A stretch of 64,000 bases of DNA, taken from NCBI GenBank assembly GCA_028687585.1, contig JAQTZV010000006.1:1-64000 (forward strand), given 5' to 3'. The notes beneath the pieces were generated by a model. It did no database searches. It was not told the DNA's origin and worked only from the letters and a program-made list of their open reading frames with translations. The stretch comes from Desulfuromonadaceae bacterium (GTDB lineage: Bacteria; Desulfobacterota; Desulfuromonadia; Geobacterales; Pseudopelobacteraceae). Position 1 is the first letter of the stretch. Each line of letters opens with the position of its first letter. The translations under genes were made by a program, and so were the position numbers. Below are positions 1 to 64,000 of the stretch, piece by piece.

Positions 1-2
1 GA

Positions 3-137
3 GACCAGGAAATATTCAAAGAGCGAGACAGAAAGCTTGAAGCAGCCAGAGAACTGAGAAAACAAAAACGACAACAAGCATGTCCTGAAATCAGGCATTC
101 AGGGGAAGCTGACTTACCCTTAGATCAGGCGGCCTGA
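3..137 (+). CDS. C-terminal end of an unidentified protein (partial)
   Basis: An open frame enters from the left edge and stops with TGA at 135-137, giving the last 44 residues of a protein. The visible tail is highly charged, with an Arg/Lys/Glu-rich helical stretch over about the first 28 residues, then an acidic end (GEADLPLDQAA). No family can be assigned. Its stop lies 13 bases inside the frame that continues into the hsdS remnant, so it may belong to the same restriction locus. It does not look like the usual end of an HsdM methylase. The assignment as coding rests only on the open frame and its composition. Confidence 0.35.
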   Translation, partial: DQEIFKERDRKLEAARELRKQKRQQACPEIRHSGEADLPLDQAA

Positions 138-171
138 AAGTCCAATTCCGACTGAGGCGGAACACCTGCCA

Positions 172-1242
172 ATGGCAGCCGTCTCTGAATCTGGTGAAAT
201 TATCAGCCAAGTTGAACGGCCATTTGCGGAGGTTTCAAAAGGATATACCTACTTCGCCGAAGGCGATGTTCTGATGGCGAAAATTACGCCATGCATGGAA
301 AACGGAAAAGCAACTTTCGTCCAAAAACTTAGACATCCGGCAGGCTTTGGTTCTACAGAATTTCATGTACTACGACCCAGTTCCGAGATCGATGGTAAGT
401 ACCTTTTCTACATGATCTGGAATCCGTTGTTTCGCAAAGATGCTGGACGTAACATGACCGGTACTGCAGGACAAAAACGTATTCCTTCCAGCTTTCTCAA
501 AGATTATAAAATCCCTCTCCCCCCACTCCCCGAACAAAAGCGCATCGCCGCCATACTCGACAAGGCCGATTCTATCCGGCGCAAGCGGCAGGAAGCGGTT
601 CGGTTGACTGAGGAACTGCTGCGCTCTGTGTTTCTGGATATGTTTGGTGATCCGGTGACGAATCCGAAGGGGTGGGATATAAAGAAGTTTGAGGAAGTCG
701 GTTCACTTGATCGTGGAGTTTCAAAACATCGGCCGAGGAACGCATCTCAACTGCTTGGTGGCCAATACCCGCTGATACAAACCGGCGAAGTAGCAAACTC
801 TGATGGATACATTCGAAGCTACAAAAATACTTATTCAGAAGTAGGCCTCAAACAAAGCAAAATGTGGCCTGCAAGTACGCTCTGTATAACGATTGCAGCT
901 AATATCGCTAAAACAGGGATATTGACCTTTGATGCCTGTTTTCCAGATAGTGTCGTAGGTTTTACTCCGAATTCTCATGCAACTACGGAGTATGTCCAGT
1001 ATTGGCTCAGTTTTCTACAAAAAATTCTTGAAGATACAGCACCAGAATCTGCACAGAAGAATATTAATCTGGAAATTTTACGAAATCTGGACATCCCTTT
1101 GCCTCCAATGCAAATGCAGACGGAATTCTCAATACGAGTCAAACGCTTGCATGAAATGAAGGCAAAGCAATCTGTCGGAGTTGATGATATTGAAAAACTC
1201 TTCAACTCCCTCCTGCAACGCTCCTTCAAGGGAGAACTGTAG
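172..1242 (+). CDS. hsdS: Type I restriction-modification specificity subunit HsdS, 5'-truncated
   Basis: HsdS is the DNA-recognition subunit of type I restriction-modification complexes, with two target-recognition domains joined by conserved helices. The central conserved spacer is clear around residues 114-150 (PLPPLPEQKRIAAILDKAD followed by a long helix). A second recognition domain follows, and the C-terminal repeat (IPLPPMQMQTEF, then a helix ending LLQRSFKGEL) closes it at 356 residues. The first recognition domain is incomplete: the only ATG (172) is the Met of the conserved PMAAVSE motif, and homology runs upstream only to a stop at 121-123. About 40-60 N-terminal residues and a proper start are missing, so this copy may be inactive or a recombination product. 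hsdR lies 4.4 kb downstream; hsdM is not in the window. Confidence 0.85.
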   Translation: MAAVSESGEIISQVERPFAEVSKGYTYFAEGDVLMAKITPCMENGKATFVQKLRHPAGFGSTEFHVLRPSSEIDGKYLFYMIWNPLFRKDAGRNMTGTAGQKRIPSSFLKDYKIPLPPLPEQKRIAAILDKADSIRRKRQEAVRLTEELLRSVFLDMFGDPVTNPKGWDIKKFEEVGSLDRGVSKHRPRNASQLLGGQYPLIQTGEVANSDGYIRSYKNTYSEVGLKQSKMWPASTLCITIAANIAKTGILTFDACFPDSVVGFTPNSHATTEYVQYWLSFLQKILEDTAPESAQKNINLEILRNLDIPLPPMQMQTEFSIRVKRLHEMKAKQSVGVDDIEKLFNSLLQRSFKGEL

Positions 1243-1328
1243 AATATAGTGCTGTCTTTGCGTTTTAGTTAGGCTGATCAAGGCATAATGCGGCTCATTG
1301 ATTATGGTGAACAGAAAGGATCGCATCA

Positions 1329-2178
1329 ATGGTGAGTACAGATTTTTATCTCTATCGGTTAAAACTCGTCAGGCCGCATCAGCAATCCTTTTTTCATGAA
1401 AACCTTTCGAGAAGCGATGTTTTTTTAGAAGCACTAAAAGAACGGCCTTCTGTGGAATTGCGCAAAGGGCACTTTTGGCATATTGGAAACCTCGACGTTA
1501 TCGACAATTACGGTGGCTACTTTGCCATTGGCAGAACTACAAATTCGATCCTTGAAAAATATGATGACGACTCAGGAAACTTTGTAGAAGAGTTACTTGA
1601 GACAAGTCCTTATACTCATGTCATTTTCGATGCGAGAATTGGCTTTCTTGCCATTGCGAAAAAAACAAAACTGTTCCCCAACAGTTGGTGGTATCGCCCG
1701 TAATATTTGCCGACTTTTTGAACGTGCAAAGGTTGTTATCAGAAATGATATAGAGGTTTCAATAGATCCTATATCTGATCCTTATAATTTTATTGATGCC
1801 ATCAGGGCCGCTTACAGCATTAGGGCATTTGAGGTCACATTTTCTAGATCAAACCCATTTGATGCAGACGAGTTTTTCCAGAAGCCAATGGAAAAGTACT
1901 TGGACGCTGCGAACGGCGAAAAAGGCAAAACAAACATTTCAGGCGTCAACCTGGATTCTGAAACACTTGTCGATGTTACTAAGTCCGTAGCAGCAACTGG
2001 AAATGATGCAAAGGTGGTTCTTAAAATTCGTGAAGGCGTGCGTTACTCGACAAAAAGGTTGCGGGATAACCCCGCGCATTTTGCTATTGAGGAGGGTGAT
2101 TTTACTCCCGCAGTGGCCCTCACCGAAGCGCGTGAAACTTATACTTACGTAAGAGGCGAGAGTAATGTGGTGGACTGA
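1329..2178 (+). pseudogene. Frameshifted hypothetical gene in the defence island
   Basis: Two frames overlap to make one interrupted gene. The first part (ATG 1329 to a stop at 1701-1703) runs to ..AIAKKTKLFP. The continuation TVGGIARNICRLFERAK.. is in the next frame and ends at 2178. Skipping one base near the CCCC at about 1676-1679 restores a single protein of about 282 residues. I do not recognise the family. It has no membrane segment, mixed alpha/beta composition, and overlaps the FRG gene by 14 bases, suggesting translational coupling when intact. The shift could be a true mutation, a sequencing error in the A7 or C4 runs, or (less likely) programmed. The defence-island location between hsdS and an FRG gene suggests an accessory immunity role, but that is context only. 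Confidence 0.6.
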
Positions 2179-2989
2179 AATCAATATTAGTAATAACGAC
2201 GAACTTATTAGGCACCTGTTGTCTTATGGCTCTGGTTGGCTTTTCCGTGGACATTCTTGCGAATCATGGGAGTTGGCCTCTACGCTTGAGCGTGCTCTCT
2301 CACCGGTCGGTTGGGAGCCTGAATTAGCTAGAAAATGTGAGGAATATTCACTTCATATCTTCAAGAGTAAAGCTCACCACTACATCTCAATGGATTTAAT
2401 TCCGTCTACGAAGCTTGGTTGGCTTTCGCTGATGCAGCATCATGGTGTTCCAACAAGACTTATCGATTTCACAGAGTCACCATTTATCGCACTGTTTTTC
2501 GCTCTCGACGCCGTTTCACCAGTACAAAATGACAATTGTGCTATTTGGGCTATCGATTATCGCAAGCTTATGAAGTCGTGTATAGAGCATTTGCTTGCAC
2601 ATGTTGATGGGTTTGATATGGACTATTCAGAGGTACAAATGCACCCCGATGAGGTATTCGAACAATATGTCGAACCTGGTCTTGTAGAGCTGCTTTGGGT
2701 GACTGAGCCCAAAACTTTCAATCTTCGATTGGAAAGGCAGAAAGGAACATTTCTTCTCACGACAAAAATCGAGCTACGTGCGTCAGATTTGCTTCCAAAA
2801 TGTCTTCCACCAGAAAGTATTCATAAAATCATAGTTCCAGCTAGCATGTCAGTTGATGTGTTCAAATCTTTGAAGGCAATGGGTATTGATAATAGCAGGT
2901 TGTTTGCAGACTTAGACGGCTTAGCCAAGGATGTTAAAAATGAAATGGTACACCAAATTCCAAATAAATTGATTAATCGGAAGCCGTAA
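2165..2989 (+). CDS. FRG domain-containing protein
   Basis: This is a 274-residue protein with both halves of the FRG domain. FRGH lies at residues 27-30, and QHHGVPTRLIDFTESP around residues 91-106 matches the family signature (HxGxPTRLLDWTxSP). FRG proteins are found in phage-defence islands and prophages; their biochemical activity is not established, though the conserved Arg, His and Asp residues suggest a nucleotide-handling enzyme. The start overlaps the end of the preceding frameshifted gene by 14 bases, so the two were probably co-translated. The rest of the protein (about 120-274) is soluble and otherwise unremarkable. Placement between hsdS and hsdR fits an accessory defence role. 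Confidence 0.8.
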   Translation: MWWTEINISNNDELIRHLLSYGSGWLFRGHSCESWELASTLERALSPVGWEPELARKCEEYSLHIFKSKAHHYISMDLIPSTKLGWLSLMQHHGVPTRLIDFTESPFIALFFALDAVSPVQNDNCAIWAIDYRKLMKSCIEHLLAHVDGFDMDYSEVQMHPDEVFEQYVEPGLVELLWVTEPKTFNLRLERQKGTFLLTTKIELRASDLLPKCLPPESIHKIIVPASMSVDVFKSLKAMGIDNSRLFADLDGLAKDVKNEMVHQIPNKLINRKP

Positions 2990-3104
2990 GTTTTTCGCTG
3001 AGATGAATTAGCATGGGGGAGTTCCGGGTACAGTTTACTTAACTATTTGAGTCGGGACCATCACGCATATTTTGAAGAGCCTGCTTGCCAATGATTTTGT
3101 TCTG

Positions 3105-3127
3105 TTGTATATTTTAACAATATACAA
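3105..3127 (+). promoter_or_regulatory. Inverted repeat upstream of brnT, candidate autoregulatory operator
   Basis: A perfect 9-bp inverted repeat (ttgtatatt / aatatacaa, 5-base spacer) sits just before the AAGGAG ribosome-binding site and ATG of brnT. BrnA antitoxins carry a DNA-binding domain and repress their own operon, so this is the natural operator candidate. Its overlap with the Shine-Dalgarno region is seen directly; the regulatory role is inferred. Confidence 0.5.
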
Positions 3128-3136
3128 GGAGCCGTA

Positions 3137-3430
3137 ATGGGGCCATTTGAAAAGATAACCGGTTTTGAATGGGACAAGGGCAATGAGCAGAAAAACGTCA
3201 AGCACGGCGTTACGCCAGCTGAAGCTGAGCAGGTCTTTCTGAATGAGCCGCTTGTTGTCCTGGATGACCTGAAGCATAGTGATACGGAGCAACGTTTTCA
3301 CGCGTTGGGACAAACCGGTGAAGGCCGGTTGCTACATATCACCTTTACCATTCGCACCAACATGATTCGGGTAATTTCTGCCCGGAACATGCACCGAAAG
3401 GAGCGAGCAATTTATGAGCAAGAAACTTAA
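3137..3430 (+). CDS. brnT: BrnT family type II toxin
   Basis: BrnT is a small RelE-fold ribonuclease toxin that blocks translation. The 97-residue protein shows the family signature FEWDKGNEQKNVKHGV near residues 10-25, a central AEQVFLNEP segment, and the C-terminal pattern IRVISARNMHRKERAIYE, which matches the conserved RxISARxAxxxERxxYE end of DUF497/BrnT. An AAGGAG ribosome-binding site lies 5 bases before the ATG. The stop overlaps the next start by 17 bases, the usual toxin-first BrnT-BrnA layout. Expression is probably autorepressed through the inverted repeat at 3105-3127. Confidence 0.92.
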   Translation: MGPFEKITGFEWDKGNEQKNVKHGVTPAEAEQVFLNEPLVVLDDLKHSDTEQRFHALGQTGEGRLLHITFTIRTNMIRVISARNMHRKERAIYEQET

Positions 3431-3695
3431 AGAAATACCACAGTTCGCCAACGAGGCTGAAGAACGGGAGTTCTGGCTGGCCCACGACACGACCGATTAT
3501 GTTGACTGGTCGAAAGCAAAAAGAGTCACGTTCCCTAATCTGAAACTGACTACCCAATCCATCTCTCTCCGGCTGCCGCTCTGGATGCTGGAATCCATCA
3601 AGACTACCGCCAACCGGCAGGATGTACCGTATCAGTCACTCATCAAGGTCTGGTTGAACGAAAAGCTGGAGGAAGCACACCACGGGGCGAAGTAA
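3414..3695 (+). CDS. brnA: BrnA family antitoxin (ribbon-helix-helix/CopG-like)
   Basis: This is the antitoxin partner of BrnT. The 93-residue protein has an N-terminal toxin-binding part (EEREFWLAHDTTDYVDWSKA) typical of the BrnA/CopG antitoxin family. The C-terminal ribbon-helix-helix segment (SISLRLPLWMLESIKTTA, then a second helix to about residue 86) should bind operator DNA. It overlaps brnT by 17 bases and so is translationally coupled. The family neutralises BrnT by direct contact and represses the operon. No sign of damage. Confidence 0.9.
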   Translation: MSKKLKEIPQFANEAEEREFWLAHDTTDYVDWSKAKRVTFPNLKLTTQSISLRLPLWMLESIKTTANRQDVPYQSLIKVWLNEKLEEAHHGAK

Positions 3696-3765
3696 TGATT
3701 GAGGGTAATTGAAATAGAGTTGGAGCGCCTTGTGGCCAGAGTCTGTTGAAGGTGATAATAAATCC

Positions 3766-4134
3766 ATGAAAGAAAAACAGAAAATTAAAATCGGTATAAA
3801 GAGTGATAAGGAGTTCTTTGACGAGCTGAAAGAGCTGACCGGGCGTATTGACGACGGCTGGTTGCCGGATAAACCGGTCGAGCGACTCTATTTTGACGAC
3901 CTTCCATCGCTTCTCAAGCACCTGACCCCCAAGCGTTTTGAACTGTTGGCCGAACTGCGTCGCATGGGTCACGCCAGCATCAACGCACTGGCAAAACATC
4001 TGCACCGTCAATACCGCAATGTCTTTGACGATGTCAAAACCATGGAGCGTCTAGGGTTGGTGGAAAAGGATACCAGCGGTCATTTCTACGTGCCATGGGA
4101 TGAAATTGATGCAACGTTCAGGTTGGCTGCGTAA
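3766..4134 (+). CDS. Winged-helix DNA-binding protein, HVO_A0114/COG4190-like
   Basis: This 122-residue protein has a C-terminal winged helix: helices around residues 50-95 (LTPKRFELLAELRRMG, INALAKHLHRQYRNVFDDVKTMERLG) and a wing GLVEKDTSGHFYVPWDEI. The N-terminal KIKIGIKSDKEFFDEL stretch matches the COG4190 predicted regulators. I use ATG 3766, preceded by AAGGTG; a TTG at 3730 would add 12 residues after a closer GGAG. It lies 6 bases upstream of the AlbA_2 gene and may regulate or partner it. COG4190 proteins are often antitoxin-like regulators, but here the neighbouring toxin pair is already complete, so this role is uncertain. Confidence 0.7.
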   Translation: MKEKQKIKIGIKSDKEFFDELKELTGRIDDGWLPDKPVERLYFDDLPSLLKHLTPKRFELLAELRRMGHASINALAKHLHRQYRNVFDDVKTMERLGLVEKDTSGHFYVPWDEIDATFRLAA

Positions 4135-4140
4135 ATCCTG

Positions 4141-5478
4141 ATGACCAAAACCGAGACCGAAACAACCGAATACAAAAAGAGCCTTTCCGAGCTGAAAGAA
4201 GGTCTCATTTCCATTGTTGCCATCTTGAACAAGCACAAGCATGGCGAGCTGTGGTTCGGGATTCGCAATGATGGCAAGGCGATCGGCGTTGAGGCCAACG
4301 AAAAGACCTTGCGGGATATTTCCCAATCCATCGCCGCGCACATCGAACCCAGAATCTACCCCACTGTTGAAATTGCCAGCCGCGACGGCGCCGCCTGCAT
4401 AAAGGTCACCTTCAAGGGGAAGGATGCCCCCTATTTTGCTTACGGCAGAGCCTATATGCGTGTTGCGGATGAAGACCGGCAGATCAGCGCCAAGGAGCTG
4501 GAAAACCTGATCCTTGCCAAGAACCGTGACCTGCTCCACTGGGACAGCGAAACCGGTACCGTCGGCTTTGACGACCTGGATGACGCCAAACTCAAACGCT
4601 TTGTCGAACGGGCCGGGCTCACCTGGGACACGCCGGTGAATGCGCTGGAAAAACTCGGCTTGCTAAAGGAAGGGCGGCTGCTCAATGCCGCACCGTTGTT
4701 TTTTGCCAGAACCGCCCCCATGCAACTGCGCTGCGCCGTCTTTGCCACAACCGATAGCGCCACCATAATCGACCGCCACGACTTCGACGGCGATATGCTT
4801 GAACTGATCGAGGAAGCCCAGAAGTATATCCTCAAGAACATCCACATCGGCATGCGCCTGAAAGGGCTTTACCGCGAAGACGTTCCAGAAATATCCAGCG
4901 AAGCAATGCGTGAGGCCATCATCAACGCCTTCTGTCATCGCGACTACCGCGACCCGGACTATGTGCAGATTGCCGTTTTCAAAAATCGTGTCGAAATTCG
5001 CAGCCCTGGCGGCTTGTATGACGACATGACCATCGAAAAAATGCTGCACGGAAATGTTTCCAAACGCCGCAATCCGCTCATCGCTAATCTTTTGCGTCGT
5101 ATTCAGATGGTGGAGGCATGGGGACGCGGCATGCCGCTTATCCTGAAGAACGCCCCGAACGTCAACTTTCGTGAAATCTCCCATATTTTCATCGCCAGCT
5201 TTGACCGGCCTTCGTTTGTGGAGGAAGAAGCTGGGGGTACTACGGAAGAAACTACGATTAAGACTACGATTAAAACTACGATTAAGGAATTGAGCCCTGC
5301 CGAAAAACTAATCCTTAAAATGATTGCAGCTAATCCGTCAATTACTCAAAAAGAGATGGCTGAACAGATGAATCTGACTAAGGATGGCATCTATTATCAT
5401 GTAACCAAGCTCAGAGCCAAGGGTGTTTTGCTGCGAATTGGCGGCAAGAAGGCTGGACGCTGGGAAGTGCTGACGTAG
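4141..5478 (+). CDS. AlbA_2 (Schlafen-like) domain protein with RecG-related ATPase-fold region and winged helix
   Basis: This 445-residue protein has three parts. An N-terminal AlbA_2 domain (about 5-110) contains the ILNKHKHGELWFGIRNDGK motif. A middle region (about 255-345) has EAIINAFCHRDY and VEIRSPGGL, typical of the HATPase_c_4 segment in the COG2865 RecG-like regulators. A C-terminal winged helix (about 385-445, NPSITQKEMAEQMNLTKDGIYYHV) follows a Thr-rich linker. The family is predicted to act as nucleic-acid-binding regulators or helicase-associated factors and is common in defence islands. The linker is encoded by a perfect-phase 12-bp triplicate. It starts 6 bases after the COG4190-like gene, suggesting one transcript. 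Confidence 0.82.
   Translation: MTKTETETTEYKKSLSELKEGLISIVAILNKHKHGELWFGIRNDGKAIGVEANEKTLRDISQSIAAHIEPRIYPTVEIASRDGAACIKVTFKGKDAPYFAYGRAYMRVADEDRQISAKELENLILAKNRDLLHWDSETGTVGFDDLDDAKLKRFVERAGLTWDTPVNALEKLGLLKEGRLLNAAPLFFARTAPMQLRCAVFATTDSATIIDRHDFDGDMLELIEEAQKYILKNIHIGMRLKGLYREDVPEISSEAMREAIINAFCHRDYRDPDYVQIAVFKNRVEIRSPGGLYDDMTIEKMLHGNVSKRRNPLIANLLRRIQMVEAWGRGMPLILKNAPNVNFREISHIFIASFDRPSFVEEEAGGTTEETTIKTTIKTTIKELSPAEKLILKMIAANPSITQKEMAEQMNLTKDGIYYHVTKLRAKGVLLRIGGKKAGRWEVLT
5251..5286 (+). repeat. Three tandem 12-bp units encoding TTIK repeats
   Basis: Three adjacent units of actacgatta(a/g)(a/g) type encode TTIK three times in the linker between the ATPase-fold region and winged helix of the AlbA_2 protein. 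The unit length is a multiple of three, so copy-number change would lengthen or shorten the linker without breaking the frame. Confidence 0.9.
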
Positions 5479-5618
5479 TGGGTGTATTTCTAAAGCCCAA
5501 AAGTATAATTGGCTACTTAGCTTTATGTATTACTTGAAAAATCAACTCGTTATATAGCATGTGCTAAGATTTTTGGGCTTTAGAGTGTGCTTTAGAAAAT
5601 CAAGAGGGGTATTGACCC

Positions 5619-8600
5619 TTGAATGGAAATGCAATGTCCAACTTCACCTTCCTAATAACCGACTGGCCCGAACTCTACGAAACCGCCCGCGAGGCCGAGC
5701 AGAACGTCAACAGTGCGCCGCGGACAAGTTGCTTCTATGCCCGTCGTTCGCTGGAACGGGCCGTGAAGTGGCTTTACGCCAATGACTCCTATCTCAAACA
5801 ACCCTATGCAGACAATCTGGCCGCACTGATCCACGAACCGACCTTCCGGGAGAACCTAGAGCCCTGCCTCTTCCCCAAGATTCTCACCATCCAGAAAATC
5901 GGCAACCTGGCCGTCCACAGCGATAAACCGATCAGCAGCAGCGATTCACTCCGCACGCTCAAAGAACTCTTCCACGTCCTCTACTGGCTGGCCCGCAGTT
6001 ATTCCCCATCAGCCGCAACCATCGGCAAACCGCTCTTCGACATCACCCGCATTCCCCAGAAGGACAGCGCCGTTGCCGATCGCAATGCAGAACAACTGGC
6101 CAAGCTGCAGGCCGAACAAACGGAAATGGACGCCAGACTGGCCGCAAAGGATGCGGAACTGGCCAGGACGATCGAAGAGATCGACGCCCTCAAGGCGAAA
6201 ATCCAGAAATACAAGGAACGTAACAGCCAAACCCCCGACGATCACGATTACAGCGAAGCGGAAACCAGGGATTACTTCATCGACCTGCTGCTGAAGGAGT
6301 CGGGCTGGGACCTGAAGGCATCGGATGTGCTGGAGTACCCGGTGACCGGGATGCCCAACGACAAGGCTGAGGGTTTTGTCGATTACGTGCTGTGGGGTGA
6401 CGACGGTCTGCCGCTTGCGGTGGTCGAGGCAAAGCGGACCCGGAAGGACTCACGCATCGGCCAACAACAGGCCAAGCTGTACGCCGACTGCCTTCAGCAG
6501 ATGAAGGGACAGCGCCCGATTATCTTTTTTACCAACGGTTACGAAACCTGGCTGTGGGATGACCTAAACTATCCGCCCCGCAAGGTGCAGGGCTTCTACA
6601 AAAAGGACGAACTGCAACTGCTGATCAACCGCCGCACCAGCATTCGGGAGATCACCAGTGCCACCATCAACAAGGCTATTGTGGAGCGCTATTATCAGCA
6701 TGAGGCCATCCGCCGCACGGCCGAGGACTTCCAGCGCCGCAAGCTGCGCAAGGCACTGCTGGTCATGGCCACCGGAACTGGCAAGACACGCACCGTTATT
6801 GCCCTGATTGAACTGCTGCAGAAGTGCAACTGGATTAAGCGGGTGCTCTTTTTGGCTGACCGTAATGCGCTGCTGACGCAGGCCGGTAACGCCTTCAAGG
6901 AGCATCTGCATCATACCAGCGCTCTGAATATTGCCAAAGTAAAAGATGACACCAGCAGCCGTATTGTTCTCTCATCCTTTCCGACTATGATGAACTGCAT
7001 CGACGAAGCGAAGGGGGGCAACAAGCGCTTTAGCCCCGGTCATTTCGACCTGATTGTTATCGACGAGGCTCACCGCTCGGTCTACCAGAAGTTCCGCGCT
7101 ATCTTTGAGTATTTCGATGCCCTGTTGCTGGGGTTGACTGCCACGCCACGCTCCGAGGTGGACCGCAACACCTATTCGCTCTTTGAGTTGGAGAAGGGTG
7201 TCCCGACCTTTTACTACGAACTGGAAAAAGCGGTGACCGATTGTTTCCTGGTGCCCCCCAGGGCGCATTCCGTGCCGCTCAAGTTCCAGCGGGAAGGGGT
7301 CACGTACAACGAACTCTCACCTGAGGAACAGGCCGAGTACGAGGAGAAGTTCTGGAACGAGGAGACCGGCGAGATGCCGGTGCAGATTGATCCACCGGCA
7401 CTGAATAACTGGCTGTTCAATGAGGACACGGTTGACAAGGTGCTGGAGCACCTGATGCGCTACGGCGTCAAGGTGGCAGGAGGTGACCGGCTCGGCAAGA
7501 CGATAATCTTTGCTAAGAACCACAACCACGCCCTCTTCATCCAGGAGCGTTTCGATAAGAGCTATCCACACCTGAAAGGGAAGTTCTGTCGGGTGATCGA
7601 CAACTACGAGACCTACGCCCAGACCTTGATTGAAGACTTCTCCCAGAAGGAAAACGATCCGGTAATCGCCATCTCGGTGGATATGCTGGATACCGGCATC
7701 GACGTACCGGAGATTGTCAACCTGGTCTTCTTCAAACTGGTCCGCTCCAAGACCAAGTTCCACCAGATGATGGGGCGCGGCACTCGTCTTTGCAAAGATC
7801 TGTTCGGGCCGGGGCTGGACAAAGAGAACTTCTACGTCTTTGACTACTGTCAGAACTTTGAGTTCTTTGCCGAGAATCCGGAAGGAATCGAAGGCGCCAG
7901 CCAGGAATCGCTCGGTAAAAAGATCTTCAAGCAGCGGCTGAACCTGCTGCTATTGCTGCAACAACCGGACATCCCGACTGGTGACGGTTTGCAGCGACTG
8001 CGCGGAAGCATTGAGGATGTCCTGCATGGCGAGGTAACCCTGATGAACCCGGACAACTTCATTGTCCGCCCTCATCGCCGCCACCTGGAAAAATACGCGG
8101 TCAGGGAACAGTGGGGCAGACTGAATGCCGAGGATGCCCTGGAAGTGACGCTGCATCTGGCAGGATTGCCGCAGGAGGATGAAACCGCTAAACGCTTTGA
8201 TTTGCTGCTGTTGAACCTGCAATTGGCGTTGCTGGAGAAGTCCAGTTCATTTGCCCGCAATCGGGACAAGGTCATGGAGATCTCCGCCCGTCTGGAGGGA
8301 AAAGGGACTATTCCGATGGTAGCGCAGCAGATGGAACTGATACTGGATCTGCAGACTGATAGCTGGTGGGCAGGCATCACCCTGCCGCTGCTGGAAGAGG
8401 TACGCGTCCGGCTGAGAGAACTGATCAAATTCCTGGATAAGGGAGAAGCGGTGATCGTCTATACCGACTTTGAGGATACCATCGGTGAGCAGTCGGAAAT
8501 ATTCGTTGCCGGTTATGCCAGCGCCGAAGAAATGCGCCAGTACCGGCTGAAGGTGGAACGGTTCATCCGCGACAACTCTAACCACATCACCATCAACAAA

Positions 8601-9002
8601 CTGCGTATGAACCGGCAGATTACCAAAATGGATCTGGAAGAGCTGGAGAGATTACTGTTCACAGCGGAAGAGGTCGGTAATCGGGAGCGATTCGAGAAGG
8701 TTTTTGGCCATCAGCAGAGTCTGGGTATGTTTATCCGCAAGCTGGTCGGTCTTGATCGCGGTGCAGCCAGTGAAGACTTCGGTGAATTTCTGCACAACTC
8801 AACCTATTCAGCCACCCAGATCAGGTTCATTGATCAGATCATCAACTACCTGACTCAGAACGGCACGATGGACACCGGTCTGTTGTTCGAGCCACCCTTT
8901 ACTGACATACACTTTGAAGGCCTTGACGGGGTCTTTGGTGATAGCGGGGCGACGAAAATAATTCATCTGCTGGAAGATATTGAATTAAAAGCGGCTGCGT
9001 AG
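5619..9002 (+). CDS. hsdR: Type I restriction enzyme endonuclease/translocase subunit HsdR (EcoEI-like)
   Basis: HsdR is the ATP-driven translocase and nuclease of a type I restriction system. Domains in order over 1127 residues: DUF4145-like helical region (about 30-130), a coiled coil (about 155-200), the HSDR_N nuclease (PD-(D/E)xK with Asp255 and the E270-A-K272 triad), an SF2 helicase with Walker A MATGTGKT (about 383-390) and DEAH at 482-485, the LGLTATPR motif, a helicase C lobe with QMMGRGTRLCKD, and an EcoEI-type C-terminal domain. A TTG start at 5619 follows AGAGGGG; ATG 5634 is an alternative. It appears intact, but its hsdS partner upstream is truncated and hsdM is outside the window. 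Confidence 0.93.
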   Translation: MNGNAMSNFTFLITDWPELYETAREAEQNVNSAPRTSCFYARRSLERAVKWLYANDSYLKQPYADNLAALIHEPTFRENLEPCLFPKILTIQKIGNLAVHSDKPISSSDSLRTLKELFHVLYWLARSYSPSAATIGKPLFDITRIPQKDSAVADRNAEQLAKLQAEQTEMDARLAAKDAELARTIEEIDALKAKIQKYKERNSQTPDDHDYSEAETRDYFIDLLLKESGWDLKASDVLEYPVTGMPNDKAEGFVDYVLWGDDGLPLAVVEAKRTRKDSRIGQQQAKLYADCLQQMKGQRPIIFFTNGYETWLWDDLNYPPRKVQGFYKKDELQLLINRRTSIREITSATINKAIVERYYQHEAIRRTAEDFQRRKLRKALLVMATGTGKTRTVIALIELLQKCNWIKRVLFLADRNALLTQAGNAFKEHLHHTSALNIAKVKDDTSSRIVLSSFPTMMNCIDEAKGGNKRFSPGHFDLIVIDEAHRSVYQKFRAIFEYFDALLLGLTATPRSEVDRNTYSLFELEKGVPTFYYELEKAVTDCFLVPPRAHSVPLKFQREGVTYNELSPEEQAEYEEKFWNEETGEMPVQIDPPALNNWLFNEDTVDKVLEHLMRYGVKVAGGDRLGKTIIFAKNHNHALFIQERFDKSYPHLKGKFCRVIDNYETYAQTLIEDFSQKENDPVIAISVDMLDTGIDVPEIVNLVFFKLVRSKTKFHQMMGRGTRLCKDLFGPGLDKENFYVFDYCQNFEFFAENPEGIEGASQESLGKKIFKQRLNLLLLLQQPDIPTGDGLQRLRGSIEDVLHGEVTLMNPDNFIVRPHRRHLEKYAVREQWGRLNAEDALEVTLHLAGLPQEDETAKRFDLLLLNLQLALLEKSSSFARNRDKVMEISARLEGKGTIPMVAQQMELILDLQTDSWWAGITLPLLEEVRVRLRELIKFLDKGEAVIVYTDFEDTIGEQSEIFVAGYASAEEMRQYRLKVERFIRDNSNHITINKLRMNRQITKMDLEELERLLFTAEEVGNRERFEKVFGHQQSLGMFIRKLVGLDRGAASEDFGEFLHNSTYSATQIRFIDQIINYLTQNGTMDTGLLFEPPFTDIHFEGLDGVFGDSGATKIIHLLEDIELKAAA

Positions 9003-9162
9003 CGTTTTTCACCCAAATCCATCTATCTTCATGACAGCCAGCTTCGACGGCTCGTTTCGCACCAGTTGTTCTTTCTCCTCTTTGAGTTTTCCTGCAATAA
9101 CCCATAGTGCAGATTAAAAGCGTGAGACGGGAGATTCTTCGGGTTATATCTGTGGGCCGCTG

Positions 9163-9218
9163 GCTTAATTTACAAGCCGAGTCTAGTAAAAATACTAGAC
9201 TCGGCTTGTAAATTAAGC
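9163..9218. repeat. Perfect 26-bp inverted repeat with 4-base loop
   Basis: Arms at 9163-9188 and 9193-9218 are exact reverse complements (begin gcttaatttacaag, end ctagta) around an AAAA loop. The element ends 12 bases before the ATG of the ATPase gene, with no ribosome-binding site between. It has no T-run expected of a terminator and no transposase nearby. It could be a double-stranded operator, a translation-blocking RNA hairpin, or a target site. Confidence 0.95.
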
Positions 9219-9230
9219 TATATTTCTACC

Positions 9231-10376
9231 ATGATTCTCTATGAACGAACATTTGTGGCACAGCTTGAAAAACGTTTCGCCGGTGACAACCCGTTAATAC
9301 AGGTACTGATCGGCCCCCGGCAGGTTGGCAAGACTACCGGCATGCGGCAGCTTCTTGCCCGCTATCCTCACGGCAACCATTATGCCAACGCCGATGACCT
9401 GTTGGTAACAGACCGGACATGGTTGCTGGAGCAATGGCAGAAAGCCCTTTTGCTGGGTGACGGCGCATTGCTGGTTATTGATGAGATTCAGAAGATTCCA
9501 AACTGGTCCGAGACGCTGAAATCATTGTGGGACAAAGATCCCCACAAGCTCCGTGTGGTCGTGCTTGGCTCAAGTTCGTTGCAGATACAGACCGGTCTGA
9601 CGGAAAGCCTTGCCGGACGCTTTGAACTGACAAGGATTTACCATTGGACATATACGGAGCTAAAGAGTGCCTTTGGTTATGATCTTGACCGGTATCTATT
9701 GTTCGGTGGCTATCCCGGTTCGGTTGCATACGAAGATGAGTATGACCGGTGGTACGCGTATCTGAAGGACTCGATAGTGGAGGCGGTTATCGGCAAGGAC
9801 ATCCTCTTGAACCGCACGGTGGGCAATCCGGCCCTGTTCCGGCAGGCTTTCGAGATTCTCTGCCGCTATCCGGCGCAGGAAATAAGCTATACCAAGCTTC
9901 TGGGGCAGTTGCAGGACAAGGGTAATACCGATCTCATCAAGTATTACATCGAGCTGTATGCCGGAGCGTTTCTGATTCATCCGCTGGAAAAATATTCAGC
10001 CAAGGAATGGTTGACCCGCTCCTCCAGCCCCAAAATTCTTATCGCCTGCCCTGCTCTGTACACCATGACCGAAGGGCCGCAGTTGCTTGATAGCCCTGAC
10101 CGGCGGGGGCGGATATTCGAGCTGGCTGTGGGAGCAGAGCTGTTGCAGCTACCGGGGGAGTTGTTCTACTGGAGGGAGAAAAACGCTGAAGTCGATTTCG
10201 TGTATCGGTATCGAGGGAGGCTCTACGCAATTGAAGTAAAATCCGGCAGACGTAAATCCGCAAAAGGTCTTGAAGCGTTCTTGAAGCAGTATCCCGACGC
10301 CTGCCCGGTCATTCTGACCACGGACAACTTTACGCTCTTCTCGGAGAATCCCGCCAGATTTCTGTCCGCTTTGTGA
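9231..10376 (+). CDS. AAA ATPase with DUF4143 domain
   Basis: This 381-residue P-loop ATPase has Walker A GPRQVGKTT (28-36), Walker B LLVIDEIQ (Asp84-Glu85), a sensor-like VVVLGSSSL, and a C-terminal DUF4143 region. Near the end, AEVDFVYRYRGRLYAIEVKSG has the D..ExK spacing of a PD-(D/E)xK nuclease fold, as is usual for this family. Members are very common in archaeal and bacterial accessory genomes; the function is unknown. No Shine-Dalgarno is visible; the start is preceded by the 26-bp inverted repeat, which may control expression. The Walker residues and C-terminal core look intact. Confidence 0.88.
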   Translation: MILYERTFVAQLEKRFAGDNPLIQVLIGPRQVGKTTGMRQLLARYPHGNHYANADDLLVTDRTWLLEQWQKALLLGDGALLVIDEIQKIPNWSETLKSLWDKDPHKLRVVVLGSSSLQIQTGLTESLAGRFELTRIYHWTYTELKSAFGYDLDRYLLFGGYPGSVAYEDEYDRWYAYLKDSIVEAVIGKDILLNRTVGNPALFRQAFEILCRYPAQEISYTKLLGQLQDKGNTDLIKYYIELYAGAFLIHPLEKYSAKEWLTRSSSPKILIACPALYTMTEGPQLLDSPDRRGRIFELAVGAELLQLPGELFYWREKNAEVDFVYRYRGRLYAIEVKSGRRKSAKGLEAFLKQYPDACPVILTTDNFTLFSENPARFLSAL

Positions 10377-10485
10377 TAACCGTATGGCGTGTTTCAGTAA
10401 CTGTGGTGTAAAATTCATCAGGAGAGTGTTCCGGCAGGGTTGAGTATGACGATCAGGCGGAAAAGAAAAACGGGATATTAAAATT

Positions 10486-12201
10486 GTGGTCAAGAGCGAC
10501 AAAATGCAAATGAACGAAATAATCAATGAACGTTGCGGAGGACGCATCCTCGTTGACGCTTTGAAAATTAACGGTGTCGATATGGCATTTTGTGTGCCGG
10601 GTGAAAGTTATTTGCCGGTGCTGGACGCACTGTATGACGAGCAAGATGCCATCAGGCTGATTGTTTGCCGTCAGGAAGGCGGAGCGGCGTACATGGCGGA
10701 GGCATACGGTAAACTGACCGGGCGGCCCGGCATCTGCTTTGTGACTCGCGGACCGGGCGCTGCCAATGCCAGTATCGGTGTCCACACCGCCTTTCAGGAT
10801 TCATCCCCGATGATACTTTTTATTGGGCAAGTGGGAAGTGGCATTGCCGATCGCGAGGCCTTTCAGGAAATTGATTTTCGTCGCATGTTCGGACAGATGG
10901 CCAAGTGGGTGGGGCAGATAGATAAAGCGGAGCGAATCCCTGAATTGGTCAGCCGGGCGTTCCATCTGGCTGTCTCAGGCCGTCCCGGACCGGTGGTTCT
11001 GGCACTTCCGGAGGATATGCTGGCGGCAACCGCAGTCGTGAAAGATGGCAAGAAATATCAGCGAACGCAGGCACACCCCGGCAGAGAACAGTTATTGCAG
11101 CTTCATGACATGCTGTGCAGAGCGAAGCGGCCGGTTATGCTGCTGGGAGGTGGTGACTGGTCGCCGGATGCTTGTCGAGACATCATGTTCTTTTCCGAAG
11201 TCAACCATCTGCCTGTCGCCTGCTCATTTCGCTGTCAGGATCTGTTTGACAACCGCCACGAGAATTATATCGGTGATCTTGGTTTTGGTGTCAATCCCGC
11301 GTTAGCCGAACGAATTAAACAGGCAGATCTTCTACTGGCAATCGGTCCCCGCCTTGGAGAAGTAACTACCGGCGGGTACACTCTGGTAGAGGCGCCATTG
11401 CCGAAGCAGCAGTTGATCCACATCCATCCTGGCTCAGAAGAACTGGGGCGAGTCTATGCGGCAGATTTGATGATCAATGCAGGTATCTCCGAATTCGCGG
11501 CAATGGCCAGGGAGCTTCCTCCGGTCGCAGAGCCGGCATGGCTGGAATGGAACAAATCGGCGCGAAACGATTACCTGCTGGCATTGCAACCGCCGCCGGT
11601 CACCGGTTGCCTCGATCTGGGCAAAATAATGGCCTTCTTGCGGGAACGTGTTCCAAGCACGGCGATCATTACCAACGGCGCCGGAAACTACTCATCGTGG
11701 CTCCATCGTTTCTACCAGTACTCCGAATTCCGCACTCAGCTTGCGCCGACCAACGGCTCCATGGGATATGGCCTGCCAGCAGCGGTTACCGGCAAGCTGG
11801 TGCATCCTGAGCGGATGTCCATCTGCTTTGCCGGTGACGGCTGCTTTATGATGAACGGACAGGAGCTGGCAACTGCAGTACAATATAACGCGGCAATTGT
11901 TGTTATCGTCATAAATAACGGAATTTACGGCACCATCCGCATGCACCAGGAGCGGCGTTATCCGGGGAGGGTTATCGGTTCTGCGCTGGTGAATCCTGAT
12001 TTTGCCGCGTTGGCCCAGGCCTATGGCGCATACGGTGAGGTAGTAAAAGCAACCGCTGATTTCGAAGCAGCCTTTGAACGGGCTGTTTCGTCAAACAGAC
12101 CTGCCCTGTTGGAGCTTCGCATCGACCCGGAAGAGATAACTCCGCGCACCACTCTGACAGCCATTCGTTCTCAAGCAATGAGTGCCAATGGTTCACGCTA
12201 A
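10486..12201 (+). CDS. Thiamine pyrophosphate enzyme, acetolactate-synthase-like
   Basis: This 571-residue enzyme has the three-domain layout of the TPP 2-oxoacid decarboxylase/acetolactate synthase family: the N-terminal PYR domain with the cofactor-activating Glu64 (CRQEGGAAYM), a middle domain around 200-330, and the C-terminal PP domain with the GDG..NN Mg-TPP motif starting at residue 450. It stands alone with no regulatory subunit (IlvH) beside it, so it is probably not the biosynthetic acetolactate synthase; substrate is unknown. The GTG at 10486 gives the longest protein; ATG 10504 or 10510 are possible starts. A C-rich/G-rich hairpin (12221-12243) just downstream may terminate it but lacks a T-run. 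Confidence 0.85.
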   Translation: MVKSDKMQMNEIINERCGGRILVDALKINGVDMAFCVPGESYLPVLDALYDEQDAIRLIVCRQEGGAAYMAEAYGKLTGRPGICFVTRGPGAANASIGVHTAFQDSSPMILFIGQVGSGIADREAFQEIDFRRMFGQMAKWVGQIDKAERIPELVSRAFHLAVSGRPGPVVLALPEDMLAATAVVKDGKKYQRTQAHPGREQLLQLHDMLCRAKRPVMLLGGGDWSPDACRDIMFFSEVNHLPVACSFRCQDLFDNRHENYIGDLGFGVNPALAERIKQADLLLAIGPRLGEVTTGGYTLVEAPLPKQQLIHIHPGSEELGRVYAADLMINAGISEFAAMARELPPVAEPAWLEWNKSARNDYLLALQPPPVTGCLDLGKIMAFLRERVPSTAIITNGAGNYSSWLHRFYQYSEFRTQLAPTNGSMGYGLPAAVTGKLVHPERMSICFAGDGCFMMNGQELATAVQYNAAIVVIVINNGIYGTIRMHQERRYPGRVIGSALVNPDFAALAQAYGAYGEVVKATADFEAAFERAVSSNRPALLELRIDPEEITPRTTLTAIRSQAMSANGSR

Positions 12202-12235
12202 TACCTTGGAACATCAAATCTCCCCCCCTGCCTGA

Positions 12236-12310
12236 AGGGGGGAAGTGCTTGCCGCATTTCGTGAGACAGTTGCCGTATTGCACGAAAAAGTCAGTCAGGG
12301 AGAGCCATGA
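12236..12310 (+). pseudogene. sbcD: Possible C-terminal relic of sbcD
   Basis: The 24 codons before a TGA at 12308-12310 read like the end of an SbcD nuclease subunit (EVLAAFRETVAVLHEKVSQGEP). They end in an ATGA overlap with an sbcC-like start, the usual sbcD-sbcC coupling. No start or upstream body is present; a stop lies at 12233-12235. The call depends on the neighbouring sbcC match more than on this tail. Confidence 0.4.
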
Positions 12311-12408
12311 AGATCCTCTGCCAGCATTTTAGAAATCTGAATTCTCTGGCCGGTGACAGGAAAATATATTTTACCCATCATGTAATACTAGTGTCAGTTG
12401 TCGGTTAA
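12307..12408 (+). pseudogene. sbcC: N-terminal relic of sbcC exonuclease subunit
   Basis: The frame from ATG 12307 begins MKILCQHFRNLNSLAGD and continues to IYFTH, which matches the very conserved SbcC/Rad50-like start (MKILxLRFKNLNSLxGxWxIDFTH). It then loses similarity and stops after 33 codons, before the Walker A motif. SbcC is normally about 1000 residues, so this is only a scar. With the sbcD-like tail before it, it looks like what remains after deletion on both sides of an sbcD-sbcC junction. Confidence 0.6.
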
Positions 12409-12430
12409 TATTGCTGTTTTACCAACCGAA

Positions 12431-12452
12431 AAGGCCACCCGAAAGTGGCCTT
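12431..12452 (-). terminator. Rho-independent terminator of the small membrane protein gene
   Basis: An 8-bp stem aaggccac/gtggcctt closes a 6-base loop, and on the minus strand is followed by TTTTC. It lies 40 bases beyond the stop codon of the gene at 12493-12726. Confidence 0.75.
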
Positions 12453-12492
12453 CTACGTTACTGCACTCCTCATGTGTTCCCCCTTTGCCGGA

Positions 12493-12726
12493 TCAGCTTT
12501 TAGATGCAACGCCAGCTTTTTCGTCTTTCACTACCGACACAAGCCCTTTAACCATGCCGGTCATTAACAACAGTGCCGGGATTACCTGTGCTACAACTAT
12601 CAGTGCGCAAAATCCCAAAAATACCCAAACAAAAAACCCACTGCTATCTTCCCGTAAACCTGATGCTGCTGCAAATGCTGTTACCGGTACCAACGTTCCT
12701 GCGATAGTGGTGATAAGTGCTCTCAT
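12493..12726 (-). CDS. Small membrane protein, unrecognised
   Basis: This 77-residue protein has a signal-like hydrophobic N-terminus (about 5-21) and a strong membrane segment (FFVWVFLGFCALIVVAQVIPALLLM, about 30-55), followed by a basic, charged tail. The ribosome-binding site AAGGAGG lies 5 bases before the ATG, and a clear terminator follows, so it is a stand-alone expressed gene. No family is recognised; the topology suggests an inner-membrane protein with one or two spans. Confidence 0.72.
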   Translation of the reverse strand: MRALITTIAGTLVPVTAFAAASGLREDSSGFFVWVFLGFCALIVVAQVIPALLLMTGMVKGLVSVVKDEKAGVASKS

Positions 12727-13191
12727 GACATCCTCCTTGTATTTTTTGCTTTAGATTTATTTCGTGTGCTTCTGTCCTTACCCAATACACTTGCCGTGCC
12801 AAACTTTAAAATTAAAGAGCTATGTTGCATAACTTAATGATATTTTTAATATATTAAATAATCCCGCGTTCTGCATATACCTGAAGGCAAATAAACAATG
12901 CTTCCCGCTGTATGAAAAATAAATACTAATTATCAGTTCATTAATAATATCGGATGTAATTTCGGTATGTTGCGTATTGGCATAGAAACGCTGAGGTGTA
13001 TAAATCTCTTATTTTTCGCTTCTGCGAACATCTTGCGGATAAATTTCGGAGGAAGGATTCCATCAATCGGTACATGGGCCGTCTGCTCGTATATGGTTCC
13101 ATATTTCAGCCTGCATCATCTTGTTAATTTTATAGCAGCGGCTTATAATGCTCCTACAAGGCGACTGTCACTCTATAAAAAGGAGGCGCAT
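12727..13191. other. AT-rich intergenic region
   Basis: This 465-base stretch separates the divergent genes at 12493-12726 and 13192-13611. It is AT-rich over about 12810-12960. Apart from the promoter at 13121-13149, I see nothing supportable in it; an in-frame upstream extension of the 13192 gene lacks a ribosome-binding site. Confidence 0.6.
13121..13149 (+). promoter_or_regulatory. Sigma-70-type promoter for the Gly/His-rich secreted protein
   Basis: A -35 TTGTTA and a perfect -10 TATAAT are separated by 17 bases. Transcription would start near 13156, about 35 bases before the ATG at 13192. Confidence 0.75.
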
Positions 13192-13611
13192 ATGAACCGG
13201 ATCAGTCGTACATTGGTGGTTGTTTTGATGTTGCTCTTTGTGGGTGCTGGCACAGCTCAGGCAGGCCGTCATGGCGGGGGGCATGGAGGCGGCCACCACG
13301 GGGGGGGATGGGAGTGGCTGCCGTTCTGGTTTGGGCTAACGGCGATAGCTACATTGCCGTATTACGTTGCTCCACGTAATCCGCCGCAAACAGTTATTAT
13401 TCAGCAGCCACCACCTCCTGAAGCAGGGTATGCCCAGCCACCCCCTCCGTTTATACAAAGCGTCGTTCAGTACTATTGGTATTACTGCCAGAATCCAATG
13501 GGATACTACCCGTATGTCAAGGAATGCCCAAGTGGCTGGATGAAAGTGGTTCCTAAAGTTCCTCAGTCAATTCTACCAGATTCACCGGAGCCTCCTGACT
13601 TACAAAAGTAA
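13192..13611 (+). CDS. Secreted Gly/His-rich and Pro-rich small protein
   Basis: The start ATG 13192 is fixed by AAAAGGAGG 6 bases upstream and by the signal peptide that follows (MNRISRTLVVVLMLLFVGAG, cleavage after AQA near residue 23). The mature 139-residue precursor has a Gly/His-rich segment (HGGGHGGGHHGGG), then WLPFWFG, a Pro-rich stretch, and a conserved C-terminal block YYWYYCQNPMGYYPYVKECPSGWMKVV with two Cys. That block occurs in many small periplasmic or lipoprotein-like proteins of Proteobacteria and Geobacter relatives; its function is unknown. The His-rich part might bind metal, which is inference. Confidence 0.82.
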   Translation: MNRISRTLVVVLMLLFVGAGTAQAGRHGGGHGGGHHGGGWEWLPFWFGLTAIATLPYYVAPRNPPQTVIIQQPPPPEAGYAQPPPPFIQSVVQYYWYYCQNPMGYYPYVKECPSGWMKVVPKVPQSILPDSPEPPDLQK

Positions 13612-13874
13612 TGACGAGTTATCATCGCCCGAACCACGTATGATCCTGGTCTGGCTGGTAACATGAAAATGTCTGCGCCTTGGCTAAAGTTGTGTTTAAT
13701 TACTGTGATCCTGAGGAATAGCGGGAAAGCCGCAGGACAGTTTTTCCGGAGGATTGCCGGAGGGCGTTTACACGGGGTGACGGATTGACAGAAATATGAT
13801 CAAACGTTTTTCGCAGGAGACATGAGAGGATATTCTATAATTATGGAGATTACTAATTTTACTCGAATACAAAT

Positions 13875-14696
13875 ATGAGTGATAAATTTAAAAACATCAG
13901 TGCAATTAACGCCAACATCACCAGTTTATACAAATCTATTGCTGCTCCCCTGGTTCCGAATTTCAAAACCAATCTGGTCATCGACAACAGGTACTATCAT
14001 GGCAATGTAGTTATATATACACAGAATATTGCCAAACAAATAGCAAATCACTTCGGACTTCAAATCTCAAAAATTATTGTAACATTTATTCATAACCTTG
14101 GTGTTCCCGGCAAAGTTGGACTTTCAGCCGGAAACATCTTTTTCGTTGAAGTTGATGAAAAATACAAATCCAATACAAATTTCATTTCAGCAATATTGGC
14201 TCACGAAATTGCTCATATCTACCTCTTCAGGCATAACATTAGAATAAGCGACACGCTCCGGAATGAAATATTAACAGATACTGCAGCAGCTTTTCTTGGC
14301 TGTGCATGGCTGATTTTGAATTCATCCTACGAAGAAGCATCAGAATTAAATATGACCATTAATACGTTCGGTTATATAACGCAATATGAGGTAGGATACA
14401 TACAGGCTAAACGGGACTTCCTGTTGCAGCAGGACTCATCTGATGCCATGATTTATGGGCATTCAAGAGAGTTCTTTGATGCTGGCAAATCGCATTTCCT
14501 GGATAATCTTGGTAGGCCATATGTACAAAGGTCAGCAGTGGGGAACCTTGCCTATCGGCTAAAATCGAGGCTGAAAACGGGTTCGATAGTTTTCAGATGT
14601 ATCTGCTGTGAACAACAATTAAAAATTCCGGAAAGTAACAAAACTCTATCCGTTTATTGCCCCGGCTGTGGCAATAAACTGCTCTGCTATTCTTAA
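13875..14696 (+). CDS. Predicted zinc metallopeptidase with C-terminal zinc ribbon
   Basis: This 273-residue soluble protein has the zincin motif H110-E-I-A-H114 within LAHEIAHIYLF, and a downstream acidic residue in NEILTDTAAAFLG that suits the third ligand. The C-terminus carries a zinc ribbon of two Cys pairs (CICC and CPGC spaced by about 19 residues). I cannot assign a named family; the layout resembles ImmA/IrrE or M48-like peptidases. There is no signal peptide or membrane segment. No good ribosome-binding site precedes the ATG. It is flanked by relics, so lateral acquisition is possible. Confidence 0.72.
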   Translation: MSDKFKNISAINANITSLYKSIAAPLVPNFKTNLVIDNRYYHGNVVIYTQNIAKQIANHFGLQISKIIVTFIHNLGVPGKVGLSAGNIFFVEVDEKYKSNTNFISAILAHEIAHIYLFRHNIRISDTLRNEILTDTAAAFLGCAWLILNSSYEEASELNMTINTFGYITQYEVGYIQAKRDFLLQQDSSDAMIYGHSREFFDAGKSHFLDNLGRPYVQRSAVGNLAYRLKSRLKTGSIVFRCICCEQQLKIPESNKTLSVYCPGCGNKLLCYS

Positions 14697-14757
14697 CTTT
14701 GGTTGTGTTGAATGTAGGATCAGTGGGTTAACGACACCTATATAAGGAGAAATGGTG

Positions 14758-14850
14758 ATGGCTAACGTTTGAGAAGGTAAAACGGCAGTCGTTACCGGTG
14801 CAAGTGTAGGCATAGGTCAGACCACGGCAAAAACCCTGAATCTGCACTAA
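14758..14850 (+). pseudogene. Relic of a short-chain dehydrogenase/reductase gene
   Basis: The frame from ATG 14758 reads MANV-stop-EGKTAVVTGASVGIGQTTAKTL before another stop at 14848. GKTAVVTGASxGIG is the NAD(P)-binding start of SDR enzymes such as FabG-type reductases (TGxxxGIG). An internal TGA at 14770-14772 and loss of everything after about residue 28 show it is dead. A GGAGA ribosome-binding-site-like sequence is still present upstream. Confidence 0.65.
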
Positions 14851-14878
14851 ATCCGTTTACATGGAGAAAATTGGCAAG

Positions 14879-14911
14879 AAAAAAGGCTTCACGGAAATCC
14901 GTAAAGCCTTT
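14879..14911 (-). terminator. Rho-independent terminator of tRNA-Leu
   Basis: A 14-bp stem with one mismatch (14882-14895 pairing with 14898-14911) is followed on the minus strand by six T residues. It begins 11 bases after the tRNA 3' end. Confidence 0.85.
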
Positions 14912-14921
14912 ATTCTTCAAA

Positions 14922-15008
14922 TGGTGCCCGGGACTAGACTCGAACTAGCACACCCTTGCGAGCACAAGAACCTGAATCTTGCGTGTCTACCAATTCCACC
15001 ACCCGGGC
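14922..15008 (-). tRNA. tRNA-Leu (anticodon CAG)
   Basis: On the minus strand the 87-base gene starts GCCCGGGTGG and ends with the pairing CCCGGGC, discriminator A and an encoded CCA. The anticodon arm CAAGA-TTCAGGT-TCTTG gives anticodon CAG. A long variable arm (class II) and the T-arm GTTCGAGTC are present, as expected for leucine. A terminator follows directly. Confidence 0.97.
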
Positions 15009-15088
15009 GAGTGAGCTGTCTTCTTATCATCTCCTTTTTTATATTGCAAGTACAAAAAAGCAAACTCCAGTAAAAAGTCGCTAAAAAC

Positions 15089-15117
15089 TTGACATAATGG
15101 CGCTCAAAGTGATATCA
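15089..15117 (+). promoter_or_regulatory. Candidate promoter of ndk
   Basis: A perfect -35 TTGACA (15089-15094) is followed after about 15-17 bases by a weak -10 (TGATAT or ATATCA). It lies some 40 bases before the ndk start. The -10 is poor, so the exact start of transcription is uncertain. Confidence 0.5.
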
Positions 15118-15157
15118 GGATCGTTCGCATTTTTAGATATCTTTTGGAGGAAACATC

Positions 15158-15571
15158 ATGGAACGTACATTCGCAATCATCAAGCCGGACGCTGTTGAGC
15201 GCAAACTGGCGGGACAAATCCTGGCCAGAATCGAAGAAAAAGGCTTCACTATCGCAGGAATGAAAAAGATACAGCTGACCAGAAAACAGGCTGAAGGCTT
15301 CTATTGTGTGCACAGTGCGCGCCCTTTTTTCAATGACCTCTGCGCTTTCATGTCCCGCAGTCCGGTGATCGTACTCTGCCTGGAAAAAGAGAATGCCATT
15401 GCCGACTGGCGCACCCTGATGGGCGCAACCAATCCTGCCAATGCAGAGCCGGGAACCATCCGCAAAGATTTCGCGGTTAATATCGAGGAAAATTCTTCCC
15501 ACGGTTCTGACGCTCCAGAAACTGCTGCGTTCGAAATTCCATATTTTTTCAGCGCACTGGAACTGGTATAA
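15158..15571 (+). CDS. ndk: Nucleoside diphosphate kinase
   Basis: Ndk transfers the gamma phosphate between nucleoside di- and triphosphates through a phosphohistidine. The 137-residue protein has the family start ([12 protein letters not shown]), the catalytic His115 in [10 protein letters not shown], and the usual length and spacing. Ribosome-binding site TTGGAGG lies upstream. It is monocistronic, with a terminator 28 bases after the stop. Confidence 0.97.
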
Positions 15572-15598
15572 CAGTTTTTACGTTTCTGATTCATTCAA

Positions 15599-15626
15599 GA
15601 AGCCCTGTTCACGCAGGGCTTCTTGT
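15599..15626 (+). terminator. Rho-independent terminator of ndk
   Basis: A 9-bp perfect stem gaagccctg/cagggcttc with a 6-base loop is followed by TTGTCGTTTT. It lies between the convergent genes ndk and the 15645-16496 membrane protein. Confidence 0.8.
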
Positions 15627-15644
15627 CGTTTTACTCCCGCCAAG

Positions 15645-16496
15645 TTATGCCGCCAGTCTGAGCACTTCTGATGCCAGAATTATACGATCATCCTCCAGAG
15701 TCACTGCATGAGCATTATGATCGATAATTTTGAAGAGCTTCACGTACTTCTCGACCTCCGCGGATGTCGCCGTTTTCCGGCCGTAGTACTTGCCTGACTG
15801 CGGAAATACATCAGTTACCACCTGGTCATCGTAAATACCAAAGTCAAATGAGCTGTTAATATCACGACCGCTGATGTCATTAGCGATGGGGAGTTCACTG
15901 CGGAATGCAACCCGTACGTCTATGCCGTCCCGGTACTGGGCCAGCAGGATCTTTTGAGCCTCAGGATCGTCTATTTCATCGTGACCGATGACAAAAATCC
16001 GTGTGATGGTCACTCCCCGTTCCAAAGCACGCAGGTTGGACTGGTAGAAGTTCATCAAAGCGCCACGAGTGTGCCATCCGGCGGTAAGAGGGTCTACAGC
16101 TTTCAGGCGGTGGAGCGCTACATCGGTACACTTGGCCCCTTCCAGATAGTATTCGGTTTCATCAAGAGGCATATAGCCCTGCTGCAGCAGGTAAATGGTT
16201 CTTTTGATTCCGCACAAAATTTCCTGGGCCTTGGCCTGGCATTCAGGATCGTTTATCTGGGCTACGGCAAAGGTTATTTCGTGTGCCTGGATATACTGAC
16301 TAGTCAGCTGGGTACGAGTGGTCTCCATCTCCTCACGGAGCAGGTAGGTGGCCAGAGAGAGGAGCAGCCCGATGCCGAAGATACTGTAGGCTGCTTCCGG
16401 GTTTTTCAGTACCATATGAAAGAATATTGCCAATCCTGAACCGGTAAGAAATTCGATGAATACGGCCATATGTTGAATTTTTTTGCTTAATTTCAC
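15645..16496 (-). CDS. Membrane-anchored protein of unknown function under riboswitch control
   Basis: This 283-residue protein has two N-terminal membrane segments (about 10-30 and 35-52), a helical middle, and a soluble C-terminal half. The segment GIDVRVAFRSELP..FDFGIYDDQVVTDV resembles the beta-strand pattern seen at the end of phospholipase-D-like and signalling domains, but no catalytic HxK motif is visible. No family is assigned. A GTG start is supported by AGGAG 8 bases upstream. It is the only gene behind a cyclic-dinucleotide riboswitch with its own promoter, so it is probably a cGAMP or c-di-GMP regulon member. Confidence 0.75.
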   Translation of the reverse strand: MKLSKKIQHMAVFIEFLTGSGLAIFFHMVLKNPEAAYSIFGIGLLLSLATYLLREEMETTRTQLTSQYIQAHEITFAVAQINDPECQAKAQEILCGIKRTIYLLQQGYMPLDETEYYLEGAKCTDVALHRLKAVDPLTAGWHTRGALMNFYQSNLRALERGVTITRIFVIGHDEIDDPEAQKILLAQYRDGIDVRVAFRSELPIANDISGRDINSSFDFGIYDDQVVTDVFPQSGKYYGRKTATSAEVEKYVKLFKIIDHNAHAVTLEDDRIILASEVLRLAA

Positions 16497-16543
16497 GATA
16501 TATCTCCTGATGTGCGCTGTGGTTCATTTTTACGGTCGGCAAT

Positions 16544-16594
16544 AAAAAAGCCGGATCGCTACTATCGATTAGTTGATAGTTCGGCGACCCGGCT
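16544..16594 (-). terminator. Riboswitch expression-platform terminator
   Basis: On the minus strand an 11-bp stem (16584-16594 with 16549-16559, one G-T pair) encloses a nested ACTATC/GATAGT hairpin and is followed by six T residues. Its 5' arm is the aptamer P3 strand and the nested stem takes the 3' strand of P1. Ligand-bound aptamer and terminator are therefore mutually exclusive, giving a predicted ON switch. Confidence 0.8.
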
Positions 16595-16657
16595 GTCTCA
16601 TTGAGATCCTGGGCTTTCCGTCCCATCCTCGCGGATGGTTTAGTAGTATCGCTATCG
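16575..16657 (-). promoter_or_regulatory. GEMM-I cyclic-dinucleotide riboswitch aptamer, predicted cGAMP type (GEMM-Ib)
   Basis: On the minus strand, P1 (GATAG/CTATC) encloses a P2 hairpin with a GNRA loop (CCATCC-GCGA-GGATGG), then GGGACGGAAAGCC, and a P3 arm ending GACAGCCGGGTCGCCGA. These are the GEMM-I landmarks. Aligned to the Vibrio Vc2 aptamer, position 20 is A instead of G, and the 21-46 pair is C-G instead of G-C, a covariation that supports the alignment. A20 is the hallmark of the Geobacter GEMM-Ib riboswitches that bind 3',3'-cGAMP, sometimes also c-di-GMP. Confidence 0.85.
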
Positions 16658-16681
16658 TAAGAAGAATACTTACGTGACGGC

Positions 16682-16710
16682 ACAATACCCTGTGGTTAAA
16701 AAACTGTCAA
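16682..16710 (-). promoter_or_regulatory. Sigma-70-type promoter of the riboswitch transcript
   Basis: On the minus strand TTGACA (16705-16710) and TATTGT (16682-16687) are exactly 17 bases apart. Transcription would begin around 16675, placing a small CGTAAG/CTTACG hairpin (16656-16674) and the aptamer at the 5' end of the RNA. Confidence 0.8.
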
Positions 16711-16789
16711 GACAAGAAGGGCCTGTTATGCCATATCTAGCTATAATTGTTGCATTTTTTGTAACTCAAATGTCGCGATTGTGTGAAGT

Positions 16790-18307
16790 TCAGCCGAAAT
16801 GCGCTTCCAATGCAGTTGCCAAGGCATCAAGCGTATGCACTGCCGGCTCAATGTCTACTTTCAGCCCGAGATCGCGACAACTTTTAGACGTGATCGGACC
16901 GATAGAAGCAACGAGCACTCCTTTCAGCATATCCAGCATCAACTCTTCTCCCAGCATAGCGGCCAGGTTCTGTACTGTTGATGATGACGTGAAGGTAATA
17001 CAGTCTACTGAGCGTTTTTCCAGGGCAAAAAGCGTTTCGGGGGGGAGCCGTTCCGGAAAGATGTTACGATATGCAACAGGGCTGTCCACATGGGCACCCA
17101 GCAGTTTCAATTCGCGAGGGATAACATCACGAGCCTTGTCAGCGCGCGGGTACAACAGCCGGCTATTGAGCAGGTCCAGGCGGGAAAACTCTTCAACAAC
17201 CCCCTCGGCTTTGTAGTCTGTTGGCACAAGATCAGGTTTTATCCCGAAGGAGCGTACTTCGTCAGCCGTTTTCGGACCAAGAGCGCAGACCCTGCAGTGT
17301 GCCAGTGCTCTGGCATCAAGACCGAGTGACTCCAGACGTTGAAAAAAGAACCGTACAGCGTTACCGGATGTCAGTATCAGCCAGTCATAATTTTGCAGAT
17401 CCCGAATAGCCAGATCAAGCAGTTGCCAGCTATCCGGCTCAACCAGACGAATAGTAGGGCATTCAAGCACCGTTGCGCCACGAGCCGCCAGCTTAACAGA
17501 AAACTCACCTGCCTGTTCGGCGGCGCGGGTGACAATAATCTTCTTCCCGCACAATATCCTTTTGTCAAACCACTGCAGTTTCTCCCGCAGCGACACAACT
17601 TCACCAACAATAGTAACCGCCGGCGGCTTGAAGCCGCACTCATCGGCCCGGTCGGCAATATCTGCCAATGTACCGACTAAAATCTGCTGACAGGGGGTCG
17701 TCGCCCATCGTACGAGGGCTACCGGCGTATCTGGAGACCTGCCATGTTCCACCATGCGCTGCATATTGTGGCGCAAGGTAGTGACACCCATATAAAAAAC
17801 GACGGTGCCGCCCCCTAACGAGAGACGATCCCAGTCGATATTCGATTCATTTTTCTCTTTTCCTTCCTGACCGGTGACGAACGCTACCGAGGCGGTTATA
17901 TCACGATGGGTGAGCGGGATACCGGCGTATGCAGAGGCACCGATAGCAGCGGTGACTCCGGGAACAACCTCAAAAGAGATGCCGGCATTTCGCAGTGCCT
18001 CGCACTCTTCTCCACCACGGCCAAAGACAAAAGGATCGCCGCCCTTCAGACGAACAACAATTTTCCCGTTTTTTGCTTTTTCGACAAGAACATTGTTTAT
18101 CTCATCCTGACCCTGGTTGTGTCGCCCCCCGATTTTTCCGGCATAAATGCGCTCGGCACTCTCAGGAGCGTGATTCAGTAGCTGTTCGTTCGCCAGATAG
18201 TCGTAGACAACGACCTCGGCGATTTTTAAACACTCCATACCGCGCAGCGTAATCAGCGCCGGATCACCGGGACCCGCGCCGACAAGATAAACGATACCGT
18301 TACTCAC
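16790..18307 (-). CDS. cobA-hemD: Fused uroporphyrinogen-III C-methyltransferase / uroporphyrinogen-III synthase
   Basis: One 505-residue protein carries two steps around uroporphyrinogen III. Residues 1-245 are an SAM-dependent methyltransferase (VYLVGAGPGDPALITLRG at the N-terminus, VRLKGGDPFVFGRGGEE, and GIPLTHR), making precorrin-2 for sirohaem and cobalamin. Residues about 255-505 are HemD, which cyclises hydroxymethylbilane (ITFTSSSTVQNL, IGPITSKSCRDLGL). This fusion is typical of Geobacter and Clostridia. The start overlaps the end of hemC by 8 bases, so translation is coupled in the hem operon. Confidence 0.95.
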   Translation of the reverse strand: MSNGIVYLVGAGPGDPALITLRGMECLKIAEVVVYDYLANEQLLNHAPESAERIYAGKIGGRHNQGQDEINNVLVEKAKNGKIVVRLKGGDPFVFGRGGEECEALRNAGISFEVVPGVTAAIGASAYAGIPLTHRDITASVAFVTGQEGKEKNESNIDWDRLSLGGGTVVFYMGVTTLRHNMQRMVEHGRSPDTPVALVRWATTPCQQILVGTLADIADRADECGFKPPAVTIVGEVVSLREKLQWFDKRILCGKKIIVTRAAEQAGEFSVKLAARGATVLECPTIRLVEPDSWQLLDLAIRDLQNYDWLILTSGNAVRFFFQRLESLGLDARALAHCRVCALGPKTADEVRSFGIKPDLVPTDYKAEGVVEEFSRLDLLNSRLLYPRADKARDVIPRELKLLGAHVDSPVAYRNIFPERLPPETLFALEKRSVDCITFTSSSTVQNLAAMLGEELMLDMLKGVLVASIGPITSKSCRDLGLKVDIEPAVHTLDALATALEAHFG

Positions 18308-19238
18308 CTATAGACCTCTGATAGACCTCTTCCAGAATTGCCTTACCACCTTCGGCAAGTAACTGATCCGCAAGACGGATTCCCCATTGTTCGCTTTCTG
18401 TTACCGGTCCGCTGATTTCGCCGCGAACTGAGCGCTGGCCGTTTACGGCGGCGATAAACCCGACCAGACGCAACTGGCCGTTGCTGACGGTTCCGTGGGC
18501 CGCAATCGGCACCTGACAGCCCCCCTCGCACCGTTTAAGCAGGGCACGTTCTGCACGGACAGCATAGCTGGTGTCGGCATGATTAAAGAAGGCGATCGTT
18601 TCGGTTATAACCGGATCAGCCAGACGACATTCAATCCCCAAAGCGCCCTGGCCAATTGCTGGAATGGAGAGCTCCACATCCAGATATTCCCCGACACTGT
18701 CGGTGAAACCAAGGCGTTTCAGGCCGGCAGCAGCCAGAATGACCGCATCCAGGTTGTCTTCAGTAAGTTTTCTGATGCGGGTTTCTACATTACCGCGAAT
18801 GATGCACATCTGCAGGTCCGGACGTACTTTCAGCAGCTGGGCCTGACGGCGTAAGGCACTGGTGCCGATGCGGGCCCCTTGTGGCAGGTCGGCAAATTTC
18901 ACATTGCGTGATATCACTGCATCACGCGGGTCTTCGCGTTCGGTAATACAGTACAGGCCCAACCCTTCCGGGAAGTCGGTCGGCACGTCCTTCATGCTAT
19001 GTACGGCAATGTCGATTTCATCGCGTAGCATCGCCTCCTCGATCTCCTTGACGAACAGTCCCTTGCCACCGACCTGTGCCAGAGGGACATCAAGGATTTT
19101 GTCACCAATCGTCTTGATCTTGGTCAGTGTGACTTCCATGCCTGGATACCGTTTCTCAAGTTCGGACTTTACCCAGTTGGCCTGCCAGAGAGCCAGTTGG
19201 CTGGCTCGGGTACCTATTCTCAGTTTCTTTGGGGTCAT
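18300..19238 (-). CDS. hemC: Porphobilinogen deaminase (hydroxymethylbilane synthase)
   Basis: HemC polymerises four porphobilinogens into hydroxymethylbilane. The protein shows the N-terminal RIGTRASQLALWQ, the IAVHSMKDVP and GTSALRRQAQL substrate-site motifs, and the dipyrromethane-binding Cys in RCEGGCQVPIAAHG. ATG 19238 is chosen because GGAGA lies 6 bases upstream, giving 312 residues; an ATG 12 bases earlier is possible. It follows hemA by 47 bases and overlaps cobA-hemD by 8. Confidence 0.97.
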   Translation of the reverse strand: MTPKKLRIGTRASQLALWQANWVKSELEKRYPGMEVTLTKIKTIGDKILDVPLAQVGGKGLFVKEIEEAMLRDEIDIAVHSMKDVPTDFPEGLGLYCITEREDPRDAVISRNVKFADLPQGARIGTSALRRQAQLLKVRPDLQMCIIRGNVETRIRKLTEDNLDAVILAAAGLKRLGFTDSVGEYLDVELSIPAIGQGALGIECRLADPVITETIAFFNHADTSYAVRAERALLKRCEGGCQVPIAAHGTVSNGQLRLVGFIAAVNGQRSVRGEISGPVTESEQWGIRLADQLLAEGGKAILEEVYQRSIGE

Positions 19239-19285
19239 ACTGTTCTCCATTTCTTAATAATGAGTAGGCTGCTATTTCTGAATCC

Positions 19286-20587
19286 TTATTCTTCAAGTTC
19301 CAGCTCTTCATCCTCTCTTCGCAGCGCTTCCAGCCCAAACAGTTGTCGCAGTGCGTCGATATACAGATCCACCCTGCCGCCCTGCCCTGCCTGTTTAAGC
19401 ACAGACGTGGGAGCATGAAGCAGCTTGTTCATCATAGCCAGCGTAAGCGCTTCCAGACGTTTTTCTGCATCAGGTGGTAAATCCTTCCACCCGGAGATAG
19501 TTTTTTCAAGTTCGGCCCGACGAATTTCGTCAAAGCGGTTGCGCAGTGAAACAATGGTTGGTGTAACCTCAAGTGTAGACAGCCATTTATGAAACTGACC
19601 GATCTCCTGATTGATGATCTCCTCGGCTTTTTCAGCTTCCAGGCCGCGCTGGGCAAGATTGGCCTGGACGATCTCCTGGAGGTGGTCAACGGTGAAGAGG
19701 TACGCATTCTCGACGTCGTCAACTTTGGGGTCAATATCGCGTGGCACGGCGATATCAATGAAAAAAATCGGATTGAACCGGCGGCGCTTGACAACCTCTT
19801 CAGCATCCTTCGGTCCGATGATGCAGTGCGGGGCTCCGGTGGAAGAGAGCACGATATCGGCCCTATGGAGATGCTCTAAAAATGACTCGAAAGGAACCGC
19901 CTCACCGCCGAATTCCTCCGCCAGACGTTCTGCCCGCTCGAAGGTGCGGTTTGTTACCATCACCCCTTTAGCGCCGCTGTTAATAAAGTGCTTGGCAGCC
20001 AGTTCACACATTTCACCGGCACCGATCAGCATGACGGTCTTGTCCGATAGATCACCAAGAATCTTTTTTGCCAGCTCTACGGCGGCAAAGGCAACGGAAA
20101 CGGCAGAAGAGGCAATTTTAGTTTCAGTGCGCACCCGTTTGGCAACGGAAAATGCTTTGTGCAGAAAGCGATTGAGAATTATCCCGGAGGATTTATATTC
20201 GGCGGCATAACCGTAGGAGGTTTTAATCTGACCCAGTATCTGCGGTTCGCCGACAACCATTGAATCGAGACTGGAGGCGACACGGAACACGTGACGAATG
20301 GCATCTTCGGCGTGATAACTGTACAGGTGCGGCTCAAGCTCTTCAAATTGCAGATGATGATACTCGGCCATAAACCGCTTGATTCGTGCGATGCCGCCTG
20401 CAATATCCCGGGTAGTGGCATAAATCTCGACCCGGTTACAGGTAGAGACTATCACTCCTTCGATTATGCCATCAAGCGAGATCAATTCTGCGAGTGGGGT
20501 TTCAATCTGGTTGGGAGAGAACGCTACTTTTTCTCGAATCTTTACGGTAGCAGTTTTATGAGAGAGGCCGACAACGATGATATTCAT
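19286..20587 (-). CDS. hemA: Glutamyl-tRNA reductase
   Basis: HemA reduces glutamyl-tRNA to glutamate-1-semialdehyde, the first committed step of C5-pathway tetrapyrrole synthesis. The 433-residue protein has [14 protein letters not shown] at the start and the catalytic Cys50 in STCNR. It also has the NADPH-binding [16 protein letters not shown] segment and the C-terminal dimerisation region. It sits 56 bases after the CcsA-like gene and before hemC, giving the run precorrin-2 dehydrogenase, ccsA, hemA, hemC, cobA-hemD on the minus strand. Confidence 0.97.
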
Positions 20588-20643
20588 CTATGATTCCGTT
20601 TCAATGTTTCATATAGGTATGTAGAGGCGAAAATTATATGTCT

Positions 20644-21444
20644 CTACCAGACGATACTGTGCTTCATGCCAAAAAATGTGAACAACACGACAATAAAGCC
20701 GATAATTGACAGAATAGCGGCCCGCTTTCCGCGCCAGCCGATGGTAATACGGCCATGAAGGAGCGCCGCATAAATAATCCAGATGATGAGAGACCAGGTC
20801 TGCTTGCGATCCCATATCCAATAGCTTCCCATGGCCTGATCCGACCAGATGGAACCTGAGATAATGGCGACCGTCAAAAGCGGCCAGCCTACCGTGAGGC
20901 AGCGGTAACTGATATCATCCATCGTTTCCAGTGATGGAAGTTTCTGGAAGAGTGCGCCAAAATGTTTCGTTTTGAGGAAATATCGCTGGATCAGGTACAT
21001 GACAGCAACACCGGCGGCGATGGTGAAGCAGGCATAACTGGCAAAAGCCAGGAGTGCATGGAACCAGAACCAGTTACTCTGCAAAATTGGCGGAAGCTGG
21101 CGCGACTGCTCATGTAACGTGCTTGAAGCTGTCAGCATCAAGAGTGCAACGGGAATAATAAACGAGCCGAGTGTTGTGACTTTGTATTTGCGCTCAAAAA
21201 AGATGAATCCGCCGACTACGGCAAGACTGAAAAAAGAGAGTGATTCCTGCATATTGGTTAGCGGCAGATACTTCATGTTGACTGCCAGATGGATTGTGGA
21301 AAGAAGATGTGCGGTAAAACCTACCGCCAGAATACGCCCGGCCCAGCGTGTCAGTAATGATGATGTGCGCACTAGACAGGCGAGATATGCAGCGGCTGCA
21401 CAGCAATATAAAGCCACAGTCAGAATGAAAAACATGTGTGTCAT
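20644..21444 (-). CDS. ccsA: CcsA/ResC-type cytochrome c biogenesis membrane protein (HemX-like)
   Basis: This 266-residue integral membrane protein has about eight hydrophobic segments and the tryptophan-rich WWD-type signature GSYWIWDRKQTWSLIIW near residues 196-212, which handles haem in CcsA/CcmC/CcmF proteins. The placement directly before hemA is the classic hemX position. Either haem delivery for cytochrome c maturation or regulation of HemA is possible; the WWD motif favours the former. The start overlaps the stop of the upstream sirohaem gene by 4 bases (ATGA). Confidence 0.88.
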   Translation of the reverse strand: MTHMFFILTVALYCCAAAAYLACLVRTSSLLTRWAGRILAVGFTAHLLSTIHLAVNMKYLPLTNMQESLSFFSLAVVGGFIFFERKYKVTTLGSFIIPVALLMLTASSTLHEQSRQLPPILQSNWFWFHALLAFASYACFTIAAGVAVMYLIQRYFLKTKHFGALFQKLPSLETMDDISYRCLTVGWPLLTVAIISGSIWSDQAMGSYWIWDRKQTWSLIIWIIYAALLHGRITIGWRGKRAAILSIIGFIVVLFTFFGMKHSIVW

Positions 21445-22037
21445 GGCAGTGGTTCCTTGCGTTCGGTAAGCTCGGAGATAAGACGATTGGCAAGCGAGCG
21501 TAAAACCTGTGTATTGTAAGTGCTTGAACTCCCGTTCGTCAACAGTTTTTCTCGTTCTGCGGCTATCTGTTCAACGATCACTCCGTATTCACTGCCGATA
21601 TATCCGGCAACGCAATCACGCACGTCAACGGCGAATGTCGGGCAGCGACCACCGGTTGAAACCGCAATATCGAGATCGCCTCGCTGCAAAATTGCCGGGA
21701 ACGTACAGTCTCCGGCTGACGGATTGTCGGCTACAGCAACCATGATTCCCCGTCGTTGCGCTTCAACCCGAACCTGCTCATTTATCATTGGGTCATTGGT
21801 GGCTGCGATCACAAGAAAAGCGTTATCAAGATCAGACGCCATATAGGCGCCGACCCGTATGGCTACTATTCCTGAATCCTTAAGCGCATCGATTTCCGGA
21901 CAGACTTCCAAGGCCACAACCCTGACAATGGCGCCTGTTGCAACCAGGGTCCGGAGTTTGCGCAGGGCAACGGTGCCGCCACCGATGATAACTACCAATT
22001 TGCCGTGCATCTGTATGTTAAGTGCCAGAGTTGACAT
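21441..22037 (-). CDS. Precorrin-2 dehydrogenase / sirohydrochlorin ferrochelatase (Met8/CysG N-terminal type)
   Basis: This 198-residue protein corresponds to the N-terminal half of CysG. An NAD-binding Rossmann fold shows GGGTVALRKLRTLVATGA at residues 19-36. Conserved NDPMINEQV, ADNPSAGDCTFPAIL and STGGRCPTFA segments follow. It oxidises precorrin-2 to sirohydrochlorin and may insert iron to give sirohaem. The methyltransferase step is supplied by cobA-hemD at the other end of the operon. It is the first gene of the minus-strand operon and is divergent from trxA. Confidence 0.92.
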   Translation of the reverse strand: MSTLALNIQMHGKLVVIIGGGTVALRKLRTLVATGAIVRVVALEVCPEIDALKDSGIVAIRVGAYMASDLDNAFLVIAATNDPMINEQVRVEAQRRGIMVAVADNPSAGDCTFPAILQRGDLDIAVSTGGRCPTFAVDVRDCVAGYIGSEYGVIVEQIAAEREKLLTNGSSSTYNTQVLRSLANRLISELTERKEPLP

Positions 22038-22115
22038 GCTCTGCTCCTCCAGAAATTGCTACCATACTCTTCTATTACTCCCTTTTCAACGTTATGGCGC
22101 AACCTGAGTTTGCGC

Positions 22116-22143
22116 TTGATTTTTTCACTGTCTGGTATATCAT
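22116..22143 (+). promoter_or_regulatory. Candidate promoter of trxA
   Basis: TTGATT (22116-22121) and TATCAT (22138-22143) are 16 bases apart, about 40 bases before the trxA start. A short GCGCAA/TTGCGC inverted repeat lies directly upstream. Confidence 0.45.
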
Positions 22144-22182
22144 CCACAAAAGATATTTTTGCACTCAAAGGAGAACTTTCAG

Positions 22183-22512
22183 ATGGCCAGTGAAAACGTA
22201 ATCGCATTTACCGATGCAAATTTCGACCGGGAGGTGCTGCAGTCCACTATCCCGGTACTCGTTGATTTTTGGGCCACATGGTGCGCCCCGTGTAAGGCAA
22301 TCGCTCCGCTTATTGATTCCATTGCTGATGAATATGTCGGTAAAGTCAAAGTGGGTAAGGTGAATGTCGATGAGAACCAGGCTATTCCGTCCAAATTCGG
22401 CGTACGTGGGATCCCTACTGTAATTTTATTCAAGGATGGCGCTGTGCTCGAACAGGTCGTCGGTGCGGTCCCGAAATCACAGATTGATGCACTTATCGCA
22501 AAAGCTCTGTAG
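22183..22512 (+). CDS. trxA: Thioredoxin
   Basis: This is a classical 109-residue thioredoxin with the active site WCAPC (Cys34 and Cys37), the cis-proline in [11 protein letters not shown], and no signal peptide. ATG 22183 follows AAAGGAG at a good distance; an upstream TTG would add 8 residues without support. It is cytoplasmic and reduces protein disulfides. A TlpA-like exported thioredoxin starts 4 bases after its stop, so the two form an operon. Confidence 0.96.
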
Positions 22513-22516
22513 GAGC

Positions 22517-23035
22517 ATGAGGCCGGTAGTTTCCCTCATCAGAACAGCGCTTGTTATTCTAGCCGCATCATTCCTGCTTGCACCTGAGCGGCTTGATGCG
22601 GCTCCGCGAATCGGCCAGTCCTCACCAAACTTCAAGGTAGTTTCCACGTCAGGACAAACAATATCTCAGGAGAATTATCGGGGTCATGTACTGATACTCG
22701 ATTTTTTTGCCACGTGGTGTCAACCCTGCCGCCTGACGATTCCGCACTTGGTAGAGATGAATCGTAAATATGGCAAGCAAGGGCTTCACGTTCTAGGTCT
22801 TAGTGTAGACGAGGATGGGGAGCGGGTTGTTGCGGCATTTGCCGGCGAATTTAGAGTCAACTACCCTCTGGCTTTGGCCGGTGATGTCATGACCGCTGAC
22901 TTTGGGGTACGATCCGTTCCGATCATGTATATGATTGATAAAAAAGGAAAAATTGCGGAAGTATATCGTGGCTATTCCAATGAGATGACCCGCGCGCTGG
23001 AATCATCAATCAAGCGTCTATTGGCAGAGCAGTGA
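22517..23035 (+). CDS. TlpA/ResA-family periplasmic thiol-disulfide oxidoreductase
   Basis: The 172-residue protein has an N-terminal signal or anchor segment (TALVILAASFLLAPERLDA, about 10-28), then an AhpC/TSA-like thioredoxin fold with WCQPC (Cys68, Cys71) and the cis-proline in VRSVPIMYMIDKKG. The ATG at 22517 is picked since it is the first Met directly before the signal; AGGAG is very close to it, so coupling to trxA translation is likely. TlpA/ResA proteins keep apocytochrome c thiols reduced, which suits the CcsA-type protein nearby. Confidence 0.88.
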   Translation: MRPVVSLIRTALVILAASFLLAPERLDAAPRIGQSSPNFKVVSTSGQTISQENYRGHVLILDFFATWCQPCRLTIPHLVEMNRKYGKQGLHVLGLSVDEDGERVVAAFAGEFRVNYPLALAGDVMTADFGVRSVPIMYMIDKKGKIAEVYRGYSNEMTRALESSIKRLLAEQ

Positions 23036-23777
23036 ACTTTTCGGGATAAACAACCTGTATCAGACACAAGCCGCAGGCCGGCGCAGTACATCCCGCCTCT
23101 TTTCTATCCCCGCCATGCAACAGTCGGTCAATATCAGAAGGAGTAAAGCGCCCCTTGCCGATGTCAACGAGAGTGCCGACCATTACGCGCACCATGTTTT
23201 TCAGAAATCCGCCACCAATGACATCAATCGAAATACGGGAACCCTGCCGGGTTATCTGGACGGAATCTATTCTTCTGATGGTGGTCTTGGCGACACAATT
23301 TGAGGCGCGGAAAGCGGCAAAATTGTGACTGCCGACAAAACGGCCTGCAGCCTCTTTCATTGCAACAAGATCAAGCGGTTCCCGAACCTGCCAGCTATAC
23401 AGCCTGTCAAGCGGCGAACGAACGGAGGAATTGATAATTGTATAGCGGTACTGCTTGGCGTATGCCATGGTGATCGGTTTGAACCCCTCCGGAACTATTC
23501 GGGCGCTCTGGATGGCAATGTCAGCCGGGAGAAAGCGGTTCGCACCTTCTACAAAGGCTTGCAGCGGGAGGTTCCGGTTCGTCGTAAAAGAGGCCGCCAT
23601 GGCCCGGGCATGAACCCCGGCATCAGTTCGCCCCGATGAACGAACCTGTACATGTTCCTTCAGTAGTTTTTCAAGAGCATCTTCGACAACCTCCTGGACC
23701 GCCAGCCCATTTGGCTGAATCTGCCAACCGGAATAGTGTGTGCCGTCGTAGGCAATGGTTAATAATACGGTCGTCAC
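23010..23777 (-). CDS. truA: tRNA pseudouridine synthase A
   Basis: TruA makes pseudouridine at tRNA positions 38-40. The protein begins TTVLLTIAYDGTHYSGWQ and has the catalytic Asp52 in SGRTDAGVHA, with the family length of 255 residues. I choose the GTG at 23777, one base after the hslO stop, because family members start right at this TIAYDG strand; an ATG 27 bases upstream inside hslO is the alternative. The 3' end overlaps the convergent tlpA-like gene by 26 bases. Confidence 0.95.
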   Translation of the reverse strand: MTTVLLTIAYDGTHYSGWQIQPNGLAVQEVVEDALEKLLKEHVQVRSSGRTDAGVHARAMAASFTTNRNLPLQAFVEGANRFLPADIAIQSARIVPEGFKPITMAYAKQYRYTIINSSVRSPLDRLYSWQVREPLDLVAMKEAAGRFVGSHNFAAFRASNCVAKTTIRRIDSVQITRQGSRISIDVIGGGFLKNMVRVMVGTLVDIGKGRFTPSDIDRLLHGGDRKEAGCTAPACGLCLIQVVYPEKFTALPIDA

Positions 23778-23778
23778 T

Positions 23779-24669
23779 CTACTGACCTGACGGATCTGAA
23801 GCAAGAGCGATCAAATTGTCCAGCTCATCACCGTCCAGATGATATGTCTTCCGGCAGAATTCGCACGTCACTTCCGCTCCCTGTTCCTTCAACCGCATAT
23901 CCTGTAATCCCTCACGCCCGAGAGTGAGCAGCGCCCGCTCGATTTTTTCCAATCCGCAACCGCAGCGGAAGAAGATATCATGTGATTCAAGGATGGTATA
24001 GGGTATATCGCCGAACAATTCACGGATTATACCTTCAGCACCTCCTGCATTAATCAATTCAGATAACGCGGGCAAGCTGGCTATCTGTGCCATGATTTTT
24101 TCAAGTTCAGCGTCATCTGCCTTTGGGAGCGCCTGAACCAGAAAACCGCAGCAGGTTGATATTGAGCCGATTTCGGCCAAAGTTGCTCCCAATCCGATTG
24201 CGGAAGGGGTCTGTTCGGAGTCGGCAAGATAATAAGCCAGATCCTCGCCAACCTCACTGCTTACCAGCTGCACAACGCCATGATACGGTTGTCCGCCCAT
24301 GCCGAGATCCTTGGAAACGGTCAGGAAACCGGCCCTGCCGATCAGTCCGGCGACATTCCATTTCCCCTGCACCGGTTCAAGGTCGGCGGCCGGATTGCCA
24401 ACACATCCACGTACAGCGCCATCGCTGTCAGCTTCTATAATCATTTTGCGGAGCGGGCCGTTTCCTTCAAATTTGAGAGCGATCCGCTGGTCCCCTTTCA
24501 GAAGTGAGCCCATCAAGGCTCCGCCAGCCAGTCCTCGGGAAAGTGCAATGCTTGCCGTCGCCGATGTCTGCTGAAGCTGACAGATTTTGCGTGCCAACTG
24601 ACTGGCGCTACAGGCCAGCACCCTGATGCCGCCTGACAGACATAATGCCCGAACAATCTGATCATTCAT
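23779..24669 (-). CDS. hslO: Redox-regulated chaperone Hsp33
   Basis: Hsp33 is a cytosolic holdase switched on by oxidation of zinc-bound cysteines. The 296-residue protein has the four redox Cys near the C-terminus: CxC at 236 and 238 and CxxC at 269 and 272. The N-terminal ALSRGLAGGALMGSLLKG region matches the family. It is directly upstream of truA, separated by one base. Confidence 0.95.
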   Translation of the reverse strand: MNDQIVRALCLSGGIRVLACSASQLARKICQLQQTSATASIALSRGLAGGALMGSLLKGDQRIALKFEGNGPLRKMIIEADSDGAVRGCVGNPAADLEPVQGKWNVAGLIGRAGFLTVSKDLGMGGQPYHGVVQLVSSEVGEDLAYYLADSEQTPSAIGLGATLAEIGSISTCCGFLVQALPKADDAELEKIMAQIASLPALSELINAGGAEGIIRELFGDIPYTILESHDIFFRCGCGLEKIERALLTLGREGLQDMRLKEQGAEVTCEFCRKTYHLDGDELDNLIALASDPSGQ

Positions 24670-24736
24670 TATTTGTGGCCTCTGTAGAAGTATTTTTGAA
24701 AGAATCTACCCAGACTTGCATAGTACTACCGAAATG

Positions 24737-24780
24737 CGCACAAAAAAAGCCGCATCTTACGATGCGGCTTTTTTTGTGCG
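24737..24780 (-). terminator. Perfect 20-bp stem terminator
   Basis: Arms 24737-24756 and 24761-24780 are exact reverse complements around a TTAC loop, with a GC core (gccgcatc) and A7/T7 tracts. It serves the Lys/Ala-rich protein gene on the minus strand and separates it from hslO. Confidence 0.9.
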
Positions 24781-24795
24781 TTCGCTAAAAGCGAA

Positions 24796-25044
24796 TTACT
24801 TTGCTTTAGGAGCTTCAGCAGGAGCAGCTTCGGCAGCAGCAACTTTCTTTGCTTTCTTTGCTTTCTTTGCTTTCTTTGCAGGCTTTGCGTCAGCAGCAGG
24901 AGCGGCAGCATCAGCAGCAGGAGCAGCAACAGCGGCAGGAGCAGCGGCAGGAGCAGCAGCTTTCTTAGCATCGGAAGCGAAGACAACAGCGGAGAAGGAA
25001 ACTGCTACGAGGGCGGCTACGATTGTGGACAGAACTTTTTTCAT
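24796..25044 (-). CDS. Exported Lys/Ala-rich low-complexity protein
   Basis: ATG 25044 follows GGAGG and opens a signal peptide (MKKVLSTIVAALVAVSFSAV, cleavage after FAS or VFA near residue 22). The remaining about 60 residues are almost only Ala, Lys and Pro, with APAA-type repeats and three AKK triplets near the end. It resembles the Ala/Lys-rich small periplasmic or histone-H1-like proteins seen in many genomes; function is unknown. A ribosome-binding site and a strong terminator make it a genuine gene. The Ala-rich frame on the opposite strand is its shadow. Confidence 0.78.
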   Translation of the reverse strand: MKKVLSTIVAALVAVSFSAVVFASDAKKAAAPAAAPAAVAAPAADAAAPAADAKPAKKAKKAKKAKKVAAAEAAPAEAPKAK

Positions 25045-25251
25045 TTGTACTACCTCCAAAGGGAATGTGTTTGATTTTGTTATTGCAGACATTGTGCCAA
25101 TCAAATATAACATTTATAACTAGCTGTAATTATTTAGTTGTGTTCTCGGAAGTCGAATATTGGTTCAGCTATGGCCACCTCATATACTGCACTCATTGCC
25201 GCATATGAGGTAAAAACTTTCTTGCGGTTGCATCCAGTCTGCAACTCACGA

Positions 25252-26256
25252 TTACCGGTAATACTCACGGTACCAGTCGACAAAACGGGCAATTCCATCT
25301 TCAATGCTCGTGTCAGGATGGAATCCAACCGCAGCTGACAAATCCGCGACGTCAGCATACGTTACATACACGTCGCCCGGCTGCATTGGCAGAAGGTTTT
25401 TTTCTGCTTTTTTACCAAGGCACTCTTCCAGCACTTCAATAAAGCGAGCAAGTTCAACAGGTTGATTGTTTCCGATGTTATAGACCCGATAGGGAGCAGA
25501 ACTCGTTGCCGGATCAGGCCGTTCGGGGGTCCAGGAGGGATCAGGACCCGGAATGTGTGCCATGATCCGCACAACCCCTTCGATAATATCATCAATATAG
25601 GTGAAGTCGCGCCGCATCCGGCCATTATTAAACAGATCGATAGAGCGCCCTTCCAAAATCGCTTTGGTAAAGGAAAAATATGCCATGTCGGGTCGCCCCC
25701 ACGGCCCATAAACGGTGAAGAAGCGTAAGCCTGTGGTGGGAGTGGCGAACAGGTGTGAATAGGTATGGGCCATCAGTTCGTTGGACTTTTTAGTGGCAGC
25801 ATAGAGCGATACCGGATGATCAACAGAATGATGTTCAGAAAACGGTACCGTTGCATTGGCGCCGTACACCGAGCTTGACGAGGCGTACACAAGATGCTTG
25901 ACCTTTGTGTGGCGACACCCCTCCAGAATATTCAGGAACCCGCACACATTGCTCTCGATATAGGCATAGGGGTTCTGCAGCGAGTAGCGTACTCCCGCCT
26001 GGGCTCCGAGATTGATGACATAGTCGAACTGCCCGTCGTCAAAAAGGGATGCAACAGACGCGCGCTCCTCTAAACCACCACGGACAAAGACAAAGCCGTC
26101 CAAAGCATGTAAAATCGTGAGGCGAGCTTCTTTGAGGGAAACGTCGTAGTAGTCATTCAGATTATCAAAGCCGGTAACCTGGTGACCGTCCCGCAGCAGG
26201 CGCTGTACAAGGTGGAAACCGATAAATCCGGCGGCGCCGGTTACAAGTATCTTCAT
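25252..26256 (-). CDS. NAD-dependent epimerase, UDP-glucuronate 4-epimerase type
   Basis: This 334-residue extended SDR enzyme shows the NAD motif GAAGFIG (7-13), the catalytic Tyr and Lys in [11 protein letters not shown], and [17 protein letters not shown], which is typical of UDP-glucuronate 4-epimerases (CapI/LpsL/GAE group) that supply UDP-galacturonate to LPS and capsules. The start at 26256 follows AAAGGAG; an upstream in-frame ATG has no such signal. It stands alone, so its product feeds a glycan pathway encoded elsewhere. Confidence 0.9.
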
Positions 26257-26538
26257 GCGGTTCTCCTTTCCGGATGTCTGTGTTTCAAGTCTCGCTGCAG
26301 AAGATGTCATCGAATGAACGGGCACCGGCATAACCGGTGTCACGGTTTACCCAAGCGACTGAGGACGAGGTGCTGAACCGGGACTGCAATATAATCCCAG
26401 TTTTGTCAAATTTCTATGAATATTCCACTTTTCCGCCCTTCGTGCTATTTGTGTACGACAAGGCGGTCAGCAGGCGGCGGCTAATCCGGAATATGAATTT
26501 ATGAAGAATATCCTGAAGCTACTCTTTTTGGAGGATCC
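26257..26538. other. Divergent intergenic region with a small hairpin
   Basis: This 282-base spacer between the epimerase and the DUF167 gene holds a 6-bp hairpin CACCGG/CCGGTG (26333-26349). I see no convincing promoter or gene; a good GGAGG ribosome-binding site ends it before 26539. Confidence 0.5.
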
Positions 26539-26841
26539 ATGTCGAGGCCATTTTACAGCTGGGAAGGAGACGTTCTGGTCCTGAATATTCTCGGTACTCC
26601 CAATGCGAAAAAGGATGCCATCGGCAAAGTGAAGGGGCACCAACTCTGTGTCAGCGTCAAGGCGGTGCCCCGCGCAGGCAAGGCAACCGATTATATGGTG
26701 CGCTTTCTGGCGGAGGAATTTGATGTTGCGACGAGCGCAATACAGGTCGTATCAGGGCGGATGAATGTCAATAAGGTACTGCGTATTAAAGCGCCGAAGC
26801 GCCTGCCCGCTGTTATCGGCCAGCAGGAGTTGACGCTGTGA
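26539..26841 (+). CDS. DUF167 (YggU) family protein
   Basis: This 100-residue protein matches the DUF167/YggU fold: a start strand (VLVLNILGTPNAKKDAIG), the VSVKAVPRAGKAT segment, and the C-terminal VVSGRMNVNKVLRIK loop that corresponds to the conserved GxxSRxKxL region. The family is widely conserved and its role is unknown. GGAGG precedes the ATG. Its stop codon lies inside the first unit of an 11-bp tandem repeat. Confidence 0.88.
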   Translation: MSRPFYSWEGDVLVLNILGTPNAKKDAIGKVKGHQLCVSVKAVPRAGKATDYMVRFLAEEFDVATSAIQVVSGRMNVNKVLRIKAPKRLPAVIGQQELTL

Positions 26842-26914
26842 TGACGCTGTGATGACGCCGTGATGACGCTGTGATGACGCCGTGATGACGCTGTGATGAC
26901 GCCGTGATGACGCC
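26831..26914 (+). repeat. 11-bp tandem repeat (7 full units plus a partial)
   Basis: Units of gtgatgacgct or gtgatgacgcc repeat seven times from 26838, after a partial unit at 26831. The array begins at the stop codon of the DUF167 gene and ends 42 bases before the glycosyltransferase start. Each unit carries stop codons (TGA) and start-like GTG/ATG triplets. Units have no unique spacers, so it is not CRISPR. Confidence 0.95.
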
Positions 26915-26956
26915 GTTTATCGACTTTTCCGTGCAACGGAGGGTAAGTAGCCACAG

Positions 26957-28030
26957 GTGACCGACCGTTCGCAAACGCTGCTCTCGGTAATTATCCCGAC
27001 GCTCAACGAAGCGGAGCATCTGCCGACGCTCCTGCGCGATCTGGCAGCGCAGCGGCACCTTTCCCTGGAAATTATAATCGGTGACGGCGGTTCTACCGAT
27101 GCAACCGGGACAGCGGCTGAGGCGTACGGGGCGCTCTTTGTCGGAGCCCGGCGTGGCAGGGCGGCACAGATGAATGCTGCGGCCCGGCAAGCAACCGGTG
27201 ACTTTCTGCTGTTTCTCCATGCCGACACGTCAATTGATGATCCGGAAATGCTCGGTAATGCCCTGCATGCCATAACATCGGGGCACGACGCCGGCAACTT
27301 GCGTGTTGCCGGTCATTTTCCGCTACATTTTGTGCGCGCTTCGGACCGGAATGCCGTGGCCTATCGCTATGCCGAAGAGAAAACCGCCTTCAACCGGGTG
27401 AATACGACAAACGGTGATCAGGGGTTATTACTGAGTGCAGATTTTTTCCGGTATCTCGGCGGTTTTGATGAACGTCTGCCGTTTCTTGAAGATCAGCGCA
27501 TCGCCGAAAAAATCAGGGCAGAAGGGACGTGGATCACCCTGCCGGGGTATCTCAATACCTCGGCCCGCCGCTTTGAGGCGGAGGGGTTTCATCGTCGCTA
27601 TATCCTGATGAGCATGATGATGGGGCTTTACAGCATCGGTGCTGAGGAGTTTTTTGCCCGTGCACCGGGTGTATACAAGAGTCAGCAGGATACCGGCAGG
27701 CTCTCTCTTTCGCCGTTTTTCGATCTCATTTTGTGTTTGATGCGTGACGAATGGGGCTCCCGTGGTACGATACGTACCTTCTACCACCTGGGGCGCTATA
27801 TCCGGCAGAATTCCTGGCAGATGTTCTTTTTTTGTGATGTCCTGCTTCGTCCGCTGCTTGGAAGCGGACACTACCCGTTTTTAACGTTTCACGATCGGTT
27901 GTTTGGCCCCAGCACCAATTTCAAGCTGTTCGATGCCTTGACCGGTGTGCTCTGTTTTGTCTGGTTTATGGGGATACTCGGGCCGTATTTCCGGCTTGTG
28001 GAAGGCAATGAACAAAACAGGTCCCGGTGA
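26957..28030 (+). CDS. Family 2 glycosyltransferase (TIGR04283-like) with C-terminal extension
   Basis: Residues 10-230 form a GT2 domain: VIIPTLNEAEHLPTLL, IIGDGGSTDATG, the QMNAAARQATGDFLLFLHADT segment with the metal-binding DxD-like HAD, and LGGFDERLPFLEDQ. This pattern matches the TIGR04283 group often found beside radical SAM/selenodomain genes. About 120 further residues follow, ending in a hydrophobic stretch (GVLCFVWFMGILGPYF) that may anchor it to the membrane. The GTG start follows CGGAGGG by 13 bases. Acceptor and donor are unknown. Confidence 0.83.
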   Translation: MTDRSQTLLSVIIPTLNEAEHLPTLLRDLAAQRHLSLEIIIGDGGSTDATGTAAEAYGALFVGARRGRAAQMNAAARQATGDFLLFLHADTSIDDPEMLGNALHAITSGHDAGNLRVAGHFPLHFVRASDRNAVAYRYAEEKTAFNRVNTTNGDQGLLLSADFFRYLGGFDERLPFLEDQRIAEKIRAEGTWITLPGYLNTSARRFEAEGFHRRYILMSMMMGLYSIGAEEFFARAPGVYKSQQDTGRLSLSPFFDLILCLMRDEWGSRGTIRTFYHLGRYIRQNSWQMFFFCDVLLRPLLGSGHYPFLTFHDRLFGPSTNFKLFDALTGVLCFVWFMGILGPYFRLVEGNEQNRSR

Positions 28031-28227
28031 CGCATAAATTATATCGGTTTCTGCTAAATCCCTGCTTCTACCAATATCAGAGTGGCATCGCGAGGCGGCT
28101 TGCGTGATGCAAACATGCAAATGGAATGAATCAGGATTGCGCTTATGCTCAATACTCGCTATTCTGGTGTTATAGAAGCCGCTGCAACTATATCCAACAG
28201 GTATTTTTATCTCCGATCGATGTTAAT

Positions 28228-30039
28228 ATGCCATTTATCCCTACAACAGCAGAAGAGGTGCGGAAGCGTGGCTGGGATGAGCTGGACGTCATCTTTGTCA
28301 GCGGCGATGCCTATATTGATCATCCAGCATTCGGTGTTCCGTTGTTGGCCCGCTGGCTCGAAGCCCACGACTTTCGTGTTGGTATAATTGCGCAACCGGA
28401 TTGGCGTACAAAAGAGTCATTTATGATCCTTGGCCGCCCGCGGCTGTTTTTTGCCGTTTCGGCCGGTGCCATGGACTCGATGGTGGCCCATTACACTCCT
28501 GCCCGCAAACTGCGCCGCGACGACGCGTATACCCCCGGTAACCGCCATGGAGCGCGTCCGAACCGGGCAACAATGGTCTACACCTCCCGACTGAAGGAAG
28601 CTTTCAAGGATGTCCCCGTCGTCATAGGCGGCATTGAAGCGTCGCTGCGCCGCTTTACCCACTATGATTTTTGGGAAAACAAGGTGCGTCGCTCGATTCT
28701 GTTTGATGCAAAAGCGGATCTGCTGATCTACGGCATGGCAGAGCGGGCGCTTCTGGCTGTGGCCGAGCGAATGAGATCCGGAGAACGCTTGCATGAGATA
28801 CGGGAAGTACGGGGCACAGCATTTCATGGCAGTTCTACTGGTGATGATCCTTACGTTGAGCTAGCGTCATACGAGGAAATAACTGTCTCTAAAGAGAAGT
28901 TTGCGGAATCGTTCCGCCTCGTGTACCTTGAGCAAAACCCCTGGTCTGCCAAAATTGTTGTCCAGAAGCATGGCAATCGGGTCCTGGTCTGCCTCCCTCC
29001 GGCACTCCCTCTGTCGGAAGCGGAGATGGACGCCGTCTACTCTCTGCCGTTTGAAAAGAGTCCGCATCCGTCGTATAATGAAACTATCCCGGCATGGGAA
29101 CAGATTAAAACGTCAATCACCAGTCATCGGGGCTGTTTCGGCGGCTGCGCATTCTGCGCAATAACTATGCATCAGGGCAAAACGATTCAGTCCCGCAGTA
29201 ACCGCTCAATTCTCGCAGAAATAGCGGCTTTAACCCATAAAAAGTGGTTTCGCGGCACTATCAGTGATATCGGCGGGCCGACTGCCAACATGTATGGCCT
29301 CAGCTGCAGCAATCCGGATGCTATGAAAAAATGTCAGCGCGAAAGCTGTATTTTCCCCGCAATCTGCCAAAATCTGCAGGCTGATGATACGCGGGCGACG
29401 ACGTTACTCCAGTCAGCGCGAACAATGGAAGGTGTCAAACATACAGCGGTTTCATCCGGGGTGCGTTATGATCTGCTCGAACGTCAACCCGCCTATTTCA
29501 GCGAGTTGATCGGGCATCAGGTGAGTGGACTACTCAAAATCGCTCCTGAGCATCTGATTGATCACGTTACTGACATCATGCGCAAACCGGGGAAACGGTC
29601 ATTTGAGAAATTTCTGACCCGGTTTCGGGAAGAGAGCGATCGACTTGGTAAACGTCAATATATCGTGCCGTACCTTATCTCGGGTCATCCGGGGTGTACG
29701 TTGTCCGATATGCTTGAGCTCGCGCTTACGCTCAAAAAAATGGGGATAAAAGTGGAGCAGGTCCAGGATTTCACTCCGACTCCCGGCACTATCGCCACCT
29801 GCATGTTCCACAGCGGCATTGATCCGATGACCGGAAAACGGGTCTACACGGCAACAAGCGATCGGGAAAAGGGATTGCAGAAGTCTTTGCTGCTCTGGCA
29901 CCTTCCGGCCGAACGGGCCAAGGTGGTGGAGGCGTTGAAGGAACTGGGCCGCGAACACGATTCGGGGTTGCTTATCGGGGGGAGCAATAAAGCCGTCCCG
30001 ATTCAGAAGAGAATAATATCCACAAAAAAAGCCCGCTGA
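28228..30039 (+). CDS. YgiQ family radical SAM protein
   Basis: YgiQ proteins are large radical SAM enzymes of unknown function. This 603-residue copy has the family start ([19 protein letters not shown]), a B12-binding-like N-terminal region, and the cluster motif CFGGCAFC (CxxxCxxC), followed by [10 protein letters not shown] and the C-terminal [14 protein letters not shown]. The ATG at 28228 is preferred because the conserved region begins there; an ATG at 28126 would add 34 unconserved residues. No good ribosome-binding site is seen for either. Confidence 0.92.
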
Positions 30040-30058
30040 CGCCAGCGGGCTTAAAAAA
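30024..30058 (-). terminator. Rho-independent terminator of the cold shock gene
   Basis: A 10-bp stem (aagcccgctg/cagcgggctt) with a 4-base loop is followed on the minus strand by seven T residues. It overlaps the 3' end of the YgiQ gene and lies 20 bases after the csp stop. Confidence 0.88.
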
Positions 30059-30077
30059 CGAAGATATGGAATTTGTG

Positions 30078-30278
30078 TTACTTCTTGACTACGTTTGCTG
30101 CCTGCAGGCCTTTCGGACCCTGGGTTATTTCAAACGTTACCGCATCGCCTTCAGCAAGCGATTTGAAACCGTCGCCGCCAATTGCTGAAAAGTGAACGAA
30201 AACGTCTTCGCCCCCCTCCTGCTCGATGAAACCAAACCCTTTCGTGTCGTTGAACCATTTTACTTTGCCTTGTGCCAT
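30078..30278 (-). CDS. csp: Cold shock domain protein
   Basis: This is a 66-residue single-domain CspA-family nucleic-acid chaperone with RNP1 (KGFGFI) and RNP2 (DVFVHF) motifs and full family length. AAAGGAGG precedes the ATG. It has its own promoter candidate about 150 bases upstream and a terminator downstream. The long leader is like those of cold-inducible csp genes, but csp copies also exist that are constitutive. Confidence 0.97.
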
Positions 30279-30426
30279 TTCCTGCCTCCTTTTTGTCCGG
30301 TTTAGTGCCGGTGCGTCTGGTTACCGCTTAAGTTTCTGGAGTCTGATGCAGGAAAAGCGCAATGCCTGGTCAAACGTGCTACTTGCAACGTTCTGCAAAA
30401 AGTTCCGAAACTGCGTGCCCGAGTCG

Positions 30427-30454
30427 TTTATCACAGCTATAAAGTAGGTGTCAA
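30427..30454 (-). promoter_or_regulatory. Candidate promoter giving a long csp leader
   Basis: On the minus strand TTGACA (30449-30454) and GATAAA (30427-30432) are 16 bases apart. The transcript would carry a leader of about 140 bases before the csp start. Confidence 0.6.
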
Positions 30455-30470
30455 GACAATTTGCACCAAC

Positions 30471-31064
30471 TTATAGTGCTTTCAACTCCTCATTTTTGCT
30501 CTGAAGTTTTTTGACCAACCGATCATAACCGTTTGCGGTAATAATTTTGTTGAACTGGCTGCGATAATTCGAGACGAGACTTACCCCCTCGATAACGACG
30601 TCATACACCATCCAGTTCCCTCCATTTTTAAACATATGGTAATCAAGCGTGAACTCGTCACGGTTGGCGGTAACGACCTTGGACTTTACCACTGCATGTT
30701 CAGCATCGTCCATATACTCTTTGATATAGACAATCTTTTCATCGTTGTACGACTCAATTTTACTTGCGTACGAGTTTTCAAGCAGTGTCGCAAAAAGCTC
30801 ACTGAACTGCTTTTTCTCAGCGGTACTTCGTGCATTCCAGTGTTTACCAAGCGAGCGCTTTGCCATTTCAGAATAATCAAATATGGTACTGATTGATTTT
30901 TTCAGAGCTTGGCGGCGTTTCGCGTCATTTTTTTTCATCTCCTTATCAGCCACAATACGAACAACTTCATCTACCGTTTTCTTCACTTCGTCGGTCGGGG
31001 TTGCATACGCAACAGAAACCATGAATATTGATGCGGTCAGTACCAGTAAAACTCGTTTGAGCAT
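30471..31064 (-). CDS. mlaC: MlaC/Ttg2D family phospholipid-binding protein
   Basis: MlaC is the periplasmic carrier that moves phospholipid between the outer-membrane complex and the inner-membrane MlaFED transporter. The 197-residue protein has a signal peptide (LLVLTASIFMVSVAYA, about 5-21) and the Tol_tol_Ttg2 fold: FDYSEMAKRSLGKHW, FSELFATLLENSYASKI, and NWMVYDVVIEGVSLVSNYRSQF. It is the last gene of the mlaE-mlaF-mlaD-tolC-mlaC set, 15 bases after the TolC-like gene. Confidence 0.93.
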   Translation of the reverse strand: MLKRVLLVLTASIFMVSVAYATPTDEVKKTVDEVVRIVADKEMKKNDAKRRQALKKSISTIFDYSEMAKRSLGKHWNARSTAEKKQFSELFATLLENSYASKIESYNDEKIVYIKEYMDDAEHAVVKSKVVTANRDEFTLDYHMFKNGGNWMVYDVVIEGVSLVSNYRSQFNKIITANGYDRLVKKLQSKNEELKAL

Positions 31065-31079
31065 AAGAACTCCTCCAGA

Positions 31080-32459
31080 TTACTTTTCAAGGGCAGGTAA
31101 CGGTTCGTTAGTAGCATAGTCAAGATTAGCGGCGGCAATGTGATAATTGTAAATGGATTTAAAATAATCGGAGCGCATACTGGAATATGCTTGCAGCGCT
31201 TCAAAAATATCTTTGGCAGGGCCCAATCCGAAGTCGAAATTGGCAACTGCGGTGACCGTCCACTTCTTTGCGTTCAAATAAGCACTGCGTGTCGCCACGG
31301 CGCTGTTCTTGGCTTCAATAAGATCGAGGTAATATTTTTTTATCTGCAACGGGATGTTGGTAGCGGCATATTCCTTCGTGCTCAGTAGGCGGTTGTACTG
31401 GGCACGTTCGGCAGCCACTTTTGCACCGGTAATACCAAAATCAATCTTCCAGCGCGCCCCGAGGGCGACACCCGCGTTCAGGTGCTTGAACGGATCATTG
31501 ATATACGGGTTATTTATGCGATCGCGGTTATCTGCATAGGCCCACGAAAAAAGACCACCAAGAAAAATATCGGGGTAATAGTTTGCTTTTGCCGCTTCGA
31601 CCAAAGCCGTACGTGCCATAAGCCCTTCCGCGATCTGCTTGAATTCAGGCCGTCTGGCGTTGCCCTGGCCCACATAGCTTTCCAGACCGGGAATCTCTGC
31701 ATCTACAATGACAAGTCGCTCCGTCCCGGTCACCAGATTGGCATCGGCAGGCATTCCCATACGGGCTTTCAAAGCTGCCAAAGCAAGAGCCTCTCCTTTT
31801 TTCGCTTCTTCCAGATATTTAGTAGCGATCCCCGAAAAGGCATCCAGTTTATAGAGATCCACTTCATCAACCGAATCGGAACCCTGGTCCAGAAGTTTGT
31901 GCGCCTTTTCACGAGCCTTGATAAGAATTCCTTCAATTTCAAGCACTAATTCTCTCATTTCGCGGGCTAACAGCAGGCCGTAATAGTATTCATGGACTTT
32001 CTGGACGATTTCGTTCGCCCGCTGCTGTTTACGGGATCGATCGACTTCAATTCCGTGAGTGGCCGCTTTCATGTTTTCGGAGATTTTGCCGAATGTGTAC
32101 AGCGGCTGGATAATGGTGGCGTCGGTGCTGGTAAACCAGGTAAGCGAGTTAATGCGGAATGGAATATCGGTTTGTACTATGGGGGAAATATCAGATTGCG
32201 AGGCGGTCGGAGCGGGCCCGGCAAGCGCCGTAATCGATATCTGTGGAAATCGATACGACTTCGCTTCATCCAGTTTGCTGGTCGCCAGGGCTATATCGCT
32301 TTCGGCTTCACCCAGTTCAGGCGCAGTTTTCAGCGCCATGCGGACACATTCGTCCAGGCTTAATACAATCGGAGGTGCCGGGATTTCGGCTGCTGAACTG
32401 ATACCGGCTACGGCAGCCAGTGACCAAACGGCCATACTGATACATAAAACTGATTTCAT
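31080..32459 (-). CDS. TolC-family outer membrane channel protein in the Mla operon
   Basis: This 459-residue protein has a signal peptide (ISMAVWSLAAVAGISSA) and two internal OEP repeats with long coiled-coil helices (SLDECVRMALKTAPELGEAE near residue 35, and a second repeat in the C-terminal half with PDIFLGGLFSW). ATG 32459 is preferred over the one 6 bases upstream because AAAGGA then sits 8 bases away. A TolC-type channel between mlaD and mlaC suggests a route across the periplasm or outer membrane in this Mla system. It could instead serve another exporter. Confidence 0.87.
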   Translation of the reverse strand: MKSVLCISMAVWSLAAVAGISSAAEIPAPPIVLSLDECVRMALKTAPELGEAESDIALATSKLDEAKSYRFPQISITALAGPAPTASQSDISPIVQTDIPFRINSLTWFTSTDATIIQPLYTFGKISENMKAATHGIEVDRSRKQQRANEIVQKVHEYYYGLLLAREMRELVLEIEGILIKAREKAHKLLDQGSDSVDEVDLYKLDAFSGIATKYLEEAKKGEALALAALKARMGMPADANLVTGTERLVIVDAEIPGLESYVGQGNARRPEFKQIAEGLMARTALVEAAKANYYPDIFLGGLFSWAYADNRDRINNPYINDPFKHLNAGVALGARWKIDFGITGAKVAAERAQYNRLLSTKEYAATNIPLQIKKYYLDLIEAKNSAVATRSAYLNAKKWTVTAVANFDFGLGPAKDIFEALQAYSSMRSDYFKSIYNYHIAAANLDYATNEPLPALEK

Positions 32460-32487
32460 TGCCATATTCCTTTGCGAATAAAGACTA

Positions 32488-32937
32488 TTAAACTTTGCCA
32501 TGAATAAATTTACTGACCAGCTCTTCGATGTCAATAGCCGATTCAGTTTCATGAATTATATCATTGTTTTTCAGCATTTTATCAGAGCCTCCCGGCCTGA
32601 GTTTGATAAACTTATCGCCAATGATCCCGCTCGTCCGCACCGACGCGATGACGTCGTCGGTAATGTTTACTCCGTTCTTGATTTTAAGGTACGTCAGCGC
32701 CCGGTCGCCGCTCTTTTTATCGAGAACAATCCGGTCAACTTTTCCGACCTCAACTCCGGCTACCTCGACCCGCGCCCCCGGTTTGAGGCCGGACACGGAA
32801 TCAAAACTGGCAGTAACCGCGTAAAAATCACCGCTGCCGAATTCCATTTTGCCCAGCTTGATCGAAACATATCCAAGGCACAGGATGCCGATCAGCATAA
32901 AGGTGCCAACCATCATTTCCAGTTTTATCATGTTCAT
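32488..32937 (-). CDS. mlaD: MlaD/MCE domain protein
   Basis: MlaD forms a hexameric ring that binds lipid next to the MlaE permease. The 149-residue protein has one N-terminal membrane segment (MVGTFMLIGILCLGYVSI, about 9-26) and a single MCE domain (VTASFDSVSGLKPGARVEVAGVEVGKVD and VRTSGIIGDKFIKLRPG). The length is standard. It follows mlaF by 29 bases and precedes the TolC-like gene by 28. Confidence 0.94.
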   Translation of the reverse strand: MNMIKLEMMVGTFMLIGILCLGYVSIKLGKMEFGSGDFYAVTASFDSVSGLKPGARVEVAGVEVGKVDRIVLDKKSGDRALTYLKIKNGVNITDDVIASVRTSGIIGDKFIKLRPGGSDKMLKNNDIIHETESAIDIEELVSKFIHGKV

Positions 32938-32966
32938 TTCATACCTCTTTTGTACTTAGGCAGTTA

Positions 32967-33713
32967 CTATACCATCTGAATAGGGCCGTCGAGGCTGCCG
33001 CTGATGAACTGGCGGATAGCCGGATCAGTAGAATGTATAATCTCGTCCGATGTGCCACTCTGAAGAATCTTACCCCGGAACAACATGGCAACGTTCTGGG
33101 CCACATCAAAAATTTCCGGTATCTCGTGCGAAACAATCACCGCCGTAAAGCCGAACTTTGCGTGGGTGTCTTTGATGAGTTGGTGGATCGCCCGCTTGAT
33201 TATCGGGTCGAGGCCGGTAGTCGGCTCATCAAACAGGATTATCCGGGGGTTGAGCACCACCGCACGAGCCAGGCCAACGCGCTTCTTCATGCCGCCGGAG
33301 AGCTCATCGGGGAATTTGTTTTCAATGTTCTTCAAGCCGACATCTTCCAAGGCTGAAAGCACCTTGCCACGAATCTCCTCTTTCGAAAAGGCGGTCTTTT
33401 CCTCCAGCGGGAAGGCAACATTTTCAAAAACCGTCATTGAGTCAAACAGGGCCACATTCTGGAACAGCATACCGAACTTTTCACGAATCCGGTTCAACTC
33501 TGAGCGGCGCACGCCGACAATGCTTTCTCCGTCAACCTCGACGGCACCGTTATCAGGCTGCAGCAGGCCGATCAGGTGCTTCAGGAGCACACTCTTTCCC
33601 TCGCCGCTGGGACCGATGATTGCGGTGATTTTACCATCCGGGATATCAAGGTCAAGCCCGTTGAGTACTTTCTGGCTACCGAAAGACTTATGTACATTGC
33701 GAAGTGTAATCAT
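32967..33713 (-). CDS. mlaF: Phospholipid ABC transporter ATP-binding protein MlaF
   Basis: This 248-residue ABC ATPase shows Walker A GPSGEGKS (34-41), the signature ELSGGMKKRV, Walker B RIILFDEPTTGLD and the H-loop VSHE. The Glu in GEGKS is typical of the MlaF/Mkl class that pairs with MlaE and MCE proteins. ATG 33713 starts one base after the mlaE stop; an upstream in-frame ATG overlaps mlaE by 38 bases and is less likely. It powers lipid transport with MlaE. Confidence 0.94.
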   Translation of the reverse strand: MITLRNVHKSFGSQKVLNGLDLDIPDGKITAIIGPSGEGKSVLLKHLIGLLQPDNGAVEVDGESIVGVRRSELNRIREKFGMLFQNVALFDSMTVFENVAFPLEEKTAFSKEEIRGKVLSALEDVGLKNIENKFPDELSGGMKKRVGLARAVVLNPRIILFDEPTTGLDPIIKRAIHQLIKDTHAKFGFTAVIVSHEIPEIFDVAQNVAMLFRGKILQSGTSDEIIHSTDPAIRQFISGSLDGPIQMV

Positions 33714-33714
33714 A

Positions 33715-34482
33715 TCAGAGCAGCACCGAAGTAAGGAAATAATCCCAGACAAGAATAATTACCGATGTCAGCACAACTGATTCAGTTGTCGCTTTAGAAA
33801 CCCCCTCGGCTCCGTGTCCGGCGTAATAACCTTTGTAACAGCCGATCCACGCAATGATGACGCCAAAAGAGAACGATTTCAGGAACCCGGAATAGACATC
33901 ACGCCAGACAACCGCTTTTTCCATTTCATAAAAATATGCCCCGGGGTTAACCCCCAGCAACTTTACCCCAACCAGCCAGCCACCATATATGCCGATGACA
34001 TCAAAGATGGCGCAGAGCAGAGGGAGGGTAATCATTGCCGCAATGAATTTCGGCGTAACCAGATATTTAAAGGGGTCAAGTGCCATAGTTTCAAGCGCGT
34101 CGATCTGCTCGGTGATCCGCATGATACCGATTTCAGCTGTAATGGCACTCCCGGCCCGCCCCGTTACCATTAAGGCTGCCAGCACCGGACCGAGTTCACG
34201 AATTAGCGAGAGCGCCACTGCCGTGCCGAGCATCCCTTCGGAGCCAAATTTTGATAGGGTGTAATATCCCTGCAGGCCGAGGACCATACCGGTAAAACCT
34301 GCCGTCAGCACAATAACGAACAGCGATTTTGTGCCGATAAAACGGAGCTGCTTCAGAACATGCACCAGACTGGGTGGGCGTCGGACAATCATGTAGAGCG
34401 AGTAGAGGAGAAACCAGCCTACCCGTCCCAGGTCACGTACAATTTCTATCGTTGTATGTCCAAGTGCCTGAATCACGTGCAT
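33715..34482 (-). CDS. mlaE: Phospholipid ABC transporter permease MlaE
   Basis: This 255-residue permease has five to six hydrophobic segments and the MlaE signatures RELGPVLAALMVTGRAGSAITAEIG and EQIDALETMALDPFKYLVTPKF. It is the first gene of the operon. The ATG at 34482 abuts AAAGG; a GTG 6 bases downstream has better spacing, so the start is uncertain by two residues. Confidence 0.94.
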   Translation of the reverse strand: MHVIQALGHTTIEIVRDLGRVGWFLLYSLYMIVRRPPSLVHVLKQLRFIGTKSLFVIVLTAGFTGMVLGLQGYYTLSKFGSEGMLGTAVALSLIRELGPVLAALMVTGRAGSAITAEIGIMRITEQIDALETMALDPFKYLVTPKFIAAMITLPLLCAIFDVIGIYGGWLVGVKLLGVNPGAYFYEMEKAVVWRDVYSGFLKSFSFGVIIAWIGCYKGYYAGHGAEGVSKATTESVVLTSVIILVWDYFLTSVLL

Positions 34483-34510
34483 CCTTTAAAAGTTCGGGAA
34501 ATGACTAAAA

Positions 34511-34538
34511 ACTATACAGCAACGTATTAAAAAAGCAA
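34511..34538 (-). promoter_or_regulatory. Candidate promoter of the mla operon
   Basis: On the minus strand TTGCTT (34533-34538) and TATAGT (34511-34516) are 16 bases apart, about 30 bases before mlaE and just after the stop of the oprM-like gene. Confidence 0.6.
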
Positions 34539-34559
34539 AGAGGTAGTTATACGTTACCG

Positions 34560-35993
34560 TCAGTCGGCGCTCCCGCCGCCAAGCACCTTGTAGAGGGTTA
34601 CCAGGTTGGCCAGTCGCGAAAGACGAGTGCTGATCAGGTTTTGCTGCGCAGCATACAGTGAACGCTGGGAGTCCAGCACCGCCAGATAGCTGTCGACCCC
34701 TTTTTCAAAGCGCGCCTGGGAGTTGCGATAGCTTTCGGAAGTAGCGTCGGTGAGCGACTGCTGGGCAGCAACCTGCTCGTCAATAGTCGCTCTTTGAGAC
34801 AGGGCATCAGCCACTTCGCGGAAAGCTGTCTGGATGGCTTTTTCGTACTGGGCAACGGCGATGTTGCGATCCACCTCTGCGACCTTCAGGTTGGCTTTAT
34901 TGGCACCACCGTCGAATATGGGCAGAGAGATTCGCGGCAGGATACTCCAGGCAAAGGAATCGCCTTTAAAAAGACCGGAAAGCTCATTACTGCCGAAACC
35001 GACCGATGAAACAAGGGTGATCCGGGGGAAAAATGCAGCCCGTGCCGCACCGATATTTGCGTTAAAACTTTTGAGCTGGCCTTCCGCCTGGAGGATGTCG
35101 GGGCGGCGCAACAATACATTTGAAGAGATGCCGGGAACAATGTCCTTCATTGCAGCCGGTGTTTCGGAAAGCGCCAGCGGCAACAGTCCGGCTGAAACCT
35201 GAGAGCCAACCACGAGATTAAGAGCATTTTCGTCCTGCGCTACCAGGGTAGTGTAGCGGGCGATGTCCACCCGCGATGCATCCACAGTGGTCTGGGCCTG
35301 GTTCAGAGCAAGTGAGTTAGAAACTCCGGCCTCAAACCGGCTCCTGGTCAGTTTGTAGGACTCCCGTTGGTTAGCCAGTGTATCTTTGGCGAGTTGTAGC
35401 CGTTCACGATCAGCGGCAAGTGTCAGATAGGCTGTGGCGACCTGTGAAACCAGAGTGATCTGTACACTTCGCTGTGCCTGCTCGGTTGCGAGATACTGCT
35501 CCAGCGCCTGATCCTTCAGACTCCGCACCCGGCCGAACAGGTCCAACTCATATGAGATGAGGCCGAGACCGACGTTGTACTGCTCCGTTGTCACGGCCCT
35601 CCGCGAGGAGGACAAGCCTTCCGGAATTCGCTGAAAGTTGGCGGAAGCAGATGCTTCAATCTTCGGCATCAGATCGGAACGTCTGATCTGGTACAGTGCC
35701 TGGAGTCGCTCGATGTTCAGGGCTGCAACCCGCAGGTCGCGGTTGTTTTTGAGTGCCTGCTCAATCAGTGCGGCTAATTGCTTATCAACAAAAAACTCCT
35801 GCCACGGAATGTCCGCAACCGTATGTTGCCCCTCTGCCGGAGTGCTATTGGAACCTGACCAGACTGCCGGAACAGGTGCGGCAGGCTGCTCGTATTTCGG
35901 CGCCATGGTGGCGCAGCCGGTAAGGGAGAGTAACGTGCCGAGAAGCAGGCACAATGGAATCGAATTTCGTTGTGTATGTTTCATATCATTCAT
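34560..35993 (-). CDS. RND efflux outer membrane lipoprotein (NodT/OprM family)
   Basis: This is the outer-membrane channel of a tripartite efflux pump. The 477-residue protein starts at ATG 35993, set by GGAGG 9 bases upstream. It has a lipoprotein signal with lipobox LTGC, then two OEP repeats (LIEQALKNNRDLRVAALNIE and RRPDILQAEGQLKSFNANIGAARAAFFP). The NodT-family end is present. It starts one base after the RND permease stop, completing an acrA-acrB-oprM-type operon. Confidence 0.94.
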   Translation of the reverse strand: MNDMKHTQRNSIPLCLLLGTLLSLTGCATMAPKYEQPAAPVPAVWSGSNSTPAEGQHTVADIPWQEFFVDKQLAALIEQALKNNRDLRVAALNIERLQALYQIRRSDLMPKIEASASANFQRIPEGLSSSRRAVTTEQYNVGLGLISYELDLFGRVRSLKDQALEQYLATEQAQRSVQITLVSQVATAYLTLAADRERLQLAKDTLANQRESYKLTRSRFEAGVSNSLALNQAQTTVDASRVDIARYTTLVAQDENALNLVVGSQVSAGLLPLALSETPAAMKDIVPGISSNVLLRRPDILQAEGQLKSFNANIGAARAAFFPRITLVSSVGFGSNELSGLFKGDSFAWSILPRISLPIFDGGANKANLKVAEVDRNIAVAQYEKAIQTAFREVADALSQRATIDEQVAAQQSLTDATSESYRNSQARFEKGVDSYLAVLDSQRSLYAAQQNLISTRLSRLANLVTLYKVLGGGSAD

Positions 35994-35994
35994 A

Positions 35995-38900
35995 TCAGTG
36001 GACCTCCGCCGCAGTGGCGACTTCAGGTTCTTCAGTGTGCGGTTGGTATTTTTTCCGGCCAAACAGCCGTGATATCAGGACGAAGAAAAACGGGATAAAA
36101 ATGAGGTCGATGAAGGTTGCCGTCAGCAAGCCGCCGGTGACAGCGGTACCGATGGCGTTCTGGGCTGCGGCCCCTGCCCCTTTGGTGAGCGCCAGCGGCA
36201 GGGTGCCGAAGAAAAACGCCAGCGAGGTCATGATGACCGGGCGGAGTCGGATCTTTACCGCCGACAGTGTCGCTTCAACCAGTTCATGCCCCTGATGCAT
36301 CTGTTCCTTGATGAACTGGATGATCAGGATGGCGTTCTTGGTGGAAAGACCGATGGTGGTCAACAGGCCGATCTGGAGATAGACATCGTTGGGGAGCACC
36401 CGCAGGTTGACCGCCGTAATGGCTCCTACCAGTCCCAGCGGTATCATCAGTAGATTGACAAAGGGTATGGTCCAGCTCTCATACAGTGCCGCCACGGAGA
36501 GAAATACCACCACCAGCGAGATGGCATACAGCAGCGGCGCTTGTGCTCCGGCATTCTTTTCCTCGTAGGAAAGGCCGGTCCATTCATAGCCGACGCCGGG
36601 CGGCAGCTTTGCGGCCATCTTCTCCATTTCTTTCATCGCCTCACCGGTGCTTATCCCGGATGCTGCCTGCCCCATGATCTCGACGGACGGAATGCCGTTG
36701 TAGCGTTCCAGGCGGGGTGAACCGTATTTCCAGCGAGGGGTGGCAAAAGCTGAAAACGGCACCATCTCGCCCTTGGTGTTGCGCACATACCAACTGCCGA
36801 TATCTTCCGGCAGCATACGGTACTTGGCATCGGCCTGGAGAAAGACCTTCTTGACCCGGCCATTTTCGATAAAGTCATTGACGTAGGACCCCCCCCAGGC
36901 GGTGGCAAGAACTTCATTGATACTTGCCAGCGGAACCCCGAGCGCCCCTGCCCGAACGTCATCAATGTCGAGCTTGAACTGGGGGGAATCATCCTGACCG
37001 TTGGGGCGGACCGCTTTCAGTTTCGGGTTTTTCATCGCCATACCCAGCAGCATGTTGCGGGCTTCCATCAGCTTTTCATGCCCGAGACCGGCCCGGTCCT
37101 GCAGCATGAAGTCAAAGCCGTTGGCCTGCCCCAACTCCACTACAGCGGGCGGCGAAAAGGCAAATGCCATACCATCTCTGAATTTCGAGAATGCCCCCAT
37201 GGCTCGACCGGCAACAGCCGGAGCTTTCAAGTCAGGAGACTGACGGTACTTCCAATTCTTCAGCCTGACAAAGGCAAGTCCCATGTTCTGACCGCGTCCG
37301 GCAAAGCTGAAGCCGGCAACCGTGATTACCGCCTCCACCGTTTTCTGTTCATTCTCTATAAAGTGCTTCTCCAGCTGTTCGACAACCTTCATGGTCCGAT
37401 CCTTGGTTGCACCGGCCGGGAGCTGAACCTGGCAGATGATGAAACCCTGGTCCTCATCCGGCAGGAACGAGGTGGGAAGTCGCTGGAAGAGGAACACCAT
37501 CCCTGTTACAATAGCGCCGTAGATAACCAGATACCGAACCGGTTTGTCAAAAGAACGACCGACGATCCCTTCATACTTCGTCCGGCAATAGTCAAACACT
37601 TTGTTGAACCAGAGGAAGAATTGGCAGAACCAGCCGCACTCACCCGGCGTATGCCCTTTTTCCACCGGTTTGAGCAGGGTCGCGCAGAGAGCCGGCGTCA
37701 GGGTCATGGCTACCAGTACCGAGAGGATCATGGCGGAGATGATGGTGATGGAGAACTGCCGGTAGATAACGCCGGTTGAGCCGCCGAAAAATGCCATCGG
37801 CAGAAACACCGCCGTCAACACGGTGGCGATACCCCAGAGGGCGCTGGTGATCTGCCCCATGGATTTGATGGTCGCATCTTTCGGTGACAGTCCCTCCTCT
37901 GACATGATTCGCTCCACGTTCTCGACGACAACGATAGCGTCATCCACCAGCAGGCCGATGACAATGACCAGGGCAAACATGGTGAGCGTGTTGATGGAGA
38001 ATCCGGCTACCGACAGTACGCCCATGGTGCCGAGTAGTACCACCGGTACAGCGATGGTGGGAATCAGAGTGGCGCGGATATTCTGCAGGAAGAGGAACAT
38101 GATGATAAAGACCAGGAAAACCGCCTCGATCAGTGTTTTTACCACCTCTTCGATGGATATCTTGACGAACGGCGTGGTGTCGTAGGGATAGACCACCTTC
38201 ATGCCGGCCGGGAAAAACCGGGACAGCTCCGCCATCTTTGCCTTGACCCGGTTGGCGGTATCCAGGGCGTTGGCACCGGCTGCCAGACGGATGGCCATAC
38301 CGCCCAGCGGTTTGCCCATGTAGCGGGCCTCGACGTCATAGTTTTCGGTGCCGATTTTACAATCAGCCACATCCTTCAGCCTTACGGCGGAGCCGTCGCT
38401 GCCCGTGCGCAGAATAATGGCATCAAACTGCTCCGTGGTCTGCAGCAGGGTCCGAGCAGTGATGGTGGCGTTCAGCTGCTGCCCCGGCGCCGCCGGGTTT
38501 CCGCCGAACTGACCGGCGGAAACCTGAGCGTTTTGTGCCTGCAGTGCGGCAACCACATCATTGGTTGTCAGACGGTAGCTGTTCAGTTTGGAAGGGTTCA
38601 GCCAGATTCGCATGGCATTCTGGGAACCGAACATCTGCAGCTCACCGACTCCCTCAACCCGGCTGACAATCTCCTGAATGTTGGATACGGCATAATCGGT
38701 CAGTTCGTAACGATTCATGGAATTGTCTTCAGAGATAAGGCCGATTATCAGCAAAAAGTTTTTGGTGGACTTGACTACCTGAATCCCCGAGCGCTGGACA
38801 ATCTGGGGGAGAAGCGGCGTGGCAAGCTGCAGTTTGTTCTGCACCTGCACCTGGGCGATGTTCGGATCGGTGCCTGCCTTGAAGGTCAGATTTATTGCGA

Positions 38901-39162
38901 TAGCCCCGGCTGAATCACTGGTGGAGGACATATAGATAAGGTTGTCGATGCCGTTCAGTTTCTGTTCGACGATCTGGGTGACCGTATCCTGTACCGTCTG
39001 GGCGGAAGCCCCCGGATACACCGCATTGATGGTAATCTGCGGCGGCGCGATCGGCGGATACTGGGAGACCGGCAGGGTCTTGATTGACAGAAGGCCCGCC
39101 AGCATGACCATGATGGCGATCACCCAGGCAAAAATCGGGCGATTGATGAAAAATTTAGGCAT
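35995..39162 (-). CDS. RND multidrug efflux permease (AcrB/HAE1 family)
   Basis: This is a 1055-residue proton-driven exporter with 12 membrane segments and two large periplasmic loops. The proton-relay motif [18 protein letters not shown] has the paired Asp of AcrB Asp407/408. The N-terminus [20 protein letters not shown] and the length are standard for HAE1 hydrophobic-compound pumps. It is separated from the adaptor gene by 167 bases containing a dispersed-type repeat. Regulation is probably by the TetR protein at the head of the cluster. Confidence 0.96.
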
Positions 39163-39192
39163 ACAGTTAACTCCTTATAAGGAAAACCTTTT

Positions 39193-39318
39193 CACCACAG
39201 AGGTACGGAGGACACAGAGAAAAAACGAATCAGGTTACAATCTAGCTTACAGCCTTTGGCACCATTTGTTTAGTCATGGAATTATGCCGTACTCCGTGTT
39301 CTCGGTGGCTTTGTGGTA
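39193..39318. repeat. Imperfect inverted-repeat element with CACAGAG-type ends
   Basis: The left end (39195-39220) and right end (39291-39316) are reverse complements at 20 of 26 positions (accacagaggtacggagg on the left). The inner part has no coding potential. It lies between the efflux permease and adaptor genes and resembles small dispersed intergenic elements; copies elsewhere cannot be checked here. Confidence 0.6.
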
Positions 39319-39329
39319 AGACTAGTAGT

Positions 39330-40538
39330 TTATTTTTTTTCTGTCTTTACAGTTGCGGGCTGTTGCGCCCCGGCTGGTGCGGGTGCTGCTGCCGGTGCGC
39401 TGCCGAACGGGACCGCTGTGACCGGTGTCCCCGGCCGTGCCTTCTGCAGCCCTTCCAGAATGACCCGGTCTCCCGTTTTCAAGCCGTCGCTGACCAGCCA
39501 ACTATCCCCCACCGTCCTGACCACCTTGATCGGGCGAGGCTCAACCTTCTCCTCAGCTCCGACGGTCATGACCATTGCATCGCCCTTTGGATTGCGGGTA
39601 ACTCCGCGTTGCGGGATAAGTATCGCGTTTTCATTTACCCCTTCAACCAGAACGGCACGCACAAACATGCCGGGGAGCAGCGCCTGTCTGGGATTGGGAA
39701 AAACGGCACGCAGAGTAACGGAACCGGTACTTTGATCTACCGTGACTTCTGAAAATTTGAGAGTTCCGGTCAATGGATACGGAGATCCGTCTTCCATGAG
39801 CAGTTTGACCAGCGTTGAGTCACTCTTTTTCAGGACACCGTTGGCAAGATTCTGCTTCAGCCTGATCATGTCGGAGCTGGACTGGGTAACATCAACATAC
39901 ATGGAATCGAGCTGCTGGATTGTGGCCAGAGCGGTTGGCTGGCCGGCAGTCACCAGGGCACCGTCAGTAATGGTTGAGCGTCCGATACGGCCTGAAATCG
40001 GGGCCGTGATTCTGGTGTAGGTAAGGTTGATGCGGGCTGTCTCCAGCGCCGCCTTGGTTAATGCAACATCTGCCTCTGTCTGCTTTAACAGGGCATATGC
40101 ATCATCATAATCCTGCTGACTCACTGCCTTTATTTTTACCAGATCCTTATAGCGCTCCTCTTTGAGTCTGGCTGGAATCAGGTTGGCTTCAGCCCTCGCT
40201 TCAGACGCCCTGGCGCTGGCGAAGGCCGCCTGGTAGGTTGCCGGGTCAATCTGATACAGTGCCTGCCCGGCCTTTACGTCGGAACCCTCGGTGAACAGCC
40301 GTTTCTGGATAATACCGCCAACCTGGGGTCGAACTTCGGCAATATGCTGTGGTGACGTGCGTCCTGAAAGCTCGGTAGTCAGGGTGACCCGTTGCGGTTG
40401 AACGGTGACGACTCCGACTTCCGGCGGGCCCTGTGGCGGACCGGCCGGTGCCTGCTTTTTGCCGCAGCCGGCGAGAAGGAGAGTGACGGAAAGAATTCCA
40501 ATACTGGCAAATACTGCTGTTCTGTACGTGAATTGCAT
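39330..40538 (-). CDS. RND efflux periplasmic adaptor (AcrA family lipoprotein)
   Basis: This is the membrane-fusion protein of the pump. The 402-residue protein has a lipobox (TLLLAGC near residue 23), a Pro-rich linker, a split lipoyl-like domain (AEVRPQVGGIIQKRLFTEGSDVKAG), a coiled-coil hairpin around 95-150, and a beta-barrel. The C-terminal tail is Ala/Pro-rich. ATG 40538 follows AGAGG by 5 bases. A palindromic operator candidate lies 24 bases upstream. Confidence 0.94.
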   Translation of the reverse strand: MQFTYRTAVFASIGILSVTLLLAGCGKKQAPAGPPQGPPEVGVVTVQPQRVTLTTELSGRTSPQHIAEVRPQVGGIIQKRLFTEGSDVKAGQALYQIDPATYQAAFASARASEARAEANLIPARLKEERYKDLVKIKAVSQQDYDDAYALLKQTEADVALTKAALETARINLTYTRITAPISGRIGRSTITDGALVTAGQPTALATIQQLDSMYVDVTQSSSDMIRLKQNLANGVLKKSDSTLVKLLMEDGSPYPLTGTLKFSEVTVDQSTGSVTLRAVFPNPRQALLPGMFVRAVLVEGVNENAILIPQRGVTRNPKGDAMVMTVGAEEKVEPRPIKVVRTVGDSWLVSDGLKTGDRVILEGLQKARPGTPVTAVPFGSAPAAAPAPAGAQQPATVKTEKK

Positions 40539-40561
40539 AGACACCTCTGTGGATATTTTAG

Positions 40562-40577
40562 GAATGAATGTTCATTC
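40562..40577. promoter_or_regulatory. Palindromic TetR-type operator upstream of the efflux adaptor gene
   Basis: gaatgaatgttcattc is a near-perfect 16-base palindrome, perfect except for the central two bases. It matches the site upstream of the tetR gene, so both are likely bound by the same repressor. Confidence 0.75.
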
Positions 40578-40621
40578 TGAAGCTTGTGCTAAAAGGTTTT
40601 TCTACCGTCTGTTGCCATTGA

Positions 40622-41200
40622 TTATCGCTTGATCCCATCCCAGCAGGCTTCAATGGTATGGTGGATCAGCGCTTCATCCAATTCGACGAAACCAAGGATG
40701 TGATCCCGGGCGACGGACAGTACCGGGCCGAAAAAGAGGGCAAACAGTATTACCAGGGGAAGGTCTTTCAGTATCTGCTGGGTTATGCCCAATTGGAACA
40801 ACTCCCTGAATACATTGCAGTCACTCGTTGCCGTACCCAGGATTTTATCCCGCCGAGAGGCCACACCGTAGGGGGAGTTATGGAACTGTTCCAGATAGCG
40901 GAAGACGAGCGGATTGTGTATAAAATGGTGCAACAAGCCTGTGCCGAGATGGAGAAAACGCTCCCGGAACGGTTCTCCGACGGAATACTTTTCCTGCAGG
41001 GCCGCCATGATATTCTCTTCGATATCCCGGTACAGTTCAGTAATCAGCACATCCTTGTTCTCAAAATAGCGGTAGATGGTTCCGGCGCCGACATTTGCCC
41101 GGGAGGCAATCATCGCCATCGGGGCGCCGTGGAAGCCGTTTTCGGCAATAAGTTCCAGTGCCGCCCGCACAATTTCATCGCGCTTATCAATTTTAGACAT
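40622..41200 (-). CDS. TetR/AcrR family transcriptional repressor of the efflux operon
   Basis: This 192-residue regulator has a TetR helix-turn-helix at the N-terminus (ELIAENGFHGAPMAMIASRANVGAGTIYRYFENKDVLI) and a ligand-binding C-terminal domain. It is the first gene of the minus-strand set tetR, acrA-like, acrB-like, oprM-like. Matching palindromes lie in front of it and in front of the adaptor gene, implying autoregulation and control of the pump. The inducer is unknown. Confidence 0.93.
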   Translation of the reverse strand: MSKIDKRDEIVRAALELIAENGFHGAPMAMIASRANVGAGTIYRYFENKDVLITELYRDIEENIMAALQEKYSVGEPFRERFLHLGTGLLHHFIHNPLVFRYLEQFHNSPYGVASRRDKILGTATSDCNVFRELFQLGITQQILKDLPLVILFALFFGPVLSVARDHILGFVELDEALIHHTIEACWDGIKR

Positions 41201-41222
41201 TACTTTCGCCTTTTACGATTCG

Positions 41223-41238
41223 GAATGAACGTTCATTC
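41223..41238. promoter_or_regulatory. Perfect palindromic TetR-type operator upstream of the repressor gene
   Basis: gaatgaacgttcattc is a perfect 16-base palindrome 23 bases upstream of the tetR start, differing from the second site (40562) at one central position. Confidence 0.78.
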
Positions 41239-41348
41239 CTTTTTATGACAAAGTACGTGTGTCGTCAACAAAAATATCATGCACCCGGTTCAGCGAATAG
41301 GCCAACGAAGAGAGGACAAACAGGAAGGGGTGCGGTAGAGGGTGCATG

Positions 41349-41939
41349 TCAAAGAATTTTCTGGACAAGAAGCAGGTACGGGGCACCCGGTTTAACGTTA
41401 GTCTGTCCCATTCGCCAGGAATAACATGTCCGTGAATCGAGTCCGGCGGCCCAATTCTCGACAGCAAGCCCCTCTTCATCGCCGCCGTTGTGGCCGGGGT
41501 ACACGGTTACCAGCACAATCCCGCCCGGGGCAAGCAGGTGCAGCGCCTGCTCAAGTGCGATGGCGGTTGTCTCCGGCCGGGTCATGATACTGCGGTCTCC
41601 ACCGGGGCAGTAGCCGAGATTGAACAGCACAACCTGTACCGGTCCCGTGACATGCACTGCGAGGTTTTCGTGGCCCGCCAACAGCAGTGTCACCCGGTTC
41701 GAAAGCTTCGCTTCAGCTACTCTGCGACCGGTCTCGATAAGCGCCTGCTGCTGAATGTCAAACCCGAAGACAGAGCCGTCGGCGCCGACCAGACGGGCCA
41801 GCAACAAGGTGTCATGCCCGTTGCCGCAGGTTGCATCGACCGCCGTATGGCCGTCACGCACAAAGTCGTGCAGAAACAGGTGCGAAAGCGGCACCGGCCC
41901 GCGCAGAGCGGGCATGGAAAGAGATGAGATGTCTGTCAT
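41349..41939 (-). CDS. Class I SAM-dependent methyltransferase, YtqB/rRNA_methylase family
   Basis: This 196-residue protein has a SAM-binding Rossmann fold with VDATCGNGHDTLLLARLVG, GFDIQQQAL, and the family-specific VLFNLGYCPGGDRSIMTRPETT, which marks the PF06962 putative rRNA/tRNA methylases. ATG 41939 is chosen because the family starts shortly before SHLFLHDFVRDGHTAVDAT; the frame upstream is antisense to the rluA-like gene. The substrate is not established here. It is divergent from rluA with only 85 bases between starts. Confidence 0.88.
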   Translation of the reverse strand: MTDISSLSMPALRGPVPLSHLFLHDFVRDGHTAVDATCGNGHDTLLLARLVGADGSVFGFDIQQQALIETGRRVAEAKLSNRVTLLLAGHENLAVHVTGPVQVVLFNLGYCPGGDRSIMTRPETTAIALEQALHLLAPGGIVLVTVYPGHNGGDEEGLAVENWAAGLDSRTCYSWRMGQTNVKPGAPYLLLVQKIL

Positions 41940-42024
41940 GACAGCGGAGGTTAGCAGAATCAGGGGGCTTTGGCCACAAAGGAATTGTTTGCCTTCGTGT
42001 GCTAAAACAGGTACTACGAACAGC

Positions 42025-42924
42025 ATGATAGTGAGAAAAACTGTTGAAAAAGAGCAGCACAACCTCCGCCTCGACGATACCGTAGCAACCCTCTGCGCGG
42101 GGGTCAGTAAATCTGAGGCGCGCCGCATCATCGACCGGGGCGGCTGTACGGTCAACGTCGCCCTAGTGCGGGTGGCATCGCGGAGCGTCAGGACAGGTGA
42201 CGTCATTGAGATCGGCATCATGGAAGCCGGCCGGTTTCAGGAGTTGAAGCTGCCGCCGGGGGCGCTGCTGTATGAAGATGTGGAACTGATAGCGGTCAAC
42301 AAACCGGCCGGAATCAATAGTCAGCGCACCCCCTATCAGCTGAAGGGAACCTTGGAATACTGGGTCTCGGAATATTTTAAAGCGCAGGGGAGCAGTGAAC
42401 CTGCCCGGGTTGTCCACCGCCTGGACCGCGGTACATCAGGCGCGATGCTCTTCCCGAAAAACCGGCCCGCTGCTGCGTGGCTCTCGAAACAGTTTCAGGA
42501 TGGTCTGGTCGAAAAGCGGTATCTGGCGTTGGTCTCTGGTCGTTCTGATGAGGAAAAGTGGGTTGTAGACGCACCGATCGGGAAAGTCGCCTCGGCACGG
42601 TATGGAGTTGTTGAAGGGGGTAAGGTCGCCGTCACCGAATTTTGCACCATTGCCTCATCCGGAGATGTCTCGCTGGTAGAAGCAAAGCCGTTGACCGGGC
42701 GTACTCATCAGATCAGGGTGCATCTCGCATCGTTAGGACTGCCGATCATTGGCGATGCAACGTATGGAGGCCTGCTTGCCGGGCGGATGATGCTGCACTG
42801 CTCTGCGATGGCGTTTCAGAATTCTAAAAAGGTAGAAATCAAAGTGACCGCTCCGCTTGATGGTGAGTTTGAAGAGAAGGTAGACAGGTTAGCGCAAACT
42901 ACTCCCCGAAAACCTGGGCGCTGA
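42025..42924 (+). CDS. RluA family RNA pseudouridine synthase
   Basis: This 299-residue enzyme has an S4-like RNA-binding domain at the N-terminus (RLDDTVATLCAGVSKSEARRIIDRGGCTVN) and the catalytic core with Asp in VHRLDRGTSGAM, then PLTGRTHQIRVHLASLGLPIIGD. The family modifies rRNA or tRNA uridines; which site cannot be told. ATG 42025 is used because the S4 domain begins just after it; longer in-frame upstream sequence overlaps the divergent methyltransferase. Its 3' end overlaps the convergent AMMECR1 gene by 26 bases. Confidence 0.92.
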   Translation: MIVRKTVEKEQHNLRLDDTVATLCAGVSKSEARRIIDRGGCTVNVALVRVASRSVRTGDVIEIGIMEAGRFQELKLPPGALLYEDVELIAVNKPAGINSQRTPYQLKGTLEYWVSEYFKAQGSSEPARVVHRLDRGTSGAMLFPKNRPAAAWLSKQFQDGLVEKRYLALVSGRSDEEKWVVDAPIGKVASARYGVVEGGKVAVTEFCTIASSGDVSLVEAKPLTGRTHQIRVHLASLGLPIIGDATYGGLLAGRMMLHCSAMAFQNSKKVEIKVTAPLDGEFEEKVDRLAQTTPRKPGR

Positions 42925-43444
42925 AGATATATATTTCACACGCCTCCTGCCAGGCGTCTTCCGGCAGACCGGCCTTGATGCAGGTATGCTGCAGGAACTG
43001 GTCGCGATTCCAGCCGTATTCGGTTGCCACCTGAGGCAGCAGCACTCCGCGATAACTCCCTTTGACGATATAAATGCCGTGAACTCCCACCTGAATCTCT
43101 TCGACCGAGACCGCCTGCTGCAATGGAGACAGCACCGAAATATCAAGGGTGAAAGCGGCCAGATCTTCGCACTTCATCGGATAAAAGCGCGGGTCGCGGG
43201 TCGCCGCCGAAATCGCCATCTCCTGTACCAGTTGATACAGCGGCTGGTCTGACACAAAATTACCGATACATCCCCGCAATTCTCCCTGCTGCTTGATCGT
43301 GACAAAACAGCCGGATTGGAGGTTCAATCCGGGAGATACCGATACAACAGCCGGAGTTTTCCGGTTGGTGACGTACTCGACAATCGTGTCGCGGGCGATC
43401 TTCAGCAGTTCCTTCTGTTCCTTTTTAGTCAAGAGCTCCGACAT
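42899..43444 (-). CDS. amrA: AMMECR1 domain protein (AmmeMemoRadiSam system protein A)
   Basis: This 181-residue protein is a complete AMMECR1 domain: FVTIKQQGELRGCIGNF, MAISAATRDPRFYPMKCEDL, LDISVLSP, and GVLLPQVATEYGWNRDQFLQHTCIKAGL. Such proteins often accompany a Memo-like and a radical SAM protein (AmrB, AmrS), but neither is adjacent here. Function is unknown. It lies 10 bases downstream of peptide deformylase in the same direction. Confidence 0.93.
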   Translation of the reverse strand: MSELLTKKEQKELLKIARDTIVEYVTNRKTPAVVSVSPGLNLQSGCFVTIKQQGELRGCIGNFVSDQPLYQLVQEMAISAATRDPRFYPMKCEDLAAFTLDISVLSPLQQAVSVEEIQVGVHGIYIVKGSYRGVLLPQVATEYGWNRDQFLQHTCIKAGLPEDAWQEACEIYIFSAQVFGE

Positions 43445-43454
43445 GTTTCACCTC

Positions 43455-43958
43455 TCAGTAGTTCTTTCTTCGGAACAGCCCGGTCTTGATGCTGGTCACC
43501 CTGTCCAGAAACAGGACGCCGTCGAGATGATCCATTTCGTGCTGGATCGCTACCGCTTCAAAACCGCTGGCGGTAAATTCCCGAACAGTCCCGTCAGGTT
43601 CGCTGAACTGCAAAACGATCTCGGTGGCCCGGTCAACATCGCCGGTATAATCCGGCACGCTCATGCACCCTTCGCGCATGGTTGCCGAGCCACTGCGGCT
43701 CATGATCTCCGGGTTTATCATGCAGAGCAGGCCGTGGTTGTTCTCTTTGCCGTGGCGGTTCCTGGAAACATCCACCACACAGACCCGCAGTGTCACGCCG
43801 ATCTGCGAGGCGGCCACCCCCACGGAGCCGGGACCGTCATGCATGGTATCGATCAGATCCTGAACAAGATTTCGGATGGCATTGTCAATGTGTTCGACTC
43901 GGTGGCAGAGCTTTTTCAACACCGGATGCGGATAGCGTAAAACAGGCTGGATCGGCAT
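43455..43958 (-). CDS. def: Peptide deformylase
   Basis: Def removes the N-formyl group from nascent proteins. The 167-residue protein has the three metal and active-site motifs: GVAASQIG, EGCMS (metal Cys) and QHEMDHLDG (two metal His and the catalytic Glu). The length is normal. It lies 2 bases after the ACT-domain gene and is followed by the AMMECR1 gene, so the three form an operon. Confidence 0.96.
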   Translation of the reverse strand: MPIQPVLRYPHPVLKKLCHRVEHIDNAIRNLVQDLIDTMHDGPGSVGVAASQIGVTLRVCVVDVSRNRHGKENNHGLLCMINPEIMSRSGSATMREGCMSVPDYTGDVDRATEIVLQFSEPDGTVREFTASGFEAVAIQHEMDHLDGVLFLDRVTSIKTGLFRRKNY

Positions 43959-43960
43959 CG

Positions 43961-44521
43961 TTAAAAAGCCACCGGTGTTATGACCCGCACACCGATTTCA
44001 ACCTGCAGCTCTTTTTTCAGAGCGGCCAGGGTCTGTTCCACACCCTCGGGACTCTCTCCCTCCGGCAGCGCCACCTCCAGCATCAAAACGTAAACCGGTT
44101 CTTCCTCTGTACCGATCAGTTTGGTGTTGAGATCGGTGATATTGATAGCACGAGCGGCCAGCTCTTTGGTGACCCGATAGACGATTCCCGGTTGGTCGGC
44201 GCCATAGACGGAGATCATACAGATCTCACTGTCTGTTTCCTGTCGGGCAATTTCGTCAGGATGAAGAGTGCGGACGCCGAGTGTCATTCCCAGGTCGTCA
44301 CAGACAGGTTTCAGCTCTTCAACCAGCCGTGTTTTGCTGAACGGCCGTTTCAGTGAAACAATAAGGATCATGGCAAACTCACCCGCCAGCATCGTGCAGC
44401 TGGAATCGGCAATGTTACAGCCGAGATTGAAGAGACCCCCGGATATAGCGGCCACAATGCCGGGGCGGTCCTTGCCGACCACGGAGACGGCGTAATGAAG
44501 AATTTCAGGTTGCGGAGTCAT
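43961..44521 (-). CDS. Tandem ACT domain protein, GcvR-like
   Basis: This 186-residue protein contains two ACT domains: HYAVSVVGKDRPGIVAAISGGLFNLGCNIADS and MISVYGADQPGIVYRVTKELAARAINITDLN. That layout matches GcvR-type regulators of glycine cleavage, but in this group the ligand and target are not proven. ATG 44521 is preferred because GAGAGG lies just upstream. It leads the small def/amrA operon. Confidence 0.88.
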   Translation of the reverse strand: MTPQPEILHYAVSVVGKDRPGIVAAISGGLFNLGCNIADSSCTMLAGEFAMILIVSLKRPFSKTRLVEELKPVCDDLGMTLGVRTLHPDEIARQETDSEICMISVYGADQPGIVYRVTKELAARAINITDLNTKLIGTEEEPVYVLMLEVALPEGESPEGVEQTLAALKKELQVEIGVRVITPVAF

Positions 44522-44997
44522 ATTGAGCCTCTCAACGATTATAGTGCTTTGTTTTTGCACCAAAACGATTTCTTCTGCAAATGTTTTTTCCTGCAGAAGG
44601 GATAATTATCCTTTGTCAGTCATGTCGAGCGGGCAGTCGAAATTAGAGTTACTCTTGACGGCTTCAAGTATCAGTTTGGCAAGAGAGAAAAACCGGGGTT
44701 TTAAAGCGTATCGGGACAGATGAGAAGTGAGGGATGGTTGAAAGCTTTAGATCGATCCATTCATTTGCTTTACAACGTGGCACGAAAACAGGATATTGTT
44801 ACAAGACAAGCGGAGATCCCTTACTATGCAAACAATTACCGTCGGCGGGGGCCTTGATATCGGTAGAAATCAAACTATCCTAAACCCCCGCCCCGCAATT
44901 GGCTCGCACCCTGACCTGCTTCCGCGAAACGTTCGCTCAGCTTGATCTGACGCCGGGTCTCAGTCCGCTGAAAAATAATACTCGACAAGGGGATACC
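44522..44997. other. Intergenic region without a supported gene
   Basis: A 39-codon frame at 44826-44945 has no ribosome-binding site. A GGCGGGGG at about 44842 and a complementary CCCCCGCC at about 44885 could pair across 35 bases. I see no clear promoter or terminator. Confidence 0.5.
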
Positions 44998-45222
44998 ATG
45001 AAAAAATATGTTTTGATTCTGTTGACCGTTTACTGTGCGGCATTGACCGCCTGTTCCAATGACCAGGGGAAGCAGCAGCTTGAAACAGCGCAGTTCGAAG
45101 AGAAACAGAACAACAGGGAACATGCGATAAAACTGTACGATGAGGTTGTCACCAAATATGCGGGCTCGCCAAACGCAAAATTTGCTCAGGAGCGGCTGAA
45201 TGCGCTGAAGGGGAGCAAGTGA
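44998..45222 (+). CDS. Small lipoprotein with a TPR-like helix pair
   Basis: The ATG follows AAGGGG and begins a lipoprotein signal (MKKYVLILLTVYCAALTAC, lipobox LTAC, Cys19). The remaining 55 residues form a helix-turn-helix of the tetratricopeptide kind (QFEEKQNNREHAIKLYDEVV..SPNAKFAQERLNALK). The 74-residue protein is small for its class; function is unknown. The next gene starts 15 bases after its stop. Confidence 0.78.
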   Translation: MKKYVLILLTVYCAALTACSNDQGKQQLETAQFEEKQNNREHAIKLYDEVVTKYAGSPNAKFAQERLNALKGSK

Positions 45223-45237
45223 AGGCGGAGGTTTACC

Positions 45238-45660
45238 ATGCCAAAACAACCTGATTTCCCTGTCAGGATATTTTATGACGGCTCGTGCTCTGTCTGTGCC
45301 GCAGAGATTGAACAGTATCTGCGCCAGAATCACGATGGGAGACTTGTCGCTGTTGATATACATTCACCGGACTTTGATCCGGAGCCGTACCATATCGGTA
45401 TGGATGCTTTCATGTACGAACTGCATGTCATTGATCGGAGCGGCAGAATATATCGAGGCGTGGAATCCTTTTGGGCCATTTGGCAGGCATTTCCGGCTTC
45501 AACCCGGTATGGGATCATGGGAACAATCATACATTTGCCGTTGATTAACCTTGTCGCACGTCTTCTGTACAAGGCATTCGCCCGTATTCGCCCCTGGCTG
45601 CCGAAAAGACATCTCTGCGGCAGCGGCTCATGTGATGTATCAAATCGTCATCATTCGTAA
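45238..45660 (+). CDS. DUF393 (DCC family) thiol-disulfide oxidoreductase-like protein
   Basis: This 140-residue protein has the DUF393 signature YDGSCSVCAAEIEQYL near the N-terminus, with the CxxC that gives the family its predicted redox role, and the later ESFWAIWQAFP segment. A hydrophobic stretch (MGTIIHLPLINLVARLLYKAF) near the end may associate with membrane. GGAGG precedes the ATG. It follows the small lipoprotein gene by 15 bases. Confidence 0.88.
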   Translation: MPKQPDFPVRIFYDGSCSVCAAEIEQYLRQNHDGRLVAVDIHSPDFDPEPYHIGMDAFMYELHVIDRSGRIYRGVESFWAIWQAFPASTRYGIMGTIIHLPLINLVARLLYKAFARIRPWLPKRHLCGSGSCDVSNRHHS

Positions 45661-45769
45661 CAGGCAGATTTTTAAAAAAATTCCATTGCATCATGAATCA
45701 AGTGAGCATGCAGTTCATCAAAATTTTGAGGATGCCTTGACATGGGTGGAAAGTCAGGTAGAGTGCTAA
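45635..45769 (+). CDS. Possible 44-residue overlapping small protein
   Basis: A frame from ATG 45635 overlaps the end of the DUF393 gene in another frame and continues 109 bases past it (MYQIVIIRNRQIFKKIPLHH... ending SQVEC). Composition is protein-like (beta strand, acidic helix), and no ribosome-binding site is obvious. It could be translationally coupled. Low confidence. Confidence 0.3.
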   Translation: MYQIVIIRNRQIFKKIPLHHESSEHAVHQNFEDALTWVESQVEC

Positions 45770-45825
45770 AAGACAGGTTATTCCAATTCCAAATCAAAGC
45801 GCCATCATCGCTGGTTCATCTTCTG

Positions 45826-45857
45826 CACCGGGGCGTACTGATCAGTACGCCCCGGTG
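45826..45857. repeat. 32-base perfect palindrome, possible terminator
   Basis: caccggggcgtactga and its exact reverse complement are adjacent with no spacer. It lies between the DUF393/small-protein gene and the 45922 gene. A T-run is lacking in either direction, so terminator activity is uncertain. Confidence 0.8.
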
Positions 45858-45921
45858 TCTCAACCCTTGCCGCCTTGATATAATCTTCGATTTGAAATTG
45901 GAAGTATCAACTTGAGGGATC

Positions 45922-46302
45922 ATGACGGCAACGCTTACAATAGAAATTAAAATTACGGGTGACTTGCTTATTGCCACTGTTACCGGTGATTTGGCCGCTA
46001 AGGATGTCATAGCGGTTATTGAAGAGTACTATTCTGGCGGAATCGTCAAGGATGTTGTCTGGGATTTTTCAAACGGTTCGATGAAAGCTTTATCAAAACA
46101 GGGATTTAAAGAAATTGCCAGCGCTACGGTGAAAGCGTTGGCCAATGGAGCACGACAAGGTGGGCGGACCGTCTTCGTCGCTAATAGAGATACTGAGTTT
46201 GGTCTCATGCGGATGTATATCGCAATAGCAGAAATGACCGGAGTATCCGTTACATATACGGTGTTCAGGACTTTGGCCGAAGCTCTGCGGTGGTTGAAAT
46301 AG
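45922..46302 (+). CDS. STAS/SpoIIAA-like small protein of unknown function
   Basis: This 126-residue soluble protein has an alternating beta/alpha pattern (IEIKITGDLLIATVTGDLAAKD, VVWDFSNGS, GRTVFVANRD, RTLAEALRWL) like the STAS/SEC14-like SpoIIAA fold. The family cannot be fixed by eye. A weak GAGGG precedes the ATG by 7 bases. A terminator follows 40 bases after its stop. Confidence 0.65.
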   Translation: MTATLTIEIKITGDLLIATVTGDLAAKDVIAVIEEYYSGGIVKDVVWDFSNGSMKALSKQGFKEIASATVKALANGARQGGRTVFVANRDTEFGLMRMYIAIAEMTGVSVTYTVFRTLAEALRWLK

Positions 46303-46341
46303 GAAATAATTGGTTTTGTTCATTCGCATGCGTGTCGGTAG

Positions 46342-46367
46342 AAAGGTCACTTCCGGGCGGCCTTTTT
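46342..46367 (+). terminator. Rho-independent terminator
   Basis: A 7-bp stem aaaggtc/ggccttt (one G-T pair) with a 10-base loop is followed by TTTTT. It ends the 45922-46302 transcript. Confidence 0.65.
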
Positions 46368-46589
46368 GTGTTGGTGATGTCTCTGTTTTAACGTCGTCGC
46401 GAAGATATCACTCTTGATTTAGAATTGGAATACGGCGTATATACCAACGTGGGATATGCAGCGTATTGCCATCATGAGGCTCCGGAAAAAGGGTTACCAC
46501 CTTGAAAAGTCCGGGGCCTTCGCTTTGTCCGCAGCTGCAGGAATTTTCAAGGTTTATTACGGTTTCCGGACCGTTGGAGGAGTGTCTGC

Positions 46590-47861
46590 GTGCAGATTGT
46601 ATTCGGTATCGATTTTGGCACAACCAATTCGGCACTTTCGGTATACCGGAACGGCACCGTTGAGGTTGTTGCCGTAGACGGCGGCGACCAGGGGGGAGAG
46701 CTGATGCGCTCGGTGCTCTACTTTAACGAGGAACATGAAATCTTTGCCGGTCATGAGGCCATTCATCAGTACGTGAACGACGGGGCGGCCGGACGCTTCA
46801 TGCAGTCGATCAAGACCTTCCTGCCGAACACCAGCTTCGACAGCACCGAGATCTTCGGCACGCGCTATACCATTGACGATCTGGTGGCGATCATCCTCCG
46901 GAAGATCAAGGCACGTGGTGAGGCGTATGTGGGGCGCCCCGTGGAGAGCGTCGTTCTGGGGCGGCCGGTGGTGTTTTCGCAGGATGCCGCCAGGGACGCC
47001 GTTGCCGAACAGCGCCTTGAGAAGGCAGCCCGCAAGGCAGGCTTCAGGAACATATGGTTCCAGTATGAACCGGTCGCAGCGGCGCTTGCCTTTGAAGAGT
47101 CGCTGCAGCCGGGAGAGGAACGGATCGTGTTCATCGGCGATTTCGGCGGCGGCACGTCCGACTTTTCGGTAATCCGCGTCAAGGGGGGTGCTTTTGGCCG
47201 ATCCGACCGTCGCAGCGACGTACTCTCACTGGGGGGTGTCTATGTGGCTGGCGACAAATTCGACTCCCAGATTATGTGGGACAAGGTGGCGCACTATTTC
47301 GGCCGCTACGCCCGCTACCGGACTATGGGGAAGGAAGAGTGGAACTCCATTCCCAAAAGCATCATCTACACGCTCTGTCAGTGGCACCGCATCCCGCTGT
47401 TGCGGGCGCGCAAAACCAGGGAGCTTATCCGGGTGATCAAGGGCGCCGCCGATGACCGCCGGGCTATCGGGCATCTGGAAAACATCATCAACGACAATTA
47501 CGGCTTTTTCCTTTTTCAGGCTATCGAAAAGGCCAAGTGCGAGCTTTCAGACAGCGACAGGTCTCTGATACATTTTCAGGACCGCGATCTGATAATAAAC
47601 GAGGAGATCTGTACGGAGGAGTTTGAAGCGCTTAATGCGGATAATTTCCGGCAGATTGCCGCCTGTATCGATGAGGTTGTGGCGAAGTCAGGTCTGCTGC
47701 CGGCGCAGATGGATACGGTCTTCCTGACCGGAGGTACTTCGCGGATTCCCCGTATCCAGACCCTGTTTGCCGACCGCTTCGGCCGCGACAGGCTGGAACA
47801 GCGAAATGCCTTCACCAGCGTCGTCCACGGGCTTGGCTCCAGCGTTCCGCTGTTTGTCTGA
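46590..47861 (+). CDS. Hsp70 family ATPase (YegD-like, no substrate-binding domain)
   Basis: This 423-residue protein is an actin/Hsp70 ATPase domain: phosphate-1 FGIDFGTTNSALSVY, phosphate-2 IGDFGGGTSDFSV, and the adenosine motif FLTGGTSRIPRIQTLF. The C-terminal peptide-binding domain and lid of DnaK are absent, as in YegD-type proteins whose role is not established. A GTG start is supported by GGAGGA 7 bases upstream. Confidence 0.92.
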   Translation: MQIVFGIDFGTTNSALSVYRNGTVEVVAVDGGDQGGELMRSVLYFNEEHEIFAGHEAIHQYVNDGAAGRFMQSIKTFLPNTSFDSTEIFGTRYTIDDLVAIILRKIKARGEAYVGRPVESVVLGRPVVFSQDAARDAVAEQRLEKAARKAGFRNIWFQYEPVAAALAFEESLQPGEERIVFIGDFGGGTSDFSVIRVKGGAFGRSDRRSDVLSLGGVYVAGDKFDSQIMWDKVAHYFGRYARYRTMGKEEWNSIPKSIIYTLCQWHRIPLLRARKTRELIRVIKGAADDRRAIGHLENIINDNYGFFLFQAIEKAKCELSDSDRSLIHFQDRDLIINEEICTEEFEALNADNFRQIAACIDEVVAKSGLLPAQMDTVFLTGGTSRIPRIQTLFADRFGRDRLEQRNAFTSVVHGLGSSVPLFV

Positions 47862-47973
47862 AGGGGGACGAGTGGATGGGGTACTCAGCTTCTATGAATT
47901 ACCGGGAAATTATTGTATCGTATGCCGCTGACACACCATACGAAAAATTCACGCCGCCGGCAACGAGGAAACC

Positions 47974-49986
47974 ATGACAAAAACCACTGTTCGTTCTGTC
48001 TGCCCCTATGACTGCCCCGATGCCTGCGGACTGTTGGTGACGGTTGAAAACGGGCGCGCCACTGCGGTCACGGGAGATCCGGACCATCCGGTTACGCGCG
48101 GCCTGCTCTGCGCCAAAATGAATCAGTATCAGCAGACGGTTCACTCCCCCCGGCGGCTGACAACACCGCTGCGCCGGGTTGGAAAAAAAGGGGCCGGAGC
48201 GTTCGAGCCAATTTCCTGGGACGAAGCGATTGCGTCAATTTGCAGCCGCTGGCAGGAGATCATCGCCGGCCACGGAGCAGAAGCGATCCTCCCCTACTCC
48301 TATGCCGGCACCATGGGACTGGTACAGCGCAATGCCGGACATGCGTTTTTCAACAAGATGGGAGCATCCCGGCTGGAGCGGACGATCTGCTCCCCCGCCA
48401 AGGATGCCGGCTGGAAAGCGCTCATGGGGGAGACGCCGGCTATGGATCCTGCCGAGATTGCGCAGAGTGATCTGGTGATCCTGTGGGGTATCAACGCCGC
48501 CGCCACCAGTATCCATGCCATGCGTGACGCCCGGACCGCCCGTCGTCACGGAGCCCGGCTATGGGCGATTGATACCTATCGCACGCCGACCTGTGATGCC
48601 GTCGATGAGGCCTTCCTGATCCGCCCCGGGAGTGACGGCGCTCTGGCATTGGCGCTGCTGCATGTTATCGAGCGGGAAGGGCTGCTGGATCGGGAGTTTA
48701 TCTCAGCCAATGTTCTCGGCTTCGAGGAGCTGGCCTCTCGGATCCTTCCTGACTGTTCTCCCGCGCAGATGGCGGATGTCTGCGGGCTGCCTGCCGGGGT
48801 TATCGAGCGCATGGCCCGAGAGTATGCCCGGGCAGAGGCCCCTTTCATCCGTCTGGGAAGTGGTCTGACCCGCTACGGCAACGGCGCCATGTCGGTGCGC
48901 ACGATCAGCTGTCTGCCGGCAGCCGTTGGCGCCTGGTGGAAAACGGGGGGGGGCATCTTCATCGGCGCTTCGACCGGAGGAGCATTCCCGCTGGTATCGG
49001 TGACACGAGAGGATTTCATGGCGTGCGTGCCGCGACTGATCAGTATGAACCAGCTCGGTGCCGCGCTGACGGAATTGGCCGCCCCTCCGGTGTTGTCGCT
49101 GTACGTTTACCACTCCAATCCCGCTTCGATAGCTCCTGACCAGAATTCCGTCATCAGCGGGCTGGAGCGGGAAAATCTGTTCACGGTCGTCCACGAACGC
49201 TTTCTGACCGATACCGCCCGTTATGCCGATATCGTCCTGCCGGCGACCTCATCACTCGAACATCCTGATCTGTATCGCAGCTACGGCAGCTATCATGCCC
49301 AGCGCTGCAGCGCAGCCATCAGGGCGGTGGGGGAGGCAAAAAGTAACTGGGAGGTATTCAGTCTGCTGGCCGCCGGCATGGGGTGGGGTGAGCCGTTTTT
49401 CCGTCTGGTGACCGATGAGCTGATTGAGCTGCTGCTGGTTGAAGAAACCCCCTGGCGGAGCAGAGCCGTAACGGAGCAGCTGCGGAAGGGTGAGCCGATC
49501 ATGCTGGCACCGTTATCCGCACCAAAGAAACAGTGGCTGACGCCATCGGGAAAGATTGAAATTCTTAACCGGCATGAAACCGAGCCGCTGCCGCGCCTGC
49601 TGCCAACACACGCCGTTCAGGATGGCTACCCGCTCTGCCTGCAGCCGGCGGTCACGCCGTTTGCCCTCAATTCGAGCTTTTACGAACAGGACGATCTGCG
49701 CTCGAAGCAGAACTGCATGGAGCTGCTGATGCATCGGGTCGACGCAGAGGCGCGTGGTCTGGTCGATGGACAGATAGTGGCGGCGTACAATGACCGGGGG
49801 AGCGTTCGATTCACGCTGCTGATTTCAGAGCGGGTGCCGGCCGGAACGATAGTCACCGAAGGGGTCTGGTGGCGGGAGTTCATACCCGGCGACCGCGGGG
49901 TCAACGCTCTGACATCGCAGCGGCTGACTGATGGCGGGCGGGGGAGTACCCTTTATGATGTGACGGTGGAGGTCAGGGGGATGTAA
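47974..49986 (+). CDS. Molybdopterin oxidoreductase family protein
   Basis: This 670-residue member of the DMSO reductase superfamily has an N-terminal [4Fe-4S] motif with Cys10, Cys14, Cys18 and Cys46, the molybdopterin-binding regions (ILWGINAAATSIHAM, ARLWAIDTYRT), and a C-terminal molydopterin-dinucleotide domain ending around VEVRGM. There is no Tat signal, so it is cytoplasmic. No electron-transfer or membrane subunit gene is adjacent, so its redox partner and substrate are unknown. The Mo-ligating residue could be the Cys in TICSPAKDAG. Confidence 0.9.
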   Translation: MTKTTVRSVCPYDCPDACGLLVTVENGRATAVTGDPDHPVTRGLLCAKMNQYQQTVHSPRRLTTPLRRVGKKGAGAFEPISWDEAIASICSRWQEIIAGHGAEAILPYSYAGTMGLVQRNAGHAFFNKMGASRLERTICSPAKDAGWKALMGETPAMDPAEIAQSDLVILWGINAAATSIHAMRDARTARRHGARLWAIDTYRTPTCDAVDEAFLIRPGSDGALALALLHVIEREGLLDREFISANVLGFEELASRILPDCSPAQMADVCGLPAGVIERMAREYARAEAPFIRLGSGLTRYGNGAMSVRTISCLPAAVGAWWKTGGGIFIGASTGGAFPLVSVTREDFMACVPRLISMNQLGAALTELAAPPVLSLYVYHSNPASIAPDQNSVISGLERENLFTVVHERFLTDTARYADIVLPATSSLEHPDLYRSYGSYHAQRCSAAIRAVGEAKSNWEVFSLLAAGMGWGEPFFRLVTDELIELLLVEETPWRSRAVTEQLRKGEPIMLAPLSAPKKQWLTPSGKIEILNRHETEPLPRLLPTHAVQDGYPLCLQPAVTPFALNSSFYEQDDLRSKQNCMELLMHRVDAEARGLVDGQIVAAYNDRGSVRFTLLISERVPAGTIVTEGVWWREFIPGDRGVNALTSQRLTDGGRGSTLYDVTVEVRGM

Positions 49987-50114
49987 TCTGTTCTGACCGT
50001 TCTTGATTATTGCAGAATTACTTGAATAAGCACTTGCATGAAGGATTAATTTGTCCGATAAGTTAGAGTGATAGGCGGCACTTAATTATTGTATCAATCA
50101 ATACAGGTACCGAT

Positions 50115-50510
50115 ATGGATTTTGGACAATTACAAATTGAGCTCTCTGCTGTTTTCTCCAAATATCAGCAAGAGATAGTTTCTGTATATCTTTTCGGTTC
50201 AACGGCGAAGGGGATGACCTCTCCGTCTAGCGATATTGATATTGCACTGTTGCTGCACAATACTGACAAAACAAGCGGAGCGGCCTTAAAATTCAGTTTG
50301 TATGCAGACCTGTGTCGCGCGTTAAAAAGAAACGATGTTGATATAGTGCTTCTGAATACCTCCGGCAATCTGATACTAAACGACGAAATCATCAGGCACG
50401 GTAAGGTCCTGTACTCTACCGATGACAAAGCAAGAGAAGCGTTTGAGCTGAGCGTACTTCATAGTTCTACCGACTTCAAACATCAGCGGCGCTACGCCAT
50501 GGGGGTTTAG
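50115..50510 (+). CDS. mntA: MntA-like nucleotidyltransferase antitoxin
   Basis: This 131-residue minimal nucleotidyltransferase has the GSx10DxD motif (GSTAKGMTSPSSDID) and a later strand supplying the third acidic residue (KRNDVDIVLL). MntA-type proteins AMPylate and neutralise HEPN RNase toxins. Its stop shares one base with the start of the downstream HEPN gene (TAGTG), so the pair is co-translated as a type VII toxin-antitoxin. Confidence 0.9.
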   Translation: MDFGQLQIELSAVFSKYQQEIVSVYLFGSTAKGMTSPSSDIDIALLLHNTDKTSGAALKFSLYADLCRALKRNDVDIVLLNTSGNLILNDEIIRHGKVLYSTDDKAREAFELSVLHSSTDFKHQRRYAMGV

Positions 50511-50941
50511 TGGAACGCATACATCAAAAAATAGGGCGGATCGGTGAGCACCTCTCAATAATTCGCTCGATAAAGGATGATTGCAGGATTAAATTTGCCG
50601 TCGATCCCGTGTATCGCGGGGCCCTACTCCATTACCTCTATCTGTTGTCGGACAGTTGCATTGTGTTGGCCGAGTTGGTAATCAAGCATAACGGGTTGAG
50701 GATACCTCAATCATATGCCGAGTCATTCGATATTTTGGGAGACAGTCATATTCTTGACGCAGAGTTTGCCTATCGCTTTGCAAAAATAGCCAGTTTTAGA
50801 AACTTTCTGGCGCATGATTACGTAAAGATTAATCCGGAAGTGATCTGTGGTCAGATTTTGAGCAGCTTGGATGATGTGGATCACTACCTGATACAGATTT
50901 CTGCATCTTTGGAGCAAGGAGATGGCACAAGCAGCCAATAA
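50510..50941 (+). CDS. hepT: HepT-like HEPN/DUF86 RNase toxin
   Basis: This is a 143-residue all-helical HEPN domain with the RNase motif RNFLAHDY (Rx4H followed by Tyr), which cleaves RNA and is the MntA AMPylation target. A GTG start overlaps the mntA stop by one base. Its 3' end overlaps the next nucleotidyltransferase by 20 bases. It appears intact. Confidence 0.9.
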   Translation: MERIHQKIGRIGEHLSIIRSIKDDCRIKFAVDPVYRGALLHYLYLLSDSCIVLAELVIKHNGLRIPQSYAESFDILGDSHILDAEFAYRFAKIASFRNFLAHDYVKINPEVICGQILSSLDDVDHYLIQISASLEQGDGTSSQ

Positions 50942-51248
50942 CGATATGGCAGAGTCAAAATATTTGAACCAGATTCGGGAGTTAGTGCTTAAGGCAACTG
51001 CCAGCCTAGATTGCACGATCTTCTTGTTTGGTTCTCGGGCTCGTGGTGTACATCGTAGAAGCTCTGACATAGATATTGCATTTAGCGGGTTAAGTGAGGC
51101 ATTGTTCGTCAGAACAAGAGACCGACTGCTGTCAGAACTGGAGGAGAGTGTGATTCCTCACCATGTTGACCTGGTGAATATCGATACCGCGCCCAGCAGT
51201 TTTCGAAATATTGCCATGGAAAAGGTTATTGTATGGAAACAAAGTTAA
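50922..51248 (+). CDS. Second MNT-domain nucleotidyltransferase
   Basis: This 108-residue minimal nucleotidyltransferase has GSx10DxD in FGSRARGVHRRSSDIDIAF and IPHHVDLVNID for the third acidic residue. Proteins of this type pair with an HI0074-like substrate-binding partner; here that partner gene (51233) follows with a 16-base overlap but is truncated. Sequence differs from the upstream MntA, so it is not a recent tandem copy. Confidence 0.88.
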   Translation: MAQAANNDMAESKYLNQIRELVLKATASLDCTIFLFGSRARGVHRRSSDIDIAFSGLSEALFVRTRDRLLSELEESVIPHHVDLVNIDTAPSSFRNIAMEKVIVWKQS

Positions 51249-51469
51249 CACGCAAACGGAACAATCTTGAAGCAGCGGTATCAAATTTTCGTGATGCGTT
51301 GACACTCGAACCGGCATTATTCCCGGAGCTTGTTGCAGACAATATCAAGTCAGGACAGATTTCTCATTTTAAAGGCGCGTATGGCAATGACAAAAAAAGC
51401 TTTGATCTGTGGGATATCGGGCCAGGATGGTGCTTATCTCTCCCGCCTGCTGCTGGCAAAAAACTATGA
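51233..51469 (+). pseudogene. Truncated HI0074-like nucleotidyltransferase partner (KNTase C-type)
   Basis: The first about 45 codons (METKLTRKRNNLEAAVSNFRDAL..) fit the start of the helical substrate-binding partner of MNT nucleotidyltransferases. Similarity ends near SGQISHF, where the family has RFEFTYEL. The remaining 30 codons overlap the gmd-like gene in another frame and are junk. The gene was probably cut when the sugar cluster was joined to the toxin-antitoxin module. Confidence 0.6.
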
Positions 51470-52337
51470 AGTTCATGGTACGGCACGTGATGCTCAGGTC
51501 ACATCGTTTCCCAACCTAATAACGCTCGGAACTAGAGAGCAGATCACCTGCCACTCAATGGCGCTCAACGATTTTCGCAGTGTGCTCCAGATCATGGCAA
51601 AAGTTCAGCCTGATGAGATCTATAATCTTGCCGGGCAAAGTTCTGTTGGCCTCTCTTTTGAGCAGCCGGTTGAAACTCTGGAGAGTGTCAGTGTCGGCAC
51701 TTTAAACCTGCTGGAGGCTATTCGGTTCCTGGCTCGTCCGGTCAAATTGTACAGTGCCGGATCCAGTGAATGTTTCGGCAACACCGGTGGGTTAGCTGCA
51801 GACGAGGAAACCCCTTTTCGCCCTCGCAGCCCATATGCTGTAGCCAAGGCAACCGCATTCTGGGAGGTGGCCAACTACCGTGAAGCATATAGCCTGTTTG
51901 CCTGCACCGGCATCTTGTTCAATCACGAATCCCCACTTAGACCGGAACGCTTTGTTACCCAGAAAATCATCTGTGCTGCCCGCCGTATTGCAGAAGGAAG
52001 CACGGAGAAACTGCATCTGGGAAACAACGCTATTGCCCGGGACTGGGGCTGGGCACCAGAATATGTTGAGGCTATGTGGTTGATGCTGCAACAACCGGAA
52101 CCTGATGATTACGTCATTGCAACCGGTGAAACCAACACGCTCGAAGATTTTGTCCGGGAAGTTTTTTCGTTATTTGGGCTGGACTGGCATGAACATGTCA
52201 TCAGTGACCCGTCACTGTTGCGGCCGTCCGAAATCATGACCAGCCGGGGAAATCCCGCGAAAGCTCTAGATGTTTTGGGGTGGAAAGCTCGGTATTCCAT
52301 GCGGGAAGTGGTCAGGATGATGGAGGCCGGTTTGTGA
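51387..52337 (+). CDS. gmd: GDP-mannose 4,6-dehydratase-like NAD(P)-dependent sugar dehydratase
   Basis: This 316-residue extended SDR protein has GISGQDGAYLSRLLL (NADP motif), LYSAGSSECFG with the catalytic Ser/Glu region, the Tyr-x3-Lys pair in SPYAVAKA, and FNHESPLRPERFVTQKI, which are hallmarks of GDP-mannose 4,6-dehydratase. The product, GDP-4-keto-6-deoxymannose, is the precursor of perosamine, rhamnose, fucose and others. It is shorter than most Gmd proteins (about 345-370), so a close relative is possible. ATG 51387 follows AAAGG at good spacing; the upstream frame overlaps the truncated partner gene. It opens the glycan cluster. Confidence 0.87.
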   Translation: MTKKALICGISGQDGAYLSRLLLAKNYEVHGTARDAQVTSFPNLITLGTREQITCHSMALNDFRSVLQIMAKVQPDEIYNLAGQSSVGLSFEQPVETLESVSVGTLNLLEAIRFLARPVKLYSAGSSECFGNTGGLAADEETPFRPRSPYAVAKATAFWEVANYREAYSLFACTGILFNHESPLRPERFVTQKIICAARRIAEGSTEKLHLGNNAIARDWGWAPEYVEAMWLMLQQPEPDDYVIATGETNTLEDFVREVFSLFGLDWHEHVISDPSLLRPSEIMTSRGNPAKALDVLGWKARYSMREVVRMMEAGL

Positions 52338-52402
52338 GTTGGTTTTATGACCAAATCAAAGCAAATCGGCACCACAGAAATCCGGCAGGCAATATATAAA
52401 CC

Positions 52403-53323
52403 GTGATACCATTTATGCAAGAGGTTAATGTGCAAAAGCTACTTCCCCCAATCAAACCAAAACCGGAACACAACTACGTGGCCTTCTTCCTAAGCTTTAA
52501 CTGTAATCTCAAATGCGACTACTGTATTAACCTGCACGACAATGCTTCCCGGTTTGAGCAGGCCAAGCGAAGCTATATGTCTGCTGATGACTGGATTGCC
52601 GCTGCCAACCGCCTGGTGTTGCGCGATGACCTGCCGCTTACGCTGCAGGGGGGGGAGCCGACACTGTATCCCGGTTTCTATAGGTTTGTGAATGAGGTCA
52701 AGCCGGAAATCAAGATGGATTTGATGACTAACCTGATGTTTGACGTTGATGCTTTCATCAATAACGTACCGGTGGAGCGTTTTCTCCGAGAGGCTCCATA
52801 TGCTGCAATCCGAGTCAGTTACCATCCCGGGCAGAACGATATTGATGATCTTATAAAAAAGGCGATAAAACTACAGGATGCCGGCTTTCGAGTAGGTTTG
52901 TATGGAATAGATCACCCTGATCCGGTTATCAACGGTCATATCAAAGAGGTGCAGCAACGGTGTCTAAATCTTGGTCTCGATTTTAGAAGCAAGGAATTTC
53001 TAGGAAAACATGGCGATGTTATATACGGCACATTTAAGTATGAAGACTGTGTGACCGGTGAGTTGTTAAAAAAGTGCGAATGCAGGACAACGGAAATCAT
53101 TGTTGATCCTTCGGGGAATGTGTTTAAATGCCATTCGGACCTGTACCGTGCCAGGAACCCCATCGCCCGCATACTCGATGCCGATTTCAGTGAAGAAACT
53201 ATCGGCGAGTTTCGAGCTTGTGAAAATTACGGCGATTGCAACCCTTGCGATGTCAAAGTCAAGACCAACCGCTTCCAGATATTTGGGCATACTAGCGTTG
53301 AAATCAGGAATATTAAAGAATGA
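52403..53323 (+). CDS. Radical SAM protein 1 of the glycan cluster
   Basis: This 306-residue radical SAM enzyme has the cluster motif CNLKCDYC (Cys34, Cys38, Cys41), the GGEPTLYP loop, and a Cys-rich C-terminal part (KKCECRTTEIIVDPSGNVFKC, then CENYGDCNPC) that suggests a SPASM-like auxiliary cluster. The substrate is unknown; the neighbours point to sugar or glycan modification. The stop overlaps the next start by 4 bases. The start could also be ATG 52415. Confidence 0.87.
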   Translation: MIPFMQEVNVQKLLPPIKPKPEHNYVAFFLSFNCNLKCDYCINLHDNASRFEQAKRSYMSADDWIAAANRLVLRDDLPLTLQGGEPTLYPGFYRFVNEVKPEIKMDLMTNLMFDVDAFINNVPVERFLREAPYAAIRVSYHPGQNDIDDLIKKAIKLQDAGFRVGLYGIDHPDPVINGHIKEVQQRCLNLGLDFRSKEFLGKHGDVIYGTFKYEDCVTGELLKKCECRTTEIIVDPSGNVFKCHSDLYRARNPIARILDADFSEETIGEFRACENYGDCNPCDVKVKTNRFQIFGHTSVEIRNIKE

Positions 53324-54384
53324 TCAAGTACAATTTTGACGGGCATAAACTGATGTACCATCCGGATAGAGTGGCCCAATATCTTGCCGATGGCGACTGC
53401 TACCCGCTCTACATGGAAATAAGTCCGGTGGGAGTATGCAATCACCGCTGCATTTTCTGTGCTTATGACTTCATCGGTTACCCCAACCGAAAGTTGGAAA
53501 GGGAGAGGACGCTGCTCCTATTAGATGAATTGGCGGAGTGTGGGTTAAAAAGCATTTTATTTGCTGGTGAAGGGGAGCCACTTATCCATCCTGATATCGC
53601 CGAGTTCATATTACGGGCACGGGACAATGGCATTGATGTCGGGTTGTTTACCAATGGGCAGCTTTTAAAGAAAGAACTGGCAGAAGTCATTCTTCCTGCA
53701 CTTACATTCATACGCTTCAGTTTTAATGGTGGCAACCGTGATAACTATGCGGCTATTCATTCAGTCCACCCCGATGCTTTTGACACGGTTGTTGAAAATA
53801 TCAGAGAAGCCGTGTTAATCAAGCGTCAAGCGAGCCTGCAGGCTGATATTGGCGCGCAGTTCGTTCTGATACCAGAAAACAGCGAATATATTTTGGCCGC
53901 AGCGGAAACCATTAAAGATTGCGGTGCGGACTATCTGGCAATAAAGCCGTTTATTCAGCGTGAATTACAGTCTTATCAGCTTCAACTGCAATTTTCCAAC
54001 GAGCTGCTTGAGGAGCTTCTAAGCTCGGTAGAAAATATTGCAGGTTCCTCTTTCAATGTCATTGCGCGCAGAGATACTTTCCAGAATTACGGAGTGCGCA
54101 ATTATGATCATTGTTACGGCGCTTCGTTTATTACTGTGCTCAATTCAGCTGGAGTAATTAGTACCTGTTTACCATACTGGGAGCAGCCTGAATTTAGCTT
54201 TGGCAGCATTTACGAACACACTTTTAAGGGTATCTGGAACTCGGATCGTAGGAAGAGTGTAAAAGCACATCTGGAGTGCACGCTTGACACTCACGGCTGT
54301 CCACCGAACTGCCGTCCAAATGCGGTGAATGAATTTCTTTCGAGCCTGAAGTATCCACAGGTCAAGCATATAAATTTTATCTGA
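53320..54384 (+). CDS. Radical SAM/SPASM protein 2 of the glycan cluster
   Basis: This 354-residue protein has the cluster motif CNHRCIFC (Cys40, Cys44, Cys47), the AGEGEPLIHP loop, and a C-terminal SPASM-like region (NSAGVISTCLPYWEQPEFSFGSIYEHTFKGIWNS, then HGCPPNCRP). Its first 50 residues follow the pattern HxxRVAxYxxDGDCxPL, shared with the protein at 59923-60987, with the same Cys positions, so the two are paralogues. It overlaps the previous radical SAM gene by 4 bases. The substrate is not known. Confidence 0.88.
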   Translation: MIKYNFDGHKLMYHPDRVAQYLADGDCYPLYMEISPVGVCNHRCIFCAYDFIGYPNRKLERERTLLLLDELAECGLKSILFAGEGEPLIHPDIAEFILRARDNGIDVGLFTNGQLLKKELAEVILPALTFIRFSFNGGNRDNYAAIHSVHPDAFDTVVENIREAVLIKRQASLQADIGAQFVLIPENSEYILAAAETIKDCGADYLAIKPFIQRELQSYQLQLQFSNELLEELLSSVENIAGSSFNVIARRDTFQNYGVRNYDHCYGASFITVLNSAGVISTCLPYWEQPEFSFGSIYEHTFKGIWNSDRRKSVKAHLECTLDTHGCPPNCRPNAVNEFLSSLKYPQVKHINFI

Positions 54385-54413
54385 ATAACACTGAGAGCTT
54401 AAACAGCAGGAAT

Positions 54414-55895
54414 ATGGCAAAAATTCTTTTTATAGAGTCAGACCTGCGCAATGAGAAACTAGGTATCATGTACCTCTCCGCAGCTTTGAAAAAAGCCGGC
54501 CATGATACCCAGATGTGCTGGGTAGAGCGTGAGGATATTCACGATCTGATGCCGTCGTATGCCCCGGATTTCATAGCTTTCAGCCTTACGACCGGTGCCC
54601 ACAAGTCCTTGCTGGCTCTGGCCGCAGAGTTGAAACAAAAGTATCCGGTCAAGGTCGTTGTTGGCGGGCCGCACGCAACTTTTTTTGCTGAAGAAATTCC
54701 TGAGGAAGCTGCTGACTATGTGGTTATCGGTCAGGGCGAAAAGGCACTAGTTGATATTGTCGGGCAAAGTGTACAACAGCGTGTCATCAGTTACGATCTT
54801 AATGATCTTAACGAAATGGCTTTCCCCGACCGGGAGCTGTTTTACCGGTTTACAGAGTTCCGCGACAATCCAATGAAAAATGTCATCACCTGCCGGGATT
54901 GCCCTTATTCATGCAGCTATTGCTATAACCACACCTGGAAAGAAAAGTTTCGTGGACAACCACATTTTTTGCAAAGACGCTGCGTTGATAATGTCCTGGC
55001 TGAATTGTCCGAGATCAAAAAACGCTATCTGGTTGAACAGTTCCTGTTTATCGACGACAATTTTCTCTTCAACCGCGACTGGGTAAAAGAGTTTTGCTTG
55101 CGCTATCCCGTTGAAATCGGCTTGCCATTTCTATGCAGCTTCAGCCTGAATCTGTTTGACGAGGAAGTTCTCACCGATTTGAAGAATGCCGGACTTTTCA
55201 TGGTTAATTTTGCCTTGGAATCGGCCGATCCTGTAGTACAGCGTGAAATACTTAACAGGGGTCATGTCAAAAACGAACATATCGAAAAGGGTATCAAGCT
55301 CTTGCAATCATATGGCATCAAAACCAGGATGCAGAATATGATCGGACTTCCTGTCCGGAACTCCCTTGAAGATGCGCTCAATACACTGGCATTTAATCAA
55401 AAAAACAAGGTCGATGACAGTTGGGCCTCAATCTTTCAGCCTTATCCAAACACCAAGCTTGCCGCGTACTGTGCCGAGAAAGGATTTAGTGATCCAGGCA
55501 ATACAACTTGCGCCGATAGTTTCTTTGACAAATCATGCCTCGACATTGATCATCCTGATGAAATCAAGCGACTGCAAAAGTGGTGGTATTTTATAATAAA
55601 AAACGACATTCCGGAAGCAGTGGTCAAAAACATTTTACTGCTTGATTTTGATGAGCAGGTTGGAAATGAACTTCAAAATCTGCGCTATTCGTTTTCTCGA
55701 AACTACCTTTACGGTCTAAATGATTTAAATCAGCAATTAGAGCACAACTGGGAACGAATCAGGACAGATTTTTCCAGGCACAAAAATTTTAACGTGTTTA
55801 AAAAACTTATCAGACAATATGCGTTATGTTATGGACTTGTAGAAATTTTTATGAAGATAAAGATTCCTCCGTCGTTCACGTTAAAAGGAATGTGA
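54414..55895 (+). CDS. B12-binding-domain radical SAM protein 1
   Basis: This 493-residue protein has an N-terminal B12-binding-like Rossmann domain (about 1-125, KVVVGGPHATFFAEEIPEEAADYVVIGQGE) followed by a radical SAM core with CPYSCSYC (Cys163, Cys167, Cys170). The typical cobalamin-binding DxHxxG is not visible, so it may not bind B12. Its helical C-terminus is about 150 residues. Members of this class methylate or rearrange natural-product and lipid substrates. It follows radical SAM protein 2, as its counterpart does at 60984. Confidence 0.87.
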   Translation: MAKILFIESDLRNEKLGIMYLSAALKKAGHDTQMCWVEREDIHDLMPSYAPDFIAFSLTTGAHKSLLALAAELKQKYPVKVVVGGPHATFFAEEIPEEAADYVVIGQGEKALVDIVGQSVQQRVISYDLNDLNEMAFPDRELFYRFTEFRDNPMKNVITCRDCPYSCSYCYNHTWKEKFRGQPHFLQRRCVDNVLAELSEIKKRYLVEQFLFIDDNFLFNRDWVKEFCLRYPVEIGLPFLCSFSLNLFDEEVLTDLKNAGLFMVNFALESADPVVQREILNRGHVKNEHIEKGIKLLQSYGIKTRMQNMIGLPVRNSLEDALNTLAFNQKNKVDDSWASIFQPYPNTKLAAYCAEKGFSDPGNTTCADSFFDKSCLDIDHPDEIKRLQKWWYFIIKNDIPEAVVKNILLLDFDEQVGNELQNLRYSFSRNYLYGLNDLNQQLEHNWERIRTDFSRHKNFNVFKKLIRQYALCYGLVEIFMKIKIPPSFTLKGM

Positions 55896-55898
55896 TTT

Positions 55899-56846
55899 AT
55901 GCGGACAAAGATATTGATAATAAAGCTCGGTTACTCTGAAACTCTAGACCCGGAGATCGGAAAGGTGCCCAGCCTTGGTGATGTTCTACGTACAACGCCG
56001 ATTCTATGGGGTGTGAAGGAAAAGTTCGAAGATTCTTGCATTACATGGCTTGTTTCGGAGCAAGCAGAACCTCTGCTGAGGGGCAATAAACTCATTGATA
56101 GAATCCTTATCTGGGATCAATTCGTTCCTTTCCAGCTCATGAGGGAAAAGTTTGACGTACTCATTAATCTTGAAAAGGTATCAGGTGTTGCAGCCCTATC
56201 AGACATGATTGATGCCTGGACAAAATATGGCTTCCGATTTGATTGCAATGAAGGAATTTACCATAGTTACGAGCGTGGCATTGATTTTATTAATTATATC
56301 AACAATAAACGTGAAGGAAAGAACAAGGGCGAGCTTTGGCAACAAAAGTTGATTGAGATGCTAGGCGTTGAATGGAAGGGGCAGGAATACATATTAGAGC
56401 ACCACAATAAGACTGAAGAAATATATGATGTAGGTCTTAACTACATGGTTGGTAGCAAATGGCCAACCAAAATGATGCCTAAAGAAAAGTGGGATCAACT
56501 CGCCATACAATTGGAGTCGATGGGTTACAAAATTTCGTTCCAACAAGGCCTGCAAGATTTACATGAATATATAGGTTGGATTAACTCCTGCAAGACCATC
56601 ATATCACAAGATAGCTTGGGCGTTCATCTCGCACTTGCCCTTAAAAAAAATCTGATCGGCCTATATGGACCAACCGACCCGACAGAGATTTATCTTTACA
56701 GACGTGGAAAGCACATCATTGCTGACGTTACATGCCCATATATGCCATGCTATAGTTCCGGTTGTTTAAGCGGATTACTTTGCATGAATACAATTGAAAT
56801 TGAACTGATATGCGCATCTGTCGAACAAATGCTTGATGGGGGATGA
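55899..56846 (+). CDS. Glycosyltransferase family 9 (heptosyltransferase-like)
   Basis: This 315-residue protein has the GT9 layout: an N-terminal ILIIKLGYSETL with GDVLRTTPIL, and a C-terminal nucleotide-sugar domain with ISQDSLGVHLALALKKNLIGLYGPTDPTE. GT9 enzymes transfer ADP-heptose or related sugars onto LPS or other glycans. Several Cys near the end (CPYMPCYSSGCLSGLLC) resemble a metal site and are unusual. It is 3 bases after the previous gene and overlaps the E1-alpha gene by 11 bases. Confidence 0.82.
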   Translation: MRTKILIIKLGYSETLDPEIGKVPSLGDVLRTTPILWGVKEKFEDSCITWLVSEQAEPLLRGNKLIDRILIWDQFVPFQLMREKFDVLINLEKVSGVAALSDMIDAWTKYGFRFDCNEGIYHSYERGIDFINYINNKREGKNKGELWQQKLIEMLGVEWKGQEYILEHHNKTEEIYDVGLNYMVGSKWPTKMMPKEKWDQLAIQLESMGYKISFQQGLQDLHEYIGWINSCKTIISQDSLGVHLALALKKNLIGLYGPTDPTEIYLYRRGKHIIADVTCPYMPCYSSGCLSGLLCMNTIEIELICASVEQMLDGG

Positions 56847-57729
56847 ATTGGAGCTATTGGCAAACTTATATAGAAAAATGTTCAAAATAAGATGTTTTGA
56901 AGAGTCGCTGCTAGAACTTTTTTCACAGGGCAAGCTTATGGGGACGACTCACACTTGCATAGGGCAGGAAGCTTGCTCGGTCGGAGTGATTCAGGCGCTC
57001 GACATGACACGTGATATAATCTTCTCGAATCACCGTGGGCATGGTCATTTTTTGGCTTATTGTGAAGACATGGAAGGTTTGCTTAATGAGATAGGCGGAA
57101 AAAATGCCGGCGTCTGTGGTGGTATCGGAGGGAGCCAGCATTTACATAAAAATAATTTTTATTCCAACGGAATACTCGGTGGAACTGTTGCTGTTGCTAC
57201 TGGAATTGCTTTAGCCGAAAAAATAAAAAAAAGTAACGCAATTAGCGTAGTTTTTTTTGGTGATGGCGCCATGGGAGAAGGTATTATATACGAAGCGATG
57301 AATATCGCTGCGTTATGGAATCTGCCAATTCTCTTTGTATTGGAACACAACCAATATGCACAAACAACCCCAAGCACGATGCAGCATAGCGGAAATATTG
57401 CTGAACGTGCAGCGTCTTTCTCTATTAAGTCGAATGAGTTGGAAGTCGCTGATGTTATAGAAGTATACAGAGTGGCCATAAATGCAATAGATTATGTAAG
57501 AAGTTACGGTGTTCCCTTCTTCTTGACCCTCCACACCTATAGGCTTGCACCACACAGCAAAGGAGATGACTTCCGACAAGAAGAAGAGTTAGAAAAATAT
57601 CGAATAAAAGACCCGCTTGGGCTGGCACGAAAAAAACTACTATCATCGAACATTGACACGACAGGTATTGAAAATCACGTTAGAAGCGAACTTCATGAAG
57701 TAATACAAAGGACATTACACAGCACTTGA
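56836..57729 (+). CDS. 2-oxoacid dehydrogenase E1 component, alpha subunit-like
   Basis: This 297-residue TPP enzyme subunit resembles pyruvate or branched-chain dehydrogenase E1-alpha: ACSVGVIQALDMTRDIIFSNHRGHGHFLAY, the GDG..N TPP motif in FFGDGAMGEGIIYEAMN..EHNQYA, and GDDFRQEEELEKY near the end. E1-alpha/beta decarboxylates a 2-oxo acid and loads the acyl group on a lipoyl domain. ATG 56836 is used; a TTG one codon earlier is also in frame. It is 3 bases before the E1-beta gene and co-encoded with a lipoyl-sugar acyltransferase fusion. Confidence 0.9.
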   Translation: MGDELELLANLYRKMFKIRCFEESLLELFSQGKLMGTTHTCIGQEACSVGVIQALDMTRDIIFSNHRGHGHFLAYCEDMEGLLNEIGGKNAGVCGGIGGSQHLHKNNFYSNGILGGTVAVATGIALAEKIKKSNAISVVFFGDGAMGEGIIYEAMNIAALWNLPILFVLEHNQYAQTTPSTMQHSGNIAERAASFSIKSNELEVADVIEVYRVAINAIDYVRSYGVPFFLTLHTYRLAPHSKGDDFRQEEELEKYRIKDPLGLARKKLLSSNIDTTGIENHVRSELHEVIQRTLHST

Positions 57730-57732
57730 TCT

Positions 57733-58743
57733 ATGAGAAATAGCGATCTTTATTTACATGAACTTAATGCCGCACTTTTGGATGCAATGGAAAGTGACAG
57801 CCGTGTCTATCTGATGGGGGAAGATATTCTTGATCCGTACGGGGGGGCGTTTAAGGTAACCGCTGGATTGTCTTCACGGTTTCCTGAAAGAGTTATTGGA
57901 ACACCTATCAGCGAAGCATGCATCACAGGCATTGGCGTCGGGATGGCGCTCAGAGGTCTAATACCCATTATAGAAATAATGTTTGGTGATTTTTTAACAT
58001 TAGCAGCTGACCAAATAATAAATCATGCCGCTAAATTTAGGAAAATGTATAACAGCCAGGTATCCGTGCCAATGGTTATCAGAACCCCTATGGGAGGAGG
58101 CAGAGGCTATGGGCCAACCCATAGCCAAAGTTTAGAGAAAATGTTTCTCGGGATTCCTGGTTTGAACGTGGTTTCACCATCAATATTTCACAATGTACGA
58201 GAATTGCTGCGGTACGCTATCTTTGAAGACAAAGATCCAACCCTGTTTATTGAACACAAGCTTCTCTACTCGACCCCACTGCAAAGCAGTAATAGCTATT
58301 TTAGCGTTGAGTCTATTCCTACATCCTCAGGATTTCCAGTTGCAGTAGTAAATAATTTTGATCACGGAACTCCTGATGTCACAATAGTTTCATACGGGGG
58401 CTCAAGCAGACTTCTTATTGACATTATGAAATCGATGCGAGATGAAGAAATAAAAATCTCAGCATGTTATCCATCTCTTATATCAAACGGTATTGCCCCA
58501 TGCATCACTAAATATGCTTCATTGTCACAACGAGTTATAATCATCGAAGAAGGTGCGGGTCCTTTTGGCTGGGGTGCAGAAATTGCAAGCCAAATATACG
58601 ATCAGGTTGGGAGCCGTCTTGTCCAGTCAATTAGGAGAATTCAAACAGCAAATGCCGTTATTCCATCATCTAAAGAACTTGAGTACACGATATTACCCAA
58701 CAGGGAAAGCATTGAGCGCGCAATAGAGGAAGTTCTTACATGA
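57733..58743 (+). CDS. 2-oxoacid dehydrogenase E1 component, beta subunit-like
   Basis: This 336-residue protein has the E1-beta pattern: a start (LYLHELNAALLDAMESD..VYLMGEDI), TPISEACITGIGVGMALRG, and RTPMGGGRGYGPTHSQSLE, which is the conserved E1-beta active-site region. The C-terminal transketolase domain has IIIEEGAGPFGWGAEIA. It pairs with the E1-alpha gene, and its last 4 bases overlap the start of the lipoyl fusion, so all three are made together. No E3 dihydrolipoamide dehydrogenase is in the window. Confidence 0.9.
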   Translation: MRNSDLYLHELNAALLDAMESDSRVYLMGEDILDPYGGAFKVTAGLSSRFPERVIGTPISEACITGIGVGMALRGLIPIIEIMFGDFLTLAADQIINHAAKFRKMYNSQVSVPMVIRTPMGGGRGYGPTHSQSLEKMFLGIPGLNVVSPSIFHNVRELLRYAIFEDKDPTLFIEHKLLYSTPLQSSNSYFSVESIPTSSGFPVAVVNNFDHGTPDVTIVSYGGSSRLLIDIMKSMRDEEIKISACYPSLISNGIAPCITKYASLSQRVIIIEEGAGPFGWGAEIASQIYDQVGSRLVQSIRRIQTANAVIPSSKELEYTILPNRESIERAIEEVLT

Positions 58744-59864
58744 CTTATTTAAAGCAAACGATTCCAATGGTGTCTGTAAACGATGACATCGTAACAATTA
58801 CAGTTTGGCATAAAAATAACGGTGAATTTGTCAAGGCACATTCTACTATATGTGAAATTGAAACTACAAAATCTGTTGTAGATATCGAAGCTGAATGTGA
58901 TGGGTATCTCTTTCACCTGATAGAAGAAGGCGCACAACTAGCTGTAAATACAGCTTTCGCAATCATTTCTGAAAGCAATGACCCGTCAGTAATCAGCCGT
59001 GCTACAGTTCCGTCGGGACAGCTATTGTCTGAATTAAATGAAAATAAACGCGCATGGACGAAGAAAGCAGAAATTATCGCAAAACAGAATGGCATTGAAA
59101 TTTCGAATGTATTGGCAGATGGGATAATTCAAGAGGCTGATGTGCGGGCATACCTAGCGAGCGTAATATTGGACCCCAAAGGGGTGGACGACCTGGTTGA
59201 CGACGTTTATTCAAATACTTCTAGACAACGCATTCTGATTATTGGTGGTGGATATGGTGCAGCTCATATTATTGATGCAATTAATCGCACCACACATCAG
59301 GAAGCAGTAGGGATACTCGATGACTCTGAGCCGCTTCACGGTAAATCAATCGCTGGGATTAAAATTATCGGCAGTGTTTCAAAAATTTATACTTTGCTAC
59401 AAAACGAGCAGGCTGACGCAGCCATATTGAGCTTTGGAAATATAAAAAAACGGGATTTACTCTTTAATGAACTGATTTCTCAAAATGTTCCATTTGCAAA
59501 TATCATTGATAAAGATGCACGTATTCACTCAAATGTCTCTATGGGAGTCGGAAATATCGTGTTGGCTAATGCAAGAATCGCCGTATGCACATCAATTGGT
59601 GACAACAATTTTTTGAGTGCTTTTGTCAATATTGATCACCATAATAAGATTGGCAGTAACTGCACTTTTGGCCCAGGAGTCATGACATCTGGTCGCGTTT
59701 CTATTGGAAATAATGTATTATTTGGCACTGGTATTTTCATTGAACCAGGTGTTGCTGTCGGCTCTAACTCGGTCATTTCATCGGGATCGGTAATCACAGT
59801 CGATATCCCCGAAAAATCGATCGTAAAAAAAATGGTTGATATTAAAATTCAACCTCTCCCTTGA
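58740..59864 (+). CDS. Fusion of lipoyl domain, E1/E3-binding domain and PglD/NeuD-type sugar acyltransferase
   Basis: Three parts can be seen in 374 residues. Residues 1-80 are a lipoyl domain; Lys44 in EIETTKSVVDIEA is the lipoylation site. Residues about 105-140 (AEIIAKQNGIEISNVLADG, DVRAYL) look like the peripheral subunit-binding domain of E2 proteins. From about 163 to the end is a PglD/NeuD-type acyltransferase: an N-terminal Rossmann part (RILIIGGGYGAAHIIDAI) and a left-handed beta-helix with FVNIDHHNKIGSNCTFGPG, including the catalytic His pair region. The usual E2 catalytic domain is replaced by a sugar acyltransferase. It overlaps the E1-beta gene by 4 bases. Confidence 0.87.
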   Translation: MTYLKQTIPMVSVNDDIVTITVWHKNNGEFVKAHSTICEIETTKSVVDIEAECDGYLFHLIEEGAQLAVNTAFAIISESNDPSVISRATVPSGQLLSELNENKRAWTKKAEIIAKQNGIEISNVLADGIIQEADVRAYLASVILDPKGVDDLVDDVYSNTSRQRILIIGGGYGAAHIIDAINRTTHQEAVGILDDSEPLHGKSIAGIKIIGSVSKIYTLLQNEQADAAILSFGNIKKRDLLFNELISQNVPFANIIDKDARIHSNVSMGVGNIVLANARIAVCTSIGDNNFLSAFVNIDHHNKIGSNCTFGPGVMTSGRVSIGNNVLFGTGIFIEPGVAVGSNSVISSGSVITVDIPEKSIVKKMVDIKIQPLP

Positions 59865-59878
59865 ATTACTTTGAATAA

Positions 59879-59905
59879 ATGATGACTCAATGATGACTCA
59901 ATGAC
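59879..59905 (+). repeat. Short 11-bp tandem repeat before a radical SAM gene
   Basis: Two and a half copies of atgatgactca occupy 59879-59905, between the lipoyl fusion stop and the next start. The period (11) and core (tgatgac) recall the array at 26831-26914. Confidence 0.85.
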
Positions 59906-59922
59906 TAAACGGAGAGCTTTAA

Positions 59923-60987
59923 ATGAACTTTAACAGACTTGGTTTTGATAAAATATTTTTTCATACTAATCGCGTCGCTGAGTATTTTACTGATGGTGAT
60001 TGTTTCCCATTGCAAGGAATATTTGGCATTACAAACAGCTGTGATCATAGGTGCGTTTGGTGCTATCCCATTTATATTGGTAAGACAAGAGATACTATTT
60101 ACATGGCTGACACCGGTAAATTTAAAGCATTCTTGTTGGAATGTAAAAAACTTGGTATGAAATCATACATGCTTGTTGGTTCAGGAGAGCCTACACTCCA
60201 TCCGGATTTTGTCGAAATACTCGACTATTCTAAGAAAATCGGATTAGACATTGGGTTGTACACAAATGGCTTTCAGCTTAAAGATAACGACAAAATGTCA
60301 TCTGTCTTACGGAATTGTACATACGTGCGGATTTCTCTTGATGCGGGAACCATTGAGACCCACGAAAAACTTCATGGCATAAAAGGGCATTTCCCCGTAA
60401 TTTTAGAAAATATTCGAAATCTTGTTAAACAGAGGACATCTGTTTTTCCAACGATCGGAGTGCAAATAGCTACAAATAAAGATAATTGTCATGAATTACC
60501 ACTTCTTGCACATATTTGTAAGCAGGTTGAAGTTGACTATCTTTCTATCAAACCAGTTTACTCTGATATAATTACAAAACATCAACAGGAAGATCTTTTC
60601 GATGAAATAAAAATAAAAGAATTTATGAAGGCAGCCGAAGCGTACTCATCTGAAAAATTCTGTGTTTATGCAAAATATGAGCAATTTGAAGCGGCAATGC
60701 AGTCCCGTTACAATAACGGTACGGAATATGAGCATTGCCAAGGTACACCGTTTATTCTTTTTGCTGATGGTGATGGCAGTGTATATATATGTCCCAACAG
60801 AACTCTGAAATTCGGAAACTATTTAGATGACAACCTAGAAGAAATCTGGAATGGACCGGAGCGAAGACAAATTATCTCTTCAATAAATCTTAATCAATGC
60901 CCTGCCGGTTGTCATCTTCACCCATTAAACAAGATTCTTTGGAATATCAAAAATCCTGATCCAGCACTCCACCCAAATTTTCTTTGA
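59923..60987 (+). CDS. Radical SAM/SPASM protein 3 of the glycan cluster, paralogue of protein 2
   Basis: This 354-residue protein is the same length as the one at 53320 and has its cluster motif CDHRCVWC at the same residues (40, 44, 47), after the shared pattern HxxRVAxYxxDGDCxPL. It has VGSGEPTLHP and a C-terminal Cys set (FADGDGSVYICPNRTLKFGNY, then NQCPAGCHLHP). The rest is diverged, suggesting an old duplication with a changed substrate. GGAGAG precedes the ATG. It overlaps the next gene by 4 bases. Confidence 0.88.
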   Translation: MNFNRLGFDKIFFHTNRVAEYFTDGDCFPLQGIFGITNSCDHRCVWCYPIYIGKTRDTIYMADTGKFKAFLLECKKLGMKSYMLVGSGEPTLHPDFVEILDYSKKIGLDIGLYTNGFQLKDNDKMSSVLRNCTYVRISLDAGTIETHEKLHGIKGHFPVILENIRNLVKQRTSVFPTIGVQIATNKDNCHELPLLAHICKQVEVDYLSIKPVYSDIITKHQQEDLFDEIKIKEFMKAAEAYSSEKFCVYAKYEQFEAAMQSRYNNGTEYEHCQGTPFILFADGDGSVYICPNRTLKFGNYLDDNLEEIWNGPERRQIISSINLNQCPAGCHLHPLNKILWNIKNPDPALHPNFL

Positions 60988-62618
60988 ATTCGGCCTTAAA
61001 TCTTCACCCTTCGCAAAATGGAGTACATCCCTTGATACATTCGTTGTCAAATAAGTCACACAATAAGAACATCCTACTCATTACACCAACAAGCCCCCAT
61101 GAGGCTGGGTTGACGAAATGGCTTTCTATTAACCTAGGGATTGAACGTCTTTCTGGATATCTAAACAAATACGGTCATTGCTCCAGAACCTACGATACAA
61201 ACTTATTCAAAGCTAAGGCATTAGTATCGCAGCCTTCACTTCAGGAGATATTGTTATCCAGGCGCTGGGATATTATTGGCTTTTCTGTTATGGAGGAAAC
61301 TCTTGTTGAAGACATTAGTAATATGATGATGGCAAACAGGCTCTGCCCTGATGCACTTGTTATAGTTGGCGGGCATGCAGCGCAGTTTGATTATCAGACA
61401 ATTCTTGATAAGTCACCTGCCAGGATTGTCGTGCTAGGTGAAGGTGAAATTCCGCTACTTCAGATCGCAAATGGCACACCTCTTGGGGATATACCTGGCA
61501 TCATAGTTAAAAATAAGGCTGTTCCTTTGTCGCAAGAACAATTTGTGGAAGCTACACTCGCAATTGACTATGAACAGATTCCGTATGAAATTTATTGGGA
61601 TTATTATGTGCAACTGTATCAATCCAATAATATTAAAATAACAGATGACATTAGTAAAATGATCCATACCATCAGGATATTCACTCGAAACTACTGCCCA
61701 ATGCGGTGCAAGTTCTGTTCATCAACAAATTTTCTGAATTTTGCCTCAGGCAGAAAGATGGTTCCAATCGTCGATATAACCGGGAAAGCTCTTATAGACC
61801 TTTTGAAAAGAGTAATTGCTGCCCATCCACGCGTGGAAACATTTTATTTCACTGATGATGACTTTTGCTGCAAAAAAACTGCGCTTAAAGAATTCTGCAA
61901 TCTCGTGATTAAGGAAAACATCACGGTCACTTTTATTGCCTTCGCCCGTATCGATGACCTTGACAATGAGACTATCAAATTAATGAAAAAGGCTGGTTTT
62001 CGTACTTTAAACATGGGGCTTGAAAATACTCATGCTGAAATTCTTAAAGAGTTCAATAAATCGTATACTCCTGATGTAATCGATTCAAATCTTGAATTAC
62101 TCCATACACACGGCATTAAGCCAGCCACAACATTTATTTTATGCAGTCCGGAAGCCAAGCTTGAATGGATTGAATCAAATGTTCGAAAAATTATTGATCT
62201 AATGGAAAAAAATTATATTTCTCCGGGGATTAATGTCTGCGTCCAACCACAAAAAGGTTCTCGCTTTCATGAGGAGTATTCAGAATTTGAAGCCCAAATG
62301 TTAGCAATAACAGGAACAAATCATCTCCTGAAGCGCAATCATTTCATCAAATGTACAGATTTAGAGGCACGAGAATTCCAGTACCGTTTTTTACACCATT
62401 GGGCGCAACATATTGACAAAGAGGCCCAAATCGGTGGCAGTCATCTCAATTCCCAAACACAGTCCGCAATGAAATTGAAGCTAATTCTTGATATCATTGC
62501 CGAAATAAAGAGTGAGCGCGGTGATCCCGACAGATTTAAATATTCAAGTATGACAGCAGAAGAAAAAGATGTTCTTTGGAATACTTTGCAAAAATACTCT
62601 TACGGTGCAAGTCTTTAA
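60984..62618 (+). CDS. B12-binding-domain radical SAM protein 2
   Basis: This 544-residue protein has an N-terminal B12-binding-like domain (about 30-165, LLITPTSPHEAGLTKW, VIVGGHAAQFDYQTI, VVLGEGEIPLL) and a radical SAM core with CPMRCKFC (Cys238, Cys242, Cys245). A long C-terminal helical region follows. The N-terminal layout (GLTKW..NLGIERLSGYL) is typical of the cobalamin-dependent class B methylases and related enzymes. It overlaps protein 3 by 4 bases and is arranged like the 53320-54414 pair. Confidence 0.87.
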   Translation: MNSALNLHPSQNGVHPLIHSLSNKSHNKNILLITPTSPHEAGLTKWLSINLGIERLSGYLNKYGHCSRTYDTNLFKAKALVSQPSLQEILLSRRWDIIGFSVMEETLVEDISNMMMANRLCPDALVIVGGHAAQFDYQTILDKSPARIVVLGEGEIPLLQIANGTPLGDIPGIIVKNKAVPLSQEQFVEATLAIDYEQIPYEIYWDYYVQLYQSNNIKITDDISKMIHTIRIFTRNYCPMRCKFCSSTNFLNFASGRKMVPIVDITGKALIDLLKRVIAAHPRVETFYFTDDDFCCKKTALKEFCNLVIKENITVTFIAFARIDDLDNETIKLMKKAGFRTLNMGLENTHAEILKEFNKSYTPDVIDSNLELLHTHGIKPATTFILCSPEAKLEWIESNVRKIIDLMEKNYISPGINVCVQPQKGSRFHEEYSEFEAQMLAITGTNHLLKRNHFIKCTDLEAREFQYRFLHHWAQHIDKEAQIGGSHLNSQTQSAMKLKLILDIIAEIKSERGDPDRFKYSSMTAEEKDVLWNTLQKYSYGASL

Positions 62619-62673
62619 TTATTTCCACACACTTCATAGCTTAAGTATATGACAAATAGGGGGGACTTTCTCA

Positions 62674-63786
62674 ATGTTAAAAGTTCCATTCGTTAATCTT
62701 TCTTTACAACACAAAGCACTAAAACGCCCCTTACTCAAATCAATAGCAGAGATGCTTGATAGCGGTCAGTTTATTTTAGGGCCGGTTGTGGAAGAATTTG
62801 AGAAAACCTTCGCCGCGTTTTGTGATACTCAATTTGCCGTTGGTGTTGACAATGGCACAAATGCACTACTTCTAACCCTTAAGGCACTTGGTATCGGACC
62901 GGGCGATGAAGTTATTACGGCCGCCAACTCTTTTCTTGCTTCCGCCTCTTGTATTGCATTAGCTGGAGCTACACCAGTATTCGCGGATGTTCGTGATGAC
63001 TATGCCATTGATCCATATTTCGTGGAGTCAGTGATTACAAGCCGTACCAAAGCTATAATTCCTGTCCATCTAACCGGGCATCCTGCTGAAATGGATACTA
63101 TTATTCAACTGGCTGACAAACATTGTATTTATGTGGTTGAGGATGCAGCCCAAGCAGTGGGAGCAAAGTTTGCTGGACAGGCGGTCGGAAGCTTTGGAGT
63201 CGCAGGTTGTTTTAGCTTCCATCCCCTCAAGATTCTTAATGCTGTTGGTGACGGCGGGATGATTACTACAAGCGATTTCGCTTTATATGAAATGCTTTTG
63301 AAAGCGCGGAACCACGGCCTTAAAAGCAGGGATGAATGTGAATTCTGGAGCTTTAACGCCCGACTGGACGCAATTCAAGCAATAATACTCAGAGAAAAGA
63401 TGGAATATTTGAATCAATGGATTTCAAAGCGTAGAGATATTGCGAAGATATATAGTTCTGAACTTGCAGAATTTGTCAAAGTGCCGAGAGAAAGCGAAAG
63501 AGAAACAAGTGTGTATCAGACATACGTAATCCAGGCAGAGCGACGAAACCAGTTACAGCAGTACTTGGCAGTCCGAGGTATTGATACAAAAATCCATTAC
63601 TCTATACCGATTCACTTGCAGGAGGCTGCATCTTCACTCGGTTACAAAATAGGAGATTTTCGTGTAGCGGAATATCAATCCAACCATATATTAAGCTTGC
63701 CTATATATCCTGAATTGTCCACTGAACAGCTAGACTACGTGGTAAAAACAATAAAAAAATTTTACATGGGAACCGGAGCCCATTAA
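62674..63786 (+). CDS. DegT/DnrJ/EryC1/StrS-family sugar aminotransferase
   Basis: This 370-residue PLP enzyme has the family pattern: PFVNLSLQHKAL, GVDNGTNALLLTLKALGIGPGDEVI, VVEDAAQAVGAKFAGQ with the PLP-binding Asp, and the Schiff-base Lys in FSFHPLKILNAVGDGG. It transfers an amino group from glutamate to a keto sugar nucleotide, here possibly the 4-keto product of the gmd-like enzyme. Which carbon is aminated cannot be read from sequence. The start follows GGGGGGAC 11 bases upstream. Confidence 0.93.
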   Translation: MLKVPFVNLSLQHKALKRPLLKSIAEMLDSGQFILGPVVEEFEKTFAAFCDTQFAVGVDNGTNALLLTLKALGIGPGDEVITAANSFLASASCIALAGATPVFADVRDDYAIDPYFVESVITSRTKAIIPVHLTGHPAEMDTIIQLADKHCIYVVEDAAQAVGAKFAGQAVGSFGVAGCFSFHPLKILNAVGDGGMITTSDFALYEMLLKARNHGLKSRDECEFWSFNARLDAIQAIILREKMEYLNQWISKRRDIAKIYSSELAEFVKVPRESERETSVYQTYVIQAERRNQLQQYLAVRGIDTKIHYSIPIHLQEAASSLGYKIGDFRVAEYQSNHILSLPIYPELSTEQLDYVVKTIKKFYMGTGAH

Positions 63787-63789
63787 ATA

Positions 63790-64000
63790 ATGGCCAGAAA
63801 TATCATTGTTCTCGTTGCGGATCAGGTATGGCCTCGCATTTGCAAGATTGGGTATGGTTTAAAAGCAAACGGTTGGGATGTCGTTTTATTGCATCGTGAT
63901 CCACTAATTATTTCAAATCAAATGGAGTGCTTCGATCTTACCCACCAGTACTGCTCTGCTGACGATGCATTATTTATTGCCTCAAATTATATGCCGATTG
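63790..64000 (+). CDS. N-terminal part of a possible glycosyltransferase (partial)
   Basis: A frame starting at ATG 63790, 3 bases after the aminotransferase stop, runs off the right edge after 70 residues. It begins NIIVLVADQVWPRICKIGYGL and continues KANGWDVVLLHRD, an N-terminal Rossmann pattern like that of GT4/GT-B glycosyltransferases. The protein family cannot be fixed from this fragment. It continues the plus-strand glycan cluster. Confidence 0.6.
   Translation, partial: MARNIIVLVADQVWPRICKIGYGLKANGWDVVLLHRDPLIISNQMECFDLTHQYCSADDALFIASNYMPI

Follow-up and report, generated by a model that had tools for sequence, protein, structure and literature searches.

Why should genes for both subunits of a 2-oxoacid dehydrogenase E1 adjoin a gene in which a lipoyl domain is joined to a sugar acyltransferase? 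This question is raised by the window, the 64,000-nucleotide stretch of a Desulfuromonadaceae contig (JAQTZV010000006.1) that we analysed. The earlier note had described E1-alpha, E1-beta and a lipoyl/acyltransferase fusion as adjoining genes, and both the open reading frames and Pfam agree with this at the coordinates in Table 1. E1-alpha and E1-beta are separated by a 3-base gap, E1-beta and the fusion overlap by 4 bases, and all three genes share one strand; an in-frame TTG stands one codon 5' of the E1-alpha start at 56836.

Table 1. Features of the locus and of the candidate acceptor-sugar genes, in positions of the window.
Feature	Coordinates	Strand	Support
E1-alpha gene	56836..57729	+	Pfam E1_dh, 3e-57
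E1-beta gene	57733..58743	+	Pfam Transket_pyr, 8e-33; Transketolase_C, 3e-8; alignment to 1ik6
Fusion gene (374 aa): lipoyl, subunit-binding, PglD_N and left-handed beta-helix acyltransferase domains	58740..59864	+	
Lipoyl domain, fusion residues 2-79	58743..58976	+	
Lys44 codon, expected lipoylation site	58869..58871	+	ETTKS at hairpin turn; invariant in 10/10 fusions
Peripheral subunit-binding (E1/E3-binding) domain, about residues 107-144, sequence degenerate	59058..59171	+	Match of 51-residue model
PglD_N nucleotide-sugar binding domain, residues 164-245, with Asp194-Asp195	59229..59474	+	PF17836, 28.9 bits (cut-off 23.4)
Left-handed beta-helix acyltransferase domain, about residues 253-356, lacking the C-terminal GxPA motif	59496..59807	+	
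His300 codon, expected catalytic base	59637..59639	+	Aligned with PerB His141; invariant in 10/10 fusions
DegT aminotransferase, candidate source of the acceptor amino sugar	62674..63786	+	Pfam, 4e-109
GDP-mannose 4,6-dehydratase-like gene, candidate first step towards the acceptor sugar (presumed association)	51330..52337	+	Pfam GDP_Man_Dehyd, 2e-106

The active sites of the E1 pair are well preserved. In the window E1-alpha the thiamin diphosphate motif (GDG..N) and the loop PHSKGDD are intact, and both stretches are present in all nine E1-alpha rows; the E1-beta stretches that hold the catalytic Glu (PISE) and His (GPTHSQ) are also intact.

We then considered the arm that such an E1 would load. 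The lipoyl domain claimed by the earlier note was confirmed: Biotin_lipoyl (PF00364) matched fusion residues 8-75 with 31.2 bits against a cut-off of 22.1, and structure prediction placed Lys44 at the hairpin turn of the lipoyl fold. Together with Glu41, this lysine is invariant in the alignment of all ten fusions found (window included), even though their sequences share only 17–66% identity; in one of them, L106, the lipoyl match scored 15.4 bits, below the cut-off. Lys44 is thus predicted to be lipoylated. Biotin domains bear the motif Met-Lys-Met. Because the site reads ETTKS in the window and E-x-x-K in the relatives, and has no such motif, we rejected a biotin carrier.

The E1/E3-binding domain that had been claimed next to the lipoyl domain was harder to recognize. 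The Pfam E3_binding profile (PF02817) did not match the window fusion even at E<=10, nor did it match L043 or the other three subtype-II fusions. Matches below the cut-off, the best at 5.3e-4, came from five further fusions (L039, L040, L041, L042 and L069). A home-made E3-binding profile built from two sequences recovered only its own seeds, and we therefore used the Pfam scans and a fold search. The predicted 51-residue segment (pLDDT 80) superimposed on 2eq9_C at 0.9 A over 38 columns with 32% identity, and its 17 best PDB matches were all subunit-binding domains or E2 models, with weak E-values of 0.03–1.5. Alignment with the relatives also supported the segment. That is, the claim stands on the fold match, the alignment and the sub-cut-off matches of relatives, whereas the Pfam profile misses the window protein; judged by this modelled fold and its weak E-values, the window fusion would possess the subunit-binding domain expected of E2 proteins.

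The remainder of the protein does not resemble an E2. The domain search found PglD_N (Table 1) and Hexapep (46.5 bits against a cut-off of 27), no CAT-like E2 catalytic domain appeared among the Pfam matches of the window, and the E2 catalytic motif HxxxDG was absent from all ten fusions. The proposal that a beta-helix acyltransferase occupies the place of the E2 catalytic domain was thus upheld. With TIGR03570, the NeuD/PglD/PerB family model, the window fusion scored 142.7 bits, under the curated cut-off of 160.8. The closest solved match of the acyltransferase half was the GDP-perosamine N-acetyltransferase PerB, with whose His141 the expected catalytic base aligns, and the Asp194-Asp195 pair, which corresponds to Asp40/41 of Pcryo_0637 in the portion of that report at hand (PMC8040287), was retained.

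A survey of gene neighborhoods, as the earlier note had proposed, revealed that this design is not peculiar to the window. Nine further fusions were found, and the ten genomes belong to Pseudomonadota, to SAR324 and to the phylum of the window itself (taxonomy as grouped by the tool). Genes for E1 adjoined the fusion in every one of the ten loci and were near none of the 19 loci that match the acyltransferase half alone, a linkage that exceeds chance. A DegT aminotransferase gene lay beside nine fusions, and the tenth was on a 3-kb contig. Because the design recurs in ten genomes, we dismissed a chance fusion or an assembly artefact. An E3-type match was found in all ten genomes, over the curated cut-off in seven, and none of the fusion gene clusters contained an E3 gene. 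As a single-sequence query, the window protein returned no relatives from the collections of genome contigs or viral contigs; plasmids and phages likewise gave nothing at E<=1e-5. When the L106 fusion was searched against plasmids, 19 records came back, none covering 80% of the query, and the ten matches listed of these 19 involved the acyltransferase half only. In tblastn, the lipoyl part used by itself did not recover L079, L080 or L106, and was therefore not used for judging whether loci were fused.

In a tree of E1-alphas, the window E1-alpha grouped with four other fusion-linked E1-alphas in a clade supported at 100/100, apart from the two other E1-alphas of its own genome. The E1-alphas of four fusion loci formed a separate clade, and a common origin of the fusion-linked E1s was supported at only 63/41. 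In the tree of acyltransferase halves, two subtypes of fusion were supported at 100/99 and 98/94, and all fused halves fell on one side of a branch from the 55 unfused rows; support for this branch (83/81) is not decisive, and the fused group includes long branches, among them the window, L043 and L069.

Whether such a protein needs CoA is the crux of the matter. In Pcryo_0637, according to the portion of the paper at hand, the proline of a C-terminal motif is cis when CoA is bound (PMC8040287). This motif, GxP[ASGT], occurred in 47 of the 55 unfused rows (44 of 51 distinct proteins) and in all six subtype-I fusions, and in none of the four members of the window subtype (the window and three relatives). 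Five unfused rows, representing four distinct Anaerolineaceae sequences, had neither the motif nor a lipoyl arm. Since six of ten fusions keep the motif and some unfused Anaerolineaceae proteins lack it, motif loss is no proof of CoA independence. The interpretation offered by the earlier note therefore divides: the design of E1, fusion and DegT is real, whereas CoA independence has circumstantial support in the window subtype, where the missing motif, the missing E2 core and an E1 lineage of its own suggest it from sequence.

The domains, the key residues, the conserved neighborhood and the relatedness of the parts are what the sequences show directly. From these we consider it fairly probable that the locus encodes a 2-oxoacid dehydrogenase-like complex whose E2 core has been exchanged for a PglD/PerB-type sugar N-acyltransferase, such that the lipoyl arm serves an amino sugar without CoA. 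E1 would decarboxylate a 2-oxo acid (a special one more probably than pyruvate) and acylate the lipoyl arm on Lys44; the arm would swing to an active site of the presumably trimeric beta-helix, where His300 would activate the amine of a nucleotide-linked 4-amino sugar for attack on the acyl-dihydrolipoyl thioester. Sugar acylation would then not require CoA, and the dihydrolipoyl arm would be reoxidized by a housekeeping dihydrolipoamide dehydrogenase (E3) docked on the subunit-binding domain. One consideration counts against this reading: with acetyl-CoA in ample supply, an acetyl group would hardly explain why lipoyl-armed acylation evolved.

For the window, a GDP-perosamine-like sugar is the probable acceptor; the Gmd-like dehydratase would make it together with the DegT aminotransferase. 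With TIGR01472 the dehydratase-like gene scored 335.6 bits, below the cut-off of 415. The same contig carries flagellin and FlbT genes some 30 kb further downstream, suggesting that the acylated sugar may enter a flagellar glycan. A flagellin gene is also found beside L080, and such a link by distance or neighborhood holds for three of the ten loci only. Other loci may point to other sugars, L043 adjoining NeuB and a PseG-like gene and L079 lying near PseB, PseC and PseF. These two neighborhoods would suit direct transfer to a different acceptor (a nonulosonic acid, a hydroxyl group or an intermediate further along in glycan assembly), but the nine loci with DegT genes and the kinship with a GDP-perosamine N-acetyltransferase leave this reading with the slimmest chance of those we weighed.

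More serious is the possibility that the beta-helix itself uses CoA, acting as an E2 of different fold that passes the acyl group from the lipoyl arm to CoA before the sugar receives it, whether in that active site or in a second one. The motif retained in subtype I would fit this, as would the fact that PerB, PglB, PglD and VioB, the closest solved relatives, are named N-acetyltransferases and several were solved with CoA. Enzymes of the left-handed beta-helix fold, however, are known to take acyl groups from CoA or ACP, not to load CoA. Given also the retained Asp pair and His and the absence of the motif from the window subtype, we regard this reading as unlikely. It is distinctly improbable that the E1 pair forms a C-C bond between a keto sugar and a two-carbon unit, with the fusion only acylating or anchoring. 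In the portions of the reports at hand, AviB1/AviB2 and Pau11/Pau12, both PDH-like pairs, are put forward as the enzymes that add two-carbon branches to sugars (PMC4425429, PMC4753412), and in Shewanella oneidensis normal motility by flagella depends on a gene for a thiamin diphosphate enzyme that adjoins a NeuB-domain gene (PMC3765264). Such chemistry has no need of a lipoyl partner, yet the lysine never varies, and E1 substrates canonically pair a lipoyl domain with a subunit-binding domain. The invariant Lys44 and Glu41, the strict linkage of fusion and E1 genes and the separate E1 clade likewise speak against a lipoyl domain that is a mere tether or sensor, with the acyltransferase drawing on the acyl-CoA pool and E1 acting elsewhere. 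NeuD-family enzymes do function without any lipoyl domain, and the nearest solved relatives are N-acetyltransferases, but we give this explanation very little credence.

The weight of the finding depends on direct transfer from lipoyl arm to sugar, which we infer. If it occurs, the principle of the 2-oxoacid dehydrogenases (E1, swinging lipoyl arm, acyltransferase core and E3) would not be tied to acyl-CoA production, and evolution would have redirected oxidative decarboxylation into glycan decoration by a swap of the core. Acyl groups, perhaps including some that the cell does not have as CoA esters, could pass straight from 2-oxo acids onto flagellar and surface glycans, hinting that flagellins and polysaccharides may carry novel acyl amino sugars. 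Carbohydrate biochemistry would gain an acyl donor; we lean, if slightly, toward regarding the acyl-dihydrolipoyl arm as a thioester donor of a third class, one that joins acyl-CoA and acyl-ACP in sugar acylation. The system would also offer a modular means of using 2-oxo acids to make N-acyl sugars.

Among the matches listed in the openly licensed PMC literature, none described a lipoyl-armed sugar acyltransferase system. PMC4875605 was not counted as prior art because its section 9 describes fatty-acid synthesis genes and names no lipoyl domain; the 'lipoyl' of its abstract seems to refer to those genes. Like AviB1/AviB2 and Pau11/Pau12, the window locus has an E1 alpha-beta pair recruited into a sugar biosynthesis cluster; for those systems the portions at hand mention no lipoyl partner and propose C-C bond formation on a keto sugar (PMC4425429, PMC4753412). 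With NeuD, PglD, PerB and VioB (TIGR03570; 4ea7, 3bss, 7txp, 7l7y) the fusion shares PglD_N and beta-helix, catalytic His, Asp pair and a nearby DegT gene, but it differs from them in its N-terminal lipoyl and subunit-binding domains, its linkage to E1, its score below the family cut-off and, in the window subtype, the missing CoA-linked proline motif. As in complexes of the PDH/BCKDH type, an E1 alpha-beta with an intact thiamin diphosphate site is paired with a lipoyl and subunit-binding partner, and an E3-type gene lies elsewhere in the genome; in contrast to those complexes, a beta-helix sugar acyltransferase stands in place of the E2 catalytic domain, and the expected product is an acyl sugar rather than acyl-CoA.

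Reading frames and Pfam searches recovered E1-alpha, E1-beta and the 374-residue protein exactly where the earlier note had placed them. A 3-base gap separates the two E1 genes, E1-beta overlaps the fusion gene by 4 bases, and the start of E1-alpha is overlapped by a glycosyltransferase family 9 gene. A Gmd-like dehydratase gene and a DegT aminotransferase gene flank the system. G+C content over the three genes was 0.411 against 0.515 for window positions 1–51000, a drop suggesting an acquired island. Five radical SAM genes also flank the E1-fusion genes; two carry SPASM and two carry B12-binding domains. Two small adjacent genes, by eye like a nucleotidyltransferase (MNT)/HEPN pair, lie at the island's edge.

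Positions of features in the window and in other loci (L-numbers)
Feature	Position	Strand	Match or remark
E1-alpha	56836–57729	+	Pfam E1_dh
E1-beta	57733–58743	+	Pfam Transket_pyr, Transketolase_C
Fusion, 374 residues	58740–59864	+	Pfam Biotin_lipoyl 8–75, PglD_N 164–245, hexapeptide repeats, all above cut-off
Asn14 codon of fusion	58779–58781		near lipoyl-domain start
Gmd-like dehydratase	51330–52337		335.6 bits, below TIGR01472 cut-off of 415
DegT aminotransferase	62674–63786
Radical SAM gene	52403–53323
Radical SAM gene	53320–54384
Radical SAM gene	54414–55895
Radical SAM gene	59923–60987
Radical SAM gene	60984–62618
MNT/HEPN-like gene	50115–50510
MNT/HEPN-like gene	50510–50941
E1-alpha/E1-beta single polypeptide	L079 9927–11870
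E1-alpha/E1-beta single polypeptide	L080 7020–8951
E1-alpha/E1-beta single polypeptide	L106 10840–12828
Long open frame	L035 3790–7956		1388 aa
Long open frame	L035 14023–19899		at least 1959 aa
Two flagellin genes, flbT	window's contig, ~89.5–92.6 kb (L107 9630–12741)		~30 kb downstream of fusion

The three-gene observation held and was extended to nine more full-length fusions, all from wider sampling of phyla, classes and the genome_contigs set. Of the 57 near relatives searched, 36 belong to the genus and 21 to the order; among the matches listed for them, none covered both fusion halves. In 276 other genomes of the class, six matched at E ≤ 1e-48, all over the acyltransferase half only; this threshold could miss a divergent fusion, fusions outside the profile having scored 1e-50 to 1e-62. 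Fusions were found in one of 394 other genomes of the window's phylum (G174), in 4/63 genomes of that genome's class (G174, G468, G463, G482), in one of 52 genomes of the SAR324 phylum (the single-cell genome G495), in 3/398 genomes of the phylum of control locus L045, Pseudomonadota (G612, G720, G936), and in 2/369 genomes of G936's class (G936, G1497). Of the 24 loci from the genome_contigs scan, five were full-length (four MAG loci, L039–L042, and SAR324). The design is thus sporadic, mostly in fewer than 1/100 genomes sampled, and spread across distant lineages. Pairwise identity among the ten fusions ranged from 17 to 66%. Biotin_lipoyl matched all ten, above cut-off in all except L106 (15.4 vs 22.1 bits); PglD_N matched nine (not L069), below cut-off in L040, L042 and L071 (the L080 fusion).

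The fusion recurred beside E1 genes at every locus, as the earlier note's neighbourhood survey was meant to establish: E1 genes adjoined 10/10 fusions, against 0/19 control loci with E1-alpha or E1-beta at E ≤ 1e-3. The controls (L044–L062, 5–21 kb each) were the remaining 19 of the 24 genome_contigs loci, matched over the acyltransferase half only. Gene order was fusion, E1-alpha, E1-beta in the four MAG loci (L039, L040, L041/L037, L042/L038) and E1-alpha, E1-beta, fusion in L043. In L069 a partial E1-beta, 43% identical to that of the window, lies upstream of the fusion and is all that the contig carries of E1. A DegT aminotransferase gene lay within ~3 kb in nine of the ten loci, the tenth being L069, on a contig of 3,042 bases. 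DegT genes are also common next to ordinary NeuD genes, so DegT is a marker of the pathway, not of novelty. Downstream of the DegT gene in locus L035, two long frames show, by eye, glycosyltransferase, radical SAM and methyltransferase-like parts.

The acyltransferase-half tree (65 rows, 61 distinct) separated the 10 fused from the 55 unfused rows by one branch (support 83/81); the fused halves appear to group together, not beyond doubt. Within them, subtype I comprised L043, L069 and L039–L042 (98/94), and subtype II the window, L070/L079, L071/L080 and L106 (100/99). In three of the four subtype-II loci E1-alpha and E1-beta form one polypeptide beside the fusion. Eleven rows were long-branched, including the window, L043 and L069, and the program warned that the L043–L069 join may be false. 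In the E1-alpha tree the window grouped with L043, L079, L080 and L106 (100/100), and the four MAG loci formed a separate clade (100/99); support for the union of these two clades was only 63/41. Ten other E1-alphas of the same genomes, two from the window's own, nested in neither.

Domain searches bore out the lipoyl, PglD_N and hexapeptide parts of the proposed architecture but not the E3-binding part: Pfam E3_binding had no match at E ≤ 10 to the window protein, to L043 or to the other three subtype-II fusions. It matched the other five below cut-off (L039, 5.3e-4; L040; L041; L042; L069), and residues 5–151 of the L039 fusion aligned with human E3-binding protein (1zy8_K, 6.9e-12) across the lipoyl and subunit-binding domains. 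The predicted structure of window residues 101–151 (pLDDT 80) is helix, short turn, helix. Each of the 17 best of its 41 PDB matches was either an E2 model or a peripheral subunit-binding domain, and the top one superposed at 0.9 Å over 38 columns with 32% identity; E-values were weak (0.03–1.5), none of the 41 at or under 0.001. Chance would hardly give so uniform a type of match, and we count the domain as present but degenerate.

Residues N14, E41, K44, G55, A110, G169, R238, H300, G305, P312, G329, G331 and G349 (window numbering) were invariant in all ten aligned fusions. K44 is the predicted lipoylation site; a Glu three residues ahead of the lipoyl Lys is important for lipoyl ligases. 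Asn14 might be a dedicated-E1 signature. H300 aligned to PerB His141. The Asp194-Asp195 pair, retained by eye in nine fusions (not L069), is the counterpart of Asp40/Asp41 of the solved homologue Pcryo_0637, which touch the UDP-sugar (PMC8040287). On the E1 side, 9/9 E1-alpha rows had the HS loop and the thiamin diphosphate stretch, which reads GDG or GEG. The E1-beta His stretch was present in 10/10 rows (L079 by eye) and PISE in 9/10; in L069, whose E1-beta frame is partial, AISE stands at the frame edge.

E1 acylates the lipoyl lysine, and in PglD-type enzymes the sugar amine attacks a thioester whose carrier sits between subunits; the fusion would unite both steps in one chain. Reoxidation of the lipoyl arm would need an E3-type gene product. 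An E3-type gene lay outside the cluster in all ten fusion genomes (E ≤ 1e-50), above the curated cut-off in seven; the matches in the other three may be other flavoproteins. The window E1-alpha is most like PDH-type subunits (TIGR03182, 252.6 bits, cut-off 393.85), a resemblance insufficient to identify the substrate. Given the abundance of acetyl-CoA, we speculate that the substrate is an unusual 2-oxo acid.

A rival reading makes CoA an intermediate acyl acceptor, and here the C-terminal motif bears. The Asn212–Pro213 bond, part of the last turn of Pcryo_0637, is cis when CoA is bound and, per earlier studies, trans without it (PMC8040287); counted from match ends, Pro213 is the P of a C-terminal GxPA motif. 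Scored as GxP[ASGT] beyond residue 150 of the row, the motif occurred in 47 of 55 unfused rows (44/51 distinct) and 6/6 subtype-I fusions, which may still bind CoA, against 0/4 subtype-II fusions, the window included. Of the 47 unfused rows with the motif, 46 had it no more than 25 residues from the end. The exception, L007 (G041), is an unfused NeuD-like domain whose 582-aa frame, counted from the acyltransferase start, runs on past GVPA, possibly another kind of fusion. Eight unfused rows lacked the motif: five Anaerolineaceae (four distinct), two short frames and one GSPC. The NeuD-like Anaerolineaceae proteins L049, L051, L052, L054 and L065 have YAGxxWP in its place and no lipoyl domain in frame. 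With some unfused rows also lacking the motif, its loss in subtype II fits CoA independence but is no proof of it. Another rival is AviB-like carbon-carbon chemistry, for which the precedent found was the E1 pairs of sugar biosynthesis AviB1/AviB2 and Pau11/Pau12 (PMC4425429, PMC4753412); in a third, the lipoyl domain might be a mere tether, set against its invariant Lys and adjoining E1 genes. Direct transfer from lipoyl arm to amino sugar, as the earlier note proposed, is the best available interpretation and is partly supported, by the domains, residues and E1 linkage.

In a further rival reading, the acceptor would differ from the presumed amino sugar. The nearest solved relative of the window's acyltransferase half is GDP-perosamine N-acetyltransferase, and a GDP-perosamine-like acceptor is therefore the simplest guess. 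Flagellin and flbT genes on the window's contig suggest a flagellin glycosylation island. A flagellin gene (Pfam Flagellin_N and Flagellin_C) lies upstream at L080; L079 has PseB, PseC and PseF above cut-offs with a FleQ-like regulator, and L043 carries NeuB together with a PseG-like gene (below cut-off). The abstract of PMC4875605 has flagellin glycans bearing 'lipoyl' groups; its section 9 covers fatty-acid synthesis genes.

The literature matches listed, mostly without subscription papers, gave no account of such a fusion. Its parts are already known; what is new is the design and the predicted acyl donor. With E2 of 2-oxoacid dehydrogenases it shares what E1 needs, the lipoyl and subunit-binding domains, but it lacks the E2 core needed for making acyl-CoA (HxxxDG in 0/10 fusions). 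With NeuD, PglD and PerB it shares the sugar-side needs, the Asp pair and His; the window fusion lacks their CoA-linked motif and falls short of the TIGR03570 cut-off. For these reasons we file it under neither parent family.
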